A DNA stretch of 64,000 nt, taken from NCBI RefSeq assembly GCF_002836515.1, contig NZ_PJBC01000065.1, forward strand, positions 310,001-374,000, in the 5' to 3' direction. Below, piece after piece: positions 1 to 64,000 of this stretch; position 1 is the stretch's first letter; the number at the start of each line of letters is the position of its first letter. The notes under the pieces were generated by a model. That model was not told where the DNA came from. It saw only the letters and a list, made by a program, of their open reading frames with translations, and made no database searches. This DNA is from Pseudomonas sp. Choline-02u-1. Its GTDB lineage: Bacteria; Pseudomonadota; Gammaproteobacteria; Pseudomonadales; Pseudomonadaceae. The position numbers were made by a program, and so were the translations under genes.

Positions 1-374
1 ATCGCGATCACAATGGGTGTGAGGATTAACGCTGCTCCGTCATTGGCGAACAGTGCCGACACAGCTGCGCCCAGCAAGACGATGAACGCAAACAACTTAC
101 GAGTGCTTCCAGCACCCCACCGCGCTACATGCAACGCAGCCCACTTGAAAAAGCCTGCTTCATCAAGCAGCAGGCTAATGATGATGACTGCGATAAACGT
201 CCCGGTGGCATTCCAGACAATGCGCCAAACCTCTGGTATGTCAGCCAGGGTAACGACGCCTGCCAGCAGCGCCACGATGGCACCCAACGTCGCGCTCCAA
301 CCTACCCCGAGCCCCTTGGGTTGCCAGATGACGAGCACGATAGTGGCGATAAAGATCAATACGGCAATCAGCAT
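1..374 (-). CDS. arsB: ArsB arsenite efflux permease, N-terminal part
   Basis: Reading leftward from an ATG at 374, the frame gives about 124 residues of a hydrophobic protein that runs off the window. It begins MLIAVLIF and contains WQPKGLG and [12 protein letters not shown], which are characteristic of the ArsB family of 12-TM arsenite/antimonite carriers (about 430 residues when complete). ArsB exports As(III) across the inner membrane, alone or with an ArsA ATPase. It is the third gene of arsC-arsR-arsB, 25 bp after the arsR stop. No premature stop is visible in the part present. Confidence 0.93.
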
Positions 375-399
375 TTCAGTAATCCGGTTGGGGCGTGAA

Positions 400-756
400 T
401 CAGCTGCACACGCCCTGATTGATAGGGCGGTCGTTCATACCGCACAGGCGTTTAGCCTCGGTTTCCAGCCAATGCTGATTGGCGTCTACGACTTCTTTCA
501 AAACCGCAGTTACCCACGCAGGCAAGTCGGGGTTCAGGCGGTAGTACACCCACTGACCTTGCCGACGATCCATCAACAAACCAGCAGAGCGCAGCAGGGC
601 CAAATGACGAGAAATCTTCGGCTGGCTCAGGTCGAGTGCCGCCGTCAGCTCGCAGACACACAGCTCGCCTTCGCTCACGACAAGCAGGGAAATTTTGGCT
701 CGGGTGTCATCCGCCAAGCACTTGAATAACGTGGTGGGGTTCATGGGTTCTGTCAT
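400..756 (-). CDS. arsR: ArsR arsenic-responsive repressor
   Basis: This 118-residue winged-helix repressor of the ArsR/SmtB family should bind operator DNA and be released by As(III) or Sb(III). The metalloid-binding ELCVCEL motif lies in the first recognition region (Cys33 and Cys35), followed by the DNA-reading helix [12 protein letters not shown]. Its ATG overlaps the arsC stop by 4 bp, so it is translated in the same transcript after arsC rather than leading the operon as is common. A second Met (residue 5, MNPTTLF) is an equally plausible start. The likely operator lies upstream of arsC at 1202-1240, which would make the operon autoregulated. Confidence 0.93.
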
Positions 757-1175
757 AGATCCTCCAGGTGTTTGGTCTTGACCAAAACGAAGAGCTTGAT
801 GCGCTCATGGATGTCGTGGAGCGTGTGGCGAAATGCGCCGGGATCATCGCTCGTTACTGGGTCAGAAAAATCCCAGGCAATGACTTCACCTGCACAGGGC
901 ATTGATAGGCACTCGCTGGCGGACTTATCGCAAAGAGTGATGACGTAATCGAATCGATCAGCTTGAAACTCGCTGATGGACTTGCTTCGCAGGCCCGCTG
1001 TATCGACTCCAACTGCCTCCAATGCCTGAATCGTGCGCGGATCAATCTCAGACGGTTGGGATCCTGCGCTGAAGGCCTCGAAGCGCGGGTCGGTGTGCCG
1101 CAGTAACGCCTCTGCAAGCTGGGAGCGGACTGAGTTGGCAACGCACACGAAAAGAACTTTGATAGCAGGGGTCAT
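753..1175 (-). CDS. arsC: Thioredoxin-coupled arsenate reductase (LMW-phosphatase fold)
   Basis: This 140-residue protein reduces arsenate to arsenite for export by ArsB. It has the low-molecular-weight phosphatase P-loop CVANSVR (Cys11 to Arg17) and Cys82 and Cys89 in ITLCDKSASEC, matching the Cys10/82/89 relay of the pI258-type thioredoxin-linked reductases. DFSDP near residue 93 supplies the general-acid Asp. The start at 1175 (MTPAIKV) was chosen because the frame upstream has no family similarity and runs through the promoter. It is the first gene of the leftward ars operon and overlaps arsR by 4 bp. Confidence 0.92.
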   Translation of the reverse strand: MTPAIKVLFVCVANSVRSQLAEALLRHTDPRFEAFSAGSQPSEIDPRTIQALEAVGVDTAGLRSKSISEFQADRFDYVITLCDKSASECLSMPCAGEVIAWDFSDPVTSDDPGAFRHTLHDIHERIKLFVLVKTKHLEDL

Positions 1176-1201
1176 GACTGGACTCGATGCATATGGAAAA
1201 T

Positions 1202-1240
1202 CGAATATACGCTTTGGCAGATATTCGGTAAAGCGAATAT
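1202..1240 (-). promoter_or_regulatory. Candidate ars promoter and ArsR operator
   Basis: A perfect inverted repeat ATATTCG-6-CGAATAT (1221-1227 and 1234-1240) is followed by another CGAATATACG at 1202. On the minus strand a -35-like TTTACC (1232-1227) and a -10-like TATATT (1209-1204) are separated by 17 bp and interleaved with the repeats. That is the expected layout for ArsR repression of arsC-arsR-arsB. The site also lies upstream of the divergent arsN2-like gene and may control both. Function is inferred from position and symmetry only. Confidence 0.6.
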
Positions 1241-1315
1241 GATGACCGCTGCTCAGGCTTGAGCCATAGCGGTCATGCAAAGCAAGGCATAGGGAATGAC
1301 AGTGTGGAGACGGAG

Positions 1316-1681
1316 ATGATGATCCAGACAATGCAAATAGCCGGAGGGCAATGGCAGCGCTTTCGCGACGCCTTGGAGTCTGCTGACCTTCCATCAGACG
1401 ATGTGGATCTTCCGAACCGAACCTTTTTCGAATTCACGCGGGATGGTGAGACTGTTGGGTGGGGAGGGTTTGAAACGCATGGGGCAGATGGATTGCTGCG
1501 TTCCCTGGTCGTGGAGCCGGCATACAGATCGACAGGGGTTGGAGGTGAAATGCTTCGAGTCGTTGAAGCAATAGCTGCGAAGCAGGGAATCGCTCGATTT
1601 CATTTGCTGACAACAATTGCATCAGGCTTTTTTGAACAGCAGGGATACGCACTAACCAGCGAGACTCTGAGCCGCCTCTGA
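1316..1681 (+). CDS. arsN2: ArsN2-like GNAT acetyltransferase, C-terminally truncated
   Basis: This 121-residue GNAT protein resembles the ArsN2 family found in arsenic islands, whose members acetylate or are proposed to acetylate organoarsenicals such as arsinothricin. It carries VGWGGFE, then LRSLVVEPAYRSTGVGGEML, which contains the acetyl-CoA loop. Family members usually continue about 25-30 residues past the FFEQQGY strand with a Cys-containing tail. Here the reading stops at a TGA (1679-1681) that coincides with the outer edge of the iteron-bounded chromate cassette, so the gene was probably cut by that insertion. The start at 1316 has GGAG 6 bp upstream. It is divergent from arsC across a shared control region. 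Confidence 0.7.
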   Translation: MMIQTMQIAGGQWQRFRDALESADLPSDDVDLPNRTFFEFTRDGETVGWGGFETHGADGLLRSLVVEPAYRSTGVGGEMLRVVEAIAAKQGIARFHLLTTIASGFFEQQGYALTSETLSRL

Positions 1682-1688
1682 TTGGGAA

Positions 1689-1776
1689 TTGCACCTCACT
1701 TGACCAATCGTTTGCATTGCACTTGACCACCTGTTTGCATCGGACTTGACCAGCCAATTGCATTGGATCTGACCAC
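1689..1776 (+). repeat. Left terminal iteron array (4 x 23 bp)
   Basis: Four imperfect copies of a 23-bp unit, consensus TTTGCATnnnACTTGACCA, lie head to tail. The TGACC cores fall at 1701, 1724, 1747 and 1770, exactly 23 bp apart. The array is inverted relative to the one at 3541-3604. Confidence 0.85.
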
Positions 1777-1826
1777 TTGAAGCACGGCGTAAGCCGATCA
1801 GAACGAGTTCCATGATGGTCGACCTC

Positions 1827-1860
1827 AATTATCGATTTACGCTATCGTATATCGATAATT
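1827..1860 (+). promoter_or_regulatory. Inverted repeat upstream of chrA, candidate operator
   Basis: AATTATCGAT (1827-1836) and ATCGATAATT (1851-1860) form a perfect 10-bp inverted repeat with a 14-bp spacer, 34 bp before the chrA start. The spacer contains further ATCG/TATCG steps. As the only regulator in the cassette is the PadR-like protein encoded after chrA, this is the natural place for its binding. That link is an inference. Confidence 0.5.
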
Positions 1861-1893
1861 TCATCCAGCCTTGTCAGAGATCAGGTATTGACC

Positions 1894-3099
1894 ATGACTG
1901 AAATCACCAAGACTGACCGTAGCCCTTGGGCTGTTTTTTTGATCTTCCTCCGCTTGGGGCTCACCTCCTTCGGCGGCCCAATCGCACACCTGGGCTATTT
2001 CCGCGATGAGTTCGTGGTGCGTCGACAATGGTTGAGCGAGCGCAGCTATGCGGATCTTGTCGCCCTTTGCCAGTTCTTACCGGGGCCAGCCAGTAGCCAG
2101 GTCGGGATTGCGCTCGGGTTGTCTCGATCCGGCTACGCCGGGGCACTAGCCGCGTGGATGGGATTCACCTTGCCCTCCGCAATCGCCTTGATCCTCTTCG
2201 CACTCGGCATCGCCGGTTATGGTGATGCCATGCCTGCTGGCGTGCTGCACGGTCTGAAGGTGGTGGCCGTGGCGGTGGTCGCCCAGGCTGTCTGGGGCAT
2301 GGCGCGCAATCTTTGTCCCGATGCGCCGCGTATTTCCATCATGGCAGCGGCGACCTGCTTCGTGCTGCTCGTACCCTCTGCCTGGGGGCAAGTGAGTGTC
2401 ATCATCCTTGCAGCCATCGTCGGCCTGCTGCTATTCAAACCACAGCAGGGCGAGGCCCATGATCCACTACCGATCAGCGTGCGGCGTCGCGTTGGCTTGT
2501 TCTGGCTGGCCCTGTTCTTTGCCCTGCTGCTTGGGCTGCCGTTGCTGACAGCTGTGTTCCCGAGCCAGACACTGGCGATGATGGATGCCTTCTACCGCGC
2601 CGGCTCGCTGGTATTCGGTGGCGGGCATGTGGTGCTGCCGCTGTTGCAAGCTGAGGTCGTACCAACAGGCTGGGTCGACAACGAAGCATTCCTCGCGGGC
2701 TATGGTGCGGCGCAGGCCGTGCCGGGGCCTCTATTCACCTTTGCAGCATTTCTCGGTGCCTCGATGAACCAAGCACCAACTGGCTGGCTTGGCGGGCTGA
2801 TTTGCCTGCTGGCGATCTTTGCGCCGTCTTTCCTGCTGGTGGTGGGGGCCTTGCCATTCTGGGAGCACCTGCGCCGTAACCTGCGTACGCAGGCCGCACT
2901 GCTGGGCATCAATGCGGCCGTGGTCGGCCTGCTGCTTGCTGCTCTCTACCAGCCGGTATGGACGAGTGCGATTCATGGCCCGCAAGACTTTGGCCTGGCC
3001 CTCGTGGCACTGGTGGCGTTGATGTTCTGGAAGCTGCCGCCGTGGCTGGTCGTGCTGGGCAGCGGTGTCCTGGGCGGGCTGTTGAGCATTGCACTGTGA
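1894..3099 (+). CDS. chrA: ChrA chromate efflux transporter
   Basis: This protein of about 401 residues is a two-domain (long-chain) CHR-family transporter that exports chromate across the inner membrane. The first CHR repeat has FLRLGLTSFGGPIAHLGYFR and QFLPGPASSQ; the second has SLVFGGGHVVLPLL and QAVPGPLFTF, with about ten hydrophobic segments overall. The ATG at 1894 is preferred over an in-frame TTG at 1888 because the AGG at 1883-1885 is well spaced for it. It is followed 11 bp later by the PadR-like gene, and both lie inside the iteron-bounded cassette, so they probably moved as a unit. Confidence 0.95.
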   Translation: MTEITKTDRSPWAVFLIFLRLGLTSFGGPIAHLGYFRDEFVVRRQWLSERSYADLVALCQFLPGPASSQVGIALGLSRSGYAGALAAWMGFTLPSAIALILFALGIAGYGDAMPAGVLHGLKVVAVAVVAQAVWGMARNLCPDAPRISIMAAATCFVLLVPSAWGQVSVIILAAIVGLLLFKPQQGEAHDPLPISVRRRVGLFWLALFFALLLGLPLLTAVFPSQTLAMMDAFYRAGSLVFGGGHVVLPLLQAEVVPTGWVDNEAFLAGYGAAQAVPGPLFTFAAFLGASMNQAPTGWLGGLICLLAIFAPSFLLVVGALPFWEHLRRNLRTQAALLGINAAVVGLLLAALYQPVWTSAIHGPQDFGLALVALVALMFWKLPPWLVVLGSGVLGGLLSIAL

Positions 3100-3109
3100 G
3101 ATACATCGA

Positions 3110-3415
3110 GTGACCGACAAAGACCTCTACGGCGGGTTGATCCGCCTGCATATCCTGCACCACGCTGCCGAGGCTCCCATCTTCGGGCTGGCCGTCATCG
3201 AGGAGCTGAGCCACCACGGTTACAAGCTCAGCGCGGGCACGCTGTATCCGATGCTGCACGGTTTGGAGAAGAAGGGTTATCTGTGCTCGCACCATGAACG
3301 CACTGGGCGCCGCGAGCGACGCATGTATGAGATTACCGATGAAGGCCGAGCCGCGCTGGCAGATGCCAAGGTGAAGGTTAGGGAGTTGTTCGGCGAGTTA
3401 ATCGAAGGACGCTGA
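3110..3415 (+). CDS. PadR-family regulator linked to chrA
   Basis: This small winged-helix protein (about 101 residues from a GTG at 3110) has the PadR signature YGGLIRLHILHH, EAPIFGLAVIEEL, then SAGTLYPMLHGLEKKGYL and RRERRMYEITDEGRAAL. Proteins of this subgroup recur next to chrA and are presumed chromate-responsive repressors. The start is uncertain: an in-frame TTG at 3089 would overlap chrA, but residues before the GTG have no family similarity. The inverted repeat at 1827-1860 is the best candidate operator. Confidence 0.82.
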   Translation: MTDKDLYGGLIRLHILHHAAEAPIFGLAVIEELSHHGYKLSAGTLYPMLHGLEKKGYLCSHHERTGRRERRMYEITDEGRAALADAKVKVRELFGELIEGR

Positions 3416-3834
3416 TGGTCTTAACCGGAGTGCCTGCGACCAGCTACTTGCTTTCATGACCGCACACTGACCGAAAGCAGTGGCCTATTAGCTACGTACG
3501 CTTTTGGCCGACTTCTGCCCGTCAAGGCGTACCCGTGCGCCGGTCAAATTCGATGCAAACAACGGGTCAAGTCGAGTGCAACAGGTGGTCAAGTCCATGC
3601 AATTACGCATCTGATCTCACAGACGGAGCAGTTCAGGGGGCTTTGCCCTGGCTCGGCTTGCTACATGTGCAAGGCGTTACCATTCGTCAATGGCTTATAG
3701 TCTGCCCACCCGATAGTCTGAAAAGCCAGATCGGAAAAATTTGGCAGTGAAGCTCAGCACACAAGACCACGAATCGCACAGTCTCTGGTGCGGCGGCCCT
3801 CACTCGATAGAACGCAACGACAGGCTAGATGGCA
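3416..3834. other. Gap: right end of chromate cassette and unassigned DNA
   Basis: The first part (3416-3540) shows nothing recognisable. Then comes the right iteron array. From about 3620 to 3834 neither strand gives a convincing gene. This is where a RES-type toxin would be expected downstream of the antitoxin-like frame at 3835-4101, but no RES start or conserved Arg/Tyr/Glu pattern was found. Confidence 0.6.
3541..3604 (-). repeat. Right terminal iteron array (3 x 22-23 bp)
   Basis: Three copies of the same unit in inverse orientation have GGTCA cores at 3542, 3565 and 3587, and TGCAA/TGCAT on the other side. Together with the left array they bracket chrA and the PadR-like gene. Confidence 0.85.
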
Positions 3835-4101
3835 TTAGGCTCGTATGCCGTGGTCAAGCCGTATAATCTCGTCATGGATAATTGTGAGTCCCATAGGTGT
3901 GCACAGCACCCTGCAGGGTGCCTGACGGCCTACACCTACTACAGATCTTACGAGCCATCGCTCCGCCTTCTTTCGGCTTCCAAACACTTCAAGTGCGATT
4001 GAGAAGACCTGCTCGTAACGCATTTCAAAACAGCGATGCCTAGCACTCCAGCAGCCGATCGGGGAGCGAACGCATCGCCCGACAATCCTAAGCTCATTCA
4101 T
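3835..4101 (-). pseudogene. Xre/MbcA/ParS-type antitoxin remnant
   Basis: Residues from about 28 of this 88-residue frame, YEQVFSIALEVFGSRKKAERWL and then a degenerate toxin-binding segment ending LDHGIRA, fit the C-terminal DUF2384 domain of Xre-type antitoxins (usual pattern: A.EVFG..KA..WL, then G..P..L, then a final RI..G). The N-terminal HTH is missing in this frame. Another frame at the same place reads SAAGVLGI, suggesting a frameshift. A Shine-Dalgarno-like AGAGGGTGAAG precedes the ATG. No RES or other toxin follows. It could still be an expressed orphan, but decay is more likely. Confidence 0.5.
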
Positions 4102-4234
4102 GCTTCACCCTCTGGTGATACTGGTCTGGTCGCCGCTCGTACTCTGTGCAGGGGGCATCCCGACAGGGCCACCTCGTGGCGCGGCCCTTTAGCTCAGACG
4201 CAACGCTTCCATCGAATTGAAGATCTGCTCCCAG

Positions 4235-4864
4235 CTACCTATCACTCAGCACTGATTGTGCAAAATGGGAAAGATTGGAAGCCCCGCCTCCATTCCTGCG
4301 CAACAGATAACCCTTGATACCAACCTGGCCAGGCCCATCCCGATCACACCTTTCTGAGTCGCCAATCATGACAATCCGCCTCTGACTACTGAGCTCATTT
4401 CCTGGCCGAACATCAAGTAGATCGCAGGTGTGCTGGTAGATGGTCGCTTGCGGTTTCATAACACCAATGCGATAGCTGAAACCATAGGCCCCAAGGTGCG
4501 GGAAAATCCTTTCCACTACGGGGCCGTAAGGCATGGCCAGGTTTGAACACACAGCCAATCTCAGCCCTGCAGCTTGCAGTAGCCCAACGGCCTCAACCGC
4601 GTCTGGATAAGGCCGAATGCTTGCCAGTTCCTCCTCCAGGCATTGGTCGAGAAATGCAAGCTGGGAGGGCGAGATTTTGATACCAAAGTACAGCGCAGCC
4701 TCGCTTAGGGAAAGGCAACGGGTCATGATCGCTCGAATGTCATCAGCGCGAGGCAAGCGGCCTTGGCGTCGCCCCTCTCGAAGCAACTGTCGAAACGGAC
4801 GTGTCGGCTGCTGAATCTCGACCAGCGTTCCGAAGGCGTCAAAGATAACGGCATTGGTCTTCAT
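4235..4864 (-). CDS. HAD-superfamily hydrolase
   Basis: This 209-residue protein has the HAD motifs in order: FDAFGTL (nucleophile Asp9), CSN (motif II, about residue 130), MKPQ (motif III Lys) and GDSERCDRDG (motif IV acidic residues). The second Asp of the phosphatase signature DxD is Phe here, as in haloacid-dehalogenase-type members, so it may not be a classical phosphatase. The cap is helical (type C1). Its substrate is unknown. It stands alone in the island cargo, transcribed leftward, with no partner gene that hints at a pathway. Confidence 0.8.
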   Translation of the reverse strand: MKTNAVIFDAFGTLVEIQQPTRPFRQLLREGRRQGRLPRADDIRAIMTRCLSLSEAALYFGIKISPSQLAFLDQCLEEELASIRPYPDAVEAVGLLQAAGLRLAVCSNLAMPYGPVVERIFPHLGAYGFSYRIGVMKPQATIYQHTCDLLDVRPGNELSSQRRIVMIGDSERCDRDGPGQVGIKGYLLRRNGGGASNLSHFAQSVLSDR

Positions 4865-4941
4865 CTGAGTTTCCTTCGCTGGTCACCGTCCGCAAGACAG
4901 CAACTCTAACGAGAATCAAGTTCAACAACCAAAAAACTAAG

Positions 4942-5439
4942 CTATCGAAGAGTAACGCCAAATTTTGAAAAATCATCCACCAGCGTTTTTCGACCAAGCA
5001 TTTTCGGAAGCTTGAAGACGTTCCTGTACCCATACCACAAAAACATAGGGATAATGACAAGCCCAACTCCAAAGGTGGCCGTTGCAGCAATAATTCCAGC
5101 TGGAACCGCTGCTAGCGAAATAACTACACCCTTTATCAAAGTCGACCTTGCAATAAGCCGCAGATCATCCAAGTCGCACTCAACTTTCCCACCAGCCTTC
5201 TCAAAAGCGACAACAATTATCGATTTCTTTGAGGCATGCTTATAGTACCAAGTTCGCGGAACATCAGTCGCCAAAGCACCATGCTTCGCAAGGTACTTCA
5301 GCATCACAACCTCTTTGAAATAGAGCGTGGCGCCGTGCTCGTCTTCATATCTAACACGTCGGTAGAGAGCGTCTAGATCACCGCTCGCTTGAGCATCATA
5401 GTTCTTAACAGTCAATGTCAGTTTCTTTAACTTGGACAT
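4942..5439 (-). CDS. Uncharacterised membrane-anchored protein
   Basis: I do not recognise this protein of about 165 residues. The N-terminal two thirds are soluble and charged. Residues about 108-145 form two hydrophobic stretches (VVISLAAVPAGIIAATATFGVG and LVIIPMFLWYGY), suggesting a hairpin in the membrane, and a basic C-terminus follows. The start at 5439 has a strong AAGGGAAG site. Its lower GC than the core genes to the right fits recent acquisition. No family function is claimed. Confidence 0.65.
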   Translation of the reverse strand: MSKLKKLTLTVKNYDAQASGDLDALYRRVRYEDEHGATLYFKEVVMLKYLAKHGALATDVPRTWYYKHASKKSIIVVAFEKAGGKVECDLDDLRLIARSTLIKGVVISLAAVPAGIIAATATFGVGLVIIPMFLWYGYRNVFKLPKMLGRKTLVDDFSKFGVTLR

Positions 5440-5537
5440 GCTTCTTCCCTTAAACACACATTAACTATTAATGGATTAGATGACGGTGAGGCCGAATGAA
5501 GCAGGCTCAGACAGCGGCCTCGACGACGCGGGGGCAC

Positions 5538-5855
5538 TCAAGCGGCGGCAGACAATCGGCTGACCATGACGTAATGATCGTTGCCTGACACTGTCCGCAA
5601 TAACGCCATGCCTTCGACCTCCGCTATTACCTCACTAGGGGGCGTGACAATTGTCATCCCATCGACCAGTTGCCCCGAAAGATCTCCATACACATACGCA
5701 ACGAAACGATTGCCAACTTCAGCGGCATCTACCAGGTACGCGTCCACTAGCGCGCCCCAATCATGAGCCTGCGCAATCGCCAACTTAGATGACACCAGAC
5801 TGGGCAGTCGTATCCCGCCCTCAGCCGTCCAGTCCTGGAAATTCAGACAACTCAT
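5538..5855 (-). CDS. Uncharacterised small protein
   Basis: This 105-residue, mildly acidic protein begins MSCLNFQDW and has no signal peptide or membrane segment. The pattern AYVYGDLSGQLVDGMTIVTPPSEV looks like beta-strands of a small alpha/beta fold. It is leftward, like its island neighbours, and not in an obvious operon. I cannot assign a family. It could be an immunity-type or regulatory protein, but nothing in the sequence settles this. Confidence 0.55.
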   Translation of the reverse strand: MSCLNFQDWTAEGGIRLPSLVSSKLAIAQAHDWGALVDAYLVDAAEVGNRFVAYVYGDLSGQLVDGMTIVTPPSEVIAEVEGMALLRTVSGNDHYVMVSRLSAAA

Positions 5856-5931
5856 GGACTCTCCATCACGTTCGAATTTGAAACCTACTCACTTGCTGAA
5901 CAAAGCTAAACACCAGCAGCCTTATCAGTCC

Positions 5932-6666
5932 TCATACACTGATAACTAGGTCTGGCCGAAATCCAGTTTGTTCAGAGGGGTAACCACGAGGATTACTCAC
6001 AAACCGGACGCCATTAACCACCTCATCCACGGCTTCGTGGGTATGGCCAAAGATCCATAGATCGATCTTAAAATCCATCAGGCCATCCCAATTGTTGCCA
6101 TACGCTGCTCGCAAGTGAGGATCGGCTCCTTGGTCGCTCACGAACTTCATAAGGGGCGGATGGTGAGTCACAACTACACGCTTACCGTTGAATGGCACCG
6201 ACAGCTGGCCCTCCAACCACTCCTTCGTCTCTCGATTTCTCGCGATCAGATCATCAGGGCGCAAACGCCGATACTGTTCACCGACACGGATTGCGCGAAA
6301 GTCATTCAGTGAGTTACGAGCGCACCAAGAAGCAGCTACTGGGTCTCCGGTCGCGGCCAGGCTCGTCCAACCCGTAGCGCAGAGAAACTGCACGTCACGG
6401 TGTTCTAAAACCTGATTTTCCAAGACGTGGACGTGCGCCTCAGCAGCGTCAAGCAGCTTGCTGTGGGTTCGATCTATATTCCCGCTGTAGTGCTCATGAT
6501 TGCCCATGGCATATATGACAGGCGTGCTGAAGGTCAGGCTGGCCCATCTAGCCCCCCTGGACTTCACGTGGATGTCACCGGCTAATACGACCACGTCACA
6601 GTCCACCACAGGGGGGACGAAATCGGCGAACTCACAATGCAGATCAGACAGTATATGAAGCTTCAT
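5932..6666 (-). CDS. Calcineurin-like metallophosphoesterase
   Basis: This 244-residue cytosolic metallophosphoesterase has the full set of metal-binding blocks in order: SDLHCEF (residues 7-13), AGDIH, GNHEHY, THHPP and GHTHE. Enzymes of this fold hydrolyse phosphomono- or diesters using two metals; the natural substrate here is unknown. Short forms like this are common as single genes in bacterial accessory regions. The start is the ATG directly before KLHILSDLH, the canonical N-terminus for the fold. Confidence 0.88.
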   Translation of the reverse strand: MKLHILSDLHCEFADFVPPVVDCDVVVLAGDIHVKSRGARWASLTFSTPVIYAMGNHEHYSGNIDRTHSKLLDAAEAHVHVLENQVLEHRDVQFLCATGWTSLAATGDPVAASWCARNSLNDFRAIRVGEQYRRLRPDDLIARNRETKEWLEGQLSVPFNGKRVVVTHHPPLMKFVSDQGADPHLRAAYGNNWDGLMDFKIDLWIFGHTHEAVDEVVNGVRFVSNPRGYPSEQTGFRPDLVISV

Positions 6667-6843
6667 CCCAAGCCTGCTGACGTCGACTTTCTAATAAATT
6701 GATCATTCCCTGGCCCGGTCGCTCGGACGCGGCGAAGCTGCCATCAGTAGGCCCACGATAAACGATGATCGCCATTATTGCTAGCTTTCGATATTTATCG
6801 ACGAATGGCGCTGTGGCCCTATTCTTCGTTTTGAGCGCTCAGC

Positions 6844-7320
6844 ATGCAGAACGAGATAGCAGCAATAGTCCGAGCTCTGCGCGACCTGAGAGGATCAGCT
6901 CAGGAGGAGCTTGCCGAGATCAGTTCCCAAGCCAATCTGTCACGATTGGAGCAAGGGAAAACGCAGGTCTCTTTGGTCAAGCTGAGCAAGATCGCGCGCA
7001 CCCTGGATTTCGACCTCGTGGCTCTCGTCGCGCTATGTCAGGCCCTCCAGGATGGGTCATCACCTATCGATGTCATGGCGAAGGCTTCAAAGGACTTGGA
7101 AGGCTTCGTAGCCCAGGGAGGCTTGCAGGGCCTGAAGAGGCATTGGGACGCTGGTGAAGGGCTGGTGAAGCGCACGCGAGGCAAACCCAGCAGCCCAGAT
7201 CGAATCCGGGCAGTACTAGAGCTCAAGGCCAGTGGCATGTCGAAGGCGGAGGTGGGTCGAGCGCTGGGGTTGCCTGAAGCGACTGTCAGGCGTTACTGGC
7301 TCAAAGAACTGCCTGGCTAG
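6844..7320 (+). CDS. Two-HTH DNA-binding protein (XRE-type N-terminus)
   Basis: This 158-residue protein has an N-terminal Cro/C1-like HTH (about residues 5-65, with SQANLSRLEQGKTQ and LVKLSKIARTLDFDL) and a separate C-terminal HTH resembling resolvase or transposase reading heads (about 115-155, SPDRIRAVLELKASGMSKAEVGRALGLPEATVRRYW). A charged linker joins them. It is the only rightward gene between the PadR-type gene and the core chromosome, divergent from the metallophosphoesterase. It is probably a transcriptional regulator; its targets are unknown. Confidence 0.75.
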   Translation: MQNEIAAIVRALRDLRGSAQEELAEISSQANLSRLEQGKTQVSLVKLSKIARTLDFDLVALVALCQALQDGSSPIDVMAKASKDLEGFVAQGGLQGLKRHWDAGEGLVKRTRGKPSSPDRIRAVLELKASGMSKAEVGRALGLPEATVRRYWLKELPG

Positions 7321-7372
7321 AAAGGGAGTTGTGGGGTGAGAGCAGAGAAGCTCTCCACTTTTCCAATTCGAT

Positions 7373-8569
7373 TTAGCGCGGCGGCAGATCCGTGAAGCGC
7401 AGCCGGGGATAGATACGCCTTTCCTCAGCGCATTTGGAAATCTGCAAGAACGCTGACAGCAGTGCATCTTCCGAAGGGCAGTGGCGGGTCATGACCTCGA
7501 ACTCGTTGTAATCGAAGGCTAGGACACGAATTCCGACCTCATCCATGAATTTCAAAATCATGGCGCTGTATTCATCGTAGTTGTCGATAAAAAGCTCTCT
7601 GACCACGACAACTCCCACCAGGGGGCGTGCAGCAAGATCAATGTCCAAGGGCGTGCCGTCCACAAGCGCTAAGGCTGGATTGCCTTCTCGCCTGATCGTT
7701 GAGATGGCGCCACGTAGTTGCTGCAGGCCGTTCTTCAACTGACTTATGGCCTTCTTTCGCTTTCTCTCAAGCGTTGTGTTCATCATTGCTGGCGTATTGG
7801 GACTGTCCTTCGCCTGCAGCAGCAAAGTCACTTCATCGCCCATCACCACTACGTCAGCCAGCTCCTCGCCATCGGAGACCTTCAAGGGGCCATGGATGAT
7901 CCGCTCGGAGGTGTATGCGCGCTGGAGCAGATAGATGATGTCCAACTCCTGAAACGTGCCCGGTTCAATGCGCTCCAACTGTGTATTGGAGAAGCCTTTA
8001 GAGCCTCGAAAGTCCTGGCGGGTCAGGTCGGTGATCAAATAGTCCGAGGGGAACAGATCATCCTGTAGGAACACCGTTGTGGCACGAGCGTCGGCCTCAT
8101 AGGTCGTGAGGCTGAACCAGCTGTCCGCCTGCTCATACATCTTGGGCCAGTGATCTGCTCCAATGGGGCTGAGTGTACCGACCTCCTTGCGGAGCTGACC
8201 AAGCTTCGCCTGGGCCTTACAACTGAACAGCTCGCGGTTGTGCTCGTCGAAAAAGCACACGCTGAATTTGTCAGGGAAGCTCTGCAGTGCTTCTGTGAGA
8301 GGGTCACCAGGGATGAGTGGGGTTTTGATCAATAGCGGACATTGTGGGTCATCAAAGCAGGCTGTGAGAAGCGTAAGCCCCGTCGTTTCGTCTGCCTTGT
8401 ATGGCGCGAGGTAAAGCTTCAATTCACGCCTTTGCTGAGCGGCCAGGATCAGCTCTTTCCCGGCCTTGATTACCAGCACGAAGCCTTCAGGGCCCTCAAC
8501 GATCCATAATCCACGGGCTAAGACAGCGATTTGCTGAAGCGCTTGGGGCTTCATGATCGTGAGGTACAT
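7373..8569 (-). CDS. Uncharacterised protein with a PD-(D/E)XK-like motif
   Basis: I do not recognise this 398-residue protein as a named family. Residues about 235-254 read EELADVVVMGDEVTLLLQAKD, matching the nuclease-fold pattern E..D-x(12)-(E/Q)xK with Asp239, Gln252 and Lys254. It is followed by a basic helix rich in Arg and Lys (about residues 268-275) and an AISQLKNGLQQLRGAI helix, as in restriction-endonuclease-like proteins. There are no transmembrane segments. The start at 8569 was chosen for its strong AAGGAG site 5 bp upstream; the longer frame has none. A DNA-cleaving or defence role is possible but unproved. Confidence 0.65.
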   Translation of the reverse strand: MYLTIMKPQALQQIAVLARGLWIVEGPEGFVLVIKAGKELILAAQQRRELKLYLAPYKADETTGLTLLTACFDDPQCPLLIKTPLIPGDPLTEALQSFPDKFSVCFFDEHNRELFSCKAQAKLGQLRKEVGTLSPIGADHWPKMYEQADSWFSLTTYEADARATTVFLQDDLFPSDYLITDLTRQDFRGSKGFSNTQLERIEPGTFQELDIIYLLQRAYTSERIIHGPLKVSDGEELADVVVMGDEVTLLLQAKDSPNTPAMMNTTLERKRKKAISQLKNGLQQLRGAISTIRREGNPALALVDGTPLDIDLAARPLVGVVVVRELFIDNYDEYSAMILKFMDEVGIRVLAFDYNEFEVMTRHCPSEDALLSAFLQISKCAEERRIYPRLRFTDLPPR

Positions 8570-8701
8570 GTGAACTCCTTGGCGGTTGCCTGATTGCGTC
8601 CTGCATAACCTTAAGCCTAAAGCGATGAAGCGAGGCCTAGACTTGGCATTCAACATCCCCATCCTGGCCAACCAAAATTGGCTAGCCAGGCATCCACTCA
8701 G

Positions 8702-9535
8702 TTAGATCGATACAGGAGCGGGGATGTGAGGATGTGGGTCATAGCCCACAATCTCAAAGTCTTCAAACTTGTAATCGTAGATGCTGTCTGGCTTACGCTT
8801 GAACTGCAAATTAGGTAAAGGACGCGGATCACGAGTCAGCTGCAGCTTAACTTGCTCGATATGATTCAAGTAAATATGCGCATCACCCATGGTAACTACA
8901 ACTTCGCCAACTCCCAAATCGCACTGCTGTGCGAGCATATGAGTTAAAAAACTAACCCCAGCCAAGTTGTAGGGATTGCCAAGCAGTAGATCTGACGACC
9001 GAATATATAGATGCGCCGACAACTTATTGTTGGCCACATAGAATTGATAGAGCAAATGGCATGGTGGCAATGCCATTTTCCCGTTCCGAGCATTCTCTTG
9101 TGGGCTCACCGACTCATCGGGAAGGTACTCGACGTTCCACCCGTGGAAGAGGATGCGACGGCTGTTCGGGTTCGTCTTGAGCGTGTTGACGACGTAGTCG
9201 ATCTGATTGATGGTCTTGCCGTCCTGGGTAGGCCAGGCCGTCCACTGCTTGCCGTAGATCGGGCCGAGGTCACCGTCTTCGGTTGCCCACTCATCCCAGA
9301 TGCTGACACCATGCTCCTTCAGCCATTTGGTATTCGTGTCACCATTCAGGAACCAGATCATCTCGTTGATGATGCTCTTGAAATGCAACTTCTTGGTGGT
9401 GAGGAGCGGGAAGCCATCCTCCAGGTTATGGCGGAATTGGCGACCAAAGACACTCAGCGTGCCGGTGCCGGTGCGATCGCCTTTCTCGACGCCATTCTCT
9501 AGCACGTCGGCCAGCAAATCGTGGTACATCTTCAT
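8702..9535 (-). CDS. thyA: Thymidylate synthase carried by the island
   Basis: This complete 277-residue thymidylate synthase converts dUMP to dTMP using methylene-tetrahydrofolate. It has the Arg loop (DRTGTGT), the catalytic Cys in [29 protein letters not shown], and GDAHIYLNH. It resembles the shorter E. coli-type enzyme rather than the longer native pseudomonad form cut at 15,795. Its ATG overlaps the ginD stop by 4 bp, so it is the fifth gene of the recombinase operon. Its 3' half is visibly more AT-rich than its 5' half. A second in-frame Met (residue 3, MYHDLL) could be the true start. It probably replaces the disrupted host enzyme. Confidence 0.96.
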
Positions 9536-10038
9536 TTCGGTTCCTCAAGGTTCGCGCTGACCAAATCCAGTGCGTCACGCAATTTCAAAATTTCAGTATC
9601 TTGCTCTTTGATCTTCTGACGCAGCCCATCTGCGAGCTGGACGTAGTAGTCCCTGGACTCGCGGACAGTGTCCAATCTCTTGTCGAGCGTGGCACAAGAG
9701 TTCTCAGAATCCTGATACCTATTGAACCAATAAAGCACTTCCAATCGACTCTTTTCAAGGCGTTGCATCAGAATCGTCTTGGGATCCTGTTTCTTCTCAG
9801 CCTTGACCCTCTGAGCGAGCACTGCAATGCGGCGGTTGTCCTTGATCGCCTCAAGCCGCTGCGCCGGGAAGTCACGCTGCCGAATAGTGTTGCGATGAAT
9901 GCCTGTGATGCGGCTCAGCTCCGCCATCGTCGGCTTCAAATTCGGATCAGAGGCAATCTGCATAAGCCCCTGAGCCAGCAGCTCAGTGTTCCGGTCGTAA
10001 TCGAGCTTATTTTTGGCATCAAACGCCTGGCCTGTCAT
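9532..10038 (-). CDS. ginD: GinD-like small HTH/coiled-coil protein
   Basis: This 168-residue protein has an N-terminal HTH (about residues 36-58, [20 protein letters not shown]) and a long heptad-rich C-terminus (about 85-160), likely a coiled coil. It is the fourth gene of the recombinase operon, overlapping ginC by 4 bp upstream and thyA by 4 bp downstream. In GInt elements the fourth protein is a small predicted HLH/HTH protein required with the three integrases for insertion and excision; TnpC of Tn554 has a comparable place. A role as an accessory DNA-binding or bridging protein is inferred. Confidence 0.78.
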
Positions 10039-12116
10039 ACCTCAACCTCCTCACCCAGATGCTCCAAAACACCCTTGGCCTCTTCCATCGCCGCCCTCAA
10101 CTCTTCCTCCGCACCTGCAGAATTTGGAGAGCTCAAGGCCAAGCTGTTTTGCACATAGATCTCCCGCCATTTAGGGGCATGAGCCTTGGTGACCACGGCG
10201 TTTTTGCACCGGTTCGGATTGCAACGCAGCGATCCGATGCAGGGAAGAGACTCATCGAATACCTCCCGCTGACCGCCGTAGCAGAAGCCTTGTCCCACAT
10301 TGATGATCGCCATGCGCTTCTTGGCCATCTGGGCGATAATTTGCTCTTTGGTGTAGCCAGCCGCCATGTACCCGCTGAACACCTTCTTCATCCTCGCCTT
10401 ATGGCTCTCAGCATTGGGGCCAGCGTAGTTTCCGTCAGGATCGCAGTAGCTCTGGATGTACTCCTCGCCTGCCAGTTGCGTCGGGGTCTTGCCCGAGGAG
10501 CGCCCACCCTTGGATAAGATTTCGGCGATCGCACCATACCCAAGCGTCACCGCACTGAAGGCCTTGTTCTGACCCGCCCCACCGATGAGGTCACCGAAAT
10601 GCTTCAGCTGATGTGAGATGAACGGGAGTCCAAGCTCAGCCCTAGCCATCTGGTATGCCAGCGTGTGCCGCAACGTGTATGGCGAGAACTCCAGAGCTTC
10701 AAACTCCTCGTCCGTCAAAATCTCCTCAAAAAAAGCTTTGAACTGGTGAGAGATACCAAGAGAGGTCATTGACCTAGCTTCGGCTCCCTGAGCGACGGTA
10801 TCCACATTGGAGAACAAGTAAGGGTTCTGCTTCACCTTAGCGATGAAACAAGCAGCACGAATAGCATCACGAACGATAGGAATCGCGACCCACTTGTCGT
10901 CGAACAGTTTGGCCAAGCCTTGGCGGTGTTTGATCACATTGCTGATAAGGAGCCAAAATTCGCTCTCTTGCTCCAAGCACGACTCGACCAGGATCTCAGA
11001 GAGCTCTGAGGGCCGCATGCCGGTGTACTGCGCCACGAGATAGCAGGCACTGTACGAGACGAAATTGATGTACCTGCGGAAATCATCGTCCAGCCTTGAA
11101 TCTGTGAGTTTGAGTAATGTTTCGATCGCCTTAAAATCATGCCGACCAGAGCCAGATTGGAATGTAGGTGAAACGCAGCCAAAAGCTGCGGACAGTGCAT
11201 CCGCCATCGCACCGGAGTCGTAGCCTGTTCTCCGTAGCCTCAGCGCTACGTACAACTCGAAATTGTAACGCGACAGCTCTTGAGCGTTGGCCAGCGAGTA
11301 ACCGCTGGCGTTTTGGCGGGTCAGGGCTACCAAGTCAGCTACAGGCTCCCCTAGAGTGCTAAGGAAATCGACGACTGCGAACGACGCCTCGCGAGAAGCC
11401 TTCTCGAACACATCGTTCGGCAGAATACGGTATGTGCGCTCGGATTCAGGGACGTGCTTGATTACCTTGGCCCAGGCCAGCGACTCCAGCTGAACGTAAG
11501 GCAGTGGCTCTTCGAAAATCTGCTCCTCGAAAAATGGCGACCTGACCAAGGTAAAGAACTTCTTGAGATCAGGGCCAAAGGCGTAGGGATGAATGAGCGC
11601 TGCCTCCCGATACATGCCCGCGTCGAAGTACGTCAGACCATGGTGTCCAACCTCAAAGAACTCATCCGTCATCAACTGACGCGCTTGCCCTGACATCGTA
11701 TCCAGGAAGCTCAATCCAGCCTTCATGCATGAAATGGCGGTGTTGGCCTTGATGTTCCTTGGCGAGGCAAACGAGCGCATTGCCGCCGGCATCTTCAGCC
11801 AGCAATACAGGGCCACCTTGACCTCCAAGACTGCCGACTGATTGAGCAATGGGTACGATTCAAAATTGAGCCGTAGCTTGGCTCCTTTGACGTTCCTGGC
11901 GGCGTTCGGATGATCGTCATTGAAGTCCCAGACGGCGTCGCCCAAGACCGATGTCTTGCTGACAGGCAACGCCATCAGCGCCTGGTACCAAGAGAGTGCT
12001 TCCAGCGACACAGGAATCGGATCGGCGATGTTTCTGCGCAACTCAAGCAGCAGGGTGTGAGCAGCTATACGCCACTGTTTGTACGCCGCGAGTTCAGGGA
12101 TCAGAGCGTAGTTCAC
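10035..12116 (-). CDS. ginC: GinC-like large tyrosine-recombinase-family protein
   Basis: This 693-residue protein has a C-terminal phage-integrase domain: Arg368 in YTGMRPSEL, Arg483-His484 in SPYTLRHT, His506 in QLKHFG, and a candidate nucleophile Tyr527 in TLGYG. The first His of HxxR is Tyr480. After the catalytic part a Cys-rich stretch ([19 protein letters not shown]) may bind zinc. The long N-terminal region is unassigned. It overlaps ginB and ginD by 4 bp each, indicating coupled translation of one recombination complex. Confidence 0.82.
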
Positions 12117-14461
12117 AGCGTTACTCCCTCGGTCAAAATACTGACCTGCAGGTTTTCAGAGAGGCGCTCAGCGTTGGTCAGCTCTTCTGCGGAAAAGTCC
12201 GATGTCTCAGAATCTAGAAGGTTGTTGAGCACATCAAGGTTGTCCAGGATGACGGCTCCGTAGGGCGTATCGAGCACCCGGTTGACCTCAATCATCCTTT
12301 GGTAGTCGCGCCGCATGGCGAAGAGCTCCGGCAGGTGCGAGACCGTGATGATGCTGTTGCTGCACGAAAGGCACTTGTTGAACAGCGTACATGGCTTGCT
12401 GGGGTCATAGCTTGCCAACGCTTTAATGAAAGCCGGTGGGTCAAAGACGTTCATGCAGGTTGCCAGGCCAGACCGCAGCGGCATCGCTTCTGGCGCGGAC
12501 TCGATAGTCTTGGTCGGGATGAGCTTCGAAGCCTCCTCCAACGTGTCTTGCTGCATTTGGTGAAGAACCTTATTCAGCATCCGCCGCGCCATGGGGTTGA
12601 AGTCCATCTGATCCAGATAGGCCATGGTGGTACTGAGGCTTTTATGGCCCAGGAGCACTTGAATCTCGCGTGGGGAGACGCCGCGCTCGATCAGTTCACT
12701 CACGAAGCTTGGTCGGAAACGTGATGGTGAGAGCTTGAGAGGATTGCCGTCTTCATCAAGCAGACCATGCTCCTCAGAGAGCTTCTGTAAAGTGTTGTGC
12801 AACATGTTTTCGCCAGAACTTTCAAAAGACTTCACCACGCCATACATCCTGGAAGCACTCGACCGGTAGATGAAGAGCTTGTTCTGGACTTCGACGGGAG
12901 CATCCAAGCGAATCTCACGGGTCAGAAACTTCACATCGTCAAAGATCTGCTTGACCGCACGGCCTTGAGAGGTGGTCAGCCAAGAGATCTCCGCATGAAA
13001 AATATCGAGATGAAGCACCTTCGCGCCTTCAGAACGCTCTTTCCAGTACAGCAAGCAAGGGCGATCGGTTAAATCATGGCGCTCCATGAAGTCATCTAGC
13101 TCCAATCCCAGCAGCGAGTCAGTGTTCATGCCGGTAACTTGGGCAAGCCGAGCTATGTAAGGTGTAATAGCTCGACTATTAACCTGATAATGCACACCCC
13201 AGTTTTTATAAATGTCAAATATTGAAATTGACGAAGTCGAAACAATCGACATAAACGCTCGTTGATATGGGTCATTTCGACGTACAGATTCGAAACCCAA
13301 AGGTTTACAGTCGAGTTTGTTTTCAAAAATCCAACGAGCGTTTTCGAGCGTATTAAAACCTCGGCGCACCCTACCGTCAGAGTTTAATGGGTCTTCCCCT
13401 TCATAGCTTGGAACGTAAGGCTGGGCCAAGCGATTGTTTTCCTCAATCGCTTGCTCAATGACCTGAGAAATTCGGGTGCGCACAGCCTGGGGATAGGGCT
13501 TGTACTGGTCAGTTTCACGTTCAGCATCGAATCCCGCAGCACCGACGAAACTGGTCAGCCCCAGGCCCTCGATTTGGACTGCGCGCGCCATCATTTTCCG
13601 AGCAGCGCTCATCATCGAATTGCTGTAGCCGGTCGACAGCGAACGCTCAAGAATCTTGTCTTGGAGATATACCCTGAACTTTGGAAGGCTGTAGGGAGTT
13701 ACGAGCTCCCGAATATCCTCCAAGCCTGTGTAATTGGCCTCCTTGAGATACGTTCGGTAATATCTGAAAGCCTCAATGAAATTCGACTGCCCTGACGCGC
13801 TACTGCTCTTCATTGATGAAGCGCTGAAGAGGTGCAGCAGGTGCTGGAACGGACGCTCCGCTTCCGAGCTTGTGAGGTCGGATAGGCGATGGATGCGGAC
13901 GGAGCGCAAGGCCTGGAAGGTGTCTCGCAATGATTCAGTCTTTTCGACTGCCACTTTTGAGGCAATACGCTGCTCGACGGTTTGGTAGTTTGACTTGAGA
14001 ACACCAAGCTCACGAAGGTCATTGAGGATCTCTTCATACGTGATCCGCACCAGTTCAAATTTTGTCCTGGCCGCACTGAGGCTGGCCAACGCAGGGATCT
14101 CGCTAAAAAAACCGCGTTCCTTGATTCCATTGCCAAAGGTAGGAATGGCAAGTTTCTGTTCTGTGGGCATTCCTTCATACCAGTTGAGCAGCCGGCGACG
14201 CCAATCGCAGGCGGTAGATGAATGACCAGCGACGATGATTTCCTCAGCACGCATCGCATCAAGAATCGGTTCAAAGCTTGAGACACGCTTTGAGATAGTC
14301 CTTAGATTTAAACTGGTTTGTTCGGCTACGTAATAAGGGGCCACCGCCAAAACTTCCCCCACACTGAGACAGACCTCCAGCAAAGACTCACGATCATCAG
14401 TGACGCGTGCCACAAATGACTCAATGACAGCGTCTACCTGAGCGCTAGTCAGCCGACTCAT
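12113..14461 (-). CDS. ginB: GinB-like large tyrosine-recombinase-family protein with altered active site
   Basis: This 782-residue protein has an integrase fold at its C-terminal half. The catalytic set is incomplete: where GxR is expected it has GMN (Asn446), and HxxR is SRFR (Ser580, Arg583). LLGH (605-606) and Tyr615 are kept. A Cys-rich tail (CMN, then [13 protein letters not shown]) follows, as in other large recombinases of multi-recombinase elements. It may be a structural or DNA-positioning subunit in a complex with GinA and GinC. It has 4-bp overlaps at both ends within the operon. Confidence 0.82.
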
Positions 14462-15705
14462 TTCATATCTCCCGCATCAATTCTCAGGCGCGTCTGTTGG
14501 GATAGCTCAGCCATCTCGCCTGCTTTCGTCTTGGTTCCAGTTCCGGGGCGTACGAGCTTCTGGTAGAGGTCGTAGGGGATCTGGGTATAGGTTTCCGAAG
14601 TGCTGAGGCGCGAGTGACCCAGCGTCTTTTGCACGGTCACTAGCCGGTCAAGGTAATCACTACCAATGTCTGGCGTCCTCAACAGGGCATAGGCGTTACC
14701 GTGCCTCAACTTGTGGGGAGAGATCATCCTGTCGATTTTCAGCAGGTTCAGCGCTCGCTCGGATGTGCGCTCCAAGAGCTTGGAGATAGAGCGAGGGGTG
14801 TACTCACCCCCCTCCGCATTCAGGAAAGCAGGGGTGTTCTCAGCCCCCTTGAATTGACGCTTAGTCATTTTGTACAGCGGCGAAGCATGGTACTTCTTGA
14901 TACGCAGGAGCGTGGCGCGGCTGACCAATGTCTGGCGGGGCTTGAAGGAGTCCGCAGGGCCTTTGCTTCCATCAATGTCCAGCGGGCAGTAGTCCGCGTT
15001 CACCGGTTCTGCGACACCAGGCGAGATGAACAACGTGTCCTGGAATCGAAGGGCATCATCGATGGCCTTGAGGGTCACTCGCGGGACTTCAGAGCGGCGC
15101 ACGCCTGCGTCGTACATGAACTGGAGCAAGCAGCGCTCTCGCTCACTCTGCGTACCCAGGATGAGCTCTCTGAGATCATTCAGGGAACAGGCCACCACCA
15201 GGTTCTTATTAGGACGGGGAGATAGGTACCCGGCAGTGTAGGGGTTAGGCGCGGTACGAGGCGCGGGCGAGTCGTCCACTCCCCGGCACAGAGAATCATT
15301 GAAAAACGCCATCAAGGATGAATCCCGGTTGCGCACCGTCTTCTTAGAAAGCTCCTCTTCCTCGCGCAGGTGAGCGAAGTACTCCTCGATCACGTGGGTG
15401 CGGATTTCCAAGAACGCTGAGTCACGCTCGCAGTCACGAAACTCACGGCGATTCATCAGGTACTCGCAGGTGTACCCAAGGTTGCGACCATAGGTGATGG
15501 CCGTCTGCTGGGATATATAGGCTTTCCGGAGCGCGTGGGACAGATAACCCGAAATCAAAGGCATTAGGCGCTCATCATCATCAAAGACGGCTGTCCCTGT
15601 GACGTTCACGGCTTCCTGAATTGGGGATTCTTCGGATGGGTCGTCCCGCCTGGTTGGGGACTCTCTGAAATCTAGGGGGGTGCCCCTAACTGCGATGACC
15701 TTCAC
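14458..15705 (-). CDS. ginA: GinA-like tyrosine recombinase
   Basis: This integrase (about 415 residues from a GTG at 15,705) has all catalytic motifs: Arg in AGVRRSE (about residues 203-204), HKLRH (331-335), GH (363-364) and nucleophile Tyr373 in TSETYTQ. A core-binding SAM-like domain lies at about residues 45-140. The start was chosen because the open frame further upstream crosses the insertion junction and reads antisense-like sequence, while GAGG lies 5 bp before this GTG. It is the first gene of the leftward gin operon, starting about 135 bp inside the element end, and probably supplies strand-exchange chemistry. Confidence 0.85.
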
Positions 15706-15840
15706 GGCTTCCTCTCTCTTCAAAGCGGCCCGTACTATACACAATGTGCATTTCGTACTGGGGCACAATAATGAGCTTGGAAGGTAAAGCCTTACTACGC
15801 AGCCATTGCGTAATGTGCAGGTTCTTCGAGGGGGTATAAA
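15706..15840 (-). promoter_or_regulatory. Island right end: junction, palindrome and gin promoter region
   Basis: The thyA match ends at about 15,840. Between it and ginA lie a perfect inverted repeat TACGCA-GCCAT-TGCGTA (15,796-15,812) and, on the minus strand, a spaced AGTACG direct repeat around a TGTGTATAGT stretch with a plausible -10 (TATAGT). Such elements are expected at an attachment core and recombinase-binding arms, and the operon promoter must also lie here. Exact att limits cannot be set without the other end. Confidence 0.5.
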
Positions 15841-16499
15841 AGGCCCAGATCGTTGGAGCGGATGTAGAGAGTCAGGGAGATTTCTTTGGTCTCGACATTC
15901 GGGTGGAACTGATACAGCAGGTGGCACGGCGGCAGGGCCATTTCATCGAGTTGGGCGCAGTTCCAGCCGTGGAACAGAATGCGGCGGCTGCCCGGATCCT
16001 TGATGATCGTGTCGACGCACTGGCGCACCTGATCGATCGCCTTGTACAGCACGACGTAGGCCTGGCCGTCTTCTTCGCCCTGAGCGATCTGCTTGTAGCC
16101 ATTGCTCAGGGTTTGTTCGATGGCGGCCGTATTGCTCAGCGGGATCTGCTTGTACGCCGGCCATTTACGCCACTGCACGCCGTAGATTTCGCCGAGGTCG
16201 TCGTCGCCCTGACGGAACGGGTTGGCCAGCCACTGCGCGTTTTCGTTGGCGTTCTGGTCCCAGACCTTGCAGCCCAGCGCGCGGAATTCAGCGGCGTTGT
16301 TCACGCCACGCAGAAAGCCGCACATCTCGCCGATGGCCGATTTGAAGGCCATTTTGCGCGTGGTGATCGCCGGGAAGCCTTCCTGCAGATCGAAACGCAG
16401 CATCGCCCCCGGGAAACTGATGGTGTTGATGCCGGTGCGGTTGGCCTGCTTGGTGCCGTTCTGAATGACGTGCGAGACCAGTTCGAGATATTGCTTCAT
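15795..16499 (-). pseudogene. thyA: Native thymidylate synthase gene, 3'-truncated by the island
   Basis: The frame begins [11 protein letters not shown] and follows a pseudomonad ThyA through the catalytic Cys ([11 protein letters not shown]) to [10 protein letters not shown]. It then runs into about 14 foreign residues ([14 protein letters not shown]) and a stop. The expected protein is about 320 residues, so some 90 C-terminal residues are missing, including the conserved Asn and the DAH.Y block that bind dUMP. It is almost certainly inactive. It follows lgt in the same direction, the usual pseudomonad lgt-thyA order, which identifies it as the original copy. Confidence 0.95.
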
Positions 16500-16518
16500 G
16501 AGTTACCTGTGTCCTTTG

Positions 16519-16543
16519 AGCCCCGGCGTTGCGCGCCGGGGTT
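16519..16543. other. GC-rich hairpin between lgt and thyA
   Basis: CCCCGGCG and CGCCGGGG face each other across a 5-base loop in the 50-bp gap between lgt and the broken thyA. On the lgt-thyA transcript no U-run follows, so it is not a standard intrinsic terminator. It may be an mRNA-processing or stability element. Confidence 0.5.
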
Positions 16544-16549
16544 CGTAGT

Positions 16550-17365
16550 TTATGCCGTCGGTGCGAGCGGCGCTGCCGGGGCGCGACGATAGGCCAGCCA
16601 GATCAGGAACAGCCCGCCGACGATCATCGGCACGCAGAGCACCTGGCCCATGGTCAGCCAGTTCCACGCCAGATAACCCAACTGGGCATCAGGCACGCGG
16701 ACGAACTCGACGATGAAACGGAAGATGCCGTAGAACAGCGCGAACATGCCCGACACTGCCATGGTTGGCCGCGGTTTGCGCGAGAAGATCCACAGGATCA
16801 GGAACAGTGCCACGCCTTCGAGGGCGAACTGATACAGCTGCGACGGGTGGCGCGGCAACTGCGCCGGATCGCTGAAAGGCGGGAACACCATGGCCCATGG
16901 CACGTCGGTGGCCTTGCCCCACAGCTCGGCGTTGATGAAGTTGCCGATGCGCCCGGCGCCCAGGCCGATCGGCACCATCGGCGCGACAAAGTCCATCAAC
17001 TGGAAGAACGACTTGCCATTGCGCTTGCCGAACCACAGGGCCGCGAGCATCACGCCGATGAAGCCGCCATGGAACGACATGCCGCCCTTCCACACTTCGA
17101 AAATCAGCGTCGGGTTGGCCAGATAAGCGCTCAGGTCGTAGAACAGCACGTAACCCAGACGGCCGCCGACGATCACGCCCATCGATAGCCAGAACACCAG
17201 GTCGGAGAGTTTCTCCTTGGTCCAGGTCGGGTCGAAACGATTGAGCCGGCGCGACGCCAACAGCCACGCGCCGCCGATGCCGATCAGGTACATCAGACCG
17301 TACCAGTGGATTTTCAGCGGACCGATGGCCAGGGCCACCGGGTCGATCTGCGGGTAAGGCAGCAT
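16550..17365 (-). CDS. lgt: Prolipoprotein diacylglyceryl transferase
   Basis: This 271-residue inner-membrane enzyme transfers diacylglycerol from phosphatidylglycerol to the lipobox Cys of prolipoproteins, the first step of lipoprotein maturation. It has about seven TM segments, the HGGFIGV segment and the Lgt signature [15 protein letters not shown] with its essential Arg and Asn. The start [17 protein letters not shown] is standard. It is followed by thyA in the usual pseudomonad arrangement, here with thyA interrupted. Confidence 0.97.
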
Positions 17366-17435
17366 TGCGACTCCTCGTAAGAGTGAAACCAGAATTCCCG
17401 GGCGACACTGCCACCACAGGATTAAGCCAGGATTT

Positions 17436-18218
17436 TTACAGCAGGAAGCTCAACCCGACGCTGAACAGCAAAGCGGCGAACAGCCGTTTCAGCAAACGCG
17501 GCGACAACCTGTGCGCCAGACGCGCGCCGAGACGGGCGAAAACCATGCTGGTCAGGGCAATGCCCAACAACGCCGGCAAATACACAAAACCGAGACTATG
17601 CGGTGGCAACAACGGATCGTGCCACCCCAGAATCATGAAACTTGCCGCACTGGCCAAAGCGATCGGCAGACCACACGCCGACGACGTCGCCACAGCCTGC
17701 TGCATTGGCACGCTGCGCCAGGTCAGAAACGGCACGGTCAGCGAGCCGCCACCAATGCCGAAGATCGCCGAGGCCCAGCCAATCACCGTGCCAGCGGCAG
17801 TCAGACCGAGCTTGCCCGGTACCGTTCGACTGGCCTTGGGTTTGACATCCAGCGCCAGTTGCACGGCAATCACCAGAGCAAATACGCCGATGATTTTTTG
17901 CAGGTTCGGCCCGGAGATCGCCTCTGCCGTCAGCGCGCCGAAACCGGCGCCGAGCAGAATACCCAAGGTCATCCAGCGAAAAATCGCCCAGCGCACTGCG
18001 CCGCGACGGTGATGTTCACGCACGGCGTTGACCGAGGTGAATATGATCGTCGCCAGCGACGTCCCCACCGCCAGATGCGTGAGGATCGACTGATCGAAAC
18101 CTTGCAGGGTGAAACTGAACACCAGCACCGGGACGATGATGATCCCGCCGCCAACGCCAAACAGCCCGGCGAGCACGCCCGCACAGGCGCCGAGCGCCAG
18201 GTAGAGCAGAAATTCCAT
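17436..18218 (-). CDS. TSUP (TauE/SafE) family membrane transporter
   Basis: This 260-residue integral membrane protein has about eight TM segments and the duplicated TSUP pattern: [19 protein letters not shown] in the first half and [16 protein letters not shown] in the second. The family includes exporters of sulfite, sulfoacetate and related organosulfur anions; the substrate here is not evident. The ATG at 18,218 has GGAG upstream, whereas the longer frame has no signal. It sits between lgt and an NRDE-family gene as in other pseudomonads. Confidence 0.88.
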
Positions 18219-18348
18219 GACCGTCTCCAGCACGCGTCGGCAAAACAGGAGCGGCATGTTAACGGATGCGCAGCCTTCTGCTCCACTGGCGATGGATGCA
18301 CGGACGCCGGATGCGTAGAGTGGGCAAAAAACACACAAGGACCACCTT

Positions 18349-19095
18349 ATGTGCCTGATCGTTTTCGCCTGGCGCCCGGGCCATGCCCAGCCGCTGATCG
18401 TCGCGGCCAACCGCGACGAGTTCTACGCCCGCCCCAGCCTGCCATTGGCGCCATGGCCCGAGGCGCCGCATGTGCATGCCGGGCGCGATCTTGAAGCCGG
18501 CGGCACCTGGCTGGGGATCGGCGCCAACGCGCGCTTCGCTGCGCTGACCAATATCCGCGATCCGCAGCAGCTGCCCGCAACCAAATCCCGTGGCGAACTG
18601 GTGGCGCGTTTTCTCACGGGTAATCTGTCGATTGATGATTATTTGAGCGATGTGGTGGGCCGTGCAGCGGAATATGCCGGGTTCAATCTTCTGCTGGGCA
18701 ATGCCCATGAGTTGTGGCATTTCAATGCGAGAGCGTCGGAGGCGGTGATGCTGCAACCGGGGATCTATGGATTATCCAACGCGGGGCTTGATACGCCGTG
18801 GCCGAAACTGCTCAAGGCCAAGGCTGCGTTGAATGCGGTACTGGATGATCCGCAGCCTGAGCGGTTGCTGGCCTTGCTGAGCGATGCGCAGACCGCACCC
18901 GAGGCCGAGTTGCCGGATACCGGGGTGGGCCTGGCAACGGAAGCGTTGTTGTCGAGTGTGTTCATTGCCAGCCAGAGTTATGGCACGCGGGCGAGTACAG
19001 CGTTGATCGTGCAGGCAGACGGGACGCGGCGAATGGTAGAGCGCAGCTTTGGGCCGTATGGCGGGCATTTGGGCGAGGTGGAAGTTACCCTTTAG
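18349..19095 (+). CDS. NRDE (TANGO2-like) family protein
   Basis: This 248-residue protein starts MCLIVFAW, with Cys2 in the position of an Ntn-type nucleophile, and has the family-defining NRDE motif (residues 21-24) followed by HAGRDLEAGGTWLGI and ALTNIR. The family is related to eukaryotic TANGO2, implicated in heme or lipid handling; its bacterial biochemistry is not established. It is transcribed alone, divergent from the TSUP gene and convergent with ptsP, with a REP pair after it. Confidence 0.9.
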   Translation: MCLIVFAWRPGHAQPLIVAANRDEFYARPSLPLAPWPEAPHVHAGRDLEAGGTWLGIGANARFAALTNIRDPQQLPATKSRGELVARFLTGNLSIDDYLSDVVGRAAEYAGFNLLLGNAHELWHFNARASEAVMLQPGIYGLSNAGLDTPWPKLLKAKAALNAVLDDPQPERLLALLSDAQTAPEAELPDTGVGLATEALLSSVFIASQSYGTRASTALIVQADGTRRMVERSFGPYGGHLGEVEVTL

Positions 19096-19114
19096 CGGCG
19101 TTTGAACTGACGTA

Positions 19115-19187
19115 TTCGCGAGCAAGCCCGCCTCCCACATTCGACCGCGTTGTAGAACTCGGTCAAATGTGGGAGCGGGCTTGCTCC
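19115..19187. repeat. REP pair (REPIN)
   Basis: Inverted copies of the Pseudomonas REP core (GCAAGCCCGCCTCCCAC and GTGGGAGCGGGCTTGC) lie between the convergent NRDE and ptsP genes. The flanks GACCG/CGGTC also pair, so the whole can fold as a long hairpin. Confidence 0.9.
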
Positions 19188-19220
19188 GGGCGGCGTTCCG
19201 ACGAAGAGGCCCTCAAGGTT

Positions 19221-21500
19221 CTAGAAAGCCTTGGTGACGACCGGGGAATTCATCTTCGCCAGGCCAAGATTCTTCAGCGCCAGTTGCAGCGAGCTGTGGA
19301 TAACTTGCGGGTTATCGATCTTCATCAGTTCCGCCAGCATCTCCTGCGCCTTGCTCAGGTTCACCTGGCGCAGCATCCACTTCACCTTCGGCAGGTTGGT
19401 GGCGTTCATCGACAGGCTGTCGAAACCCATCGCCATCAACAGCACTGCCGCCGCCGGATCACCGGCCATTTCGCCGCAGATGCTCACCGGTTTGCCTTCG
19501 GCGTGCGCATCGGTGACCACGGTTTGCAGGGCTTGCAGCACCGCCGGGTGCAGATAGTCGTAGAGATCGGCCACACGCGGGTTGTTGCGGTCTACCGCCA
19601 GCAGATACTGAGTCAGGTCGTTGGAGCCGACCGAGAGGAAGTCGACCATCCGCGCCAGCTCTTTGGTCTGGTACACCGCGGCCGGGATTTCAATCATCAC
19701 GCCGATCGGCGGCATCGGCACGTCGGTGCCTTCGTCGCGCACCTCGCCCCAGGCGCGGTGGATCAGGTGCAGGGCTTCTTCGAGTTCGTGGGTGCCGGAG
19801 ATCATCGGCAGCAGAATCCGCAGGTTGTTCAGGCCTTCGCTGGCCTTGAGCATCGCACGGGTCTGCACCAGGAAGATTTCCGGGTGGTCGAGGGTGACGC
19901 GAATACCGCGCCAGCCGAGGAACGGGTTGTCTTCCTTGATCGGGAAGTACGACAGCGACTTGTCACCGCCGATGTCGAGGCTGCGCATGGTCACCGGTTG
20001 CGGGTGGAACGCGGCGAGCTGTTCGCGGTAGATCGCCAGTTGTTCCTTCTCGCTCGGGAAGCGCTGGTTGATCATGAACGGCACTTCGGTGCGGTACAGG
20101 CCGACCCCTTCGGCGCCACGCTTCTGCGCCCGCGCCACATCGGCGAGCAGACCGGTGTTGACCCACAGCGGCATGCGGTGGCCATCAAGGGTCACGCACG
20201 GCAGGTCGCGCAGGGTATCGAGGCCCAGCGCCAGTTGCTTCTCTTCTTCGACGACTTCAGCGAACTGCTTGCGCAGCACTTCGCTCGGGTTGGTGTAGAC
20301 CTCGCCGCGGGTGCCGTCGACGATCATTTCGATACCGTCGACCTTGGCGTACGGCAGGTCGACCAGACCCATCACGGTCGGAATGCCCATGGCCCGGGCG
20401 AGAATCGCGACGTGGGAGTTACCCGAACCGAGCACCGAAACCAGACCGACCAGCGTGCCTTCCGGCACCTCGCCGAGCATCGCCGGCGTCAGCTCTTCGC
20501 TGACCAGAATGGTTTTTTCCGGGTAGACCAGATTCTGCTGGCGCTCTTCCTGCAGATAGGCGAGCAGACGGCGGCCAAGGTCTTTGACGTCCGAGGCGCG
20601 CTCGCGCAGGTAGGCATCGTCCATCAGTTCGAAACGGTTCACGTGCTCAGTGACCACCTGGCGCAGCGCGCCCTGAGCCCACTGGCCGGTCTTGATCACG
20701 GTGGTGATTTCGCTGCCCAGCGAGGCATCGTCGAGCATCATCAAGTAAACGTCGAACAACGCGCGCTCTTCCGGGCGCAGTTGGGTCGCCAGTTTGGCGG
20801 ACAACGCGCGCATGTCGGCGCGCACGCCTTCGATGGCGGTCTTGAACAGCGCCAGTTCAGCGTCGATGTCAGTGATGGTCTTGTCCGGCACCACGTCCAG
20901 ATCCGCCGGTGGCAGCATGACCACGGCGGTACCGACGGCAGCACCGGGCGAACCCGGCACGCCGACGAATTTGGCTTCCTGAATGCCCTTGCCCTGCCGG
21001 CCCAGGCCACGGATCGAGCCGGTGGCCTCGGCGTGGGCGATAACGCCGGCGAGCTGCGCGCTCATGGTCACGAGGAAGGCTTCTTCGCCTTCGTCAAACT
21101 GACGACGTTCTTTTTGCTGAATGACCAACACGCCGACGACGCGGCGGTGGTGAATGATCGGTGCACCGAGGAACGAGGCGTAACGCTCTTCACCGGTTTC
21201 AGCGAAGTAGCGGTAACGAGGGTGAACCGAAGCGTTTTCCAGGTTCAGGGGTTCTTCACGCGTGCCGACCAGACCGACCAGACCCTCGTTGGGGGCCATG
21301 CTGACCTTGCCGATCGAGCGCTTGTTCAAGCCCTCGGTGGCCATCAGGACGAAGCGATTGGTTTCCGGATCAAGCAGGTAGACCGAGCAGACCTGGCTGC
21401 CCATGGCCTCTTTGACGCGCAACACAATAATCCCCAACGCCGCCTTGAGATCCTTGGCGGAGTTAACTTCCTGGACGATCTTGCGCAGCGTATTGAGCAT
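19221..21500 (-). CDS. ptsP: PtsP, phosphoenolpyruvate-protein phosphotransferase (EI-Ntr)
   Basis: This 759-residue cytosolic enzyme I of the nitrogen PTS autophosphorylates with PEP and passes the phosphate to NPr and then EIIA-Ntr, with regulatory outputs on nitrogen, carbon and potassium. It has an N-terminal GAF domain (about residues 1-160), an EI N-domain with the phospho-His in GSGNSHVAILAR (about His363), and a PEP-binding TIM barrel with LYRTEVPFM, SNDLTQY and CGEMAGD. It follows rppH by 22 bp, the conserved rppH-ptsP operon. Confidence 0.97.
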   Translation of the reverse strand: MLNTLRKIVQEVNSAKDLKAALGIIVLRVKEAMGSQVCSVYLLDPETNRFVLMATEGLNKRSIGKVSMAPNEGLVGLVGTREEPLNLENASVHPRYRYFAETGEERYASFLGAPIIHHRRVVGVLVIQQKERRQFDEGEEAFLVTMSAQLAGVIAHAEATGSIRGLGRQGKGIQEAKFVGVPGSPGAAVGTAVVMLPPADLDVVPDKTITDIDAELALFKTAIEGVRADMRALSAKLATQLRPEERALFDVYLMMLDDASLGSEITTVIKTGQWAQGALRQVVTEHVNRFELMDDAYLRERASDVKDLGRRLLAYLQEERQQNLVYPEKTILVSEELTPAMLGEVPEGTLVGLVSVLGSGNSHVAILARAMGIPTVMGLVDLPYAKVDGIEMIVDGTRGEVYTNPSEVLRKQFAEVVEEEKQLALGLDTLRDLPCVTLDGHRMPLWVNTGLLADVARAQKRGAEGVGLYRTEVPFMINQRFPSEKEQLAIYREQLAAFHPQPVTMRSLDIGGDKSLSYFPIKEDNPFLGWRGIRVTLDHPEIFLVQTRAMLKASEGLNNLRILLPMISGTHELEEALHLIHRAWGEVRDEGTDVPMPPIGVMIEIPAAVYQTKELARMVDFLSVGSNDLTQYLLAVDRNNPRVADLYDYLHPAVLQALQTVVTDAHAEGKPVSICGEMAGDPAAAVLLMAMGFDSLSMNATNLPKVKWMLRQVNLSKAQEMLAELMKIDNPQVIHSSLQLALKNLGLAKMNSPVVTKAF

Positions 21501-21522
21501 GGCTCGGGGTCGAACTCCGTCG

Positions 21523-22002
21523 TCAGTCGCGCGCTAAAAGGCGCGGGGCAAGCTCTTTGAGAGCGCGTCGATACACCTCGCGCTTGAATGTCACCACCTG
21601 GCCCAACGGATACCAATAACTGACCCAGCGCCAGCCATCGAACTCCGGTTTACCGGTCAAATCCATCCGCACCCTCTGCTCGTTGGAGATCAGGCGCAGG
21701 AGAAACCATTTCTGTTTCTGGCCGATGCACAGCGGTTGGCTGTGGGTACGCACCAGGCGTTGCGGCAAACGATAGCGCAACCAGCCTCGGGTACAGGCCA
21801 GTATTTCAACATCTTCACGTTCCAGGCCAACTTCTTCGTTCAGCTCGCGGTACAAGGCGTCTTCCGGCGTCTCCTCGGGGTTGATTCCCCCTTGCGGAAA
21901 CTGCCAGGCGTCCTGATTGATACGGCGAGCCCATAGCACCTGGCCGGCGTCATTCGTCAGAATGATCCCGACATTGGGGCGGAAACCATCGGGGTCGATC
22001 AC
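21523..22002 (-). CDS. rppH: RNA pyrophosphohydrolase
   Basis: This 159-residue Nudix enzyme removes pyrophosphate from 5'-triphosphate mRNA ends, opening them to RNase E decay. The Nudix box is [23 protein letters not shown]. The N-terminus [13 protein letters not shown] and the QFPQGG and QKWFLLRL segments fit RppH. The GTG at 22,002 is chosen because the conserved protein begins at (M)IDPDGFRPN, with GAGG a few bases upstream. It is the first gene of rppH-ptsP. Confidence 0.95.
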
Positions 22003-22145
22003 GGCAACAACCTCGCAAACGCATGTCGCCGCATTGTTCCACAAAGCTTGAGCAGGCGGCAACGAAGGTTCCTACCTTATGTGCACTCTTGTGAAAAGAC
22101 CGTATTCTTGTCGCCTTTTTACTGACTTTTCAGCGGGTAACTGCA

Positions 22146-22802
22146 ATGCGCCTGGCTCTATTCGATTTGGACAACACCCTTCTGGGCGGCGACAGCGATC
22201 ACGCTTGGGGCGACTATCTGTGCGAGCGCGGCTTCCTCGACCCGATCGCCTACAAGGCGCGCAACGACGAGTTCTATCAGGATTACCTGGCCGGCAAGCT
22301 GGACAACGCTGCCTACCTGAATTTCTGCCTGGAGATCCTCGGCCGCACCGAAATGGCCGTGCTCGACGCCTGGCACAGCGATTACATGCGCGACTGCATC
22401 GAGCCGATCATGCTGCCCAAGGCACTTGAGCTTCTGAAAAAACACCGCGACGCCGGCGACAAACTGGTGATCATCACCGCCACCAACCGCTTCGTCACCG
22501 CGCCGATCGCCGTGCGCCTGGGCGTGGAAACCCTGATCGCCACCGAGTGCGAAATGGTCGATGGCCGCTACAGCGGGCGCAGCACCGACATTCCGTGTTT
22601 CCGTGAAGGCAAGGTGACGCGCCTGAATCGCTGGCTGGAAGAGACCGGGTATTCGCTTGAGGGCAGCTATTTCTATAGCGATTCGATGAATGATTTGCCG
22701 TTGCTGGAGCAGGTGGCGAATCCGGTGGCGGTTGATCCGGACCCGAATCTGCGCGCCGAGGCCGAGAAGCGTGGTTGGCCGGTGATCAGTCTTCGCGGCT
22801 GA
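22146..22802 (+). CDS. HAD-IB phosphatase, likely histidinol-phosphate phosphatase
   Basis: This 218-residue HAD hydrolase of the SerB-like IB subfamily has DLDNTLL (nucleophile Asp8 and acid Asp10), TAT (motif II), a Lys at motif III (GKVTRL) and [10 protein letters not shown] (motif IV). The position beside rppH-ptsP matches the P. aeruginosa gene PA0335, which as I recall was shown to be a histidinol-phosphate phosphatase. That function rests on synteny and memory. Its promoter lies in the 143-bp gap divergent from rppH. Confidence 0.85.
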
Positions 22803-22807
22803 AATGG

Positions 22808-22897
22808 CCATCGCTGGCAAGCCAGCTCCCACAGGTTTTTCGGGTGGTCACACAATCTGTGTTCACTGAAAATCCTTGTGGGACCTGCCAGCGATAG
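22808..22897. repeat. REP pair, CTGGCAAGCCAGCTCCCAC type
   Basis: Two inverted copies of a second REP class (CATCGCTGGCAAGCCAGCTCCCACA and TGTGGGACCTGCCAGCGATA) lie between convergent genes. The core differs from the common GAGCGGGCTTGCTC class, and the right copy has lost part of the stem. Confidence 0.85.
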
Positions 22898-22917
22898 GGG
22901 CGACCCGGTCTCAAGCC

Positions 22918-23331
22918 CTAAACAGGCTTGGCCCCCATCAACGCCGCAATGGCCAGAAATCCAACACCGCTGACTATCGCCAGTGCCAGACTGAATGTGC
23001 GGCTACCCACTCCGGTAGTCCATAGCCGATCCAGCCGAACCAGCAGCCAGACTGCACTGAACGTGGCCACGGCATAGATCACGCTGGAGCCCAGAATCCA
23101 CAATTGCCCCAATGGCCAGCCGATCAGGTGCACCAGCCACCAGCCGGTGAACGGCATGCTGAGTATGCCGATCAGCATCAGACACCAGATGAACAGCCAG
23201 GGCCGCCGCATCGTACTGGCAGGCCCTTCGCTGCGGTTACGCCAGGTCAGGGCGGCGAGCCCCAGCCCGCTCGCGAGGATGACCACGGTCGCCGCGACGT
23301 GAAGGACTTTCAGGGTGGTCAGGGTTTCCAT
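22918..23331 (-). CDS. DUF2269-family membrane protein
   Basis: This 137-residue inner-membrane protein has four predicted TM helices (starting METLTTLKVLHVAATVVILASG, then LFIWCLMLIGILSMPFTGWWLV, the ILGSSVIYAVATFSAVWLL segment and the C-terminal helix). The LKVLHV start and PFTGWWLV segment fit DUF2269; the function is unknown. The Met at 23,331 is preferred over an upstream one because the family begins at METLTTLK. It lies downstream of ilvA in the same direction. Confidence 0.78.
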   Translation of the reverse strand: METLTTLKVLHVAATVVILASGLGLAALTWRNRSEGPASTMRRPWLFIWCLMLIGILSMPFTGWWLVHLIGWPLGQLWILGSSVIYAVATFSAVWLLVRLDRLWTTGVGSRTFSLALAIVSGVGFLAIAALMGAKPV

Positions 23332-23372
23332 GTCGTTCCCATTCGTAATTCCATGCACATCAGCGTAGTCGC

Positions 23373-24887
23373 TCAGCCGAGAAACAGCTGATAGGCCGGG
23401 TTGTCGCTTTCATCCCAGTACGGGTAGCCGATTTGCGCCAGCGCAGCCGGCACCAGGTGGCGCTCGTCGTGGGGCACTTGCAGGCCGGCGACTACACGGC
23501 CGTCCGCCGCGCCATGGTTACGATAGTGGAACATCGAGATGTTCCAGCGCCCCCCCAGCTTGCTGAGGAAGTTGAACAGCGCGCCCGGCCGTTCCGGAAA
23601 TTCGAAACGCAGCACCACTTCATCGACCACTTGCGCGGCGCGGCCGCCGACCATGTGGCGAATGTGCAACTTGGCCAGTTCGTTGTCGGTCAGGTCGACC
23701 ACCGGAAAACCTTGCTCGGTCAGGCTCGCCAGCAGTGCGCTGCGCGGGTCGTTGTCCGGGTGGGTCTGCACGCCAACGAAAATGTGCGCTTCGCTGCCGG
23801 TGTTGTAGCGGTAATTGAATTCGGTGATCTGGCGCTTGCCGATGGCTTCGCAGAAGGCCTTGAAGCTGCCGGCCTGCTCGGGGATGGTCACGGCGATGAT
23901 CGCTTCGCGACCTTCGCCAAGCTCGGCGCGTTCGGCGACATGGCGCAAGCGGTCGAAATTGACGTTGGCGCCGGAGTCGATGGCGACGAAAGTCTGGCCG
24001 CTGACACCGCGCTGCTCAACGTATTTCTTGATCCCGGCCACGCCCAGGGCGCCGGCAGGTTCGGTGATCGAGCGGGTATCGTCGTAGATATCCTTGATCG
24101 CCGCACAAATCTCATCGGTGCTGACGGTGATCACTTCATCGACATGATCCTTGCAGATTTCAAAGGTGTACTGGCCAATCTGCGCCACCGCCACGCCGTC
24201 GGCAAAGATGCCTACGGTCGGCAGAACGACACGCTCGCCCGCCGCCATTGCCGCTTGCAGGCAATTGGAATCGTCTGGCTCGACACCGATGACCTTGATG
24301 TCCGGGCGCAGGTATTTCACGTACGCGGCGATCCCGGCGATCAGGCCGCCGCCACCGACCGGGACGAAAATCGCGTCCAGTGGCTGTGGGTGCTGACGCA
24401 GGATTTCCATCGCCACGGTGCCTTGCCCGGCGATGGTGTGCGGGTCGTCGTAGGGATGAATGTAGACGTAGCCTTTCTCATCGACCAGTTTCAGCGAGTA
24501 GGCCAGCGCTTCCGGGAACGAGTCACCGTGCAGCACGACTTTACCGCCGCGCGAACGCACGCCTTCGACCTTGATTTCCGGGGTGGTCTTGGGCATGACG
24601 ATGGTGGCTTTGACACCCAGCACTTTCGCCGCCAGCGCCAGGCCCTGCGCATGGTTGCCCGCCGAGGCGGTGACCACGCCACGGGCGCGCTCTTCGTCGC
24701 TCAGTTGCGTCAGCTTGTTGTAGGCCCCGCGAATCTTGAAGGAGAACACTGGTTGCAAGTCTTCGCGCTTGAGCCAGATGTCATTGCCCAGCCGCTCGGA
24801 GAGCTGACGGGCGTTGTGCAGCGGGGTTTCTACGGCAACGTCATAAACGCGCGAGGTGAGGATCTTTTTGACGTACTGTTCAAGCAT
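23373..24887 (-). CDS. ilvA: Threonine ammonia-lyase, biosynthetic
   Basis: This 504-residue PLP enzyme deaminates threonine to 2-oxobutanoate, the first committed step of isoleucine synthesis. PLP binds Lys51 in [10 protein letters not shown], and the GGGGLIAG loop holds its phosphate. Two ACT-like regulatory domains occupy about residues 330-504 (IFVGVQTH, then [14 protein letters not shown]), where isoleucine and valine bind. It is divergent from rpiA across a 147-bp gap, the same arrangement as in other pseudomonads. Confidence 0.97.
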
Positions 24888-25034
24888 CGGAAAGCATCAC
24901 TGAGCGGTTGGGCGGGACCCGGGAGTCTAACCCGGCTTTTGCCGATGCGACCACACGAATCCAGAGGTTTTAGCCGCGCTTGCGGCTATAATGCCGGCCT
25001 TTCTGCCCAACCCTTGCCCGCTTTCGGAGCCCGC

Positions 25035-25709
25035 ATGACCCAGGATCAACTCAAACAGGCCGTGGCCCAGGCCGCCGTCGACTTCATCCTGCCGAAACTC
25101 GACGACAAGAGCATCGTCGGCGTCGGCACCGGCTCCACCGCCAACTGCTTCATCGACGCCCTGGCCCAGCACAAGGGCGCGTTCGATGGCGCGGTCGCCA
25201 GCTCCGAAGCCACCGCCGCGCGCCTCAAGGGCCACGGCATTCCGGTGTACGAGCTGAACACGGTCAGCGACCTGGAGTTCTACGTTGACGGCGCCGATGA
25301 AAGCGACGCGCACCTGAACCTGATCAAGGGCGGCGGTGCGGCCCTGACCCGCGAGAAGATTGTCGCCGCCGTGGCCAAGACCTTCATCTGCATCGCCGAC
25401 GCCAGCAAACTGGTGCCGGTGCTCGGCGAGTTTCCGCTGCCGGTGGAAGTGATCCCGATGGCCCGCAGCCACGTGGCGCGCCAACTGGTGAAACTCGGCG
25501 GCGACCCGGTGTACCGCGAAGGCGTGCTGACCGACAACGGCAACATCATCCTCGACGTGTTCAACCTGCAGATCACCAACCCGGTGGAGCTGGAAGCGCA
25601 GATCAACGCCGTCGTCGGCGTGGTCACCAACGGCCTGTTCGCCGCGCGCCCGGCGGATCTGTTGCTTCTGGGCACCAGTGAAGGCGTGAAAACCCTGAAG
25701 GCTGAGTAA
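25035..25709 (+). CDS. rpiA: Ribose-5-phosphate isomerase A
   Basis: This 224-residue enzyme interconverts ribose 5-phosphate and ribulose 5-phosphate in the pentose phosphate pathway. It shows [22 protein letters not shown], the catalytic-site block [18 protein letters not shown] and TDNGNIILD. The ATG at 25,035 gives the normal length; the open frame far upstream is antisense to ilvA. It is expressed from the divergent ilvA/rpiA gap. Confidence 0.97.
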
Positions 25710-25744
25710 CAGACTGCCCGATTTTTTGCGGACAGATATCGAAC

Positions 25745-25837
25745 CTGTGGGAGCGGGCTTGCTCGCGAATGCGCCGGATCAGTCAACACTTAGGGTGACT
25801 GATCGACCGCTTTCGCGAGCAAGCCCGCTCCCACAGT
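25745..25837. repeat. REP pair (REPIN)
   Basis: TGTGGGAGCGGGCTTGCTCGCGAA and its inverted partner TTCGCGAGCAAGCCCGCTCC lie about 70 bp apart (centre to centre) between the convergent rpiA and SdiA-regulated gene. The intervening GATCAGTC/GACTGATC also pair. Confidence 0.93.
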
Positions 25838-25852
25838 GTTTTGTGATGTCAG

Positions 25853-26770
25853 TTAGTTTGGTGTGGGCTTTTTGAAGACGTAAAACAGATTCGGCTCGCT
25901 CACCAGATACAGCGTGCCGTCATCATCCATCGCAATCCCCTCGGCCTGCGGCACGGTTTTCTGCAAACCCTGGCGTCCGCCGCTGATCGACATGGTGCTC
26001 AACGGGCGGCCGTCGACATCCAGCTCAATGATCAGCCGCGATTCATCCGACAGCGCCAGCAAGTGCCCGCTGCGCTCGTCGTATTGCAGACTCGAAAGAT
26101 CACGCACAAACATCCCGGCATCGCGCTTGGGGTTGTTGATCACGTGTACGGCGTAGGTCTTGTCCGGTTTGAAGTGCGGAAAACCGTGAACTTCATAGAT
26201 CAGCATCGGGTCGCGCTCCTTCGCTACAAACAGCCGTTTGCCCACCGAATCGTAAGCCAACCCTTCGAAACCCTTGTTGCTGGACATGTGCACGCCGAGG
26301 GTCATTTGCTCGGCATCCTCGGCATCGAGAAAAGTGGTGTCTGCCTCGAGGTGGATTTTGATCAGGCGTTGCTGGCGCTCATCGGTGATCACGTAGGTGT
26401 CGGCGCTGATGTATTCGACGGCTTCCGGGTCGCCGAAACCGACCAGCGCGATGCGTCGCAGGACCTTGCCTTCCAGCGACAGTTCGATCAGTTCGGAATT
26501 CTTGTTGGTCACGGTGAACAGGCTTTTGCGCACCGGATCGTAGGTCAGCGCCGAGACATCATCGTCGAGCCCCTCGATCGGCCGCGCCTCGATCGTCACC
26601 CGATATTGGTCGAGGCCGATCGCCTCGCTGCTCAGCGGCTGCCACAGCGTGTGCAGGTTGAACCAGGCGCGCTCGAACAGGCGCAGGTATTGACCGATCG
26701 CGATCAACGCGACCAGGACAATCATCAACAGCAGGAGAATCAACGGTTTGGGACGGGCAAGTCGACGCAT
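25853..26770 (-). CDS. SdiA-regulated domain protein, copy 1
   Basis: This 305-residue protein has an N-terminal membrane anchor (about residues 8-27) and a periplasmic beta-propeller of the SdiA-regulated (YjiK) family, with repeated blade motifs such as DDVSALTYDP, FEGLAYDSVGKRLFVAKERDP and AEGIAMDDDGTLYLVSEPNLFYVF. The family is named for E. coli SdiA control and its function is unknown. It forms a tandem pair with the next gene, and the copies share the blade pattern and the C-terminal SEPNLFY block. Confidence 0.88.
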   Translation of the reverse strand: MRRLARPKPLILLLLMIVLVALIAIGQYLRLFERAWFNLHTLWQPLSSEAIGLDQYRVTIEARPIEGLDDDVSALTYDPVRKSLFTVTNKNSELIELSLEGKVLRRIALVGFGDPEAVEYISADTYVITDERQQRLIKIHLEADTTFLDAEDAEQMTLGVHMSSNKGFEGLAYDSVGKRLFVAKERDPMLIYEVHGFPHFKPDKTYAVHVINNPKRDAGMFVRDLSSLQYDERSGHLLALSDESRLIIELDVDGRPLSTMSISGGRQGLQKTVPQAEGIAMDDDGTLYLVSEPNLFYVFKKPTPN

Positions 26771-26887
26771 TCAGGCAGGCTCGGATTCAAGACAGGCCGA
26801 TGAAATATCACGCCCGTCTGAACTGAAGCTTAATGGCCACTTGCCGCCCACGACAACTGCACGATTCCGCAATAGCTGTAGGAAAAC

Positions 26888-27811
26888 TTACTGATGTTTT
26901 TCGAAGCGGTAGAACAGGTTCGGTTCGCTGACCATGTACAGCGTGCCGTCCTCATCCATGGTCATACCCTCGGCGCGGGGAATGGTGTCTTTCAGACCAT
27001 TGAAATTCCCCAGCAGCGTCATGAAGCTGACTTGCTTGCCGGCCTCGTCCAGCTCCAGCAACAGATGCGAATCGGCCGACAGCACCAGCAGATGGCCAGT
27101 GCGCGGATCGACGGCCAGCGCCGACAGGTTGCGCAGGTCCAACTGATTGCTGGCCAGCTTCTGCTTGTCGCCCAGAAGGGTCTGGCCGCCGTCGCTTTTC
27201 CAGGTGAACAGGGCCGGCGGGCGCTCTTCACCCAGCACCAGCTGCTGATTGTGCGGATCCCACGTGATGGCCTCGAAGGCCTTGTTCTGATCCTTCGAGG
27301 GCCCGAGGTCGTATTTCGGGAAGTCGGCGATGTTCAGCTCACGAGTCGCGGCATCGACTTTGACGATCGACAACGTATGCTCACGTTCATCAACAATCGC
27401 CAACAACCCGTTTTCCATGACGGTCAGGCCTTCGGGATTGCTCCAGCCCACCAGCGGCATCTTGCGCAACACGTCGCCCTGCAGCGTCAGCTCGACGAGG
27501 AAGGCATTCTTGCCCATGACTGCAAACAGGGTCTTGGTCTGCCGGTTGTAGGCCAGGTCCGAGGCTTCGTCCTTCTCCATGCCCGGCAACGGTTTGGCGT
27601 CGATCACCACCTGATAATCCGGCAGCCATACGCTCTCCTTGCGCTCGGCCTTGCTCTCGAAGCGCTCCAGCACCCACAGCACGCCGCGATCATCCCAATG
27701 CATGGCGAAGGCCAGTCCATAAGCCGCAGCGATGGCCAGCAACAGCCAGGCATACCAGCGCAGGACAAAGCGCGAACGGGAGGAGGATTTCTGCTGAGTT
27801 CGAGATGCCAT
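26888..27811 (-). CDS. SdiA-regulated domain protein, copy 2
   Basis: This 307-residue paralogue of the gene downstream has an N-terminal TM anchor (about residues 17-37) and a propeller with DEASDLAYNRQTKTLFAV, FEAITWDPHNQQLVLGEERPP and AEGMTMDEDGTLYMVSEPNLFYRF. The sequence has diverged widely from copy 1 outside the blades, so the duplication is old. It probably acts in the periplasm as an anchored propeller. A 117-bp gap separates the two copies, long enough for separate promoters. Confidence 0.88.
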   Translation of the reverse strand: MASRTQQKSSSRSRFVLRWYAWLLLAIAAAYGLAFAMHWDDRGVLWVLERFESKAERKESVWLPDYQVVIDAKPLPGMEKDEASDLAYNRQTKTLFAVMGKNAFLVELTLQGDVLRKMPLVGWSNPEGLTVMENGLLAIVDEREHTLSIVKVDAATRELNIADFPKYDLGPSKDQNKAFEAITWDPHNQQLVLGEERPPALFTWKSDGGQTLLGDKQKLASNQLDLRNLSALAVDPRTGHLLVLSADSHLLLELDEAGKQVSFMTLLGNFNGLKDTIPRAEGMTMDEDGTLYMVSEPNLFYRFEKHQ

Positions 27812-27956
27812 CGAGGGATGCGTTCCGTGAGTTCAGGCCAAGGGTAATAGCACAAAGAGGCCGGCTGAGACGCCAGAATCGCGGGAATTATCCAGACAGG
27901 ATGTGAAAAAAACAGGAAATGGCGGGATTGCCCGATTTCCGAGCGATCACAAAGCC

Positions 27957-28050
27957 CCTGTGGGAGCGAGCTTGCTCGCGAATGCGGTGGGTCAGCGACA
28001 TCGTTGCCGACTGACACTACGCTTTCACGAGCAAGCCCGCTCCCACAGGG
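27957..28050. repeat. REP pair (REPIN)
   Basis: Inverted REP cores (TGTGGGAGCGAGCTTGCTCGCGA and CACGAGCAAGCCCGCTCCCACA) lie between the second SdiA-regulated gene and the fumarylacetoacetate-hydrolase-family gene. One core carries the GAGCGAGC variant. Confidence 0.92.
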
Positions 28051-28070
28051 AGGGTGTTGCGGTGAAGAAC

Positions 28071-28736
28071 TTAGCGCACGCTGCTGTTGAAGCTGCTCGC
28101 CCCTGGCAGCTCGAGGACGATCTCATCGCCGACGTTCAGCGGGCCGACACCCACCGGCGTGCCGGTCAGGATCACGTCACCGGCCTGCAGCGAGAAGCAG
28201 CCGGCCATGTGCTGGATCATCGGCACGATCGGGTTGAGCATTGCGCTGCTGTTGCCGTCCTGGCGCACTTGCCCGTTGATGGTCAAGCGGATGCCGATGT
28301 CGGTCAGGTCAGCGAAAGTGCTGCCGACCACGAACGGGGCGATCACTGCCGCGCCGTCGAACGACTTGGCGATTTCCCACGGCAGGCCCTTGGCTTTGAG
28401 CTCGGCCTGCTTGTCACGCAGGGTCAGGTCCAGCGCCGGGGCGAAGCCGGAGATCGCATCGAGCACTTCTTCGCGGCTTGGTCTGGTCGACAGCGGCTTG
28501 CCGATCAGCACCGCGATTTCCGCCTCGTAATGCACCGAACCGCGCTCGGTTGGGATGCTGAAGCCGTCTTCCAGCGGTACCACGCAACTGCCCGGCTTGA
28601 TGAACAGCAGCGGCTCGGTCGGCACCGGGTTGTCCAGCTCCTTCGCGTGTTCGGCGTAATTGCGGCCAATGCACACGACTTTCCCGATCGGGAAGTGGAT
28701 GCGCGTGCCGTCGACATACTGGTGCTGATAGCTCAT
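28071..28736 (-). CDS. Fumarylacetoacetate hydrolase family protein
   Basis: This 221-residue FAH-family enzyme has GKVVCIGRNYAEHAKEL at the N-terminus, the metal-ligating EAEIAVLIG block and VILTGTPVGVGPL near the end. Small FAH proteins act as acylpyruvases, oxaloacetate decarboxylases or diketone hydrolases; YcgM/FAHD1-type is the nearest fit. It lies 41 bp downstream of the D-2-hydroxyglutarate dehydrogenase and is probably cotranscribed, suggesting clean-up of keto-acid by-products. Confidence 0.92.
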   Translation of the reverse strand: MSYQHQYVDGTRIHFPIGKVVCIGRNYAEHAKELDNPVPTEPLLFIKPGSCVVPLEDGFSIPTERGSVHYEAEIAVLIGKPLSTRPSREEVLDAISGFAPALDLTLRDKQAELKAKGLPWEIAKSFDGAAVIAPFVVGSTFADLTDIGIRLTINGQVRQDGNSSAMLNPIVPMIQHMAGCFSLQAGDVILTGTPVGVGPLNVGDEIVLELPGASSFNSSVR

Positions 28737-28777
28737 TTACCGACTCCTGCCTTCATTGATTCATCAGAGATTGCTGA

Positions 28778-30172
28778 TCAAACCGGGAAAATCTTGCCCG
28801 GGTTCATGATGCCGTTCGGGTCGAACACTGCCTTGACCGCTTTCATGTACTCGATCTCGGCCGGCGAGCGGCTGTAGGTCAGGTAATCACGCTTGGTCAT
28901 GCCCACGCCATGTTCGGCCGAGATCGAGCCGTTGTACTTCTCGACGGTTTCGAACACCCACTTGTTGACGGTGGCGCACTTGGCGAAGAACTCGTCCTTG
29001 CTCAGATTTTCCGGCTTGAGGATGTTCAGGTGCAGATTGCCGTCGCCGATGTGGCCGAACCAGACAATCTCGAAATCCGGGTAGTGCTCGCCGACGATCG
29101 CGTCGATTTCGCGCAGGAACGCCGGCACTTTCGAGACGGTAACCGAGATGTCGTTCTTGTACGGCGTCCAGTGGGAAATGGTTTCGGAAATGTACTCGCG
29201 CAGCTTCCACAGATTGTGCAACTGGGTTTCGCTCTGGCTCATCACGCCGTCGAGCACCCAGCCCTGTTCTACGCAGTGTTCGAAGGTCTCCAGCGCGCTG
29301 TTGGCCACTTCTTCGGTGGTCGCTTCGAATTCCAGCAGGGCGTAGAACGGGCAGTCGGTGTCGAACGGCGCCGGCACATCGCCGCGGCCCATGACTTTGG
29401 CCAGGGCCTTGTCGGAGAAGAATTCGAAGGCGGTCAGGTCGAGCTTGCCCTGGAAGGCGTGCAACACCGGCATGATCGAATCGAAATCGGCGGTGCCGAG
29501 GACCATGGCAGTGAGGTTTTTCGGTGCGCGATCCAGGCGCATGGTCGCTTCGACGACGAAACCGAGGGTGCCTTCGGCGCCGATAAACAGCTGCCGCAGG
29601 TCGTAACCGGTGGCGTTCTTGATCAGGTCCTTGTTTAGCTCGAGCACGTCGCCCTTGCCGGTGACGACTTTCATGCCGGCGACCCAGTTACGGGTCATGC
29701 CGTAGCGAATCACTTTGATCCCGCCGGCATTGGTGCCGATGTTGCCGCCAATCTGGCTGGAACCCGCCGAGGCAAAGTCGACCGGATAGTACAGGCCGTT
29801 TTCTTCAGCGACGTTCTGCAAATGCTCGGTGACCACGCCTGGCTGGCACACGGCGGTACGGTCGGTGAGGTTGATGTCGAGAATCTGGTTCATGTAATCG
29901 AACGAGACGACCACTTCGCCATTGGCCGCCACCGCAGCGGCGGACAACCCGGTGCGCCCGCCGGACGGTACCAGCGCGACCTTGTGCCTGTTGGCCCAAT
30001 GCACCACGGCCTGCACTTGCTCGATGGTCTTGGGAAACACGATGGCGCTCGGCGCCGGAGCGAAGTGCTTGGTCCAATCCTTGCCGTAAGCATTCAGGGA
30101 GTCGGCGTCGGTCAGGACCTTGCCGGGCTCGACCAGGGTCTTCAGTTCATCAATCAGCGCAGGATTGGTCAT
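28778..30172 (-). CDS. FAD-linked D-2-hydroxyglutarate dehydrogenase
   Basis: This protein of about 464 residues belongs to the FAD-binding type-4/D-lactate-dehydrogenase family. It has the PCMH FAD domain (VPSGGRTGLSAAAV, SAGSSQIGGNIGTNAGG) and a C-terminal FAD-oxidase domain (FGHIGDGNLHLNI, SAEHGVGMTKRDYL, MNPGKIFPV). It should oxidise D-2-hydroxyglutarate to 2-oxoglutarate. SerA makes that compound as a by-product while pulling serine synthesis forward, and the gene is divergent from serA here, as in other pseudomonads. The Met at 30,172 fits the family start better than the upstream Met. Confidence 0.92.
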   Translation of the reverse strand: MTNPALIDELKTLVEPGKVLTDADSLNAYGKDWTKHFAPAPSAIVFPKTIEQVQAVVHWANRHKVALVPSGGRTGLSAAAVAANGEVVVSFDYMNQILDINLTDRTAVCQPGVVTEHLQNVAEENGLYYPVDFASAGSSQIGGNIGTNAGGIKVIRYGMTRNWVAGMKVVTGKGDVLELNKDLIKNATGYDLRQLFIGAEGTLGFVVEATMRLDRAPKNLTAMVLGTADFDSIMPVLHAFQGKLDLTAFEFFSDKALAKVMGRGDVPAPFDTDCPFYALLEFEATTEEVANSALETFEHCVEQGWVLDGVMSQSETQLHNLWKLREYISETISHWTPYKNDISVTVSKVPAFLREIDAIVGEHYPDFEIVWFGHIGDGNLHLNILKPENLSKDEFFAKCATVNKWVFETVEKYNGSISAEHGVGMTKRDYLTYSRSPAEIEYMKAVKAVFDPNGIMNPGKIFPV

Positions 30173-30377
30173 CGACAGAACTCTCGAACAATTCATGGTC
30201 ATCCTGAGAACGCTTCACGTCGCAGGAATGAGTGTTTAGCGGGGTGGCTATGCTAGCATACCGACCCCGCAGGACAGTGCCCAAGGCCAGATCCGCGGTG
30301 ACGGCTTTGTTGCCGTGCGGGTCAGCTCCAGGCTGCTCCCTCCCTGCCATTTTTCTCCGGGATACAGGTTTACGCAG

Positions 30378-31607
30378 ATGAGCAAGACTTCTCTCGATAA
30401 GAGCAAGATCAAGTTCCTTCTTCTCGAAGGCGTCCACCAATCGGCTGTCGACGTCCTCAAGGCGGCGGGCTACACCAGCATCGAGTACCACACCAGTTCT
30501 CTGCCGGATGCCCAGCTCAAGGAAAAGATCGCTGACGCTCACTTCATCGGCATTCGCTCGCGCACGCAACTGACCGAAGAGATCTTCGATCACGCCAAGA
30601 AGCTGGTCGCGGTCGGCTGTTTCTGCATCGGCACCAACCAGGTTGACCTGGGCGCAGCCCGCGAGCGCGGCATCGCCGTGTTCAACGCGCCGTACTCCAA
30701 CACCCGCTCGGTCGCCGAGCTGGTATTGGCCGAAGCGATCCTGCTGCTGCGCGGCATCCCGGAGAAAAACGCTTCCTGCCACCGTGGCGGCTGGATCAAG
30801 TCCGCAGCCAACTCCTTCGAGATCCGTGGCAAGAAGCTGGGCATCGTCGGCTACGGCTCGATCGGCACGCAGTTGTCGGTTCTGGCCGAAGGCCTGGGGA
30901 TGCAGGTGTTCTTCTATGACACCGTGACCAAGCTGCCGCTGGGCAACGCCACGCAGGTCAACAACCTGCACGAGCTGCTGGGCATGTCCGACATCGTCAC
31001 CCTGCACGTTCCGGAAACCGCCGCCACTCAGTGGATGATCGGCGAGAAGGAGATCCGTGCAATCAAGAAGGGCGGCATCCTGATCAACGCCGCGCGCGGC
31101 ACCGTGGTCGAGCTGGATCACCTGGCAGCTGCGATCAAGGACAAGCACCTGATCGGCGCAGCCATCGACGTGTTCCCGGTCGAACCACGCTCTAACGACG
31201 AAGAGTTCGAAAGCCCGCTGCGTGGCCTCGACAACGTGATCCTGACCCCGCACATCGGTGGCTCGACCGCCGAAGCGCAAGCCAACATCGGTCTGGAAGT
31301 GGCGGAAAAACTGGTCAAGTACAGCGACAACGGTACGTCGGTGTCGTCAGTCAACTTCCCGGAAGTGGCACTGCCGGCTCACCCTGGCAAACACCGCCTG
31401 CTGCACATCCACGAGAACATCCCGGGTGTGATGAGCGAGATCAACAAGGTCTTCGCCGAAAACGGCATCAACATCTCAGGTCAGTTCCTGCAGACCAACG
31501 AGAAGGTCGGCTACGTGGTGATCGACGTAGACGCCGAATACTCGGAGCTGGCGCAAGAGAAGCTGCAACACGTCAACGGCACTATCCGTAGTCGCGTGCT
31601 GTTCTAA
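30378..31607 (+). CDS. serA: D-3-phosphoglycerate dehydrogenase
   Basis: This 409-residue enzyme catalyses the first step of serine synthesis, oxidising 3-phosphoglycerate to phosphohydroxypyruvate, and reduces 2-oxoglutarate to D-2-hydroxyglutarate in coupled fashion. It has the Rossmann loop GIVGYGSIGTQL, INAARGTVV, the catalytic HIGGSTAEAQ, and a C-terminal ACT domain (HRLLHIHENIPGVM...NGINISGQFLQT) that binds serine. The start at 30,378 has AGG upstream. A bidirectional terminator follows immediately. Confidence 0.97.
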   Translation: MSKTSLDKSKIKFLLLEGVHQSAVDVLKAAGYTSIEYHTSSLPDAQLKEKIADAHFIGIRSRTQLTEEIFDHAKKLVAVGCFCIGTNQVDLGAARERGIAVFNAPYSNTRSVAELVLAEAILLLRGIPEKNASCHRGGWIKSAANSFEIRGKKLGIVGYGSIGTQLSVLAEGLGMQVFFYDTVTKLPLGNATQVNNLHELLGMSDIVTLHVPETAATQWMIGEKEIRAIKKGGILINAARGTVVELDHLAAAIKDKHLIGAAIDVFPVEPRSNDEEFESPLRGLDNVILTPHIGGSTAEAQANIGLEVAEKLVKYSDNGTSVSSVNFPEVALPAHPGKHRLLHIHENIPGVMSEINKVFAENGINISGQFLQTNEKVGYVVIDVDAEYSELAQEKLQHVNGTIRSRVLF

Positions 31608-31633
31608 GCACAGCGTTCGTAGCGCAAGAAAAA

Positions 31634-31660
31634 GGGAGCCCCACAGGGCTCCCTTTTTTT
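31634..31660. terminator. Bidirectional intrinsic terminator
   Basis: GGGAGCCC-CACA-GGGCTCCC is followed by seven T on the + strand and preceded by an A run that gives a T-rich tail on the - strand. It serves serA and the convergent DUF4399 gene, whose stop codon overlaps the T-run. Confidence 0.92.
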
Positions 31661-32084
31661 ATTTCACGTTTACCGTGATTTTTTCGGAAACGATCGACGG
31701 GGCGAACGGCATGTGGCCGCTGTCGCCGAGGATCAGTTGCAAGGTGTGCTTGCCCGGGGCCAGTTTGATCGTGGCTTCGGTCTGCGCCTTGCCGAAATGC
31801 ATGTGGTGGGCGTCAGTCGGGATCGGCGCGCCTTCGGCCGGCAAATCATCGACGTCGATCAGCAAATGATGGTGGCCAGTGTTTTTGGTGACGTCACCCG
31901 CCGGGGCCAGCGCGATGTTCTTGACGCCGAACTTGACCTTGAATTCCTGCGAGACGGTGGCGCCGTCCTCGGGAGAAACGATGAACACTTCAGCATCCTT
32001 CGGCGCCGGCGTCGCCGCACTGGCCAGCACCGAAACACCCATCAGCACACCGGCCAACGCTGCACGTGACATAAAGCTTTTCAT
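31659..32084 (-). CDS. DUF4399 periplasmic protein
   Basis: This 141-residue protein has a clear signal peptide (cleavage near ASA-ATPAP) and a small beta-rich domain with a dense His cluster, NTGHHHLLIDV...TDAHHMHFGKAQTE and GDSGHMPFAPS, which fits DUF4399. The His pattern suggests metal binding in the periplasm, but no function is established. It is a single gene convergent with serA. Confidence 0.88.
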   Translation of the reverse strand: MKSFMSRAALAGVLMGVSVLASAATPAPKDAEVFIVSPEDGATVSQEFKVKFGVKNIALAPAGDVTKNTGHHHLLIDVDDLPAEGAPIPTDAHHMHFGKAQTEATIKLAPGKHTLQLILGDSGHMPFAPSIVSEKITVNVK

Positions 32085-32219
32085 TTTCTTCTCCAGTTTT
32101 TCCGTAAAATCCGCATGGTCATGACAACTTCATGTCCATTCGTTGTCGAAGGCACTCGACAACCATAGCAAAGCGAGCCTGAATCAGAGCGTCGCGATAA
32201 TGATTTCAAAGGAGTGACC

Positions 32220-32789
32220 ATGCGCCTGCTGCCTGGCCTGTTCTGCCTGCTACCCCTTCTGAGCCCGCTGGCTCACGCCGAACTGATTGATGACGTCAAC
32301 GACCGTGGCGAGCTGCGCATAGCCCTTGAGGCTAATACACCGCCCTTCAATTACAAGGAAGGCGACACACTCACGGGGTTCGAGGTCGAGCTTGGGCAAC
32401 TTTTGGCCAAAGAGCTGGATGTACGCGCCGATTTCATCGTCACCGACGAAGGCGATCTGCTCCAGGGCGTCGAAAGCGGCAAGTACGACGTCGCGCTCAA
32501 CCACATAGCACTGACACCCGAACTCAAGGATCGTTTCGACTTCAGCGAGCCGTACGGCCAGGTCAATGCGCAGCTGCTGGCGAAGAAAGATGAGACGCCA
32601 CGACCGATGGTGCTGGTGCAGGCGCTGACCGAAGAGAAGCCGAAAGTTGCGGCGCCGGTGGAATTGGCGATCCCGTTTCAGAAAGGCAACCCGGCGTTCC
32701 AGGCCAGCCTCAAGAGCGCGCTGGAACGGATCAAGGCGGATGGGCGGCTGGCGGCGCTGTCGGAAAAGTGGCTCACCGAATCCAATTGA
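32220..32789 (+). CDS. Short periplasmic substrate-binding-domain protein
   Basis: This 189-residue secreted protein (signal peptide ending AHA) starts like family-3 amino-acid-binding proteins: RGELRIALEANTPPFNYKEGDTLTGFEVELGQLLAKEL and VESGKYDVALNHIALTPEL. After FSEPY most of lobe 2 is missing; the chain goes to a Pro/Lys-rich linker and rejoins at the final helices (ALERIKADGRLAALSEKW). Normal members have 230-270 residues. The ATG at 32,220 has AAGGAG 5 bp upstream. It may bind a small ligand weakly or act as a degenerate sensor domain. No permease is adjacent. Confidence 0.75.
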   Translation: MRLLPGLFCLLPLLSPLAHAELIDDVNDRGELRIALEANTPPFNYKEGDTLTGFEVELGQLLAKELDVRADFIVTDEGDLLQGVESGKYDVALNHIALTPELKDRFDFSEPYGQVNAQLLAKKDETPRPMVLVQALTEEKPKVAAPVELAIPFQKGNPAFQASLKSALERIKADGRLAALSEKWLTESN

Positions 32790-32799
32790 ACACCCCCCC

Positions 32800-32892
32800 C
32801 CTGTGGGAGCGGGCTTGCTCGCGAAAGCGGCGTGTCAGGCTCATCTGAATCGCCAGACACACCGCCTTCGCGAGCAAGCCCGCTCCCACAAG
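32800..32892. repeat. REP pair (REPIN)
   Basis: Inverted REP cores TGTGGGAGCGGGCTTGCTCGCGAA and TTCGCGAGCAAGCCCGCTCC, with GTGTC/GACAC pairing inside, lie between convergent genes. A run of eight C precedes the left core. Confidence 0.93.
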
Positions 32893-32908
32893 GCAGATGT
32901 GGTGTGTC

Positions 32909-33394
32909 TTAGTCGAGTCGGGCCAGGGCAGCCGCGGCTAGCGGCAACTCAAGCTCACTGAACACTTGAACCCCATGGCGCTTGAGCAGCGCCGCCGTCA
33001 CCCCTTCGCCGGAGACTTTCACTCCGCTGAATGTCCCATCGTAAGTCAGCAAATTCCCGCAAGAGGGGCTGTTGGCCTTGAGCACCGCGACGCGAATGCC
33101 GTGTTTGCGCACCAACGCCAGCGCCTGCCGCGCACCGTCGAGAAACTGCGCACTGACATCCTCGCCTTCGGTGGTCATCACCGCAGCAGTGCCATCGAGC
33201 ACCTCGCCACCCTGCCCGCCGGGAATTTCCGCTGCCGCCCGTGGCGTCGGCAAGCCACCGGCCACCTCCGGACACAACGGCACCACCCGTCCCTCGGCAA
33301 TCCAGTGCTCAAGCAGATCAAACGGACCGCTGGCGCCACCGTCATATCGCACGCGATGGCCCAACAGGCAGCGGCTGACCAGGATCTTTTCCAT
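32909..33394 (-). CDS. DUF523-family protein
   Basis: This 161-residue cytosolic protein begins MEKILVSRCLLGHRVRYDG and has CPEVAGGLPTPR and LKANSPSCG, the Cys-containing blocks of DUF523 (YbbK-like), which may ligate a metal or Fe-S cluster. Its function is unknown. It starts 2 bp after the stop of the upstream oxygenase gene, so the two are translationally coupled. Confidence 0.88.
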   Translation of the reverse strand: MEKILVSRCLLGHRVRYDGGASGPFDLLEHWIAEGRVVPLCPEVAGGLPTPRAAAEIPGGQGGEVLDGTAAVMTTEGEDVSAQFLDGARQALALVRKHGIRVAVLKANSPSCGNLLTYDGTFSGVKVSGEGVTAALLKRHGVQVFSELELPLAAAALARLD

Positions 33395-33396
33395 CG

Positions 33397-34029
33397 TCAG
33401 AACGGCTCGTTGCCACGGCGACGAAACCAACCGGTCAGCGACAGCCGCTCGCGATAGGCCGGCAATACTTCGTGCGGTACTTCGCCGGAGAGAAACACCA
33501 CCAGACAACCCCCGGTAGGCTGCACGTCATGCACGCGCTCATCACCCAGATACATGCGCAACTGGCCACCGTCCTCCGGCAGCCAGGCGTCGTTGAGGTA
33601 GATTACCGCCGAGACCATGCGTCGATCATCATCACGAAAGCGGTCGACGTGCTTGAGGTAAAACGCGCCGGGCGGGTACAGGGCGAAATGGCATTCGAAG
33701 TCTTCCAGCCCCAGAAACAGACCGCGATTGAGCGCCTCGCGCAGGCTGTCCATCAAACTCAGGTAGCGGTCAGTGGCGTCGGCCTGACCAGGGTCGATCC
33801 ACTGAATGTGATCGCCGCGAATACCCTCGCGAATCTCCGAAAACGGCCCGCGCCCGACCGCCGCCGGCGCCAGTTCGCCTTCGGCTTCGCGTTGACGGCA
33901 CTCGGCCGCCAGCGCCCGAGTCAGATCGGCGGGCAGGAAGATGTTCTGCTGCGACCAGCCATGTTCGGCCAGGTCGTCGACAATGCGTAACAGCAGCGGG
34001 TGTTCAGAGGATATCGGCATGGCGCGCAT
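33397..34029 (-). CDS. 2-oxoglutarate/Fe(II) prolyl hydroxylase (EF-Tu hydroxylase type)
   Basis: This 210-residue dioxygenase has Fe ligands His127 and Asp129 (HVDRF) and His186 (VPHEV), with Arg195 as likely 2-oxoglutarate anchor. The IRGDHIQWID segment and overall length match the Pseudomonas prolyl hydroxylase PPHD, which hydroxylates a switch-I proline of EF-Tu and is related to human HIF hydroxylases. That specific function is taken from family resemblance and the serA-side location. The start may be the third-codon-later Met (34,020). It is coupled to the DUF523 gene. Confidence 0.85.
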   Translation of the reverse strand: MRAMPISSEHPLLLRIVDDLAEHGWSQQNIFLPADLTRALAAECRQREAEGELAPAAVGRGPFSEIREGIRGDHIQWIDPGQADATDRYLSLMDSLREALNRGLFLGLEDFECHFALYPPGAFYLKHVDRFRDDDRRMVSAVIYLNDAWLPEDGGQLRMYLGDERVHDVQPTGGCLVVFLSGEVPHEVLPAYRERLSLTGWFRRRGNEPF

Positions 34030-34137
34030 AGTATGCCGGCGGCAACAAATCCGACAGAGCCACGCAGCGGCTTGCTACGAATTCTCGACAAGTACCCGCA
34101 CCGCACGGACAATAGTGCGCTGCTGACAGGAGTCCCT

Positions 34138-34869
34138 ATGCGCCGTTTGCTTTTTTCACTGTTGATGTTCTGCGTATTGCCCGCCTGGGCGGACGGCCAC
34201 GATCAGCTGTACAAGGTCGCCGGCTGGCCAGAACAACGCGCGCATTTCAACGATGCCCTGAGCGCAGCCCAGCAGCGCTATCAGAACAGCCTGCCGCCTG
34301 CGGTATTTCAAGCGCTGGTCAACAACAGCAATCAGCGCTTCGCCGCGCAGGCCATGGATCAACGCGCCGAAGCGCAACTGCGGCTGAAACTCGCCGACCC
34401 GAAACCGGCGCTGACCTTCTTCCAGTCACCACTGGGCAAGAAAATCGTCGCCGCCGAATTGCTCGCGACTCGCCGCGATCAGTTGGCAAAAAATGCCCAG
34501 GGTCTGCCAAAGATGCAGGCCAGCGACAGCCGTTTGCTGATCATCGGCCATCTCGCCCAGGCCTTGCCGGCCCGAGAGGCTGGCGCCGAGGTCAGTCTGG
34601 CAATTGCCGGCGTGGCGGCGGACAGTTTGAGTTCGATGATCCCGGGATTGCTGGGTGGCGGTCAGGCGCAAGGCATGTTGAATGGTCAGCGCCAACGGTT
34701 GATGGATCAGATCGGCGCGGATCTGAACAACACGCTGCTCTACGTCTATCGCGATTTGTCGGATGAAGAACTGGAAGAGTTTGCGACGTTTGCCGAGTCA
34801 ACCGAGGGCAAGGCGTACTACCAGGCGGCACTGGCGGCGATTCGGGCGGGGTTGGCGGTCGGCCAGTGA
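34138..34869 (+). CDS. DUF2059 secreted protein
   Basis: This 243-residue protein has a signal peptide (cleavage after PAWA). The helical C-terminal domain carries YVYRDLSDEELEEFATFAESTEGKAYYQA, the DUF2059 hallmark, and an earlier related stretch ALTFFQSPLGKKIVAAE suggests an internal duplication. It is periplasmic; its function is unknown. The ATG at 34,138 is followed directly by the signal sequence. It is divergent from the hydroxylase gene. Confidence 0.85.
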   Translation: MRRLLFSLLMFCVLPAWADGHDQLYKVAGWPEQRAHFNDALSAAQQRYQNSLPPAVFQALVNNSNQRFAAQAMDQRAEAQLRLKLADPKPALTFFQSPLGKKIVAAELLATRRDQLAKNAQGLPKMQASDSRLLIIGHLAQALPAREAGAEVSLAIAGVAADSLSSMIPGLLGGGQAQGMLNGQRQRLMDQIGADLNNTLLYVYRDLSDEELEEFATFAESTEGKAYYQAALAAIRAGLAVGQ

Positions 34870-34892
34870 TGTTCGGTGCCTGAAAGATCACA

Positions 34893-34960
34893 TCGCGAGC
34901 AGGCTCGCTTCCACAGGTTGTAATGCATTCCACTGTGGGAGCGAGCCTGCTCGCGAAGAG
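34893..34960. repeat. REP pair, GAGCAGGCTCGC variant
   Basis: Inverted copies CGCGAGCAGGCTCGCTTCCACA and TGTGGGAGCGAGCCTGCTCGCGAA are separated by a short spacer. The arrowhead core differs from the common class by AGGCTC in place of AAGCCC. Confidence 0.9.
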
Positions 34961-34973
34961 GCCCTCCCAGGCA

Positions 34974-35921
34974 CTAGAGATTCCGGCCCCTGATCCGCTT
35001 GCTCAAGAATTCGAAATACTCCTCGCGCATCTCCGCCGTTTCATTCGCCAGATGATGCCGTGCCTCGGCCAACAGCAGAATCTGCGGCCGGTCGAACTTC
35101 CACTTCAACACTTGCAGATTGTGCTGCCAGTCCACGGTCATGTCCGCCTGCCCCTGAATGATCAGAGGTCGTCGCGGGCTTTTTTTCGCGTGCTCGACGC
35201 GGATGATCCAGCGCGACAGTGCGCCCACCCATCTCGTCGGCAGGCGCCTTGGCTGTAGCGGATCGGCTTGGAGAAACGGCAGGAAATCCGGATCGTTGGA
35301 GTTTTCGCTAAAGCGGCGCGCGATGCCCCGCACGAATGGCCGCAGCAAGTAATAACTCAGCTGCGACCAGCCCCACGCCCTCGGCCTTACCAACGGCGCG
35401 AGCAGAATCACCTGGCCTTGCGCCGGGCTGTTCTCGCCATGGTTGAGCAGGTGATCGACGACAATCGCGCCCCCGGTGCTCTGCCCGCACAAATGCCAAG
35501 GCTGCGGCAGCGCGATCGAGTTGGCTTCAGCGAACAACGCTTGCAGCATGTGCTGATATTCAGCGAAATCACGAATGCTCGCCCGTGGCCCGCTCGACAA
35601 TCCGTGCCCCGGCAAGTCGCAGGCGATCACGGCAAAATCCTGATCCAGCGCCCACTCGATCACATGCCGGTACAGGCCGACGTGATCGTAGTAACCATGC
35701 AGCAGAAACAGCGTCGCCTTGACCTTCTCCGGCCACCAGCAATGGCTGACCAACTCGTAACCATCGACGTCGAAACGCCCCATGCCACGCCAGACATCGC
35801 GCTCGGCGAAGTCAGTCTTGTAGAAGCGCTGATAAGCCTTCGCCTCGTCCGATAACGGCTGCCACTCGGCCAACGGCTTGAGGCTCGCGCGTAAATGATC
35901 GGGGTCGAAAGTATCAGGCAT
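34974..35921 (-). CDS. Alpha/beta hydrolase (serine aminopeptidase/lysophospholipase-like)
   Basis: This 315-residue cytosolic alpha/beta hydrolase has FLLHGYYDHVGLYRHV (oxyanion region), DLPGHGLSSGPRA, the nucleophile elbow GQSTGG (Ser about residue 160) and a late His (EARHHLANE), in the layout of monoglyceride-lipase/PldB-like enzymes. The substrate is probably a lipid ester but is not proved. It is a single gene, divergent from the thioredoxin-like gene. Confidence 0.88.
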   Translation of the reverse strand: MPDTFDPDHLRASLKPLAEWQPLSDEAKAYQRFYKTDFAERDVWRGMGRFDVDGYELVSHCWWPEKVKATLFLLHGYYDHVGLYRHVIEWALDQDFAVIACDLPGHGLSSGPRASIRDFAEYQHMLQALFAEANSIALPQPWHLCGQSTGGAIVVDHLLNHGENSPAQGQVILLAPLVRPRAWGWSQLSYYLLRPFVRGIARRFSENSNDPDFLPFLQADPLQPRRLPTRWVGALSRWIIRVEHAKKSPRRPLIIQGQADMTVDWQHNLQVLKWKFDRPQILLLAEARHHLANETAEMREEYFEFLSKRIRGRNL

Positions 35922-36020
35922 GCGGACATTCCAAAGCGGTAAACAGACTTTATCGGCCTGCGATATTCATCTGTAGTGACAGACATGGCAAGCTAGCCGG
36001 CCTTTCGAGGATCGAAAATC

Positions 36021-36599
36021 ATGCGTTCGCCCTACCGCTCCGCACTGTTCGCCAGCCTGCTCGCGCTGATCTGCGCCGGGGTGCTGTGGGCGGCGTATGA
36101 CTGGTTTCAAGGCCGCTATCTGCGCGCCTTCAGCGAACATACCGCGGTATTTTCCGGCGACCCGTTGCGCCTGCCGGACAATCTCGCCGGGCCGGGCAAT
36201 ATCCGCCTCGTGCACTTCTGGGACCCGGCCTGCCCATGCAACGTCGGCAATCAGCAGCACCTGAGCGAGATGGTCGAACAGTTCGGCACTCGCGGCGTGG
36301 AGTTCTTCGCCGTGCAAAAACCCGGCAGCCACGGCCAGTTGCCCGCCACCCTCGCCGGCCTGAAAACCATCATCGTCCTGCCCGGCTCCGAACAGATCCC
36401 CGCCAGCCCGGCCGTGGCAATCTGGGACCGCAGCGGCAAACTGGCCTACTTCGGCCCGTACAGCGAAGGCCTGACCTGCAATTCCAGCAACAGCTTTATC
36501 GAACCGATCCTGCATGCCCTGACGGAAGATCGCCCGGTCAATGCCACGCATACGCTGGCGGTGGGTTGTTATTGCCCGTGGCCGGCGGACGCGAAGTAA
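36021..36599 (+). CDS. Thioredoxin-like membrane-anchored protein (DUF6436 type)
   Basis: This 192-residue protein has a signal anchor (residues about 8-25) and a periplasmic thioredoxin-like domain with FWDPACPCN (Cys71 and Cys73, CxC rather than CxxC), then GLKTIIVLPG and ASPAVAIWDRSGKLAYFGPY. A second Cys pair, VGCYCPW, ends the protein. The CPC site suggests an unusual redox potential, perhaps isomerase-like or in metal delivery. No partner gene points to a client. Confidence 0.8.
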   Translation: MRSPYRSALFASLLALICAGVLWAAYDWFQGRYLRAFSEHTAVFSGDPLRLPDNLAGPGNIRLVHFWDPACPCNVGNQQHLSEMVEQFGTRGVEFFAVQKPGSHGQLPATLAGLKTIIVLPGSEQIPASPAVAIWDRSGKLAYFGPYSEGLTCNSSNSFIEPILHALTEDRPVNATHTLAVGCYCPWPADAK

Positions 36600-36701
36600 G
36601 GCATTCCGGACTTTTCAAGGACAGCGCTGCACCGCATAGATGCTCTGTGCTAAATGTTTGCAGCCCGACGGGCGGCCTTTTCGCCTGCACAAGGAGTCAC
36701 C

Positions 36702-39113
36702 ATGAAGCGTGCGTTCACCATTGTTGCCTTGCTCATCGTTGTCCTGCTTTGCGCCGCCGGCAGCTTTATCTACAGCAAGCAGCCGACGCGCCAGGGCCAG
36801 GTGGAACTGCGCAACCTGCAAGGCTCGGTGAACGTGCGCTATGACGAGCGCGGCGTGCCGCATATCCGCGCCGAGAACGAAACCGACCTCTATCGCGCCC
36901 TCGGTTATGTGCACGCGCAGGACCGGTTGTTCCAGATGGAAGCCATGCGCCGGCTCGCGCGGGGCGAACTGGCCGAAGTGCTCGGGCCGAAGCTGCTCGA
37001 CACCGACAAACTGTTTCGCAGCCTGCGCATCCGCGAGCGCGCGGCCAGCTACGTCGCCAGCCTCGACAAACAGTCGCCGGCGTGGAAAGGCCTGCAAGCT
37101 TATCTGGATGGCATCAACCAGTATCAGGACACCCACGCCGCGCCGATCGAGTTCGACGTGCTGGGCATCCCCAAGCGGCCGTTCACTGCCGAAGACAGCA
37201 TCAGCGTCGCCGGCTACATGGCCTACAGCTTTGCCGCCGCGTTTCGCACCGAGCCGCTGCTGACCTACGTAAGCGATCAGCTCGGCGCCGATTACCTCGA
37301 TGTGTTCGATCTCGACTGGCAGGCCAAAGGCGTTCTGGCCACCGATCACACCCGGCACGCACCGGCCCTTGCCGCCGGCGACTGGCAGGACCTCACCACC
37401 CTCGCCCGCCTCAGCGAACAGGCGCTGCTCGACAACGGCCTGCCGCAGTTTGAAGGCAGCAACGCCTGGGTGATTGCCGGCAGCCGCAGCCAGAGTGGCA
37501 AGCCGTTGCTGGCCGGCGATCCGCATATCCGCTTTTCGGTGCCGTCGGTGTGGTACGAGGCGCAGCTGTCGGCGCCGGGTTTCGAGTTGTACGGCCATCA
37601 TCAGGCACTGGTGCCGTTCGCGTTTCTGGGACACAACCTCGATTTCGGCTGGAGCCTGACAATGTTCCAGAACGACGATCTCGACCTGATCGCCGAGAAG
37701 GTCAACCCGGACAACCCCAATCAAGTCTGGTATCGCGGTCAGTGGACCGAGATGCTCGTCACCGAACAACAGATCAATGTGAAGGGGCAGGCGCCGGTGA
37801 CCCTCACCTTGCGCCAGTCCCCGCACGGGCCAATCGTCAACGATGCTCTTGGCAGCGCTGCCGGCAAGACCCCGATCGCGATGTGGTGGGCCTTCCTCGA
37901 AACACCCAACCCGATCCTCGACGGCTTCTACCAGCTCAACCGCGCCGACACCTTGGCCAAGGCCCGCGCGGCGGCGGCCAAGGTGCAGGCGCCGGGGCTG
38001 AATCTGGTTTACGCCAATGCCAGAGGCGATATCGCCTGGTGGGCCTCGGCGCTACTGCCCAAACGTCCAGCCGGGGTAAAACCGGGCTTCATTCTTGACG
38101 GCAGCACGGCTGAGGCGGACAAGGACGGCTACTACCCGTTCAGCGCCAATCCGCAGGAAGAGAACCCGGCGCGCGGCTATATCGTCTCGGCCAACTTCCA
38201 GCCCGTGTCGCCGACCGGTATGGAGATTCCCGGTTACTACAACCTTGCTGATCGCGGTCAGCAGCTCGACCGCCAGCTCAGCGACAACCGGGTGAAGTTG
38301 AGCAACGAGGCCAACCAGAAGCTGCAACTGGGCACGGCGACCGGTTATGGCCCGCGCCTGTTGGCGCCGCTGTTGCCGGTGTTGCGAGAGGTGGTCAGTG
38401 ATCCGGCGCAGCTGAAACTGCTCGAACAACTAGCGCAGTGGCCCGGCGACTATCCGTTGAATTCGGTCAGCGCGACGGTGTTCAACCAGTTCCTCTACGA
38501 CCTTGCCGACGCGGCGATGCGCGATGAGTTGGGTAATGACTTTTTCGAAACCCTGCTGTCGACGCGGGTGATCGATTCGGCGTTGCCACGCCTGGCGGCG
38601 CAGGCCGATTCGCCCTGGTGGGACAACCGCAGCACGCCGGCCAGAGAAACCCGCGCCGATGTCGTGCGCATGGCGTGGGCGGCAAGCATGGCGCATCTGA
38701 AACTGACCCTCGGCGACAACGTGGCGGGCTGGCAGTGGGGCGCGGCGCACACCCTCACTCATGGCCACCCGCTGGGGCAGCAGAAGCCGCTGGATCGCTT
38801 GTTCAATGTCGGGCCGTTCGCGGCGCCGGGCAGCCATGAAGTGCCGAACAACCTCTCGGCGAAGATCGGCCCGGCGCCGTGGCCGGTGACCTATGGGCCG
38901 TCGACACGGCGTCTGGTTGATTTTGCCGATGCGGTGCATGGTTTGACGATCAATCCGGTCGGCCAGAGTGGCGTGCCGTTTGATCGTCATTACGACGACC
39001 AGGCTGAGGCGTACGTAGAGGGGATTTATGTGCAGGCGCATTTCAGTGAGGAAGAGGTGCTGGCGAATACGCGCAGTACCTTGAAGCTACTGCCGATGCG
39101 GGGTGCCCAATAG
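36702..39113 (+). CDS. Penicillin-acylase-family hydrolase (HacB-like)
   Basis: This 803-residue Ntn hydrolase is exported via an N-terminal hydrophobic segment and probably self-cleaved in the periplasm. It has the alpha-chain block YVHAQDRLFQMEAMRRLARGELAE and the beta-chain start with nucleophile Ser253 in EGSNAWV, followed by GKPLLAGDPH. P. aeruginosa HacB and PvdQ of this family cleave N-acyl-homoserine lactones, and the order of neighbours resembles the hacB (PA0305) locus. Other acyl-amide substrates are possible. The start has AAGGAG upstream. Confidence 0.88.
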   Translation: MKRAFTIVALLIVVLLCAAGSFIYSKQPTRQGQVELRNLQGSVNVRYDERGVPHIRAENETDLYRALGYVHAQDRLFQMEAMRRLARGELAEVLGPKLLDTDKLFRSLRIRERAASYVASLDKQSPAWKGLQAYLDGINQYQDTHAAPIEFDVLGIPKRPFTAEDSISVAGYMAYSFAAAFRTEPLLTYVSDQLGADYLDVFDLDWQAKGVLATDHTRHAPALAAGDWQDLTTLARLSEQALLDNGLPQFEGSNAWVIAGSRSQSGKPLLAGDPHIRFSVPSVWYEAQLSAPGFELYGHHQALVPFAFLGHNLDFGWSLTMFQNDDLDLIAEKVNPDNPNQVWYRGQWTEMLVTEQQINVKGQAPVTLTLRQSPHGPIVNDALGSAAGKTPIAMWWAFLETPNPILDGFYQLNRADTLAKARAAAAKVQAPGLNLVYANARGDIAWWASALLPKRPAGVKPGFILDGSTAEADKDGYYPFSANPQEENPARGYIVSANFQPVSPTGMEIPGYYNLADRGQQLDRQLSDNRVKLSNEANQKLQLGTATGYGPRLLAPLLPVLREVVSDPAQLKLLEQLAQWPGDYPLNSVSATVFNQFLYDLADAAMRDELGNDFFETLLSTRVIDSALPRLAAQADSPWWDNRSTPARETRADVVRMAWAASMAHLKLTLGDNVAGWQWGAAHTLTHGHPLGQQKPLDRLFNVGPFAAPGSHEVPNNLSAKIGPAPWPVTYGPSTRRLVDFADAVHGLTINPVGQSGVPFDRHYDDQAEAYVEGIYVQAHFSEEEVLANTRSTLKLLPMRGAQ

Positions 39114-39136
39114 ATTTATAACGCCTGCACAGGCCC

Positions 39137-39272
39137 CTTCGCGAGCAAGCCCGCTCCCACAGGGACATGCATTCCAAATGTGGGAGCGAGCTTGCTCGCG
39201 AAGAGGCCATCTCACGCGATATGGATGTCGAATGACACACCGCTTTCGCGAGCAAGCCCGATTCCACAGGGA
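39137..39272. repeat. REP cluster, three cores
   Basis: Three cores in alternating orientation lie at 39,137-39,161, 39,178-39,202 and 39,244-39,271. The last has CGATTCCACA in place of CGCTCCCACA, a decayed end. The cluster separates the acylase gene from the HD pseudogene. Confidence 0.9.
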
Positions 39273-39362
39273 CCGTCTCCGGCTGGTTGAGCGAGCCAAC
39301 CCTGGCCAATCCAAACCCGGCACGATTTACAGGCAGCGCCACAACGGCGTTTCGACGAGGAA

Positions 39363-39700
39363 ATGCCGTACGGGCTGAGCGAAGACGATATCGGACAGGT
39401 CTGGTTATCGATTGCCTTGCATACGACACCGGGCGTGCCGAAGCATCTGCGTCCGAGCGTGTCGCTGTCACTGCGGGGGGCGGAGACGGACGTGCTGGCG
39501 ATGGACTATGCGGCGTTCAGCAGCGTGCAGCGCGAAGCCGTGGTGCATGCGCATCCACGCAACGAAGGTTTCAAGGAGTGCGTCATCGCCCGCAGATGAC
39601 GTTCGGCAATGTGAAGACCGATGTGCTGGTGGATCAGGAGCCGGGGTTCAAACCGCTGAACTTCGTTGAGGTCATCCGCCAATCCCCTTGGACTGCATGG
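39363..39700 (+). pseudogene. HD-domain phosphohydrolase fragment, frameshifted
   Basis: The first part reads GLSEDDIGQVWLSIALHTTPGVPKHL and MDYAAFSSVQREAVVHAHPRNEGFKE, matching the middle of cyanamide-hydratase-like HD proteins. After the stop near 39,599 the match goes on in another frame as TFGNVKTDVLVDQEPGF and NFVEVIRQSPW, which is the normal C-terminal end. The N-terminal half with the first metal ligands is absent. The fragment is caught between two REP clusters, which may have mediated the deletion. Confidence 0.8.
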
Positions 39701-39706
39701 AACAAA

Positions 39707-39798
39707 ATGTGGGAGCGGGCTTGCTCGCGAATGCGGTGGGTCAGACAACATTCAGTCGACTGACACGCCCTCTTCGCGAGCAAGCCCGCTCCCACATT
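39707..39798. repeat. REP pair (REPIN)
   Basis: AAATGTGGGAGCGGGCTTGC and the exact inverse GCAAGCCCGCTCCCACATTT flank a GTCAG/CTGAC-pairing spacer. It lies just after the potI-like stop on the other strand. Confidence 0.93.
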
Positions 39799-39841
39799 TT
39801 GATTTGGGTTGCTCTTGAGAAAACGACCAACCCGATAGGGC

Positions 39842-40732
39842 TCACGCCGCTTCCGGCGCAGGCGCGCGACGCGCGTCCGGCTGCTTCCACGAATCGGCCG
39901 CACTTTCTTCGATAGCCTGCTGGATGGCTTTCTTGCGCGACTCTTCGGCGCGGCGGCTGAAGAACCAGACGAGGAAAGTCACCAGCGACACCGCCAGCAG
40001 AATCAGGCTCGCCACCGCGTTGATCTCCGGTTTCACACCCAGGCGCACCGCCGAGAACACTTCCATCGGCAGGGTCGTCGAACCCGGGCCGGACACGAAG
40101 CTCGCCAGCACCAGGTCATCCAGCGACAGGGCGAACGACATCATGCCGCCCGCCGCCAGCGACGGCGCGATCATCGGGATGGTGATCAGGAAGAACACCT
40201 TCCACGGCCGCGCCCCCAAGTCCATTGCCGCCTCTTCGATAGACAGATCCAGCTCGCGCAAACGCGCCGACACCACCACCGCCACATACGCCGCGCAGAA
40301 CGTGGTGTGGGCGATCCAGATGGTGACGATGCCGCGCTCCTGCGGCCAGCCGATCATCTGCGCCATGGCCACGAACAACAGCAACAGCGACAGACCGGTG
40401 ATCACTTCCGGCATCACCAGCGGCGCCGTCACCAGGCCGCCGAACAGCGTACGGCCCTTGAAGCGCGTGATGCGGGTCAACACGAACGCTGCCAGCGTAC
40501 CCAGCGCCACCGCGGCAACCGCGGTGTAGCAGGCGATTTCCAGCGAACGCAGCACCGAGCCCATCAGTTGCGAGTTGTCGAGCAGGCCGACGTACCACTT
40601 GATCGACCAGCCGCCCCACACCGTCACCAGTTTGGAAGCGTTGAACGAGTAGATCACCAGGATCAGCATCGGCAGATAGATGAAGATCAGACCCAGTACC
40701 AGCATCAGGCTGGAGAAACGGAAGCGCTTCAT
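39842..40732 (-). CDS. spuH: Polyamine ABC transporter permease SpuH/PotI
   Basis: This 296-residue inner-membrane permease has six TM segments and the EAA loop (about 165-190, EEAAMDLGARPWKVFFLITIP) that contacts the ATPase. It pairs with SpuG to form the channel for putrescine and spermidine uptake. The C-terminal 30 residues are charged and Ala-rich. Its start overlaps the spuG stop by 4 bp, and it is the last gene of the leftward spu operon. Confidence 0.95.
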   Translation of the reverse strand: MKRFRFSSLMLVLGLIFIYLPMLILVIYSFNASKLVTVWGGWSIKWYVGLLDNSQLMGSVLRSLEIACYTAVAAVALGTLAAFVLTRITRFKGRTLFGGLVTAPLVMPEVITGLSLLLLFVAMAQMIGWPQERGIVTIWIAHTTFCAAYVAVVVSARLRELDLSIEEAAMDLGARPWKVFFLITIPMIAPSLAAGGMMSFALSLDDLVLASFVSGPGSTTLPMEVFSAVRLGVKPEINAVASLILLAVSLVTFLVWFFSRRAEESRKKAIQQAIEESAADSWKQPDARRAPAPEAA

Positions 40733-41649
40733 TCTTTACCCTCCATTTCCTTGGCCTGACTGCGGTTGAACAGGATGATCGGCACAATCAGGATCGCCAG
40801 CATCACCACCGCCAGGGCGGATGCCACCGGCCAGTCGCGGTTGTTGAAGAACTCTTGCCAGAGCACCTTACCGATCATCAGGGTTTCCGGGCCGCCGAGC
40901 AGTTCCGGGATGACGAACTCACCGACCACCGGAATGAATACCAGCATGCAGCCGGCGATAATCCCGTTCTTGGACAGCGGAATGGTGATTTTCCAGAAGC
41001 TGTTGAAAGTGCTCGAACCCAGATCCGATGCGGCTTCCAGCAAACTCTGATCGTGTTTGACCAGGTTGGCGTACAGCGGCAGGATCATGAACGGCAGGTA
41101 CGAATAGACAATCCCGATGTACACCGCCAGGTTGGTGTTGAGGATCTGCAGCGGCTCGTCGATCAGGCCCATGCTCATCAGGAAGCCGTTGAGCAGGCCG
41201 TTGTTGCTGAGGATGCCCATCCAGGCATAAACGCGGATCAGTATCGCCGTCCAGGTCGGCATCATGATCAGCAGTACCAGCACCGTTTGCAGCTCTTTGC
41301 GCGCACTGGCAATGGCGTAAGCCATCGGATAGCCGATCAGCAGGCACAGCAGCGTGCTGATGAAGGCCATTTTCAGCGAGCCGAGGTAGGCGGCGATGTA
41401 CAAATCGTCGTCGCTCAGCAGCGCATAGTTGCCCAGGTTCAGCAGCAATTGCAGCTTCTGCTCGGCAAACGTGTAGATCTCGGTGTACGGCGGGATCGCC
41501 ACGTCGGCTTCGGCAAAACTGATCTTCAGAACGATGAAGAACGGCAGCATGAAGAACAGGAACAGCCAGATGAACGGCACGCCGATGACCATTTGCCGGC
41601 CATTGGGGATGATTCGGTTCATACGGCGTTTGAATTTGCGCATGTTCAT
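40729..41649 (-). CDS. spuG: Polyamine ABC transporter permease SpuG/PotH
   Basis: This 306-residue permease has six TM helices, beginning with VIGVPFIWLFLFFMLPFFIVL, and the EAA motif EAASDLGSSTFNSFWKITIPLSKNG. It forms a heterodimer with SpuH. The Met at 41,649 (MNMRKFKRR) overlaps the spuF stop by 4 bp, which decides it over the longer frame. This is standard spuFGH coupling. Confidence 0.95.
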   Translation of the reverse strand: MNMRKFKRRMNRIIPNGRQMVIGVPFIWLFLFFMLPFFIVLKISFAEADVAIPPYTEIYTFAEQKLQLLLNLGNYALLSDDDLYIAAYLGSLKMAFISTLLCLLIGYPMAYAIASARKELQTVLVLLIMMPTWTAILIRVYAWMGILSNNGLLNGFLMSMGLIDEPLQILNTNLAVYIGIVYSYLPFMILPLYANLVKHDQSLLEAASDLGSSTFNSFWKITIPLSKNGIIAGCMLVFIPVVGEFVIPELLGGPETLMIGKVLWQEFFNNRDWPVASALAVVMLAILIVPIILFNRSQAKEMEGKE

Positions 41650-42788
41650 GAGCGAAGTACCACGCCGCTGTCGTCTTCCCACCACACGTAGACCTGATCG
41701 CCCCAGGTCGGACGCGCGCCACGGCGTTCGGCGTTGGCCACGAACGACTGCACCAGTTTGCCGCTCGGCAACTCGACATAGAACACCGAGTGACCGCCCA
41801 GATAAGCGATGTCGTGAACCTTGCCGCTCGACCAGTTGTACTCGCAGGTCGGCATCTCGGCGGTGACCAGCAGTTTCTCCGGACGAATCGCGTAGGTGAC
41901 CGACTTGTCCTGCACCGAGGTACTGATGCCATGGCCGACGTAGATCTGCCGGTCGAGATCCTTGCAGGTGATGGTCGCGTGGCCCTCGGCGTCGTCGATC
42001 ACTTCGCCTTCGAAGATGTTGACGTTGCCGATGAATTCGCAGACCAGTCGGCTGGTCGGGGTTTCGTAGATGTCGATCGGGCTGCCGATCTGGGCGATCC
42101 AGCCCAGGTGCATGATCGCGATGCGCTCGGCCATGGTCATGGCTTCTTCCTGGTCGTGGGTCACCATCACGCAGGTCACGCCGACGCGCTCGATGATTTC
42201 CACCAGTTCCAGTTGCATCTGCGAACGCAGTTTCTTGTCCAGTGCGCCCATCGGTTCGTCGAGCAGCAGCAGTTTCGGCCGCTTGGCCAGCGAGCGTGCC
42301 AGTGCCACCCGCTGACGTTGGCCGCCGGACAGTTGATGCGGCTTGCGCTTGGCGTACTGGCTCATCTGCACCAGCTTGAGCATCTCGGCCACACGGGCGT
42401 CGATTTCAGCTTTGGGAATCTTGTCCTGCCGCAGGCCGAAGGCGATGTTCTGCGCCACGGTCATGTGCGGGAACAAGGCGTAGGACTGAAACATCATGTT
42501 GATCGGACGGTCGTACGGCGGCATGTCGGTGATGTCCACACCGTCGAGAAAAATCCGCCCTTCCGTGGGCCGTTCGAAGCCTGCGAGCATCCGTAGCAAG
42601 GTGGATTTGCCCGATCCCGAACCGCCGAGCAGAGCAAAAATCTCGCCCTTCTTGATTTCCAGGGACACGTCGTCCACGGCAATCGTCTCGTCGAACTTCT
42701 TCGTGACCCGGTCGATTTTGACCAGCACCTGTTTCGGTGTCTGGTCGCCCTCGAGGGCTTTCTTGTAGGCGCCGGAGGCAACTGCCAT
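41646..42788 (-). CDS. spuF: Polyamine ABC transporter ATPase SpuF/PotG
   Basis: This 380-residue ATPase powers polyamine import. It has Walker A GGSGSGKST, the Q-loop in NMMFQSYALFPHM, signature LSGGQRQRVALARSLAKRP, Walker B LLLLDEPMGALD, H-loop VTHDQEEA and a C-terminal TOBE domain (YAIRPEKL onward). It acts on the cytoplasmic face with SpuG and SpuH, and overlaps spuG by 4 bp. Confidence 0.96.
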   Translation of the reverse strand: MAVASGAYKKALEGDQTPKQVLVKIDRVTKKFDETIAVDDVSLEIKKGEIFALLGGSGSGKSTLLRMLAGFERPTEGRIFLDGVDITDMPPYDRPINMMFQSYALFPHMTVAQNIAFGLRQDKIPKAEIDARVAEMLKLVQMSQYAKRKPHQLSGGQRQRVALARSLAKRPKLLLLDEPMGALDKKLRSQMQLELVEIIERVGVTCVMVTHDQEEAMTMAERIAIMHLGWIAQIGSPIDIYETPTSRLVCEFIGNVNIFEGEVIDDAEGHATITCKDLDRQIYVGHGISTSVQDKSVTYAIRPEKLLVTAEMPTCEYNWSSGKVHDIAYLGGHSVFYVELPSGKLVQSFVANAERRGARPTWGDQVYVWWEDDSGVVLRS

Positions 42789-42851
42789 TTACGAAACTCC
42801 CAACAGAAGCAGCAGTTCGCCACGCAAGACGAACCCTGGATAGTTTGTGCG

Positions 42852-44069
<1,218 letters not shown>

Positions 44070-44084
44070 TCAATTAATTATCCG

Positions 44085-44113
44085 CTGGCCGCCGTCGCGG
44101 CGACGACGGCCAG
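44085..44113 (-). terminator. Hairpin between spuD and spuE
   Basis: CTGGCCG..CGTCGC pairs with a near-perfect inverse to form a strong stem, followed on the leftward transcript by CGGATAATTAATT. With no long U-run it is more likely a partial terminator or stabilising 3' structure that lets the binding protein SpuD be made in excess. Confidence 0.55.
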
Positions 44114-44134
44114 TGGTTGCTGCAGCAAACCGGC

Positions 44135-45247
44135 TTATTTGCCCGATTTGATTTTGGTCCAGCTGCGCGTGATCAGGCGCAGAGTCGCCGCGTCCAGGTC
44201 ACTGATCGCGTAGAGCTGTTTCTTCACTTCAGCCGACGGGTAGATGCTCGGATCGCTGGTGATGTCCTTGTCTACCAATGGCGTGGCCGCCTTGTTGCCG
44301 TTCGGGAAACGCACGGCGTTGGTGATGCCGGCCATCACTTGCGGCTCGAGCAGGTAGTTCATGAACTTGTAGGCGGCTTCGACGTTTTCGGCGTCCTTGG
44401 GAATGGCGACCATGTCATAGAAAGTCCCGGCGCCTTCTTTCGGAATGGTGTAAGCCAGTTTGACCTTGTCACCCGCTTCCTGGGCGCGGGTCTTGGACTG
44501 CTCCAGGTCACCCGAGTAACCGACAGCGACGCAGATGTTGCCGTTGGCCAGGTCCGAGATGTACTTGGAGGAGTGGAAGTAGGCGACCGACGGACGAATC
44601 TTCAGGAACAGGTCTTCGGCGGCTTTCAGATCAGCCTTGTCCTTGCTGTCGGTCGGCTTGCCCAGATAGTGCAATGCGGCCGGAATCATTTCGGTCGGTG
44701 CATCGAGGAAGCTCACGCCACAGCTTTTGAGTTTCTCGATGTTTTCCGGCTTGAACACCACGTCCCACGAATCGATCTTGTCGATGCCCAGCGCAGCCTT
44801 GACCTTGGCCGGGTTGTAGCCGATGCCGATCGAGCCCCACATGTACGGGAAGGCGTGTTTGTTGCCCTGGTCGCTGGCGTCGCCAACGGCCTTGAGCAGG
44901 TCTTCGTCGAGGTTTTTCCAGTTCGGCAGCCTGGACTTGTCCAGCTCCTGGTAAACGCCGGCCTTGATCTGCTTGGCGAGGAAGTTGTTGGAAGGCACCA
45001 CGATGTCGTAACCGGATTTGCCGGCCAGCAACTTGGCTTCCAGGGTTTCGTTACTGTCGAAGACGTCGTAAACGACTTTGATCCCGGTGGCTTTTTCGAA
45101 ATTGGCCACAGTGTCCGGCGCAATGTAATCGGACCAGTTGTAAACGTGCAGCACTTTGTCGTCCGCGTGAACCGCACCCGCCATCATGCCCGCCACGGAC
45201 AGCGCGAGAAGTGTCTTGCCAGCAAGCTTTTTACCTAATGCCTTCAT
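44135..45247 (-). CDS. spuD: Polyamine-binding periplasmic protein SpuD/PotF
   Basis: This 370-residue binding protein has a signal peptide (cleaved after VHA) and the family blocks [58 protein letters not shown] and terminal [10 protein letters not shown]. It is about 60 percent alike to the next gene by eye, a tandem duplication typical of pseudomonads. It delivers polyamines to SpuFGH. It follows the aminotransferase gene by 171 bp. Confidence 0.95.
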
Positions 45248-45418
45248 GCGTCATGCTCCAAATTTTTCTTTTTTGAACCACATTGTTCAGCGGCCGAACC
45301 CGGACAACTGGAACCGCGGCTAGTCTGGCAAGATCCGAGGCGGTCTTTCAACAAAAGACCGGCCTTTCTGACAGCTTTGACCGAGCAAGCCGCAACCTGC
45401 TCGCTCAAAGCCTAGCAC

Positions 45419-46783
45419 TTAGCCCTGCAGCGCACCGAGGGTCAGATCCAGACACTTGCGTGCCTTTGTAACCAACTCATCGATCTCGGCTTTGCTGATC
45501 ACCAGCGGCGGCGCGATGATCATCGTGTCGCCCACCGCGCGCATGATCAGGCCGTTGTCGAAGCAGAACTGCCGGCAGATCATACCGACGCCCTTGCCTT
45601 CGTAACGCTTGCGCGTGGCCTTGTCCTGCACCAGCTCGATCGCCCCCAGCAGACCGACGCCGCGAACTTCACCCACCAACGGATGATCGTTCAGCTCGCG
45701 CAGACGTTTCTGCAAATACGGTGCCGTTTCGTTGTGGGCGTTCTCGATAATTTTTTCATCGCGCAGAATGCGGATGTTTTCCAGGCCCACCGCCGCTGCC
45801 ACCGGATGCCCGGAATAGGTGAAGCCGTGGTTGAAATCGCCGCCTTCATTGAGCACGGCTACCACCGAATCACGCACGATCAGGCCACCCATCGGGATGT
45901 AACCGGAGGTCAGGCCTTTGGCGATGGTCATCATGTCCGGTTTGAGGTCGTAGAAATCGCTACCGAACCACTCACCGGTGCGGCCGAAACCGCAGATCAC
46001 TTCGTCGGCCACAAACAGAATGTCGTACTTGGCGAGGATTTCCTTGATGCGCGGCCAGTAGGTATCGGGCGGAATGATCACGCCACCGGCACCCTGGATC
46101 GGCTCGGCAATAAAGGCACCGACATTGTCGACACCGACTTCGAGAATCTTTTCTTCGAGCTGATTGGCCGCCCAGATGCCGAACTCTTCCGGCGTCATGT
46201 CGCCGCCCTCGGCGAACCAGTACGGCTGCGCGATGTGAACGATGCCCGGGATCGGCAAGTCGCCCTGTTCGTGCATATAGGTCATGCCGCCGAGACTCGC
46301 ACCGGCCACGGTGGAACCGTGATAACCGTTCTTGCGGCTGATGATGACTTTCTTGTTCGGCTGGCCCTTGATCGCCCAGTAGTGGCGAACCATGCGCAGC
46401 ATGGTGTCGTTGCCTTCGGAGCCGGAGCCGGTGAAGAACACGTGGTTCATGCCTTCTGGCGCAACGTCGGCAATCGACTTGGCCAGTTCCAGCGCCGGCG
46501 GGTGGGCCGTCTGGAAGAACAGGTTGTAGTACGGCAGCTCGCGCATCTGTTTGGCGGCGGCATCGGCCAGTTCATCGCGACCGTAACCGATCGCCACACA
46601 CCACAGGCCGGCCATGCCGTCGAGGATCTTGTTGCCTTCGCTGTCCCACAGGTAAACGCCCTTGGCGTTGGTGATGATCCGCGGGCCCTTCTCTTTCAGT
46701 TGCTTGAAGTCGCTGAACGGGGCCAGGTGGTGATCGCTGCTCAGCGCTTGCCACTCACGGGTTTGCGAATTGTTGCTGGTCAT
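45419..46783 (-). CDS. spuC: Polyamine:pyruvate aminotransferase SpuC
   Basis: This 454-residue class-III PLP aminotransferase has GSGSEGNDTMLRMVRHYW, KNGYHGSTVAGASLGG, VIAEPIQGAGGVIIPP, LFVADEVICGFGRTG, and the PLP Lys in MTIAKGLTSGYIPMGG. It transfers the amino group of putrescine (and often spermidine or cadaverine) to pyruvate, giving 4-aminobutanal. It sits between spuB and spuD in the leftward operon, 56 bp after spuB. Confidence 0.95.
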   Translation of the reverse strand: MTSNNSQTREWQALSSDHHLAPFSDFKQLKEKGPRIITNAKGVYLWDSEGNKILDGMAGLWCVAIGYGRDELADAAAKQMRELPYYNLFFQTAHPPALELAKSIADVAPEGMNHVFFTGSGSEGNDTMLRMVRHYWAIKGQPNKKVIISRKNGYHGSTVAGASLGGMTYMHEQGDLPIPGIVHIAQPYWFAEGGDMTPEEFGIWAANQLEEKILEVGVDNVGAFIAEPIQGAGGVIIPPDTYWPRIKEILAKYDILFVADEVICGFGRTGEWFGSDFYDLKPDMMTIAKGLTSGYIPMGGLIVRDSVVAVLNEGGDFNHGFTYSGHPVAAAVGLENIRILRDEKIIENAHNETAPYLQKRLRELNDHPLVGEVRGVGLLGAIELVQDKATRKRYEGKGVGMICRQFCFDNGLIMRAVGDTMIIAPPLVISKAEIDELVTKARKCLDLTLGALQG

Positions 46784-46839
46784 GCCAATTCTCCTTGTTA
46801 TCGGTGAAGGCGCGCCGCCTGCGCAGCGCGCCCGGCGTA

Positions 46840-48198
46840 TCAGACGGCGAAGAGCAGGTACTCACGCTCCCAGGAACTGATCACGCGCTTGAAGTTTTCA
46901 TGCTCGGCCCGCTTGACCGCGACGTAGCCGGTGATGAAGGTCTTGCCGAGGTATTTCTCCACGGTCTTGCTGTTCTCCATACGCTCCAGCGCGTCTTCGA
47001 TGGTCAGCGGCAGACGCAGGTTGCGGCGCTCGTAACCACGGCCGACCACTGGCGCGCTCGGGTTGAGGCCCTCGACCATACCGATGTAGCCGCAGAGCAG
47101 GCTCGCGGCAATCGCCAGGTACGGGTTGGCGTCGGCGCCCGGCAGGCGGTTTTCCACGCGGCGGTTCTGCGGGCCGGCGTCCGGTACGCGCAGGCCGACG
47201 GTGCGGTTTTCTTCGCCCCACTCGACGTTCACTGGTGCCGAGGTGTCCGGCAGGAAGCGCCGGAACGAGTTGACGTTAGGAGCGAACAGCGGCAACAGTT
47301 CGGGGATCAGTTTCTGCAGGCCACCGATGTGGTGCAGGAACAACTGGCTCATGGTCCCGTCTTCATTGGAGAAGACGTTCTTGCCGGTGTGGATGTCGAT
47401 GATGCTCTGGTGCAGGTGCATGGCACTGCCCGGCTCGCCGGTCATCGGTTTGGCCATGAAGGTCGCGGCCACGTCGTGCTTGAGCGCCGCTTCGCGCATG
47501 GTGCGTTTGAACACCAGAATCTGGTCGGCCAGCGACAGTGCGTCACCGTGACGGAAGTTGATTTCCATCTGCGCCGTGCCGTCTTCGTGGATCAGCGTGT
47601 CGAGATCCAGCTCCTGCAGTTCGCACCAGTCGTAGACGTCTTCGAACAGCGGATCGAATTCGTTGGCCGCTTCGATGGAGAACGACTGACGACCGATTTC
47701 CGGGCGACCGGAGCGACCAATCGGCGGCTGCAACGGATAGTCAGGGTCGTCACTGCGCTTGGTCAGGTAGAACTCCATTTCCGGCGCGACGATCGGCTGC
47801 CAGCCCTTGTCGGCATACAGCTTGAGAACCTTCTTGAGGACGTTGCGCGGCGACAGCTCGATCGGGTTGCCTTGCTTGTCATAGGTGTCGTGGATTACCT
47901 GCGCGGTCGGCTCGATGGCCCACGGCACCAGGTACACGGCGTTCTGGTCGGGGCGGCAGATCATGTCGATGTCGGCCGGGTCGAGCAGTTCGTAATAGAT
48001 GTCGTCTTCGACGTAGTCACCGGTCACGGTCTGCAACAAAACACTTTCCGGCAGACGCATGCCTTTTTCGGCGATGAACTTGTTGGTCGGCGAAATCTTG
48101 CCCCGGGTGATGCCGGTCAAGTCGCCGATCATGCATTCGACTTCTGTGATCTTGCGGTCTTTCAACCAATCGGTGAGCTGGTCGAGGTTGTTACTCAT
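46840..48198 (-). CDS. spuB: Glutamate-polyamine ligase SpuB (glutamine-synthetase fold)
   Basis: This 452-residue glutamine-synthetase-family enzyme has VECMIGDLTGITRGK at the N-terminus, APEMEFYLTKR with catalytic Glu residues, AMHLHQSI and VENRLPGADANPYLAIAA. Pseudomonas enzymes of this type gamma-glutamylate putrescine or other polyamines, starting the glutamylation route of catabolism. It now heads the operon because the spuA that should precede it is a pseudogene. A paralogue lies rightward at 48,926. Confidence 0.95.
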   Translation of the reverse strand: MSNNLDQLTDWLKDRKITEVECMIGDLTGITRGKISPTNKFIAEKGMRLPESVLLQTVTGDYVEDDIYYELLDPADIDMICRPDQNAVYLVPWAIEPTAQVIHDTYDKQGNPIELSPRNVLKKVLKLYADKGWQPIVAPEMEFYLTKRSDDPDYPLQPPIGRSGRPEIGRQSFSIEAANEFDPLFEDVYDWCELQELDLDTLIHEDGTAQMEINFRHGDALSLADQILVFKRTMREAALKHDVAATFMAKPMTGEPGSAMHLHQSIIDIHTGKNVFSNEDGTMSQLFLHHIGGLQKLIPELLPLFAPNVNSFRRFLPDTSAPVNVEWGEENRTVGLRVPDAGPQNRRVENRLPGADANPYLAIAASLLCGYIGMVEGLNPSAPVVGRGYERRNLRLPLTIEDALERMENSKTVEKYLGKTFITGYVAVKRAEHENFKRVISSWEREYLLFAV

Positions 48199-48290
48199 AA
48201 ATGCCTCTGGGCTGAGTCTCCTGACGCGATGTCAGGCAATTTTGACGCTTGGGGCGTCGCGTTAAGGGGGCTTGCTCGCGCAGTGCCGGC

Positions 48291-48647
48291 TTACGCCTGG
48301 CACCGCGCATAGACAATGAAAGAGGAGCTTACCTGCCCTTTACGCTGGCGTTGCATTTCCCGTGCACTTTGCAAACGTGCAGAATCACAAGCACGACGCT
48401 GAGTGCGGCACGCGCTTTGAGTGGGAAAGAGTTCTATAGTGGAAGGAGACGCCATAAAGCGGATGCTGTGCCCGACGTCCAGAATATCGGACGGTGCCGT
48501 TGTGCCGGATGTTGACGAGAGTCTCGTCGACAGGCTGCGCGCCTTGCTGGCTGCGCTACGGACGGATTGATCGCCACTGATGTGATGAGCATGCAGACCG
48601 GACTGTTGCGAGCAGTCGGTGATGCCGATTAACGGCAGGCGAGACAT
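48291..48647 (-). pseudogene. spuA: Decayed spuA (gamma-glutamyl-GABA hydrolase-type amidotransferase)
   Basis: The first 25 residues, MSRLPLIGITDCSQQSGLHA then HHISGD, match the start of SpuA/PuuD class-I amidotransferases. Then PSDILD and ASPSTIELF mark LFTGSPSNIEP-like positions with many substitutions, and CDSARL echoes the HDPARD block. The catalytic GICRG Cys, the His and the Glu are all gone, since the frame stops within 118 residues of the expected 250 or so. Its place just upstream of spuB is exactly where spuA belongs. Confidence 0.8.
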
Positions 48648-48782
48648 GAAGCACCCCGGTATTATTGCTGTTATGGGTTTGACCGGAGCTTAGCCTTGTT
48701 CATTTTTTTACACAACACCCCCGTAAAAAATACAACACGGCCTGCTCAAGCCCGCAGCTGAGCAACGTTCAAGGTTTGAAAA

Positions 48783-48833
48783 AATGCCCCAAAGTGCCCC
48801 ATAAATGCCCTTCAAGCGCTTTTTCGGGGCAAA
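48783..48833. promoter_or_regulatory. Phased TGCCCC repeats upstream of the second glutamylpolyamine synthetase gene
   Basis: TGCCC(C) recurs at 48,785, 48,795 and 48,806, one helical turn apart, and an inverse CGGGGCA follows at 48,825-48,831. The cluster lies about 95-140 bp before the start at 48,926. Helically phased repeats suggest cooperative binding by an activator or repressor, possibly the polyamine regulator PauR. The identity is a guess. Confidence 0.4.
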
Positions 48834-48925
48834 AAAGGCCTCGCTTGACTTCGGCAGGCCGTTCGGGTTGACTGAAACCAGAAAAGATCAATGATTGATA
48901 TTTTTAACAACAAAGGTGTTGCATC

Positions 48926-50302
48926 ATGTCGGTACCCCCGCGTGCCGTTCAGCTTAACGAAGCGAACGCGTTCCTTAAGGAACATCCTGAGGTTCTGTAC
49001 GTTGACCTTCTGATTGCGGATATGAATGGTGTGGTGCGCGGCAAGCGCATCGAACGCACCAGCCTCCACAAGGTTTACGAGAAAGGCATCAACCTGCCGG
49101 CCTCTCTATTTGCTCTGGATATCAACGGCTCCACGGTGGAAAGCACCGGCCTGGGCCTGGACATCGGCGACGCCGATCGTATCTGCTATCCAATCCCCGA
49201 CACCCTGTGCAACGAGCCATGGCAGAAGCGCCCGACCGCGCAACTGCTGATGACCATGCACGAACTCGAAGGCGACCCGTTCTTCGCCGATCCCCGTGAA
49301 GTGCTGCGCCAGGTGGTGACCAAGTTCGACGAACTGGGCCTGACCATCTGCGCCGCGTTCGAACTCGAGTTCTACCTGATCGACCAGGAAAACGTGAACG
49401 GCCGTCCACAGCCGCCACGCTCGCCGATCTCCGGCAAACGCCCGCACTCGACCCAGGTCTACCTGATCGACGACCTTGACGAATACGTCGACTGCCTCCA
49501 GGACATTCTGGAAGGTGCCAAAGAGCAAGGCATTCCGGCCGATGCGATCGTCAAGGAAAGTGCCCCGGCGCAGTTCGAAGTGAACCTGCACCATGTCGCC
49601 GACCCGATCAAGGCGTGCGACTACGCGGTCCTGCTCAAGCGTCTGATCAAGAACATCGCCTACGACCATGAAATGGACACCACCTTCATGGCCAAGCCGT
49701 ATCCGGGCCAGGCGGGCAATGGTCTGCACGTGCACATTTCGATTCTGGACAAGGCCGGCAAGAACATTTTTGCCAGCGAGGATCCCGAGCAGAACGCCGC
49801 GCTGCGTCACGCGATCGGCGGTGTGCTCGAGACCCTGCCCGCGCAGATGGCGTTCCTCTGCCCGAACGTCAACTCGTACCGTCGTTTCGGCGCGCAGTTC
49901 TACGTACCGAACTCGCCGTGCTGGGGCCTGGACAACCGCACCGTGGCGATTCGGGTACCGACCGGCTCCGCCGATGCCGTGCGTATCGAACACCGCGTGG
50001 CGGGCGCCGATGCCAACCCGTACCTGCTGATGGCTTCGGTGCTGGCCGGCGTGCATCACGGTCTGGTCAACAAGATCGAGCCGGGCGCACCTGTCGAAGG
50101 CAACAGCTACGAGCAGAACGAGCAAAGCCTGCCGAACAACTTGCGCGATGCCCTGCGCGAGCTGGACGACAGCGAGGTGATGGCCAAGTACATCGATCCG
50201 AAGTACATCGATATCTTCGTCGCCTGCAAGGAGAGCGAGCTGGAAGAATTCGAACACTCCATCTCCGACCTTGAGTACAACTGGTACTTGCATACCGTGT
50301 AA
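48926..50302 (+). CDS. Second glutamylpolyamine synthetase (SpuI/PauA type)
   Basis: This 458-residue glutamine-synthetase-fold protein is related to SpuB but clearly divergent: VDLLIADMNGVVRGKRI, AAFELEFYLID, GLHVHISI, RIEHRVAGADANPYLLMASVLAGVHHG. Pseudomonads have several such ligases with different polyamine preferences. An AAAGGTG site precedes the ATG. It is divergent from the spuA remnant and ends in a strong terminator, so it forms a single-gene unit. Confidence 0.93.
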   Translation: MSVPPRAVQLNEANAFLKEHPEVLYVDLLIADMNGVVRGKRIERTSLHKVYEKGINLPASLFALDINGSTVESTGLGLDIGDADRICYPIPDTLCNEPWQKRPTAQLLMTMHELEGDPFFADPREVLRQVVTKFDELGLTICAAFELEFYLIDQENVNGRPQPPRSPISGKRPHSTQVYLIDDLDEYVDCLQDILEGAKEQGIPADAIVKESAPAQFEVNLHHVADPIKACDYAVLLKRLIKNIAYDHEMDTTFMAKPYPGQAGNGLHVHISILDKAGKNIFASEDPEQNAALRHAIGGVLETLPAQMAFLCPNVNSYRRFGAQFYVPNSPCWGLDNRTVAIRVPTGSADAVRIEHRVAGADANPYLLMASVLAGVHHGLVNKIEPGAPVEGNSYEQNEQSLPNNLRDALRELDDSEVMAKYIDPKYIDIFVACKESELEEFEHSISDLEYNWYLHTV

Positions 50303-50319
50303 GCGGTTGCAGTAACAAC

Positions 50320-50355
50320 AACGCCGCCGGCCTTAAAGCCTGCGGCGTTTTTTTT
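50320..50355 (+). terminator. Intrinsic terminator
   Basis: AACGCCGC.GGC and GCC.GCGGCGTT pair around CTTAAA, followed by a run of T (50,348-50,355). It ends the rightward glutamylpolyamine synthetase transcript. Confidence 0.93.
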
Positions 50356-50510
50356 GCCCGCAATTGATGCTTACCGATCAACCAGCAATCTCGGAATGGC
50401 CCTACAGGGTCCGTCGAAGTCACCCTACAGAGCAATCCCTGCCGCCCTCTCACACTCAAGAACCCCGGGATCTGACCGGTTTTCTTTCCACAGTGCCGAG
50501 AGTAACCCTC

Positions 50511-51263
50511 ATGAAAAAGCAGCTAATGAGCGCCGCCATTACATTGTTGATCACCAGTGTATGCACGACCGCAGGGGCAACCACAGGGCAAGCCGCCACA
50601 TGGAGTTACGCCGCCCCCACCGGGCCGGAACAATGGAGCGAACTGAAGAGTGACTATGCGCTTTGCTCGTCCGGCCTGACGCAATCGCCAATCGACATCC
50701 GCGATGCAGTCGACACTCGACTTGCCCCCCTTGTCTTCACGTATCAGCCGAGCGCAGCTGTCGTCTCGAACAACGGTAATACCATTCAGGTGGCGACCGT
50801 GGATGCGGGCAGTCTCACCCTCGCATCCGGCGATTATTCCTTCGTGCAGTTGCACCTGCATACGCCAAGCGAAGAACAGATCCAGGGCCGCTCCTATCCA
50901 ATGAGCGCGCATCTGGTTCACCGTAGCGCTGCAGGCGAACTGGCCGTCGTCGCAGTGCTGTTTGAGGAGGGGGCGCACAACCCGGCACTGGATTTGATTT
51001 TGGAAGCCATGCCCAAGGAGGCGGGCGTTGTGATGAATCTGCAAACGCTGAACGTTACCGATCTTTTGCCTGCCACCCGCCATTACTACGCCTACGCTGG
51101 CTCCCTGACGACACCACCGTGTGCTGAAGGTGTTCGCTGGCATGTCCTTTCCACAGCGGTGACGCTGTCTCCCGCACAACTGCAGGCTTTCCAGGCGCTG
51201 TACCCGATGAACGCTCGTCCGGTGCAACCCTTGAATGGCCGTAGCGTGGAGGTCGGCGGCTAG
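50511..51263 (+). CDS. Periplasmic alpha-carbonic anhydrase
   Basis: This 250-residue alpha-class carbonic anhydrase is exported by a signal peptide (MKKQLMSAAITLLITSVC, cleaved near QAA). It hydrates CO2 in the periplasm. It has LTQSPIDI, zinc ligands in VQLHLHTPSEE (two His) and SAHLVH (third His), and the GSLTTPPCAEGVRW block with the structural Cys pair (CSSGLTQ and PPC). The Met at 50,511 starts the signal peptide; the earlier frame is non-coding. It lies between two terminator-separated units. Confidence 0.94.
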   Translation: MKKQLMSAAITLLITSVCTTAGATTGQAATWSYAAPTGPEQWSELKSDYALCSSGLTQSPIDIRDAVDTRLAPLVFTYQPSAAVVSNNGNTIQVATVDAGSLTLASGDYSFVQLHLHTPSEEQIQGRSYPMSAHLVHRSAAGELAVVAVLFEEGAHNPALDLILEAMPKEAGVVMNLQTLNVTDLLPATRHYYAYAGSLTTPPCAEGVRWHVLSTAVTLSPAQLQAFQALYPMNARPVQPLNGRSVEVGG

Positions 51264-51352
51264 GTCGCAGACGGCCAGCCGGGGCAATGGGCCCGTGCAG
51301 ACAAGGTGCAAGTCGCCTCGTACAATGCCCGCTGCCCCCGCTGGAGAATTCA

Positions 51353-51979
51353 ATGAGCCGACTCGTCACCCCACGCAAACCCCGCGCTCGCAGCCAGGCC
51401 CGGATCGATTCGATACTCGACGCCGCGCGCACGCTGCTGGCGGCCGAGGGCGTGGCGAGCCTGTCGATCTACAGCGTCGCCGAACGCGCGCAGATTCCGC
51501 CCTCCTCCGTGTATCACTTTTTCGCCAGCGTCCCGGCGCTGCTCGAAGCGCTGACCGCCGATGTGCATGCGGCATTTCGCGCCTGCCTGCAAGCGCCGAT
51601 CGATCACGATGCCCTGCATGACTGGCGAGATCTGTCGCGACTGGTCGAACAGCGCATGCTTGAAATCTACGACGAAGACGCGGCTGCGCGGCAATTGATC
51701 CTGGCGCAACACGGCCTGACCGAAGTGACCCAGGCCGACCGTCAGCACGACCTGGAGCTGGGCGATTTGATGCACAAATTGTTCGACCAGCATTTCGAGC
51801 TGCCGAGGCTGCCGGACGATGTCGATGTGTTTGCCCTGGCGATGGAACTGGGCGACCGGGTTTATGCCCGCTCGGTGCAGCAGCACGGCCAGATCACCCC
51901 GCGCATGGCTGAGGAAGGGATGCGGGTGTTTGATGCCTACATCGGCCTGTATCTACCGCCCTATCTACCTAAGCGCTAA
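51353..51979 (+). CDS. TetR-family transcriptional regulator
   Basis: This 208-residue protein has an N-terminal TetR HTH (about residues 12-60): ARIDSILDAARTLLAAEGVASLSIYSVAERAQIPPSSVYHFFASVPAL. The C-terminal helical ligand-binding domain is not specific enough to name an effector. GGAG lies 6 bp before the ATG. It follows the carbonic anhydrase by 89 bp. Targets are unknown. Confidence 0.93.
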   Translation: MSRLVTPRKPRARSQARIDSILDAARTLLAAEGVASLSIYSVAERAQIPPSSVYHFFASVPALLEALTADVHAAFRACLQAPIDHDALHDWRDLSRLVEQRMLEIYDEDAAARQLILAQHGLTEVTQADRQHDLELGDLMHKLFDQHFELPRLPDDVDVFALAMELGDRVYARSVQQHGQITPRMAEEGMRVFDAYIGLYLPPYLPKR

Positions 51980-51980
51980 T

Positions 51981-52052
51981 AGATCGCAGCCTTCGGCAGC
52001 TCCTACCTTGGAATGCGTCCCCCTGTAGGAGCTGCCGAAGGCTGCGATCTTT
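51981..52052. repeat. REP pair, GCAGCCTTCGGCAGCTCCTAC type
   Basis: AGATCGCAGCCTTCGGCAGC and its inverse GCTGCCGAAGGCTGCGATCT form a near-perfect long hairpin. The core is a third REP class of the genome (TAGGAGCTGCCGAAGGCTGC), seen only here in the window. Confidence 0.92.
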
Positions 52053-52067
52053 TGATCTTCAAAAAAA

Positions 52068-52104
52068 AACCCCGCAGGGCTCACACCCTCGGGGTTGTTT
52101 TTTG
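52068..52104. terminator. Intrinsic terminator, probably bidirectional
   Basis: AACCCCGCAGGG pairs with CCCTCGGGGTT around CTCACA, with A9 before and T6 after. It separates the TetR gene from the convergent molbindin-like gene. Confidence 0.88.
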
Positions 52105-52113
52105 CTCACCGAC

Positions 52114-52329
52114 TTACAACTTGGCGATCGACACCTCGGTGGATTTCACGAAAGCAATCACCTCGCTGCCCACCACCAGCTCCAGCTCTTTCACCGAGCG
52201 AGTGGTGATCACCGAAGTGACGATACCCGAAGCGGTCTGCACGTCGATTTCCGACAGCACGTCGCCGAGGACGATTTCCTTGATCGAGCCTTTGAACTGG
52301 TTGCGCACGTTGATGGCTTTGATAGTCAT
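52114..52329 (-). CDS. Molbindin-like (TOBE/Mop) protein
   Basis: This 71-residue single Mop domain reads MTIKAINVRNQFKGSIKEI, then SVITTRSVKELELVVGSEVIAFVKSTEVSI, the classical molybdate/tungstate-binding TOBE pattern. Such proteins buffer oxyanions in the cytosol. It is the last gene after ssuB in the leftward sulfonate operon, as in P. putida where the corresponding gene is called ssuF and needed for sulfonate growth. The start at 52,329 has AGGA upstream. Confidence 0.9.
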   Translation of the reverse strand: MTIKAINVRNQFKGSIKEIVLGDVLSEIDVQTASGIVTSVITTRSVKELELVVGSEVIAFVKSTEVSIAKL

Positions 52330-52360
52330 GGCATTGATTCCTGTCGTTGATAAAACTGAG

Positions 52361-53167
52361 TTATTGCGCCCAACGCAATTGCGCAGGCAGGGGTGAAACG
52401 GGTTCCGGCGTCGGCGGTTCGCCGGGCAGGGACAGAACACGGTTGAGCACTTCGGTTTCCAGCGCGGCGAGGCGATGCGAACCACGGATCCGAGGGCGCG
52501 GCAGTTCGACGTGCAGGTCGAGGCCGACTTCGCCGTCCTCGATCAGGATCACCCGATCGGCAATCGCCACCGCTTCACTGACATCGTGGGTCACCAGCAG
52601 CACGGTAAAACCGTGTTGCTGCCAGAGCCGTTCGATCAGTTGCTGCATCTCGATCCGGGTCAGTGCATCCAGCGCGCCGAGCGGTTCGTCGAGCAGCAGC
52701 AGTCGCGGTTGATGGATCAGCGCCCGGGCCAGCGCGACGCGCTGCTTCTGGCCACCGGACAATGCCGCCGGCCATTCATGAGCGCGATCCGCCAGGCCCA
52801 CCGCTTCCAATGCATCCAGCGCTTGCTGGCGCCAGTTACCCTTGAGGCCGAGGCCGACGTTGTCGATGATCCTTTTCCACGGCAGCAGCCGCGCTTCCTG
52901 GAACATCAGACGCGTATCGTCACGCGCCTGGCTGAGCGGCGCGGAGCCGGCGAGCAGGTCGCCGCCAGTCGGTTGATCGAGACCGGCCAGCAAGCGCAAG
53001 AACGTGCTCTTGCCACAACCGCTGCGCCCGACCACGGCGACGAACTGCCCCGCCGGAATATGCAAATCGATGTCCCGCAGCACCTGCCGCGCGCCGAAGG
53101 TTTTCTGCAGGTTGCGCACCGCCAGCGGAATCCCGCGCAGCAGCCGTGGAGGTTGTTGAGCGGTCAT
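52361..53167 (-). CDS. ssuB: Aliphatic sulfonate ABC transporter ATPase
   Basis: This 268-residue ATPase of the sulfonate/nitrate/taurine importer family has Walker [11 protein letters not shown]-loop [12 protein letters not shown] (the LLPW variant is typical of SsuB/TauB), signature [15 protein letters not shown], Walker [13 protein letters not shown] and H-loop VTHDVSEA. The Met at 53,167 overlaps the ssuC stop by 4 bp, which decides the start. Confidence 0.95.
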
Positions 53168-53946
53168 GCCGCACCTCCCTTGGCGACCTGATAGGCCGGG
53201 TGCCAGCGCAACCACACACGTTCAAGCCCTCGGGCGGCGAGGTCGGCGAGTTTGCCCAGCACCGCGTAAAGCAGAATCGCCAGTACCACCACATCGGTCT
53301 GCAAAAACTCACGGGCATTCATCGCCAGATAGCCGATACCGGAGCTGGCCGAGATCGTTTCAGCGACGATCAGCGTCAACCACATGAAGCCCAACGCGAA
53401 ACGCACACCGACCAGAATCGAAGGCAGCGCACCCGGCAGAATCACCTGCCGGAACAGACTGAAACCGCTCAAGCCATAACTGCGCGCCATCTCCACCAGC
53501 GCTGGATCGACGTTGCGGATGCCGTGGTAAGTGTTGAGGTAGATCGGGAACAACGTGCCCAGCGCCACGAGGAAAATCTTCGCCGACTCATCAATGCCGA
53601 ACCACAGAATCACCAGCGGAATCAGCGCCAGATGCGGCACGTTGCGAATCATCTGCACCGAGCTGTCGAGCAGGCGTTCGCCCCACTTCGACAGGCCGGT
53701 GATGAAACCCAGCACCAGGCCAATGCTGCCGCCGATGGTGAAACCAAGTGCCGCGCGCCAGCCGCTGATCGCCAGGTGCGTCCAGATCTCGCCGCTGCGC
53801 ACCAGACTGACGCCGGCTTCGATTACTGCCACCGGTGCCGGCAGGATCCGCGTCGACAACCAGCCCGCCGACACCGACAACTGCCACACCGCCAGCAGCA
53901 ACACCGGCAGCGCCCAGGGCGCGAGGCTGTGGATTAATTTCTTCAT
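53164..53946 (-). CDS. ssuC: Aliphatic sulfonate ABC transporter permease
   Basis: This 260-residue inner-membrane permease has six TM segments and the EAA-like loop [28 protein letters not shown]. It imports alkanesulfonates bound by SsuA, powered by SsuB. It starts 9 bp after the ssuD stop and overlaps ssuB by 4 bp. Confidence 0.95.
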
Positions 53947-53955
53947 GGCCGCGCC

Positions 53956-55104
53956 TCAGCTCTGCGACGCGGCTTTGGGCAGGATGTCGTTGGCAACCAT
54001 CTCGCCGAACGGGCTGACATAACCGGCGCTTTTCGGCAGTTCCGGGCGCTCGACGTCCAGGTGCGGGAACAGCAGCTCGGCCACACGATACGACTCTTCG
54101 AGGTGTGGATAACCGGAGAAGATGAACGTATCGATGCCCAGATCAGCGTATTCCTTGACTCGCGCTGCCACAGTCGGGCCATCGCCGACCAGTGCCGTAC
54201 CGGCGCCGCCACGTACCAGACCGACGCCGGCCCAGAGGTTCGGGCTGACTTCGAGGTTGTCGCGGCTGCCGCCGTGCAGCGCGGCCATGCGTTGCTGGCC
54301 GACCGAATCGAAGCGCGCCAGCGAGGCCTGCGCACGTTGGATGGTGTCGTCGTCCAGATGCGAAATCAGCCGGTCCGCCGCTTGCCAGGCTTCGGCGCTG
54401 GTTTCACGGACGATCACATGCAGACGAATACCGAAGCGCACGGTGCGTCCGAGCTTGGCGGCTTTGGCCCGGACTTGTGCAATTTTTTCGGCAACGGCCG
54501 CTGGCGGCTCGCCCCAGGTCAAGACCATTTCCACTTGCTCGGCGGCCAGATCCTGCGCCGCTTCCGATGAGCCGCCGAAATACAGCGGCGGACGCGGTTG
54601 CTGGATCGGCGGATAGAGCAGCTTGGCGCCTTTGACGCTGATGTGCTCGCCGTCGTAATCAACGGTTTCGCCTTCCAGCACGCGACGCCAGATACGGGTG
54701 AATTCTACCGAGGCCTGATAGCGTTCTTCGTGGTTGAGGAACAGACCGTCGCCCGCCAATTCTTCCGGGTCGCCGCCGGTTACCAGATTGAACAGCGCAC
54801 GCCCGCCGGACAAACGATCCAGCGTCGCAGCCTGCCGCGCCGCGACCGTCGGGGAAATGATCCCGGGGCGCAGGGCAACGAGAAATTTCAGACGCTGGGT
54901 CACCGCAATCAGCGAGGCCGCCACCAGCCACGAGTCTTCGCAGGAGCGCCCGGTAGGAATCAGCACACCGCCAAAACCGAGGCGATCCGCCGCTTGCGCA
55001 ACCTGTTGCAGGTAACCGTGGTCGACCGCGCGGGCGCCTTCGGCGGTGCCAAGGTAATGGCCGTCGCCATGGGTAGGCAGGAACCAGAAAATGTTGAGGC
55101 TCAT
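53956..55104 (-). CDS. ssuD: FMNH2-dependent alkanesulfonate monooxygenase
   Basis: This 382-residue bacterial-luciferase-like monooxygenase splits alkanesulfonates to aldehyde and sulfite, using FMNH2 from SsuE. It has [19 protein letters not shown] at the N-terminus, [14 protein letters not shown], a Cys at residue 55 as in E. coli SsuD (Cys54), [13 protein letters not shown] and [19 protein letters not shown]. It lies between ssuA and ssuC in the leftward operon. Confidence 0.96.
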
Positions 55105-55129
55105 GGAGTGGTCTCCTTGTGGATTCGAA

Positions 55130-56104
55130 TTACTGCGCTTGGGAGCTTTGGGCCACAGTGGCCGGCGGGGTCCAGATCACGTCCTTGATACTCAGCGGCT
55201 TGGGAATCAGCTTGAGCTGGAAGAACGTGTCGGCGATTTTCTGTTGTGCGGCGACCACGTCCGGGGTAAGGAACAGCGCGCCGTAGCCTTGGCGTTTCAC
55301 CGAGGTCAGGGTGATGTCTGCCGGCAGACCGAGCAGTGGCGCGACCTGTTGGGTCACGTCCTCAGGATTGGCTTTCGACCATTCGCCGACCGCGCGCACT
55401 TCTTCGACGAGAGTCTTGATCACCTCGGGATTTTTCTGCGCGTAAGGTTTGGTAGCGAGATAGAACTGGTGGTTGTCGACGATGCCTTTGCCGTCACGCA
55501 GGGTGTGCGCTTGCAGTTGCTTCTCGGCGGCCGCCTGGTACGGATCCCAGATGACCCAGGCGTCGACGCTGCCACGCTCGAACGCGGCGCGGGCATCGGC
55601 CGGCGGCAGGAACACAGTCTGAATGTCGCTGTACTTGAGGCCGGCGTCTTCCAGTGCGCGCACCAGCAAGTAGTGAACGTTGGAGCCTTTGTTCAGCGCG
55701 ACTTTCTTGCCTTTGAGATCGGCCACCGATTTGATCGGGGAGTCTTTCGGCACGAGGATCGCTTCGCTGTTTGGCGCTGGCGGTTCGTAGGCGACGTAGA
55801 GCAGGTCGGCGCCAGCGGCCTGGGCGAAAACCGGCGGAGTTTCGCCGGTCACGCCGAAGTCGATCGAGCCAACATTGAGGCCTTCGAGCAGTTGCGGGCC
55901 GCCGGGGAATTCCGTCCATTGCACATCGACGCCTTGCGCGGCCAGACGTTTTTCCAGCGTGCCTTTGGCCTTGAGCAGCACCAGCGTGCCGTACTTCTGA
56001 TAACCGATCCGCAAGGTCTCGGCTTGAGCTTGAGTAATGGCGCCAATGGACACAGCCGCAGCAAACAGAGCGACCAGACCACGACGCAAAAATACAGGGC
56101 GCAT
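55130..56104 (-). CDS. ssuA: Aliphatic sulfonate-binding periplasmic protein
   Basis: This 324-residue solute-binding protein has a signal peptide (cleaved after AQA). The mature part has [63 protein letters not shown] and [14 protein letters not shown], the SsuA pattern. AAAAGGAGAG precedes the ATG at 56,104. It follows ssuE by 89 bp in the operon. Confidence 0.95.
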
Positions 56105-56193
56105 GGCGCTCTCCTTTTTGCTGTTGGGTTGTGGCTGCACCTGCTTGCCCGTTGGCGGGCGAGTAAGGCCAGTACTTCAAATTGCGGTGAGAC

Positions 56194-56787
56194 TCAAATG
56201 CTCCAGCGGGCACTCAACAAACGTTCGTTCAACAAGCCCGGCTCCAGCGGTTTCGGCCGGCGCGCCATGGCGCCGACAAACTGCTCCAGCGCTTCATGCA
56301 GACGCTGCTCCAGCGCTGGAGCCAGTTGCGCGGCGGCACTGCCTTCGCCGTAAGCGATCTGGCTGTCCTCGGCGAAAATACCCTGCAGCATTTCCTGGGC
56401 TTTGAGTGCCGACAGCACAGGCTTGAGCGCGTAATCGACCACCAGCATGTGGGCGATACTGCCGCCGGTGGCCATCGGCAAGACAATCTTGTGGCTCAGC
56501 GCACGTTCCGGCAGCAGATCCAGCAGGGTCTTCAGCGCTCCGGAAAACGAGGCCTTGTACACCGGCGTGGCGATCAGCAGGCCATCGGCGTTTTCGATCT
56601 GTTGCAGCAGGTCGAGGACCTTCGGGCTGTCGAAGCGGGCGTGGAGCAGATCCTCGGCCGGGAAATCCCGTACCTGATAACTCACCACTTCCACCCCTTG
56701 CTGCTGCAACCAGCGTTGCGAACGCTCCAGCAGCACTCCGGAACGGGAGCGCAGGCTGGGGCTGCCACCGAGTGAGACGACCAGCAT
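56194..56787 (-). CDS. ssuE: NAD(P)H-dependent FMN reductase
   Basis: This 197-residue flavodoxin-fold reductase supplies FMNH2 to SsuD. It has [27 protein letters not shown] (FMN phosphate loop), [24 protein letters not shown] and [24 protein letters not shown]. It is the first gene of the leftward ssuE-ssuA-ssuD-ssuC-ssuB-molbindin operon. The AT-rich region upstream contains the likely sulfur-controlled promoter. Confidence 0.95.
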
Positions 56788-56860
56788 TGCAGATTCCTTT
56801 AAGCGTTACAGGCGATTCGCAGGCTGCGATCTCGCTTCAATGGCAGTGACCTTACCAGTT

Positions 56861-56880
56861 GATTTATATATCCATAAATC
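56861..56880 (-). promoter_or_regulatory. Inverted repeat upstream of ssuE
   Basis: GATTTAT and ATAAATC flank ATATCC in an otherwise AT-rich stretch. The position suits an activator site for the sulfonate operon. The regulator is not identifiable from sequence. Confidence 0.4.
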
Positions 56881-57018
56881 ATATTTATTCATTTAGTTAT
56901 GCGTTTAAGAGATATACCTTTTAGCCGAATTCAGGCGAAAAAAAAGGCCGTCGAGACGGCCGAAATTCCCCTGCATCGTGGCTCTTAAAGCTCAATTGCG
57001 GGTTGCCTGCGCTGACGC

Positions 57019-57087
57019 CTTCGCGGGCAAGCCCGCTCCCACATTTGGAATGCGTTCTCCCTGTGGGAGCGGGCTTGCTCGCGAAAG
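57019..57087. repeat. REP pair
   Basis: TTCGCGGGCAAGCCCGCTCCCACA and TGTGGGAGCGGGCTTGCTCGCGAA lie inverted with a short spacer just downstream of lsfA. The left core has GGGCAAGCCC, a perfect 10-bp palindrome. Confidence 0.92.
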
Positions 57088-57118
57088 CGCCGGTAGCTAC
57101 GGCCAATATCTCACTGAT

Positions 57119-57757
57119 TCATTTGTTCGGCTGCGGCGTCAGGCGCAGGTACGGCTTCACCGCGCGGTAGCCTTTCGGGAAGCGCTGTTTGATCTCGTCC
57201 TCATCCTTGAGCGACGGCACGATTACCACTTCTTCACCGTCCTGCCAGTTGGCCGGCGTGGCGACTTTGTAGTTGTCGGTGAGTTGCAGCGAGTCGATCA
57301 CCCGCAGGATCTCGTGAAAGTTGCGCCCGGTGCTCGCTGGGTAAGTGATGGTCAAGCGGATCTTCTTGTTCGGATCAATCACGAACAGCGAACGCACGGT
57401 CAGCGTGTCATTGGCGTTCGGGTGGATCAGGTCGTAGAGATCGGAGACCTTGCGATCGGCATCGGCCAGGATCGGGAAGTTGACGATGGTGTTCTGGGTT
57501 TCGTTGATGTCCTCGATCCACTTGTGGTGCGAGTCGACCGGGTCGACCGACAGCGCGATGGCCTTGACACCACGCTGGCTGAACTCATCCTTGAGCTTGG
57601 CGGTGAAACCCAGCTCGGTGGTGCACACCGGGGTGAAATCCGCCGGATGGGAAAACAGCACACCCCAGCTATCGCCCAGCCATTCGTGGAAACGAATCTT
57701 GCCGGCGCTGGAGTCCTGTTCGAAATCGGGGGCGATGTCGCCGAGTCTGAGGCTCAT
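57119..57757 (-). CDS. lsfA: 1-Cys peroxiredoxin LsfA
   Basis: This 212-residue Prx6-type peroxiredoxin reduces peroxides via Cys45 in DFTPVCTTE, with no resolving Cys in the usual 2-Cys place. The C-terminal extension (VIVPSLKDEDEIKQRFPKGYRAVKPYLRLTP) is typical. LsfA is induced by sulfate starvation and protects sulfonate-grown pseudomonads, which fits its place beside ssuE. It is transcribed leftward as a separate unit. Confidence 0.95.
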   Translation of the reverse strand: MSLRLGDIAPDFEQDSSAGKIRFHEWLGDSWGVLFSHPADFTPVCTTELGFTAKLKDEFSQRGVKAIALSVDPVDSHHKWIEDINETQNTIVNFPILADADRKVSDLYDLIHPNANDTLTVRSLFVIDPNKKIRLTITYPASTGRNFHEILRVIDSLQLTDNYKVATPANWQDGEEVVIVPSLKDEDEIKQRFPKGYRAVKPYLRLTPQPNK

Positions 57758-57987
57758 GGTGCTGCTCCTGATGAGGGATGGGAGACAACAACTGTAGCTC
57801 GTGATTGATCAGCGTGAAAAAGAATAAATAACTAGATATCTAGAACATTAAAGAATATTAAACATCTGTTCATTGGACACCGACCGGTATCGCGACGAAC
57901 ATCTCACGCAAGGTTCGAGAAGGCCTTGAGTTGCAGCAAAGAGGGAAATCGGGAAGGGCTTACGGGGGTGAGCCTGACTCGAAACGC

Positions 57988-58029
57988 AAAAGCCCCGTCC
58001 GGCGCGATGCCGGACGGGGCTTTTTTTTT
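57988..58029. terminator. Bidirectional terminator
   Basis: AAAAGCCCCGTCCGGC and GCCGGACGGGGCTTTT pair around a 5-base loop, with T9 on the + side and a T-rich tail on the - side. It ends the oprD-like transcript, whose stop is 24 bp away. Confidence 0.94.
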
Positions 58030-58052
58030 GCTTCAGTAACTTGGTCGAGCTG

Positions 58053-59411
58053 TTACAGCAGCGGGATCGAGTAGCTGAGGATCAGGCGGTTTTCGTCCTG
58101 GTCGCGTTGACCGGCGATGTCGGTGCGCCACGAAGCGTTTTTCCACATGAAGCCGACGTTTTTCAACGGGCCTTCTGGAACAACGTACGCTACGGTCAGA
58201 TCGCGTTCCCACTCGGAAGCGCCATTGGAAGTCTGGACGCGACGAGCGTAGGTATCTACGTTGTCACCGCGCAGGTAAACCATGCCGGCGGTCAGGCCTG
58301 GCACGCCAACTTTGGCGAAGTCATAGGAGTAGCGTGCTTGCCAGGTGCGCTCGCCGGCGCGGGCGAACTTCTGGATCTGCATGTCGGTGATCGTGTAGTT
58401 CGACGAACCGTCACCCTGGTTCAGCCAAGGGAAGTCGCTGCTGCCGTTGCTCACCTGATAGCCGCCACCAAAGGTGTGACCGGCAACGGTGTACAGGAAC
58501 AAGCCGCTGTACAGGTTGTTGTCGACCTTGCCTTTGCCGTTACCCAGCGTACTGTTGCCGTACGCACCGTTGCTGAAGTAGTCCGAATCGTTGCCATTGC
58601 GGCCGTCATCGGAGCTATTGAAGTAACGGAAGTCGGACTTCAACACACCTGGGCCAATCGACCAGTTATGCACCAGACCCAGGAAGTGTTGCTTGTAGAA
58701 GTTTTCCAGATTGCCGTAGTAGTACTGGGCTGTCAGGTCTTTGGTGATTTTGTAGTCACCACCCGCGTAGATGAACTTGTTGCTGTTTGTGGTACGCGCA
58801 GTTGCGCCACCGATCGACAGCTGTTCATTGTTGCTGGAGTTACGACCTTTCACGTGCTCGATCTGGCCACCGACCAGCGTCAGGTCCTTGATCTCGCCGG
58901 AAGTGATCTGGCCACCCTGCCAGGTTTGCGGCAGCAGACGACCGTCGTTGGTGACGATGACCGGGTTCTTCGGCTGCAAGGTACCCAGCTTCAGTTCGGT
59001 CTGGGAAATCTTGGCTTTGGCCGTCAGACCCAGGCTGGAGAAGTTATCAACCGCCTGACCGTTGGATTCGCTTGGGAAAACAGTGCCGCCGTAGGCACTG
59101 CCAGGGGTGCCATCACCGTTAACGTTGCCGTTGGTGCCGCCGCCCGAATCCAGACGTACGCCCAACAGGCCGATGGCATCGATACCGAAGCCGACGGTGC
59201 CTTGGGTATAGCCTGAGATGAAGCGCAGGTCGAAGCCTTGGCCCCACTCTTCGTTGCGACTTGGTTCGGCAGTGCCGTTACGGTTGTCGGTGTTGATGTA
59301 GAAGTTACGCAGACCCAGAGTAGCCTTGCTGTCTTCGATGAAACCGGCGGCGCCTGCCTGCTGCGCCATAACCCCAACGGCCACAGCCAGGGCCAAGGTG
59401 GACTTGTTCAT
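58053..59411 (-). CDS. OprD-family outer-membrane porin
   Basis: This 452-residue porin has a signal peptide (cleaved after AGA), GFIEDSKATLGLRNFYINTDNRN, the EWGQGFDLRFISGYTQGTVGFGIDAIGLLGVRLDSGGG block and alternating beta-strands ending in an aromatic-rich terminus (LILSYSIPLL). OprD-type channels take up amino acids, peptides or aromatic and sulfur compounds. The location between lsfA and a taurine-binding-protein gene suggests organosulfur uptake, which is inference only. Confidence 0.93.
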   Translation of the reverse strand: MNKSTLALAVAVGVMAQQAGAAGFIEDSKATLGLRNFYINTDNRNGTAEPSRNEEWGQGFDLRFISGYTQGTVGFGIDAIGLLGVRLDSGGGTNGNVNGDGTPGSAYGGTVFPSESNGQAVDNFSSLGLTAKAKISQTELKLGTLQPKNPVIVTNDGRLLPQTWQGGQITSGEIKDLTLVGGQIEHVKGRNSSNNEQLSIGGATARTTNSNKFIYAGGDYKITKDLTAQYYYGNLENFYKQHFLGLVHNWSIGPGVLKSDFRYFNSSDDGRNGNDSDYFSNGAYGNSTLGNGKGKVDNNLYSGLFLYTVAGHTFGGGYQVSNGSSDFPWLNQGDGSSNYTITDMQIQKFARAGERTWQARYSYDFAKVGVPGLTAGMVYLRGDNVDTYARRVQTSNGASEWERDLTVAYVVPEGPLKNVGFMWKNASWRTDIAGQRDQDENRLILSYSIPLL

Positions 59412-59778
59412 GTATCGCTCCTCTCGTTCTAATTCTTGTGTTCCTGGTTCGGGGTCGATTTGCCCTGAATCCTAAGATGCGCGATTAGCGCCAGACCGTG
59501 ACTGCCAAGTCAATCGTAACCTTGTGTGTCTACGACCATCGTCTAATCGCAGGTGACTGGGTCCCTGCAGCGTAAAGATTTCCTGATAATCCCAAAAAGA
59601 ATTTATTCATCCTTTTTCATACCATTCGGGTATATGGCCCATTAATGGCCATCCGCGCTGGGAAACAGCGTATCGGCGCCTAAGCTCATTCCTAAATGGT
59701 ATTTGTTGACCTTTTTTTAGATCGATTAGCTTTGGCGTGCTCCCAACACGTCAAATCCCCTCGAAAAGGCGACGCATC
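59412..59778. other. Divergent control region, oprD-type porin / tauA
   Basis: No gene is seen. The stretch 59,580-59,730 is AT-rich and contains ATACC-5-GGTAT (59,619-59,633) and a further AATGGTATTTG near 59,694. Both genes' promoters must lie here, and a shared sulfur-starvation regulator is plausible. Confidence 0.5.
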
Positions 59779-60765
59779 ATGGCGAAACGCGCACTATCAA
59801 GTCAATTTGTTACAGTTTGTGTATCGGCGCTGTTTTCTTTTTCCGCACAGGCCTCCGGTCTGACCGTGGGCTATCAAACCGGCATCGACCCGAGCAAAGT
59901 GCCGCAGGCCGATGGCGTCTACGAAAAAACCATTGGCGAGAAGATCGACTGGCGGCGCTTCAACAGCGGCCCGGAAGTCGTCACCGCCATTGCTTCCGGC
60001 GACGTACAGATCGGCAACCTCGGCTCGAGCCCATTGGCTGCAGCGGCCTCGCGCAATCTGCCGATCGTGGCGTTTATTGTTTCGGCGCAGATCAATGCCG
60101 CCGAAGCCTTGGTGGTGCGCAATGACAGCGGCATCGACAAGCCGCAGGATCTGGTCGGCAAAACCATCGCCACGCCGTTCGTGTCGACCTCCCATTACAG
60201 TCTGCTCGGAGCGCTGAAGCACTGGGGCCTGACTACTTCGCAAGTCAAAGTGGTCAACTTGCAACCGGCGGAAATCGCCGCCGCGTGGAAGCGGGGCGAC
60301 ATTGACGGGGCGTTTGTCTGGTCGCCGGCGCTGGGCGAGATCCGCAAGACCGGCAAGACCCTGACCGACGCCGCCCAGGTCGGCCAGTGGGGCGCGCCGA
60401 CCTTTGAGGTTTGGGTGGCGCGCAAGGACTTTGCCGAGAAGCATCCCGAGGTTGTGGCGAAATTTGCCAAGGTCACCCTGGATTCGTTCGCTGATTACGC
60501 GGCGCACAAAGACAGCTGGACGGCCGGCTCGGTGCCAGTACAGAAAATCGCCAAATTGACCGGTGCCAACGCGGCGGATGTGCCGGAACTGCTGGCCGGC
60601 TCCACATTTCCGGATGCTCAGGCGCAGCAGACCACCGCGCTGCTGGACGGCGGCACCGCGAAGGCAATCGCCGAAACCGCGAAATTTTTGAAGGAACAGG
60701 GCAAGGTCGAGACTGTGCTGCCGGATTATTCGCCGTATGTCAGTGCGAAATTCGTAACGCAATAA
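59779..60765 (+). CDS. tauA: Taurine-binding periplasmic protein, orphan
   Basis: This 328-residue solute-binding protein has a signal peptide (cleaved after AQA) and the TauA features GLTVGYQTGIDPSKVPQADG, WRRFNSGPEVVTAIASGDVQIGNLGSSPLAAAA and FVSTSHYSLLGALKHWGL. It should bind taurine or related sulfonates. In the usual operon tauB, tauC and tauD follow; here a REP core and a long palindromic repeat follow, then argA. It may feed an unlinked Tau or the nearby Ssu permease. Confidence 0.93.
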   Translation: MAKRALSSQFVTVCVSALFSFSAQASGLTVGYQTGIDPSKVPQADGVYEKTIGEKIDWRRFNSGPEVVTAIASGDVQIGNLGSSPLAAAASRNLPIVAFIVSAQINAAEALVVRNDSGIDKPQDLVGKTIATPFVSTSHYSLLGALKHWGLTTSQVKVVNLQPAEIAAAWKRGDIDGAFVWSPALGEIRKTGKTLTDAAQVGQWGAPTFEVWVARKDFAEKHPEVVAKFAKVTLDSFADYAAHKDSWTAGSVPVQKIAKLTGANAADVPELLAGSTFPDAQAQQTTALLDGGTAKAIAETAKFLKEQGKVETVLPDYSPYVSAKFVTQ

Positions 60766-60769
60766 AAGC

Positions 60770-60796
60770 TTCGCGAGCAGGCTCGCTCCCACAGGT
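60770..60796. repeat. Single REP core
   Basis: A solitary TTCGCGAGCAGGCTCGCTCCCACA of the AGGCTC class stands right after the tauA stop, without an inverted partner nearby. Confidence 0.8.
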
Positions 60797-60801
60797 GCAT
60801 T

Positions 60802-60911
60802 GATCGTTCCCACGCTCTGCGTGGGGATGCAGCCCGGGACGCCCGCGTCCCATCAAAAGCCGAACGCGGAGCGTCCGTTGAGGCATTCCCACGCAGAGCG
60901 TGGGAACGATC
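60802..60911. repeat. Long inverted repeat ATCGTTCCCACGCTCTGCGTGGG
   Basis: ATCGTTCCCACGCTCTGCGTGG (60,803-60,824) and its inverse ending at 60,910 frame a 110-bp unit whose interior (GGACGCCCGCGTCC, GAACGCGGAGCGTC) is also palindromic. It belongs to a repeat family common in fluorescent pseudomonads and distinct from REPs. Confidence 0.85.
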
Positions 60912-60926
60912 GATGGCGTGACGCGA

Positions 60927-62228
60927 TTACAGCGTCTTCTCGAAAATCTTCGAATTACGCTGGTAGTTGTACAGCGACGCCCGTGCCGCCGGCAGGCGTT
61001 CAACGCTGCTCGGCTCGAACCCGCGCTCGCGGAACCAGTGCGCGGTCCGTGTGGTGAGGACGAACAGGGTCTTCAGACCCTGCGCCCGCGCTCGGGTTTC
61101 GATGCGCTCGAGCAATTCGTCGCCACGGCCGCCATGGCGATACTCCGGGTTCACCGCCAGACACGCCAGTTCGCCGGCATCGGAGTCGGCAATCTGATAC
61201 AGCGCCGCACAGGCGATGATCATGCCTTCACGCTCGACCACGCTGAACTGTTCGATCTCGCGCTCCAGCACTTCGCGCGAGCGGCGCACCAGAATGCCCT
61301 GCTCTTCCAGCGGACTGATCAGATCGAGCAACCCGCCGACGTCTTCGATCGCCGCCTCGCGCACCCGTTCGAATTGCTCCTGTGCGACCAGCGTACCGCC
61401 ACCGTCACGGGTGAACAACTCGGTCAACAGGGCGCCGTCTTCGGCGTAACTGACGATATGGCTACGCGCCACGCCGCCACGGCAGGCTTCGGCAGCCGCG
61501 TCGAGCAACTCCGCTTGATAATTGCTCATGCCCAGACGCTGCAAATGCGCCGGCACCTGTTGTGGGCGCAGTTCGCGCACCAGTTTGCCGTTCTCGTCGA
61601 TCAGGCCAAGCTCGGCGCCGAACAACAGTAGCTTGTCCGCGCCCAGATCAATCGCGGCGCGGGTGGCGACGTCTTCGCAGGCAAGGTTGAAGATCTCGCC
61701 GGTTGGCGAGTAGCCCAGCGGCGACAGCAGCACGATCGAACGCTCATCGAGCAGGCGATTGATGCCCTTGCGATCGACCCGACGCACTTCGCCGGTGTGG
61801 TGATAGTCGACTCCTTCGAGGACGCCGATCGGCCGCGCGGTGACGAGGTTGCCACTGGCCACGCGCAGACGTGAGCCCTGCATCGGTGACGAGGCCATGT
61901 CCATGGACAGCCGCGCTTCGATGGCTATGCGCAACTGGCCGACCGCATCGATCACACATTCGAGCGTCGCGGCATCGGTGATGCGCATGCCGTGATGGTA
62001 ATGCGGGGTCAGGCTACGGGCGGCGAGGCGGGTTTCGATCTGCGGGCGCGAACCGTGCACCAGCACCAGACGTACGCCGAGGCTGTGCAGCAAGACCAGG
62101 TCGTGGACGATATTGCCGAAGTTCGGATGCTCGACGCCGTCGCCGGGAAGCATGACGACGAAGGTGCAGTCGCGGTGAGCATTGATGTAGGGAGACGCGT
62201 GGCGGAGCCAATTGACGTATTCGGGCAT
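60927..62228 (-). CDS. argA: N-acetylglutamate synthase
   Basis: This 433-residue enzyme starts arginine synthesis by acetylating glutamate. An N-terminal amino-acid-kinase-like domain (about residues 1-280, TFVVMLPGDGVEHPNFGNIVHDL, LVLVHGSRPQIE) binds arginine for feedback. A C-terminal GNAT domain (about 290-430) carries ACLAVNPEYRHGGRGDELLERIE, the acetyl-CoA loop. It follows argE in the same direction, as in other pseudomonads. Confidence 0.97.
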   Translation of the reverse strand: MPEYVNWLRHASPYINAHRDCTFVVMLPGDGVEHPNFGNIVHDLVLLHSLGVRLVLVHGSRPQIETRLAARSLTPHYHHGMRITDAATLECVIDAVGQLRIAIEARLSMDMASSPMQGSRLRVASGNLVTARPIGVLEGVDYHHTGEVRRVDRKGINRLLDERSIVLLSPLGYSPTGEIFNLACEDVATRAAIDLGADKLLLFGAELGLIDENGKLVRELRPQQVPAHLQRLGMSNYQAELLDAAAEACRGGVARSHIVSYAEDGALLTELFTRDGGGTLVAQEQFERVREAAIEDVGGLLDLISPLEEQGILVRRSREVLEREIEQFSVVEREGMIIACAALYQIADSDAGELACLAVNPEYRHGGRGDELLERIETRARAQGLKTLFVLTTRTAHWFRERGFEPSSVERLPAARASLYNYQRNSKIFEKTL

Positions 62229-62399
62229 GAACCTGGGCCTGTAATAAAGAGCAGCCGAAAAAAGGGGCGAAACGAAAAACGCACAGCGGGCTGATGGTTA
62301 TCGTCGGAACAGGCTTGGCGACACGCGCGCTCTCCTCATGAATACGGGTTGGGGTGCAGGCAATTTACCGGGTTCGGTCAGATAAAACACAGATCTCCT

Positions 62400-62490
62400 G
62401 GTGGGAGCGGGCTTGCTCGCGAAGGCGTCCTGTCAGTCGCCAGCAAAGTGTCTGAAACACCGCTTTCGCGAGCAAGCCCGCTCCCACAGG
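62400..62490. repeat. REP pair (REPIN)
   Basis: GGTGGGAGCGGGCTTGCTCGCGAA and TTCGCGAGCAAGCCCGCTCC flank a spacer with GTGT/ACAC complementarity, between argE and argA. Confidence 0.93.
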
Positions 62491-62495
62491 GGATA

Positions 62496-63650
62496 TCAGG
62501 GTTTGTCCGGGCTCAGGCAGTAATGTTCAATCAACTGCCGAATCAGATGCACGGTAGGCTGCAAACGTGACATTTCAAGGTACTCGCCCGGTTGATGCGC
62601 GCAGGCAATGTCGCCGGGGCCGAGCACGATGGTTTCGCAGCCGAGGCGCTGAAGATAAGGCGCTTCGGTGCCGAACGCTACTGCTTCGGCGCGATGGCCG
62701 GTGAGCTTTTCGGCGACGCGCACCAGTTCGGCGTCTTCGGCCTGCTCGAACGGCGGCACTTCCGGAAACAGCGGTTGGTAATCGATCTTCACTTTATGCC
62801 GCTCGGCGACCGGGTTGAGCTTGCGCAGGATTTCCGCACGAAGCACGTTGGGGTCCATGCCCGGCAGCGGCCGCAGGTCAAACTCCAGCGAACACTGGCC
62901 GCAGATGCGATTGGGGTTGTCGCCGCCATGGATGCAGCCGAAGTTCATCGTCGGTTGCGGCACGCTGAATTGTGGATTGCTGAATTCGCGTTGCCACAAC
63001 AGGCGCAGACCACGCAGTTCGCCGATGGCATCGTGCATCGCTTCAAGGGCGCTGTGGCCCAGGCGCGGATCTGAAGAGTGGCCGCTCCGCCCGAGGATAT
63101 CGATGCGCTCCATCATGATGCCTTTGTGCATGCGGATCGGCTTGAGCCCGGTCGGCTCGCCGATCACCGCCGCGCGACCCAACGGTTGCCCGGCCTCGGC
63201 CAGCGCGCGGGCGCCGGACATCGAGCTCTCTTCGTCGCAGGTGGCGAGAATCAGCAGCGGCTGCCTGAACGGTTGCTCAAGCAGCGGTTGCACGGCTTCA
63301 ATGATCAGCGCAAAAAAGCCCTTCATGTCGCAGCTGCCCAGCCCGACCCAGCGGCCATCGACTTCAGTGAGTTTCAGCGGGTCGGTCTGCCACAACGCGT
63401 CATCGTACGGGACCGTGTCGCTGTGCCCGGCCAGCACCAGGCCGCCGGGGCCACTGCCGAAACTGGCGAGCAGATTGAATTTGCCGGGGCTGACCTGCTG
63501 GATGTCGCAGTTGAAACCCAGGTCACCCAGCCAACCCGCCAGCAGATCGATGACGGCGCGGTTGGATTGATCCAGGCTCGGTTGGGTACAGCTGACCGAT
63601 GGCGCTGCAATCAGCGCGGCGAACTGGTCTTGCATGGATGGCAATGGCAT
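62496..63650 (-). CDS. argE: Acetylornithine deacetylase
   Basis: This 384-residue M20-family metallohydrolase removes the acetyl group from N-acetylornithine. It has LAGHSDTVPYDD (metal-binding His and Asp), GLGSCDMKGFFAL, ATCDEESSMSGARAL (catalytic Glu pair), and CAHQPGEYLEMSRL (metal His). The ATG at 63,650 has GGAG at a good distance; the GTG one codon upstream is less likely. Given the ArgJ route in pseudomonads, it may serve other acyl-amino acids as well. Confidence 0.94.
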   Translation of the reverse strand: MPLPSMQDQFAALIAAPSVSCTQPSLDQSNRAVIDLLAGWLGDLGFNCDIQQVSPGKFNLLASFGSGPGGLVLAGHSDTVPYDDALWQTDPLKLTEVDGRWVGLGSCDMKGFFALIIEAVQPLLEQPFRQPLLILATCDEESSMSGARALAEAGQPLGRAAVIGEPTGLKPIRMHKGIMMERIDILGRSGHSSDPRLGHSALEAMHDAIGELRGLRLLWQREFSNPQFSVPQPTMNFGCIHGGDNPNRICGQCSLEFDLRPLPGMDPNVLRAEILRKLNPVAERHKVKIDYQPLFPEVPPFEQAEDAELVRVAEKLTGHRAEAVAFGTEAPYLQRLGCETIVLGPGDIACAHQPGEYLEMSRLQPTVHLIRQLIEHYCLSPDKP

Positions 63651-63808
63651 CACTGACTCCAGGTCCCGGATTGAGACCCACTATAGAACCATCCGGCGCG
63701 CGGAATAAACCGCCGCAGGGCGTAGGAAGTTTGACTCCTGTACACTGCACGGCCTTGGCAGCCACACATTCCCCCGGCTGCGTTCCCGATATCCTGGATT
63801 TTCCGGCC

Positions 63809-64000
63809 ATGCAGAAAGAAACCGAAATCAAACTCCGCGTCAGCCGCGAAACCCTCGCCGCGCTGCGTGAGCACCCGCTGCTGAAGAAACGCAACAAAAG
63901 TGGCTGGGAACGCCGTGAGTTGATGAACCAGTATTTCGACACCCCCGAGCGCGACCTGGCCCGGGCCAAAGTCGCCCTGCGCCTGCGCAAGGATGGTGAC
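63809..64000 (+). CDS. CYTH-domain inorganic triphosphatase-like protein, start only
   Basis: The first 64 residues run off the window: MQKETEIKLRVSRETLAAL, the ExExK signature of CYTH triphosphatases, then LMNQYFDTPERDLARAKVALRLRKDGD, the second strand block. In pseudomonads the full protein is usually a CYTH-CHAD fusion (YgiF-like) acting on inorganic triphosphate, and it lies divergent from argE, as here. The C-terminal part cannot be seen. Confidence 0.9.
   Translation, partial: MQKETEIKLRVSRETLAALREHPLLKKRNKSGWERRELMNQYFDTPERDLARAKVALRLRKDGD

Follow-up and report, generated by a model that had tools for sequence, protein, structure and literature searches.

The window, by which we mean the entire stretch of 64,000 nucleotides of Pseudomonas sp. 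Choline-02u-1 that was analysed, holds a gene for a putative stand-alone nuclease on its minus strand, with an ATG at 8569, a stop codon at 7373-7375 and 398 codons (Table 1), in agreement with the open reading frame of the initial annotation. The gene occurs once in its own genome. Inspection of the sequence revealed AAGGAG a short distance 5' of the ATG, and no sigma-70-like site was found within 7300-8800. The gene had been described earlier as lying alone beside the gin operon, which needs correction: an intact thyA gene on the same strand separates it from the gin genes. Comparison with six relatives gave dN/dS values of 0.06-0.20, the two lowest of which belong to the most distant relatives, where dS exceeds 2 and is near saturation; with a seventh relative dS was saturated. 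The ratio is low for the N-terminal and the nuclease domain alike, and the gene is under purifying selection on both.

Table 1. Features of the nuclease gene and its surroundings (positions in the window unless a contig is named)
Feature	Position	Strand	Basis
Metallophosphoesterase gene, same cargo block as the nuclease	5932..6666	-	ORF list, locus comparison
Convergent helix-turn-helix gene, also next to the nuclease gene in the nearest relatives on islands	6844..7320	+	ORF list, locus comparison
Putative stand-alone nuclease gene (398 aa)	7373..8569	-	ORF list; 97% identical copies elsewhere
Predicted PD-(D/E)XK nuclease domain, FokI/BspD6I-like, residues ~198-398	7376..7978	-	AlphaFold2 model, Foldseek, VIA-align
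Putative catalytic segment E208 ... E236, D239, Q252, K254	7808..7948	-	Residue census, 47 relatives
Predicted N-terminal domain, residues 1-134	8168..8569	-	Own model, Foldseek, VIA-align, residue census
Island-borne intact thyA, directly upstream of the nuclease	8702..9535	-	ORF list, comparison with relatives' loci
ginD, ginC, ginB, ginA recombination operon (ginA start uncertain)	9532..15927	-	ORF list, locus comparison
Resident thyA, 5' part, interrupted by the island	15795..16499	-	ORF list, thyA match
Resident thyA, 3' part	G000:C1:293563-293871, outside the window		thyA match

The carrier of the gene is an island of ~32 kb. A GInt, in the definition applied here, is inserted into a target site and has the ginABCD operon at one end, an AT-rich 3' end and imperfect direct repeats on its flanks (PMC5385486). 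The island has this operon at one end and is inserted into a target site, the resident thyA gene: pieces at 15831-16499 match residues 1-188 of the island ThyA, and C1:293563-293871, ~32 kb from these 5' pieces, matches residues 185-276. Since the resident thyA is split, a gin operon is present and the island has a thyA of its own, we conclude that the nuclease gene is cargo of a GInt-type island. The insertion lies at about codon 188 of the resident gene, and a complete, different thyA (32-58% identity between the island ThyA and the split pieces) follows directly after ginD, so that the function destroyed by the insertion is replaced. The main text of the GInt paper does not mention thyA (PMC5385486). 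The loci of five relatives (L002, L005, L006, L007 and L009) likewise show, past ginA, an additional thyA match that is partial. The opposite end of the island, which lies outside the window (L131:2509-6734; G000:C1 ~295.5-299.7 kb), carries genes for an ATPase, a DNA adenine methyltransferase and, judged by eye, a ParB-like protein. The ATPase and the methyltransferase are similar to a gene pair near the relative L047 (24% and 51% identity, respectively), and the group is possibly a further defence module.

The initial annotation had taken the pattern E..D-x(12)-QxK as a sign of a PD-(D/E)XK fold and had proposed structure prediction and a fold search, both of which point to that fold. The AlphaFold2 model of the full-length protein, for which an alignment of 24 sequences served as input, had a mean pLDDT of 87.9 and a pTM of 0.87. 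In the Foldseek comparison of this model with the PDB the top five rows were all Nt.BspD6I entries, with a probability of 1.00 and E-values between 2.0e-3 and 3.7e-3; FokI was found with a probability of 0.90 (E 1.6e-2), and no E-value was as low as 0.001. In VIA-align, Nt.BspD6I reached Z-scores of 11.8-12.1 (169-171 residues, rmsd 3.6-4.2), the small subunit of R.BspD6I 11.4 and FokI 10.6-10.9. The next best was Cdn1 (Z 8.6), and the lower rows included Can2, SduA and NucC at Z 6.0-8.1, where values below 8 may reflect merely a common arrangement, as well as Card1, EndoMS and a Holliday junction resolvase. Among viral models, restriction endonucleases were found in the top Foldseek rows (E 5e-3 or worse), and a sequence search of solved structures gave a best E of only 0.33. 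The model thus gives good support for a PD-(D/E)XK fold in residues ~200-398, with the cleavage domains of Nt.BspD6I, the R.BspD6I small subunit and FokI as its nearest counterparts.

A census of 47 distinct relatives, from which the truncated or broken L038, L041, L058 and L068 were omitted, found E208, E236, D239 and K254 in all 47, among them the two residues (Asp239 and Lys254) whose lack of conservation would, according to the initial annotation, have spoken against a nuclease. D255, Q284, G287, E325 and F327 were invariant as well. The motif in the window protein, E236-x2-D239-x12-Q252-A-K254, is judged not to be a chance occurrence, because E236, D239 and K254, like E208, are invariant in the relatives and the predicted fold is a nuclease fold. 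Position 252 is Q in 45 relatives and E in the other two, so that QxK is the counterpart of the classic (D/E)xK. Judged from the alignment, the metal-binding acids and the lysine of the PD-(D/E)XK superfamily are intact in the protein and conserved in the family. The likeness to Nt.BspD6I, the R.BspD6I small subunit and FokI concerns the nuclease core (Z 10.6-12.1, 151-171 aligned residues), with an acid in the first helix (E208 here) followed by D239 and Q252-x-K254; judging by their entry titles, the matched BspD6I structures include E418A and D456A mutants. Identity to these enzymes is 6-9%, however, they have (D/E)xK where the window nuclease has QxK, and residues 1-134 matched none of them.

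Residues 1-134, when predicted by themselves (pLDDT 88.4, pTM 0.81), form two helices, after which strands (E) and helices (H) are arranged as E E H E E E H E E H, and in prediction they are a separate domain that folds independently. No convincing match was found in the PDB (best Foldseek E 0.27, best VIA-align Z 2.9), which is no proof of a new fold. The earlier statement that the N-terminal 200 residues match nothing thus stands for residues 1-134, since it is these, not residues 1-200, that were compared as a separate domain. Seven of its residues (K35, D73, D74, P78, F107, D108 and E113) are conserved in 44-47 of the 47 relatives, which suggests a putative binding site. When the domain was used as the only query against viral contigs, 18 loci were found, 14 of them on contigs found before. 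Three of the four new loci also encode the nuclease domain and the fourth (L068) goes out of frame near residue 210 and terminates at 235. Among these 18 loci, then, no fusion of the domain to any other effector was seen.

Scans of the window protein against Pfam and PADLOC assigned it to no family. Its sole NCBIfam match, to ribosomal protein L29 (E 0.2), was taken as chance. Shedu is a defence system of one gene, whose protein (SduA) combines a PD-(D/E)XK nuclease with another domain. SduA reached Z 7.4 over 149 residues, below BspD6I and FokI and perhaps only a common arrangement, and the window protein matched no PADLOC family, among which we assume a Shedu model to be included. Neither the window protein (at E <= 10) nor any other protein of its own genome matched GapS1 (NCBIfam NF047931, cut-off 320 bits), and this candidate was set aside. 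One of 22 family members gave a weak match to it (E 0.63), and in hhalign 136 columns of the nuclease part aligned (E 0.0068, probability only 5.6%) with the N-terminal part left unaligned; the two nuclease parts may be distantly alike. NERD (PF08378) was weakly matched by four of the 22 members (best E 0.012, not significant) and PADLOC PDC-S23 by one (E 0.023), the former without a match to the window protein. PHROG 30399, to which no function is given, was matched by 16 of the 22 (best E 1.2e-13) though not by the window protein itself, and on these alignments it is probably the same family. We found no description of the family in the titles and abstract openings in PubMed Central, preprints held elsewhere being beyond the reach of that search. 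We take the protein as the member of a family that is new but whose kind is familiar, a defence-type nuclease joined to an unmatched domain.

A scan of GTDB genomes yielded 13 close relatives (74-97% identity), with copies of 97% identity in Pseudomonas ceruminis and P. lundensis; a P. putida plasmid also has a copy of 97% identity. In a sample of the genus, 28 of 398 genomes had a match: the own genome, 23 with relatives of 31-97% identity that align along their whole length or the greater part of it, and four with short or weak matches (L038-L041). Outside the genus the family is rare: two of 369 genomes matched in the class sample, one of them the own genome, and two of 398 in the phylum sample searched with an alignment, both from within the genus. 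Among 72,556 plasmid records four had the nuclease (one from Pseudomonas, three from alphaproteobacteria), and tblastn found it in none of 50,697 phage records. Viral contigs of IMG/VR gave 16 matches in an alignment search, none with the single protein as query and four more contigs with the N-terminal domain.

The window protein belongs to a clade of island relatives. We found gin genes and an island thyA in the window, in L002, L003, L005, L006, L007, L009 and L013 (here ~6 kb off) and on the plasmid L043, but not in L004, L010, L011, L012 and L014, L008 being too short to judge. The survey of neighbourhoods proposed in the initial annotation thus places a gin operon beside several of the close relatives, not beside all. 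In the window, L002, L003, L006 and L043 the nuclease gene comes immediately after the gin-thyA block and shares its strand, as might be expected of a nuclease that serves the GInt itself in excision, integration or replication. This role is extremely unlikely, since relatives live outside GInts, in P2-like prophages, on alphaproteobacterial plasmids and at loci with no gin genes in reach; moreover, it is ginABCD that is named as essential for GInt integration and excision (PMC5385486). The gin genes of L005 are 44-49% identical to those of the window and its nuclease 95%, indicating that the cargo block (nuclease, helix-turn-helix gene and metallophosphoesterase) moves between different GInts. 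In two relatives (L004:9462-10001 and L087:8204-8770) the same block adjoins a broken yifB-like gene (named by eye), and no gin or thyA genes lie within range, which points to a different type of island or a different site of integration.

Another setting was found in P2-like contigs. In ten distinct ones the nuclease gene lies by itself, antiparallel to the flanking tail genes, between two genes that we take to be baseplate gene V and tail-completion gene S; Pfam P2_Phage_GpR and Tail_P2_I were matched among the neighbours. In eight further contigs the same interval measures 535-3289 bases and has other open reading frames inside, so that it behaves like a slot for variable cargo. In L117-L122, L124 and L125 these frames are varied and mostly antiparallel, and some look by eye like what we presume to be AbiV and DUF2971 proteins. 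Antiviral hotspots are known in P2-like phages of E. coli (PMC9122126), and one of them lies between the replication endonuclease and the portal gene (PMC12629846), a place that differs from the tail-gene slot.

The initial annotation had pointed out that islands often carry defence genes in such a position. This holds for some distant relatives, which lie near defence genes or in the prophage slot, and not for the window or the matching plasmid island, where the cargo adjoining the nuclease consists of metal resistance and housekeeping genes; the link to defence therefore rests on the wider family. At an E of 1e-10 or better, 148 neighbours of 27 loci matched 347 PADLOC models and 116 control proteins matched three, a contrast that is inflated by many models fitting one protein and part of which the setting in mobile DNA may explain, the control regions having been chosen without a screen for mobile DNA. 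The 27 loci were chosen as representatives, with the P2-like copies mostly omitted save L077 and L081. Neighbours were frames of at least 120 amino acids from a mechanical caller, 204 in number, of which 189 were left once similar ones had been removed and 148 were scanned; proteins of at least 1100 amino acids and frames past the third on each side were dropped. The controls (206, reduced to 196 and 116) came from other places in 20 genomes that hold a relative, some loci being unevenly represented.

Twenty neighbours that looked like probable defence genes on inspection were scanned singly, a choice that does not allow a rate to be measured; four had no PADLOC match. These scans found Gabija genes (GajB near L047 and L085, GajA and GajB 4-7 kb from the nuclease of L089), Septu genes (PtuA and PtuB near L048, PtuA near L085), a CBASS cyclase and phospholipase near L076, bSEFIR near L044, type I restriction genes including their own M subunit near L045 and the candidate systems PDC-M38A (L078) and PDC-S28 (L079), with partial matches to Hp2 (L010) and weaker partial ones at L080 and L074. 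In one subclade a second, ~425-aa gene that looks nuclease-like by eye was observed after the nuclease gene, at L058:9144-10384 (cut by the contig end), L074:8832-11458 and L075:7575-10204; that of L074 gave only partial capP/RmrA matches in PADLOC, in its second half. Enzymes of this fold class act in repair and recombination too, as the EndoMS and Holliday junction resolvase rows illustrate, and the gene might be another kind of prophage or island gene (for a toxin, DNA repair or regulation) that lies among defence genes by chance. We regard this as very unlikely, in view of the patchy distribution in the genus and the recurrent nearness to defence systems. A good part of the loci, on prophages, plasmids and islands, lie near defence genes, and from this neighbourhood we infer a role in defence.

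The closest structures are those of type IIS enzymes, and the protein could be a type IIS or other type II restriction enzyme that depends on a DNA methyltransferase. Two kinds of methyltransferase genes were sought at 38 loci and found at four (L047, L048, L050 and L080), 3.5-9.4 kb off, and in the own island the DNA adenine methyltransferase, which with the ATPase beside it resembles the L047 pair, lies ~19 kb from the nuclease. At none of the 38 loci does such a gene stand directly beside the nuclease, which sets the family apart from BspD6I and FokI, and none is named among the 33 annotated features around the plasmid copy, where the gene table is incomplete. We consider such an enzyme less likely, indeed quite improbable, although the four loci with methyltransferase genes make it slightly more favoured, and a nuclease that acts without one slightly less so.

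The best explanation, which we hold to be reasonably probable, is that the gene, cargo of a mobile island, encodes a nuclease that acts as a single protein against phages (or plasmids) in the manner of a restriction enzyme. E208, D239, Q252 and K254 would bind Mg2+ and hydrolyse DNA. FokI-type domains pair to cut both DNA strands, and two chains of the window protein would likewise form a dimer that cuts both. The N-terminal domain might sense a feature of the invader, be it a protein of the phage or a modification, an end or a structure of the DNA, and this recognition would license the cutting of invader DNA. The fold and the neighbourhoods are equally in line with an effector of abortive infection, in which the N-terminal domain restrains the nuclease until infection triggers degradation of the host DNA and death before phage release; NucC, Can2, Card1 and SduA, which stand further down the fold list, belong to the defence effectors. 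By eye, however, no partner gene for a signal maker or an inhibitor is kept beside the nuclease across the family, and only sub-groups share neighbours: the island clade has the helix-turn-helix gene and the metallophosphoesterase, and L058, L074 and L075 have the ~425-aa gene. Because no antitoxin or partner gene is kept, a single-protein system is likely and cutting of the invader is preferred over self-destruction, which we regard as unlikely.

The more specific form of the preferred explanation, an undescribed family of single-gene anti-phage systems spread by P2-like prophages of Pseudomonas, GInts and plasmids, in which a new type of sensor domain (residues 1-134) steers a FokI-like nuclease and neither a methyltransferase nor a partner protein takes part, has in our view nearly an even chance of being right. 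Single-protein defence nucleases must distinguish self from invader unaided, by means that are for the most part still to be worked out. The family offers a well understood cutting domain together with an N-terminal domain that is predicted with confidence and is compact enough for biochemical and structural studies. Two cargo sites where more defence genes may be sought also emerge, one downstream of thyA in GInts and the other between two tail genes of P2-like Pseudomonas prophages.
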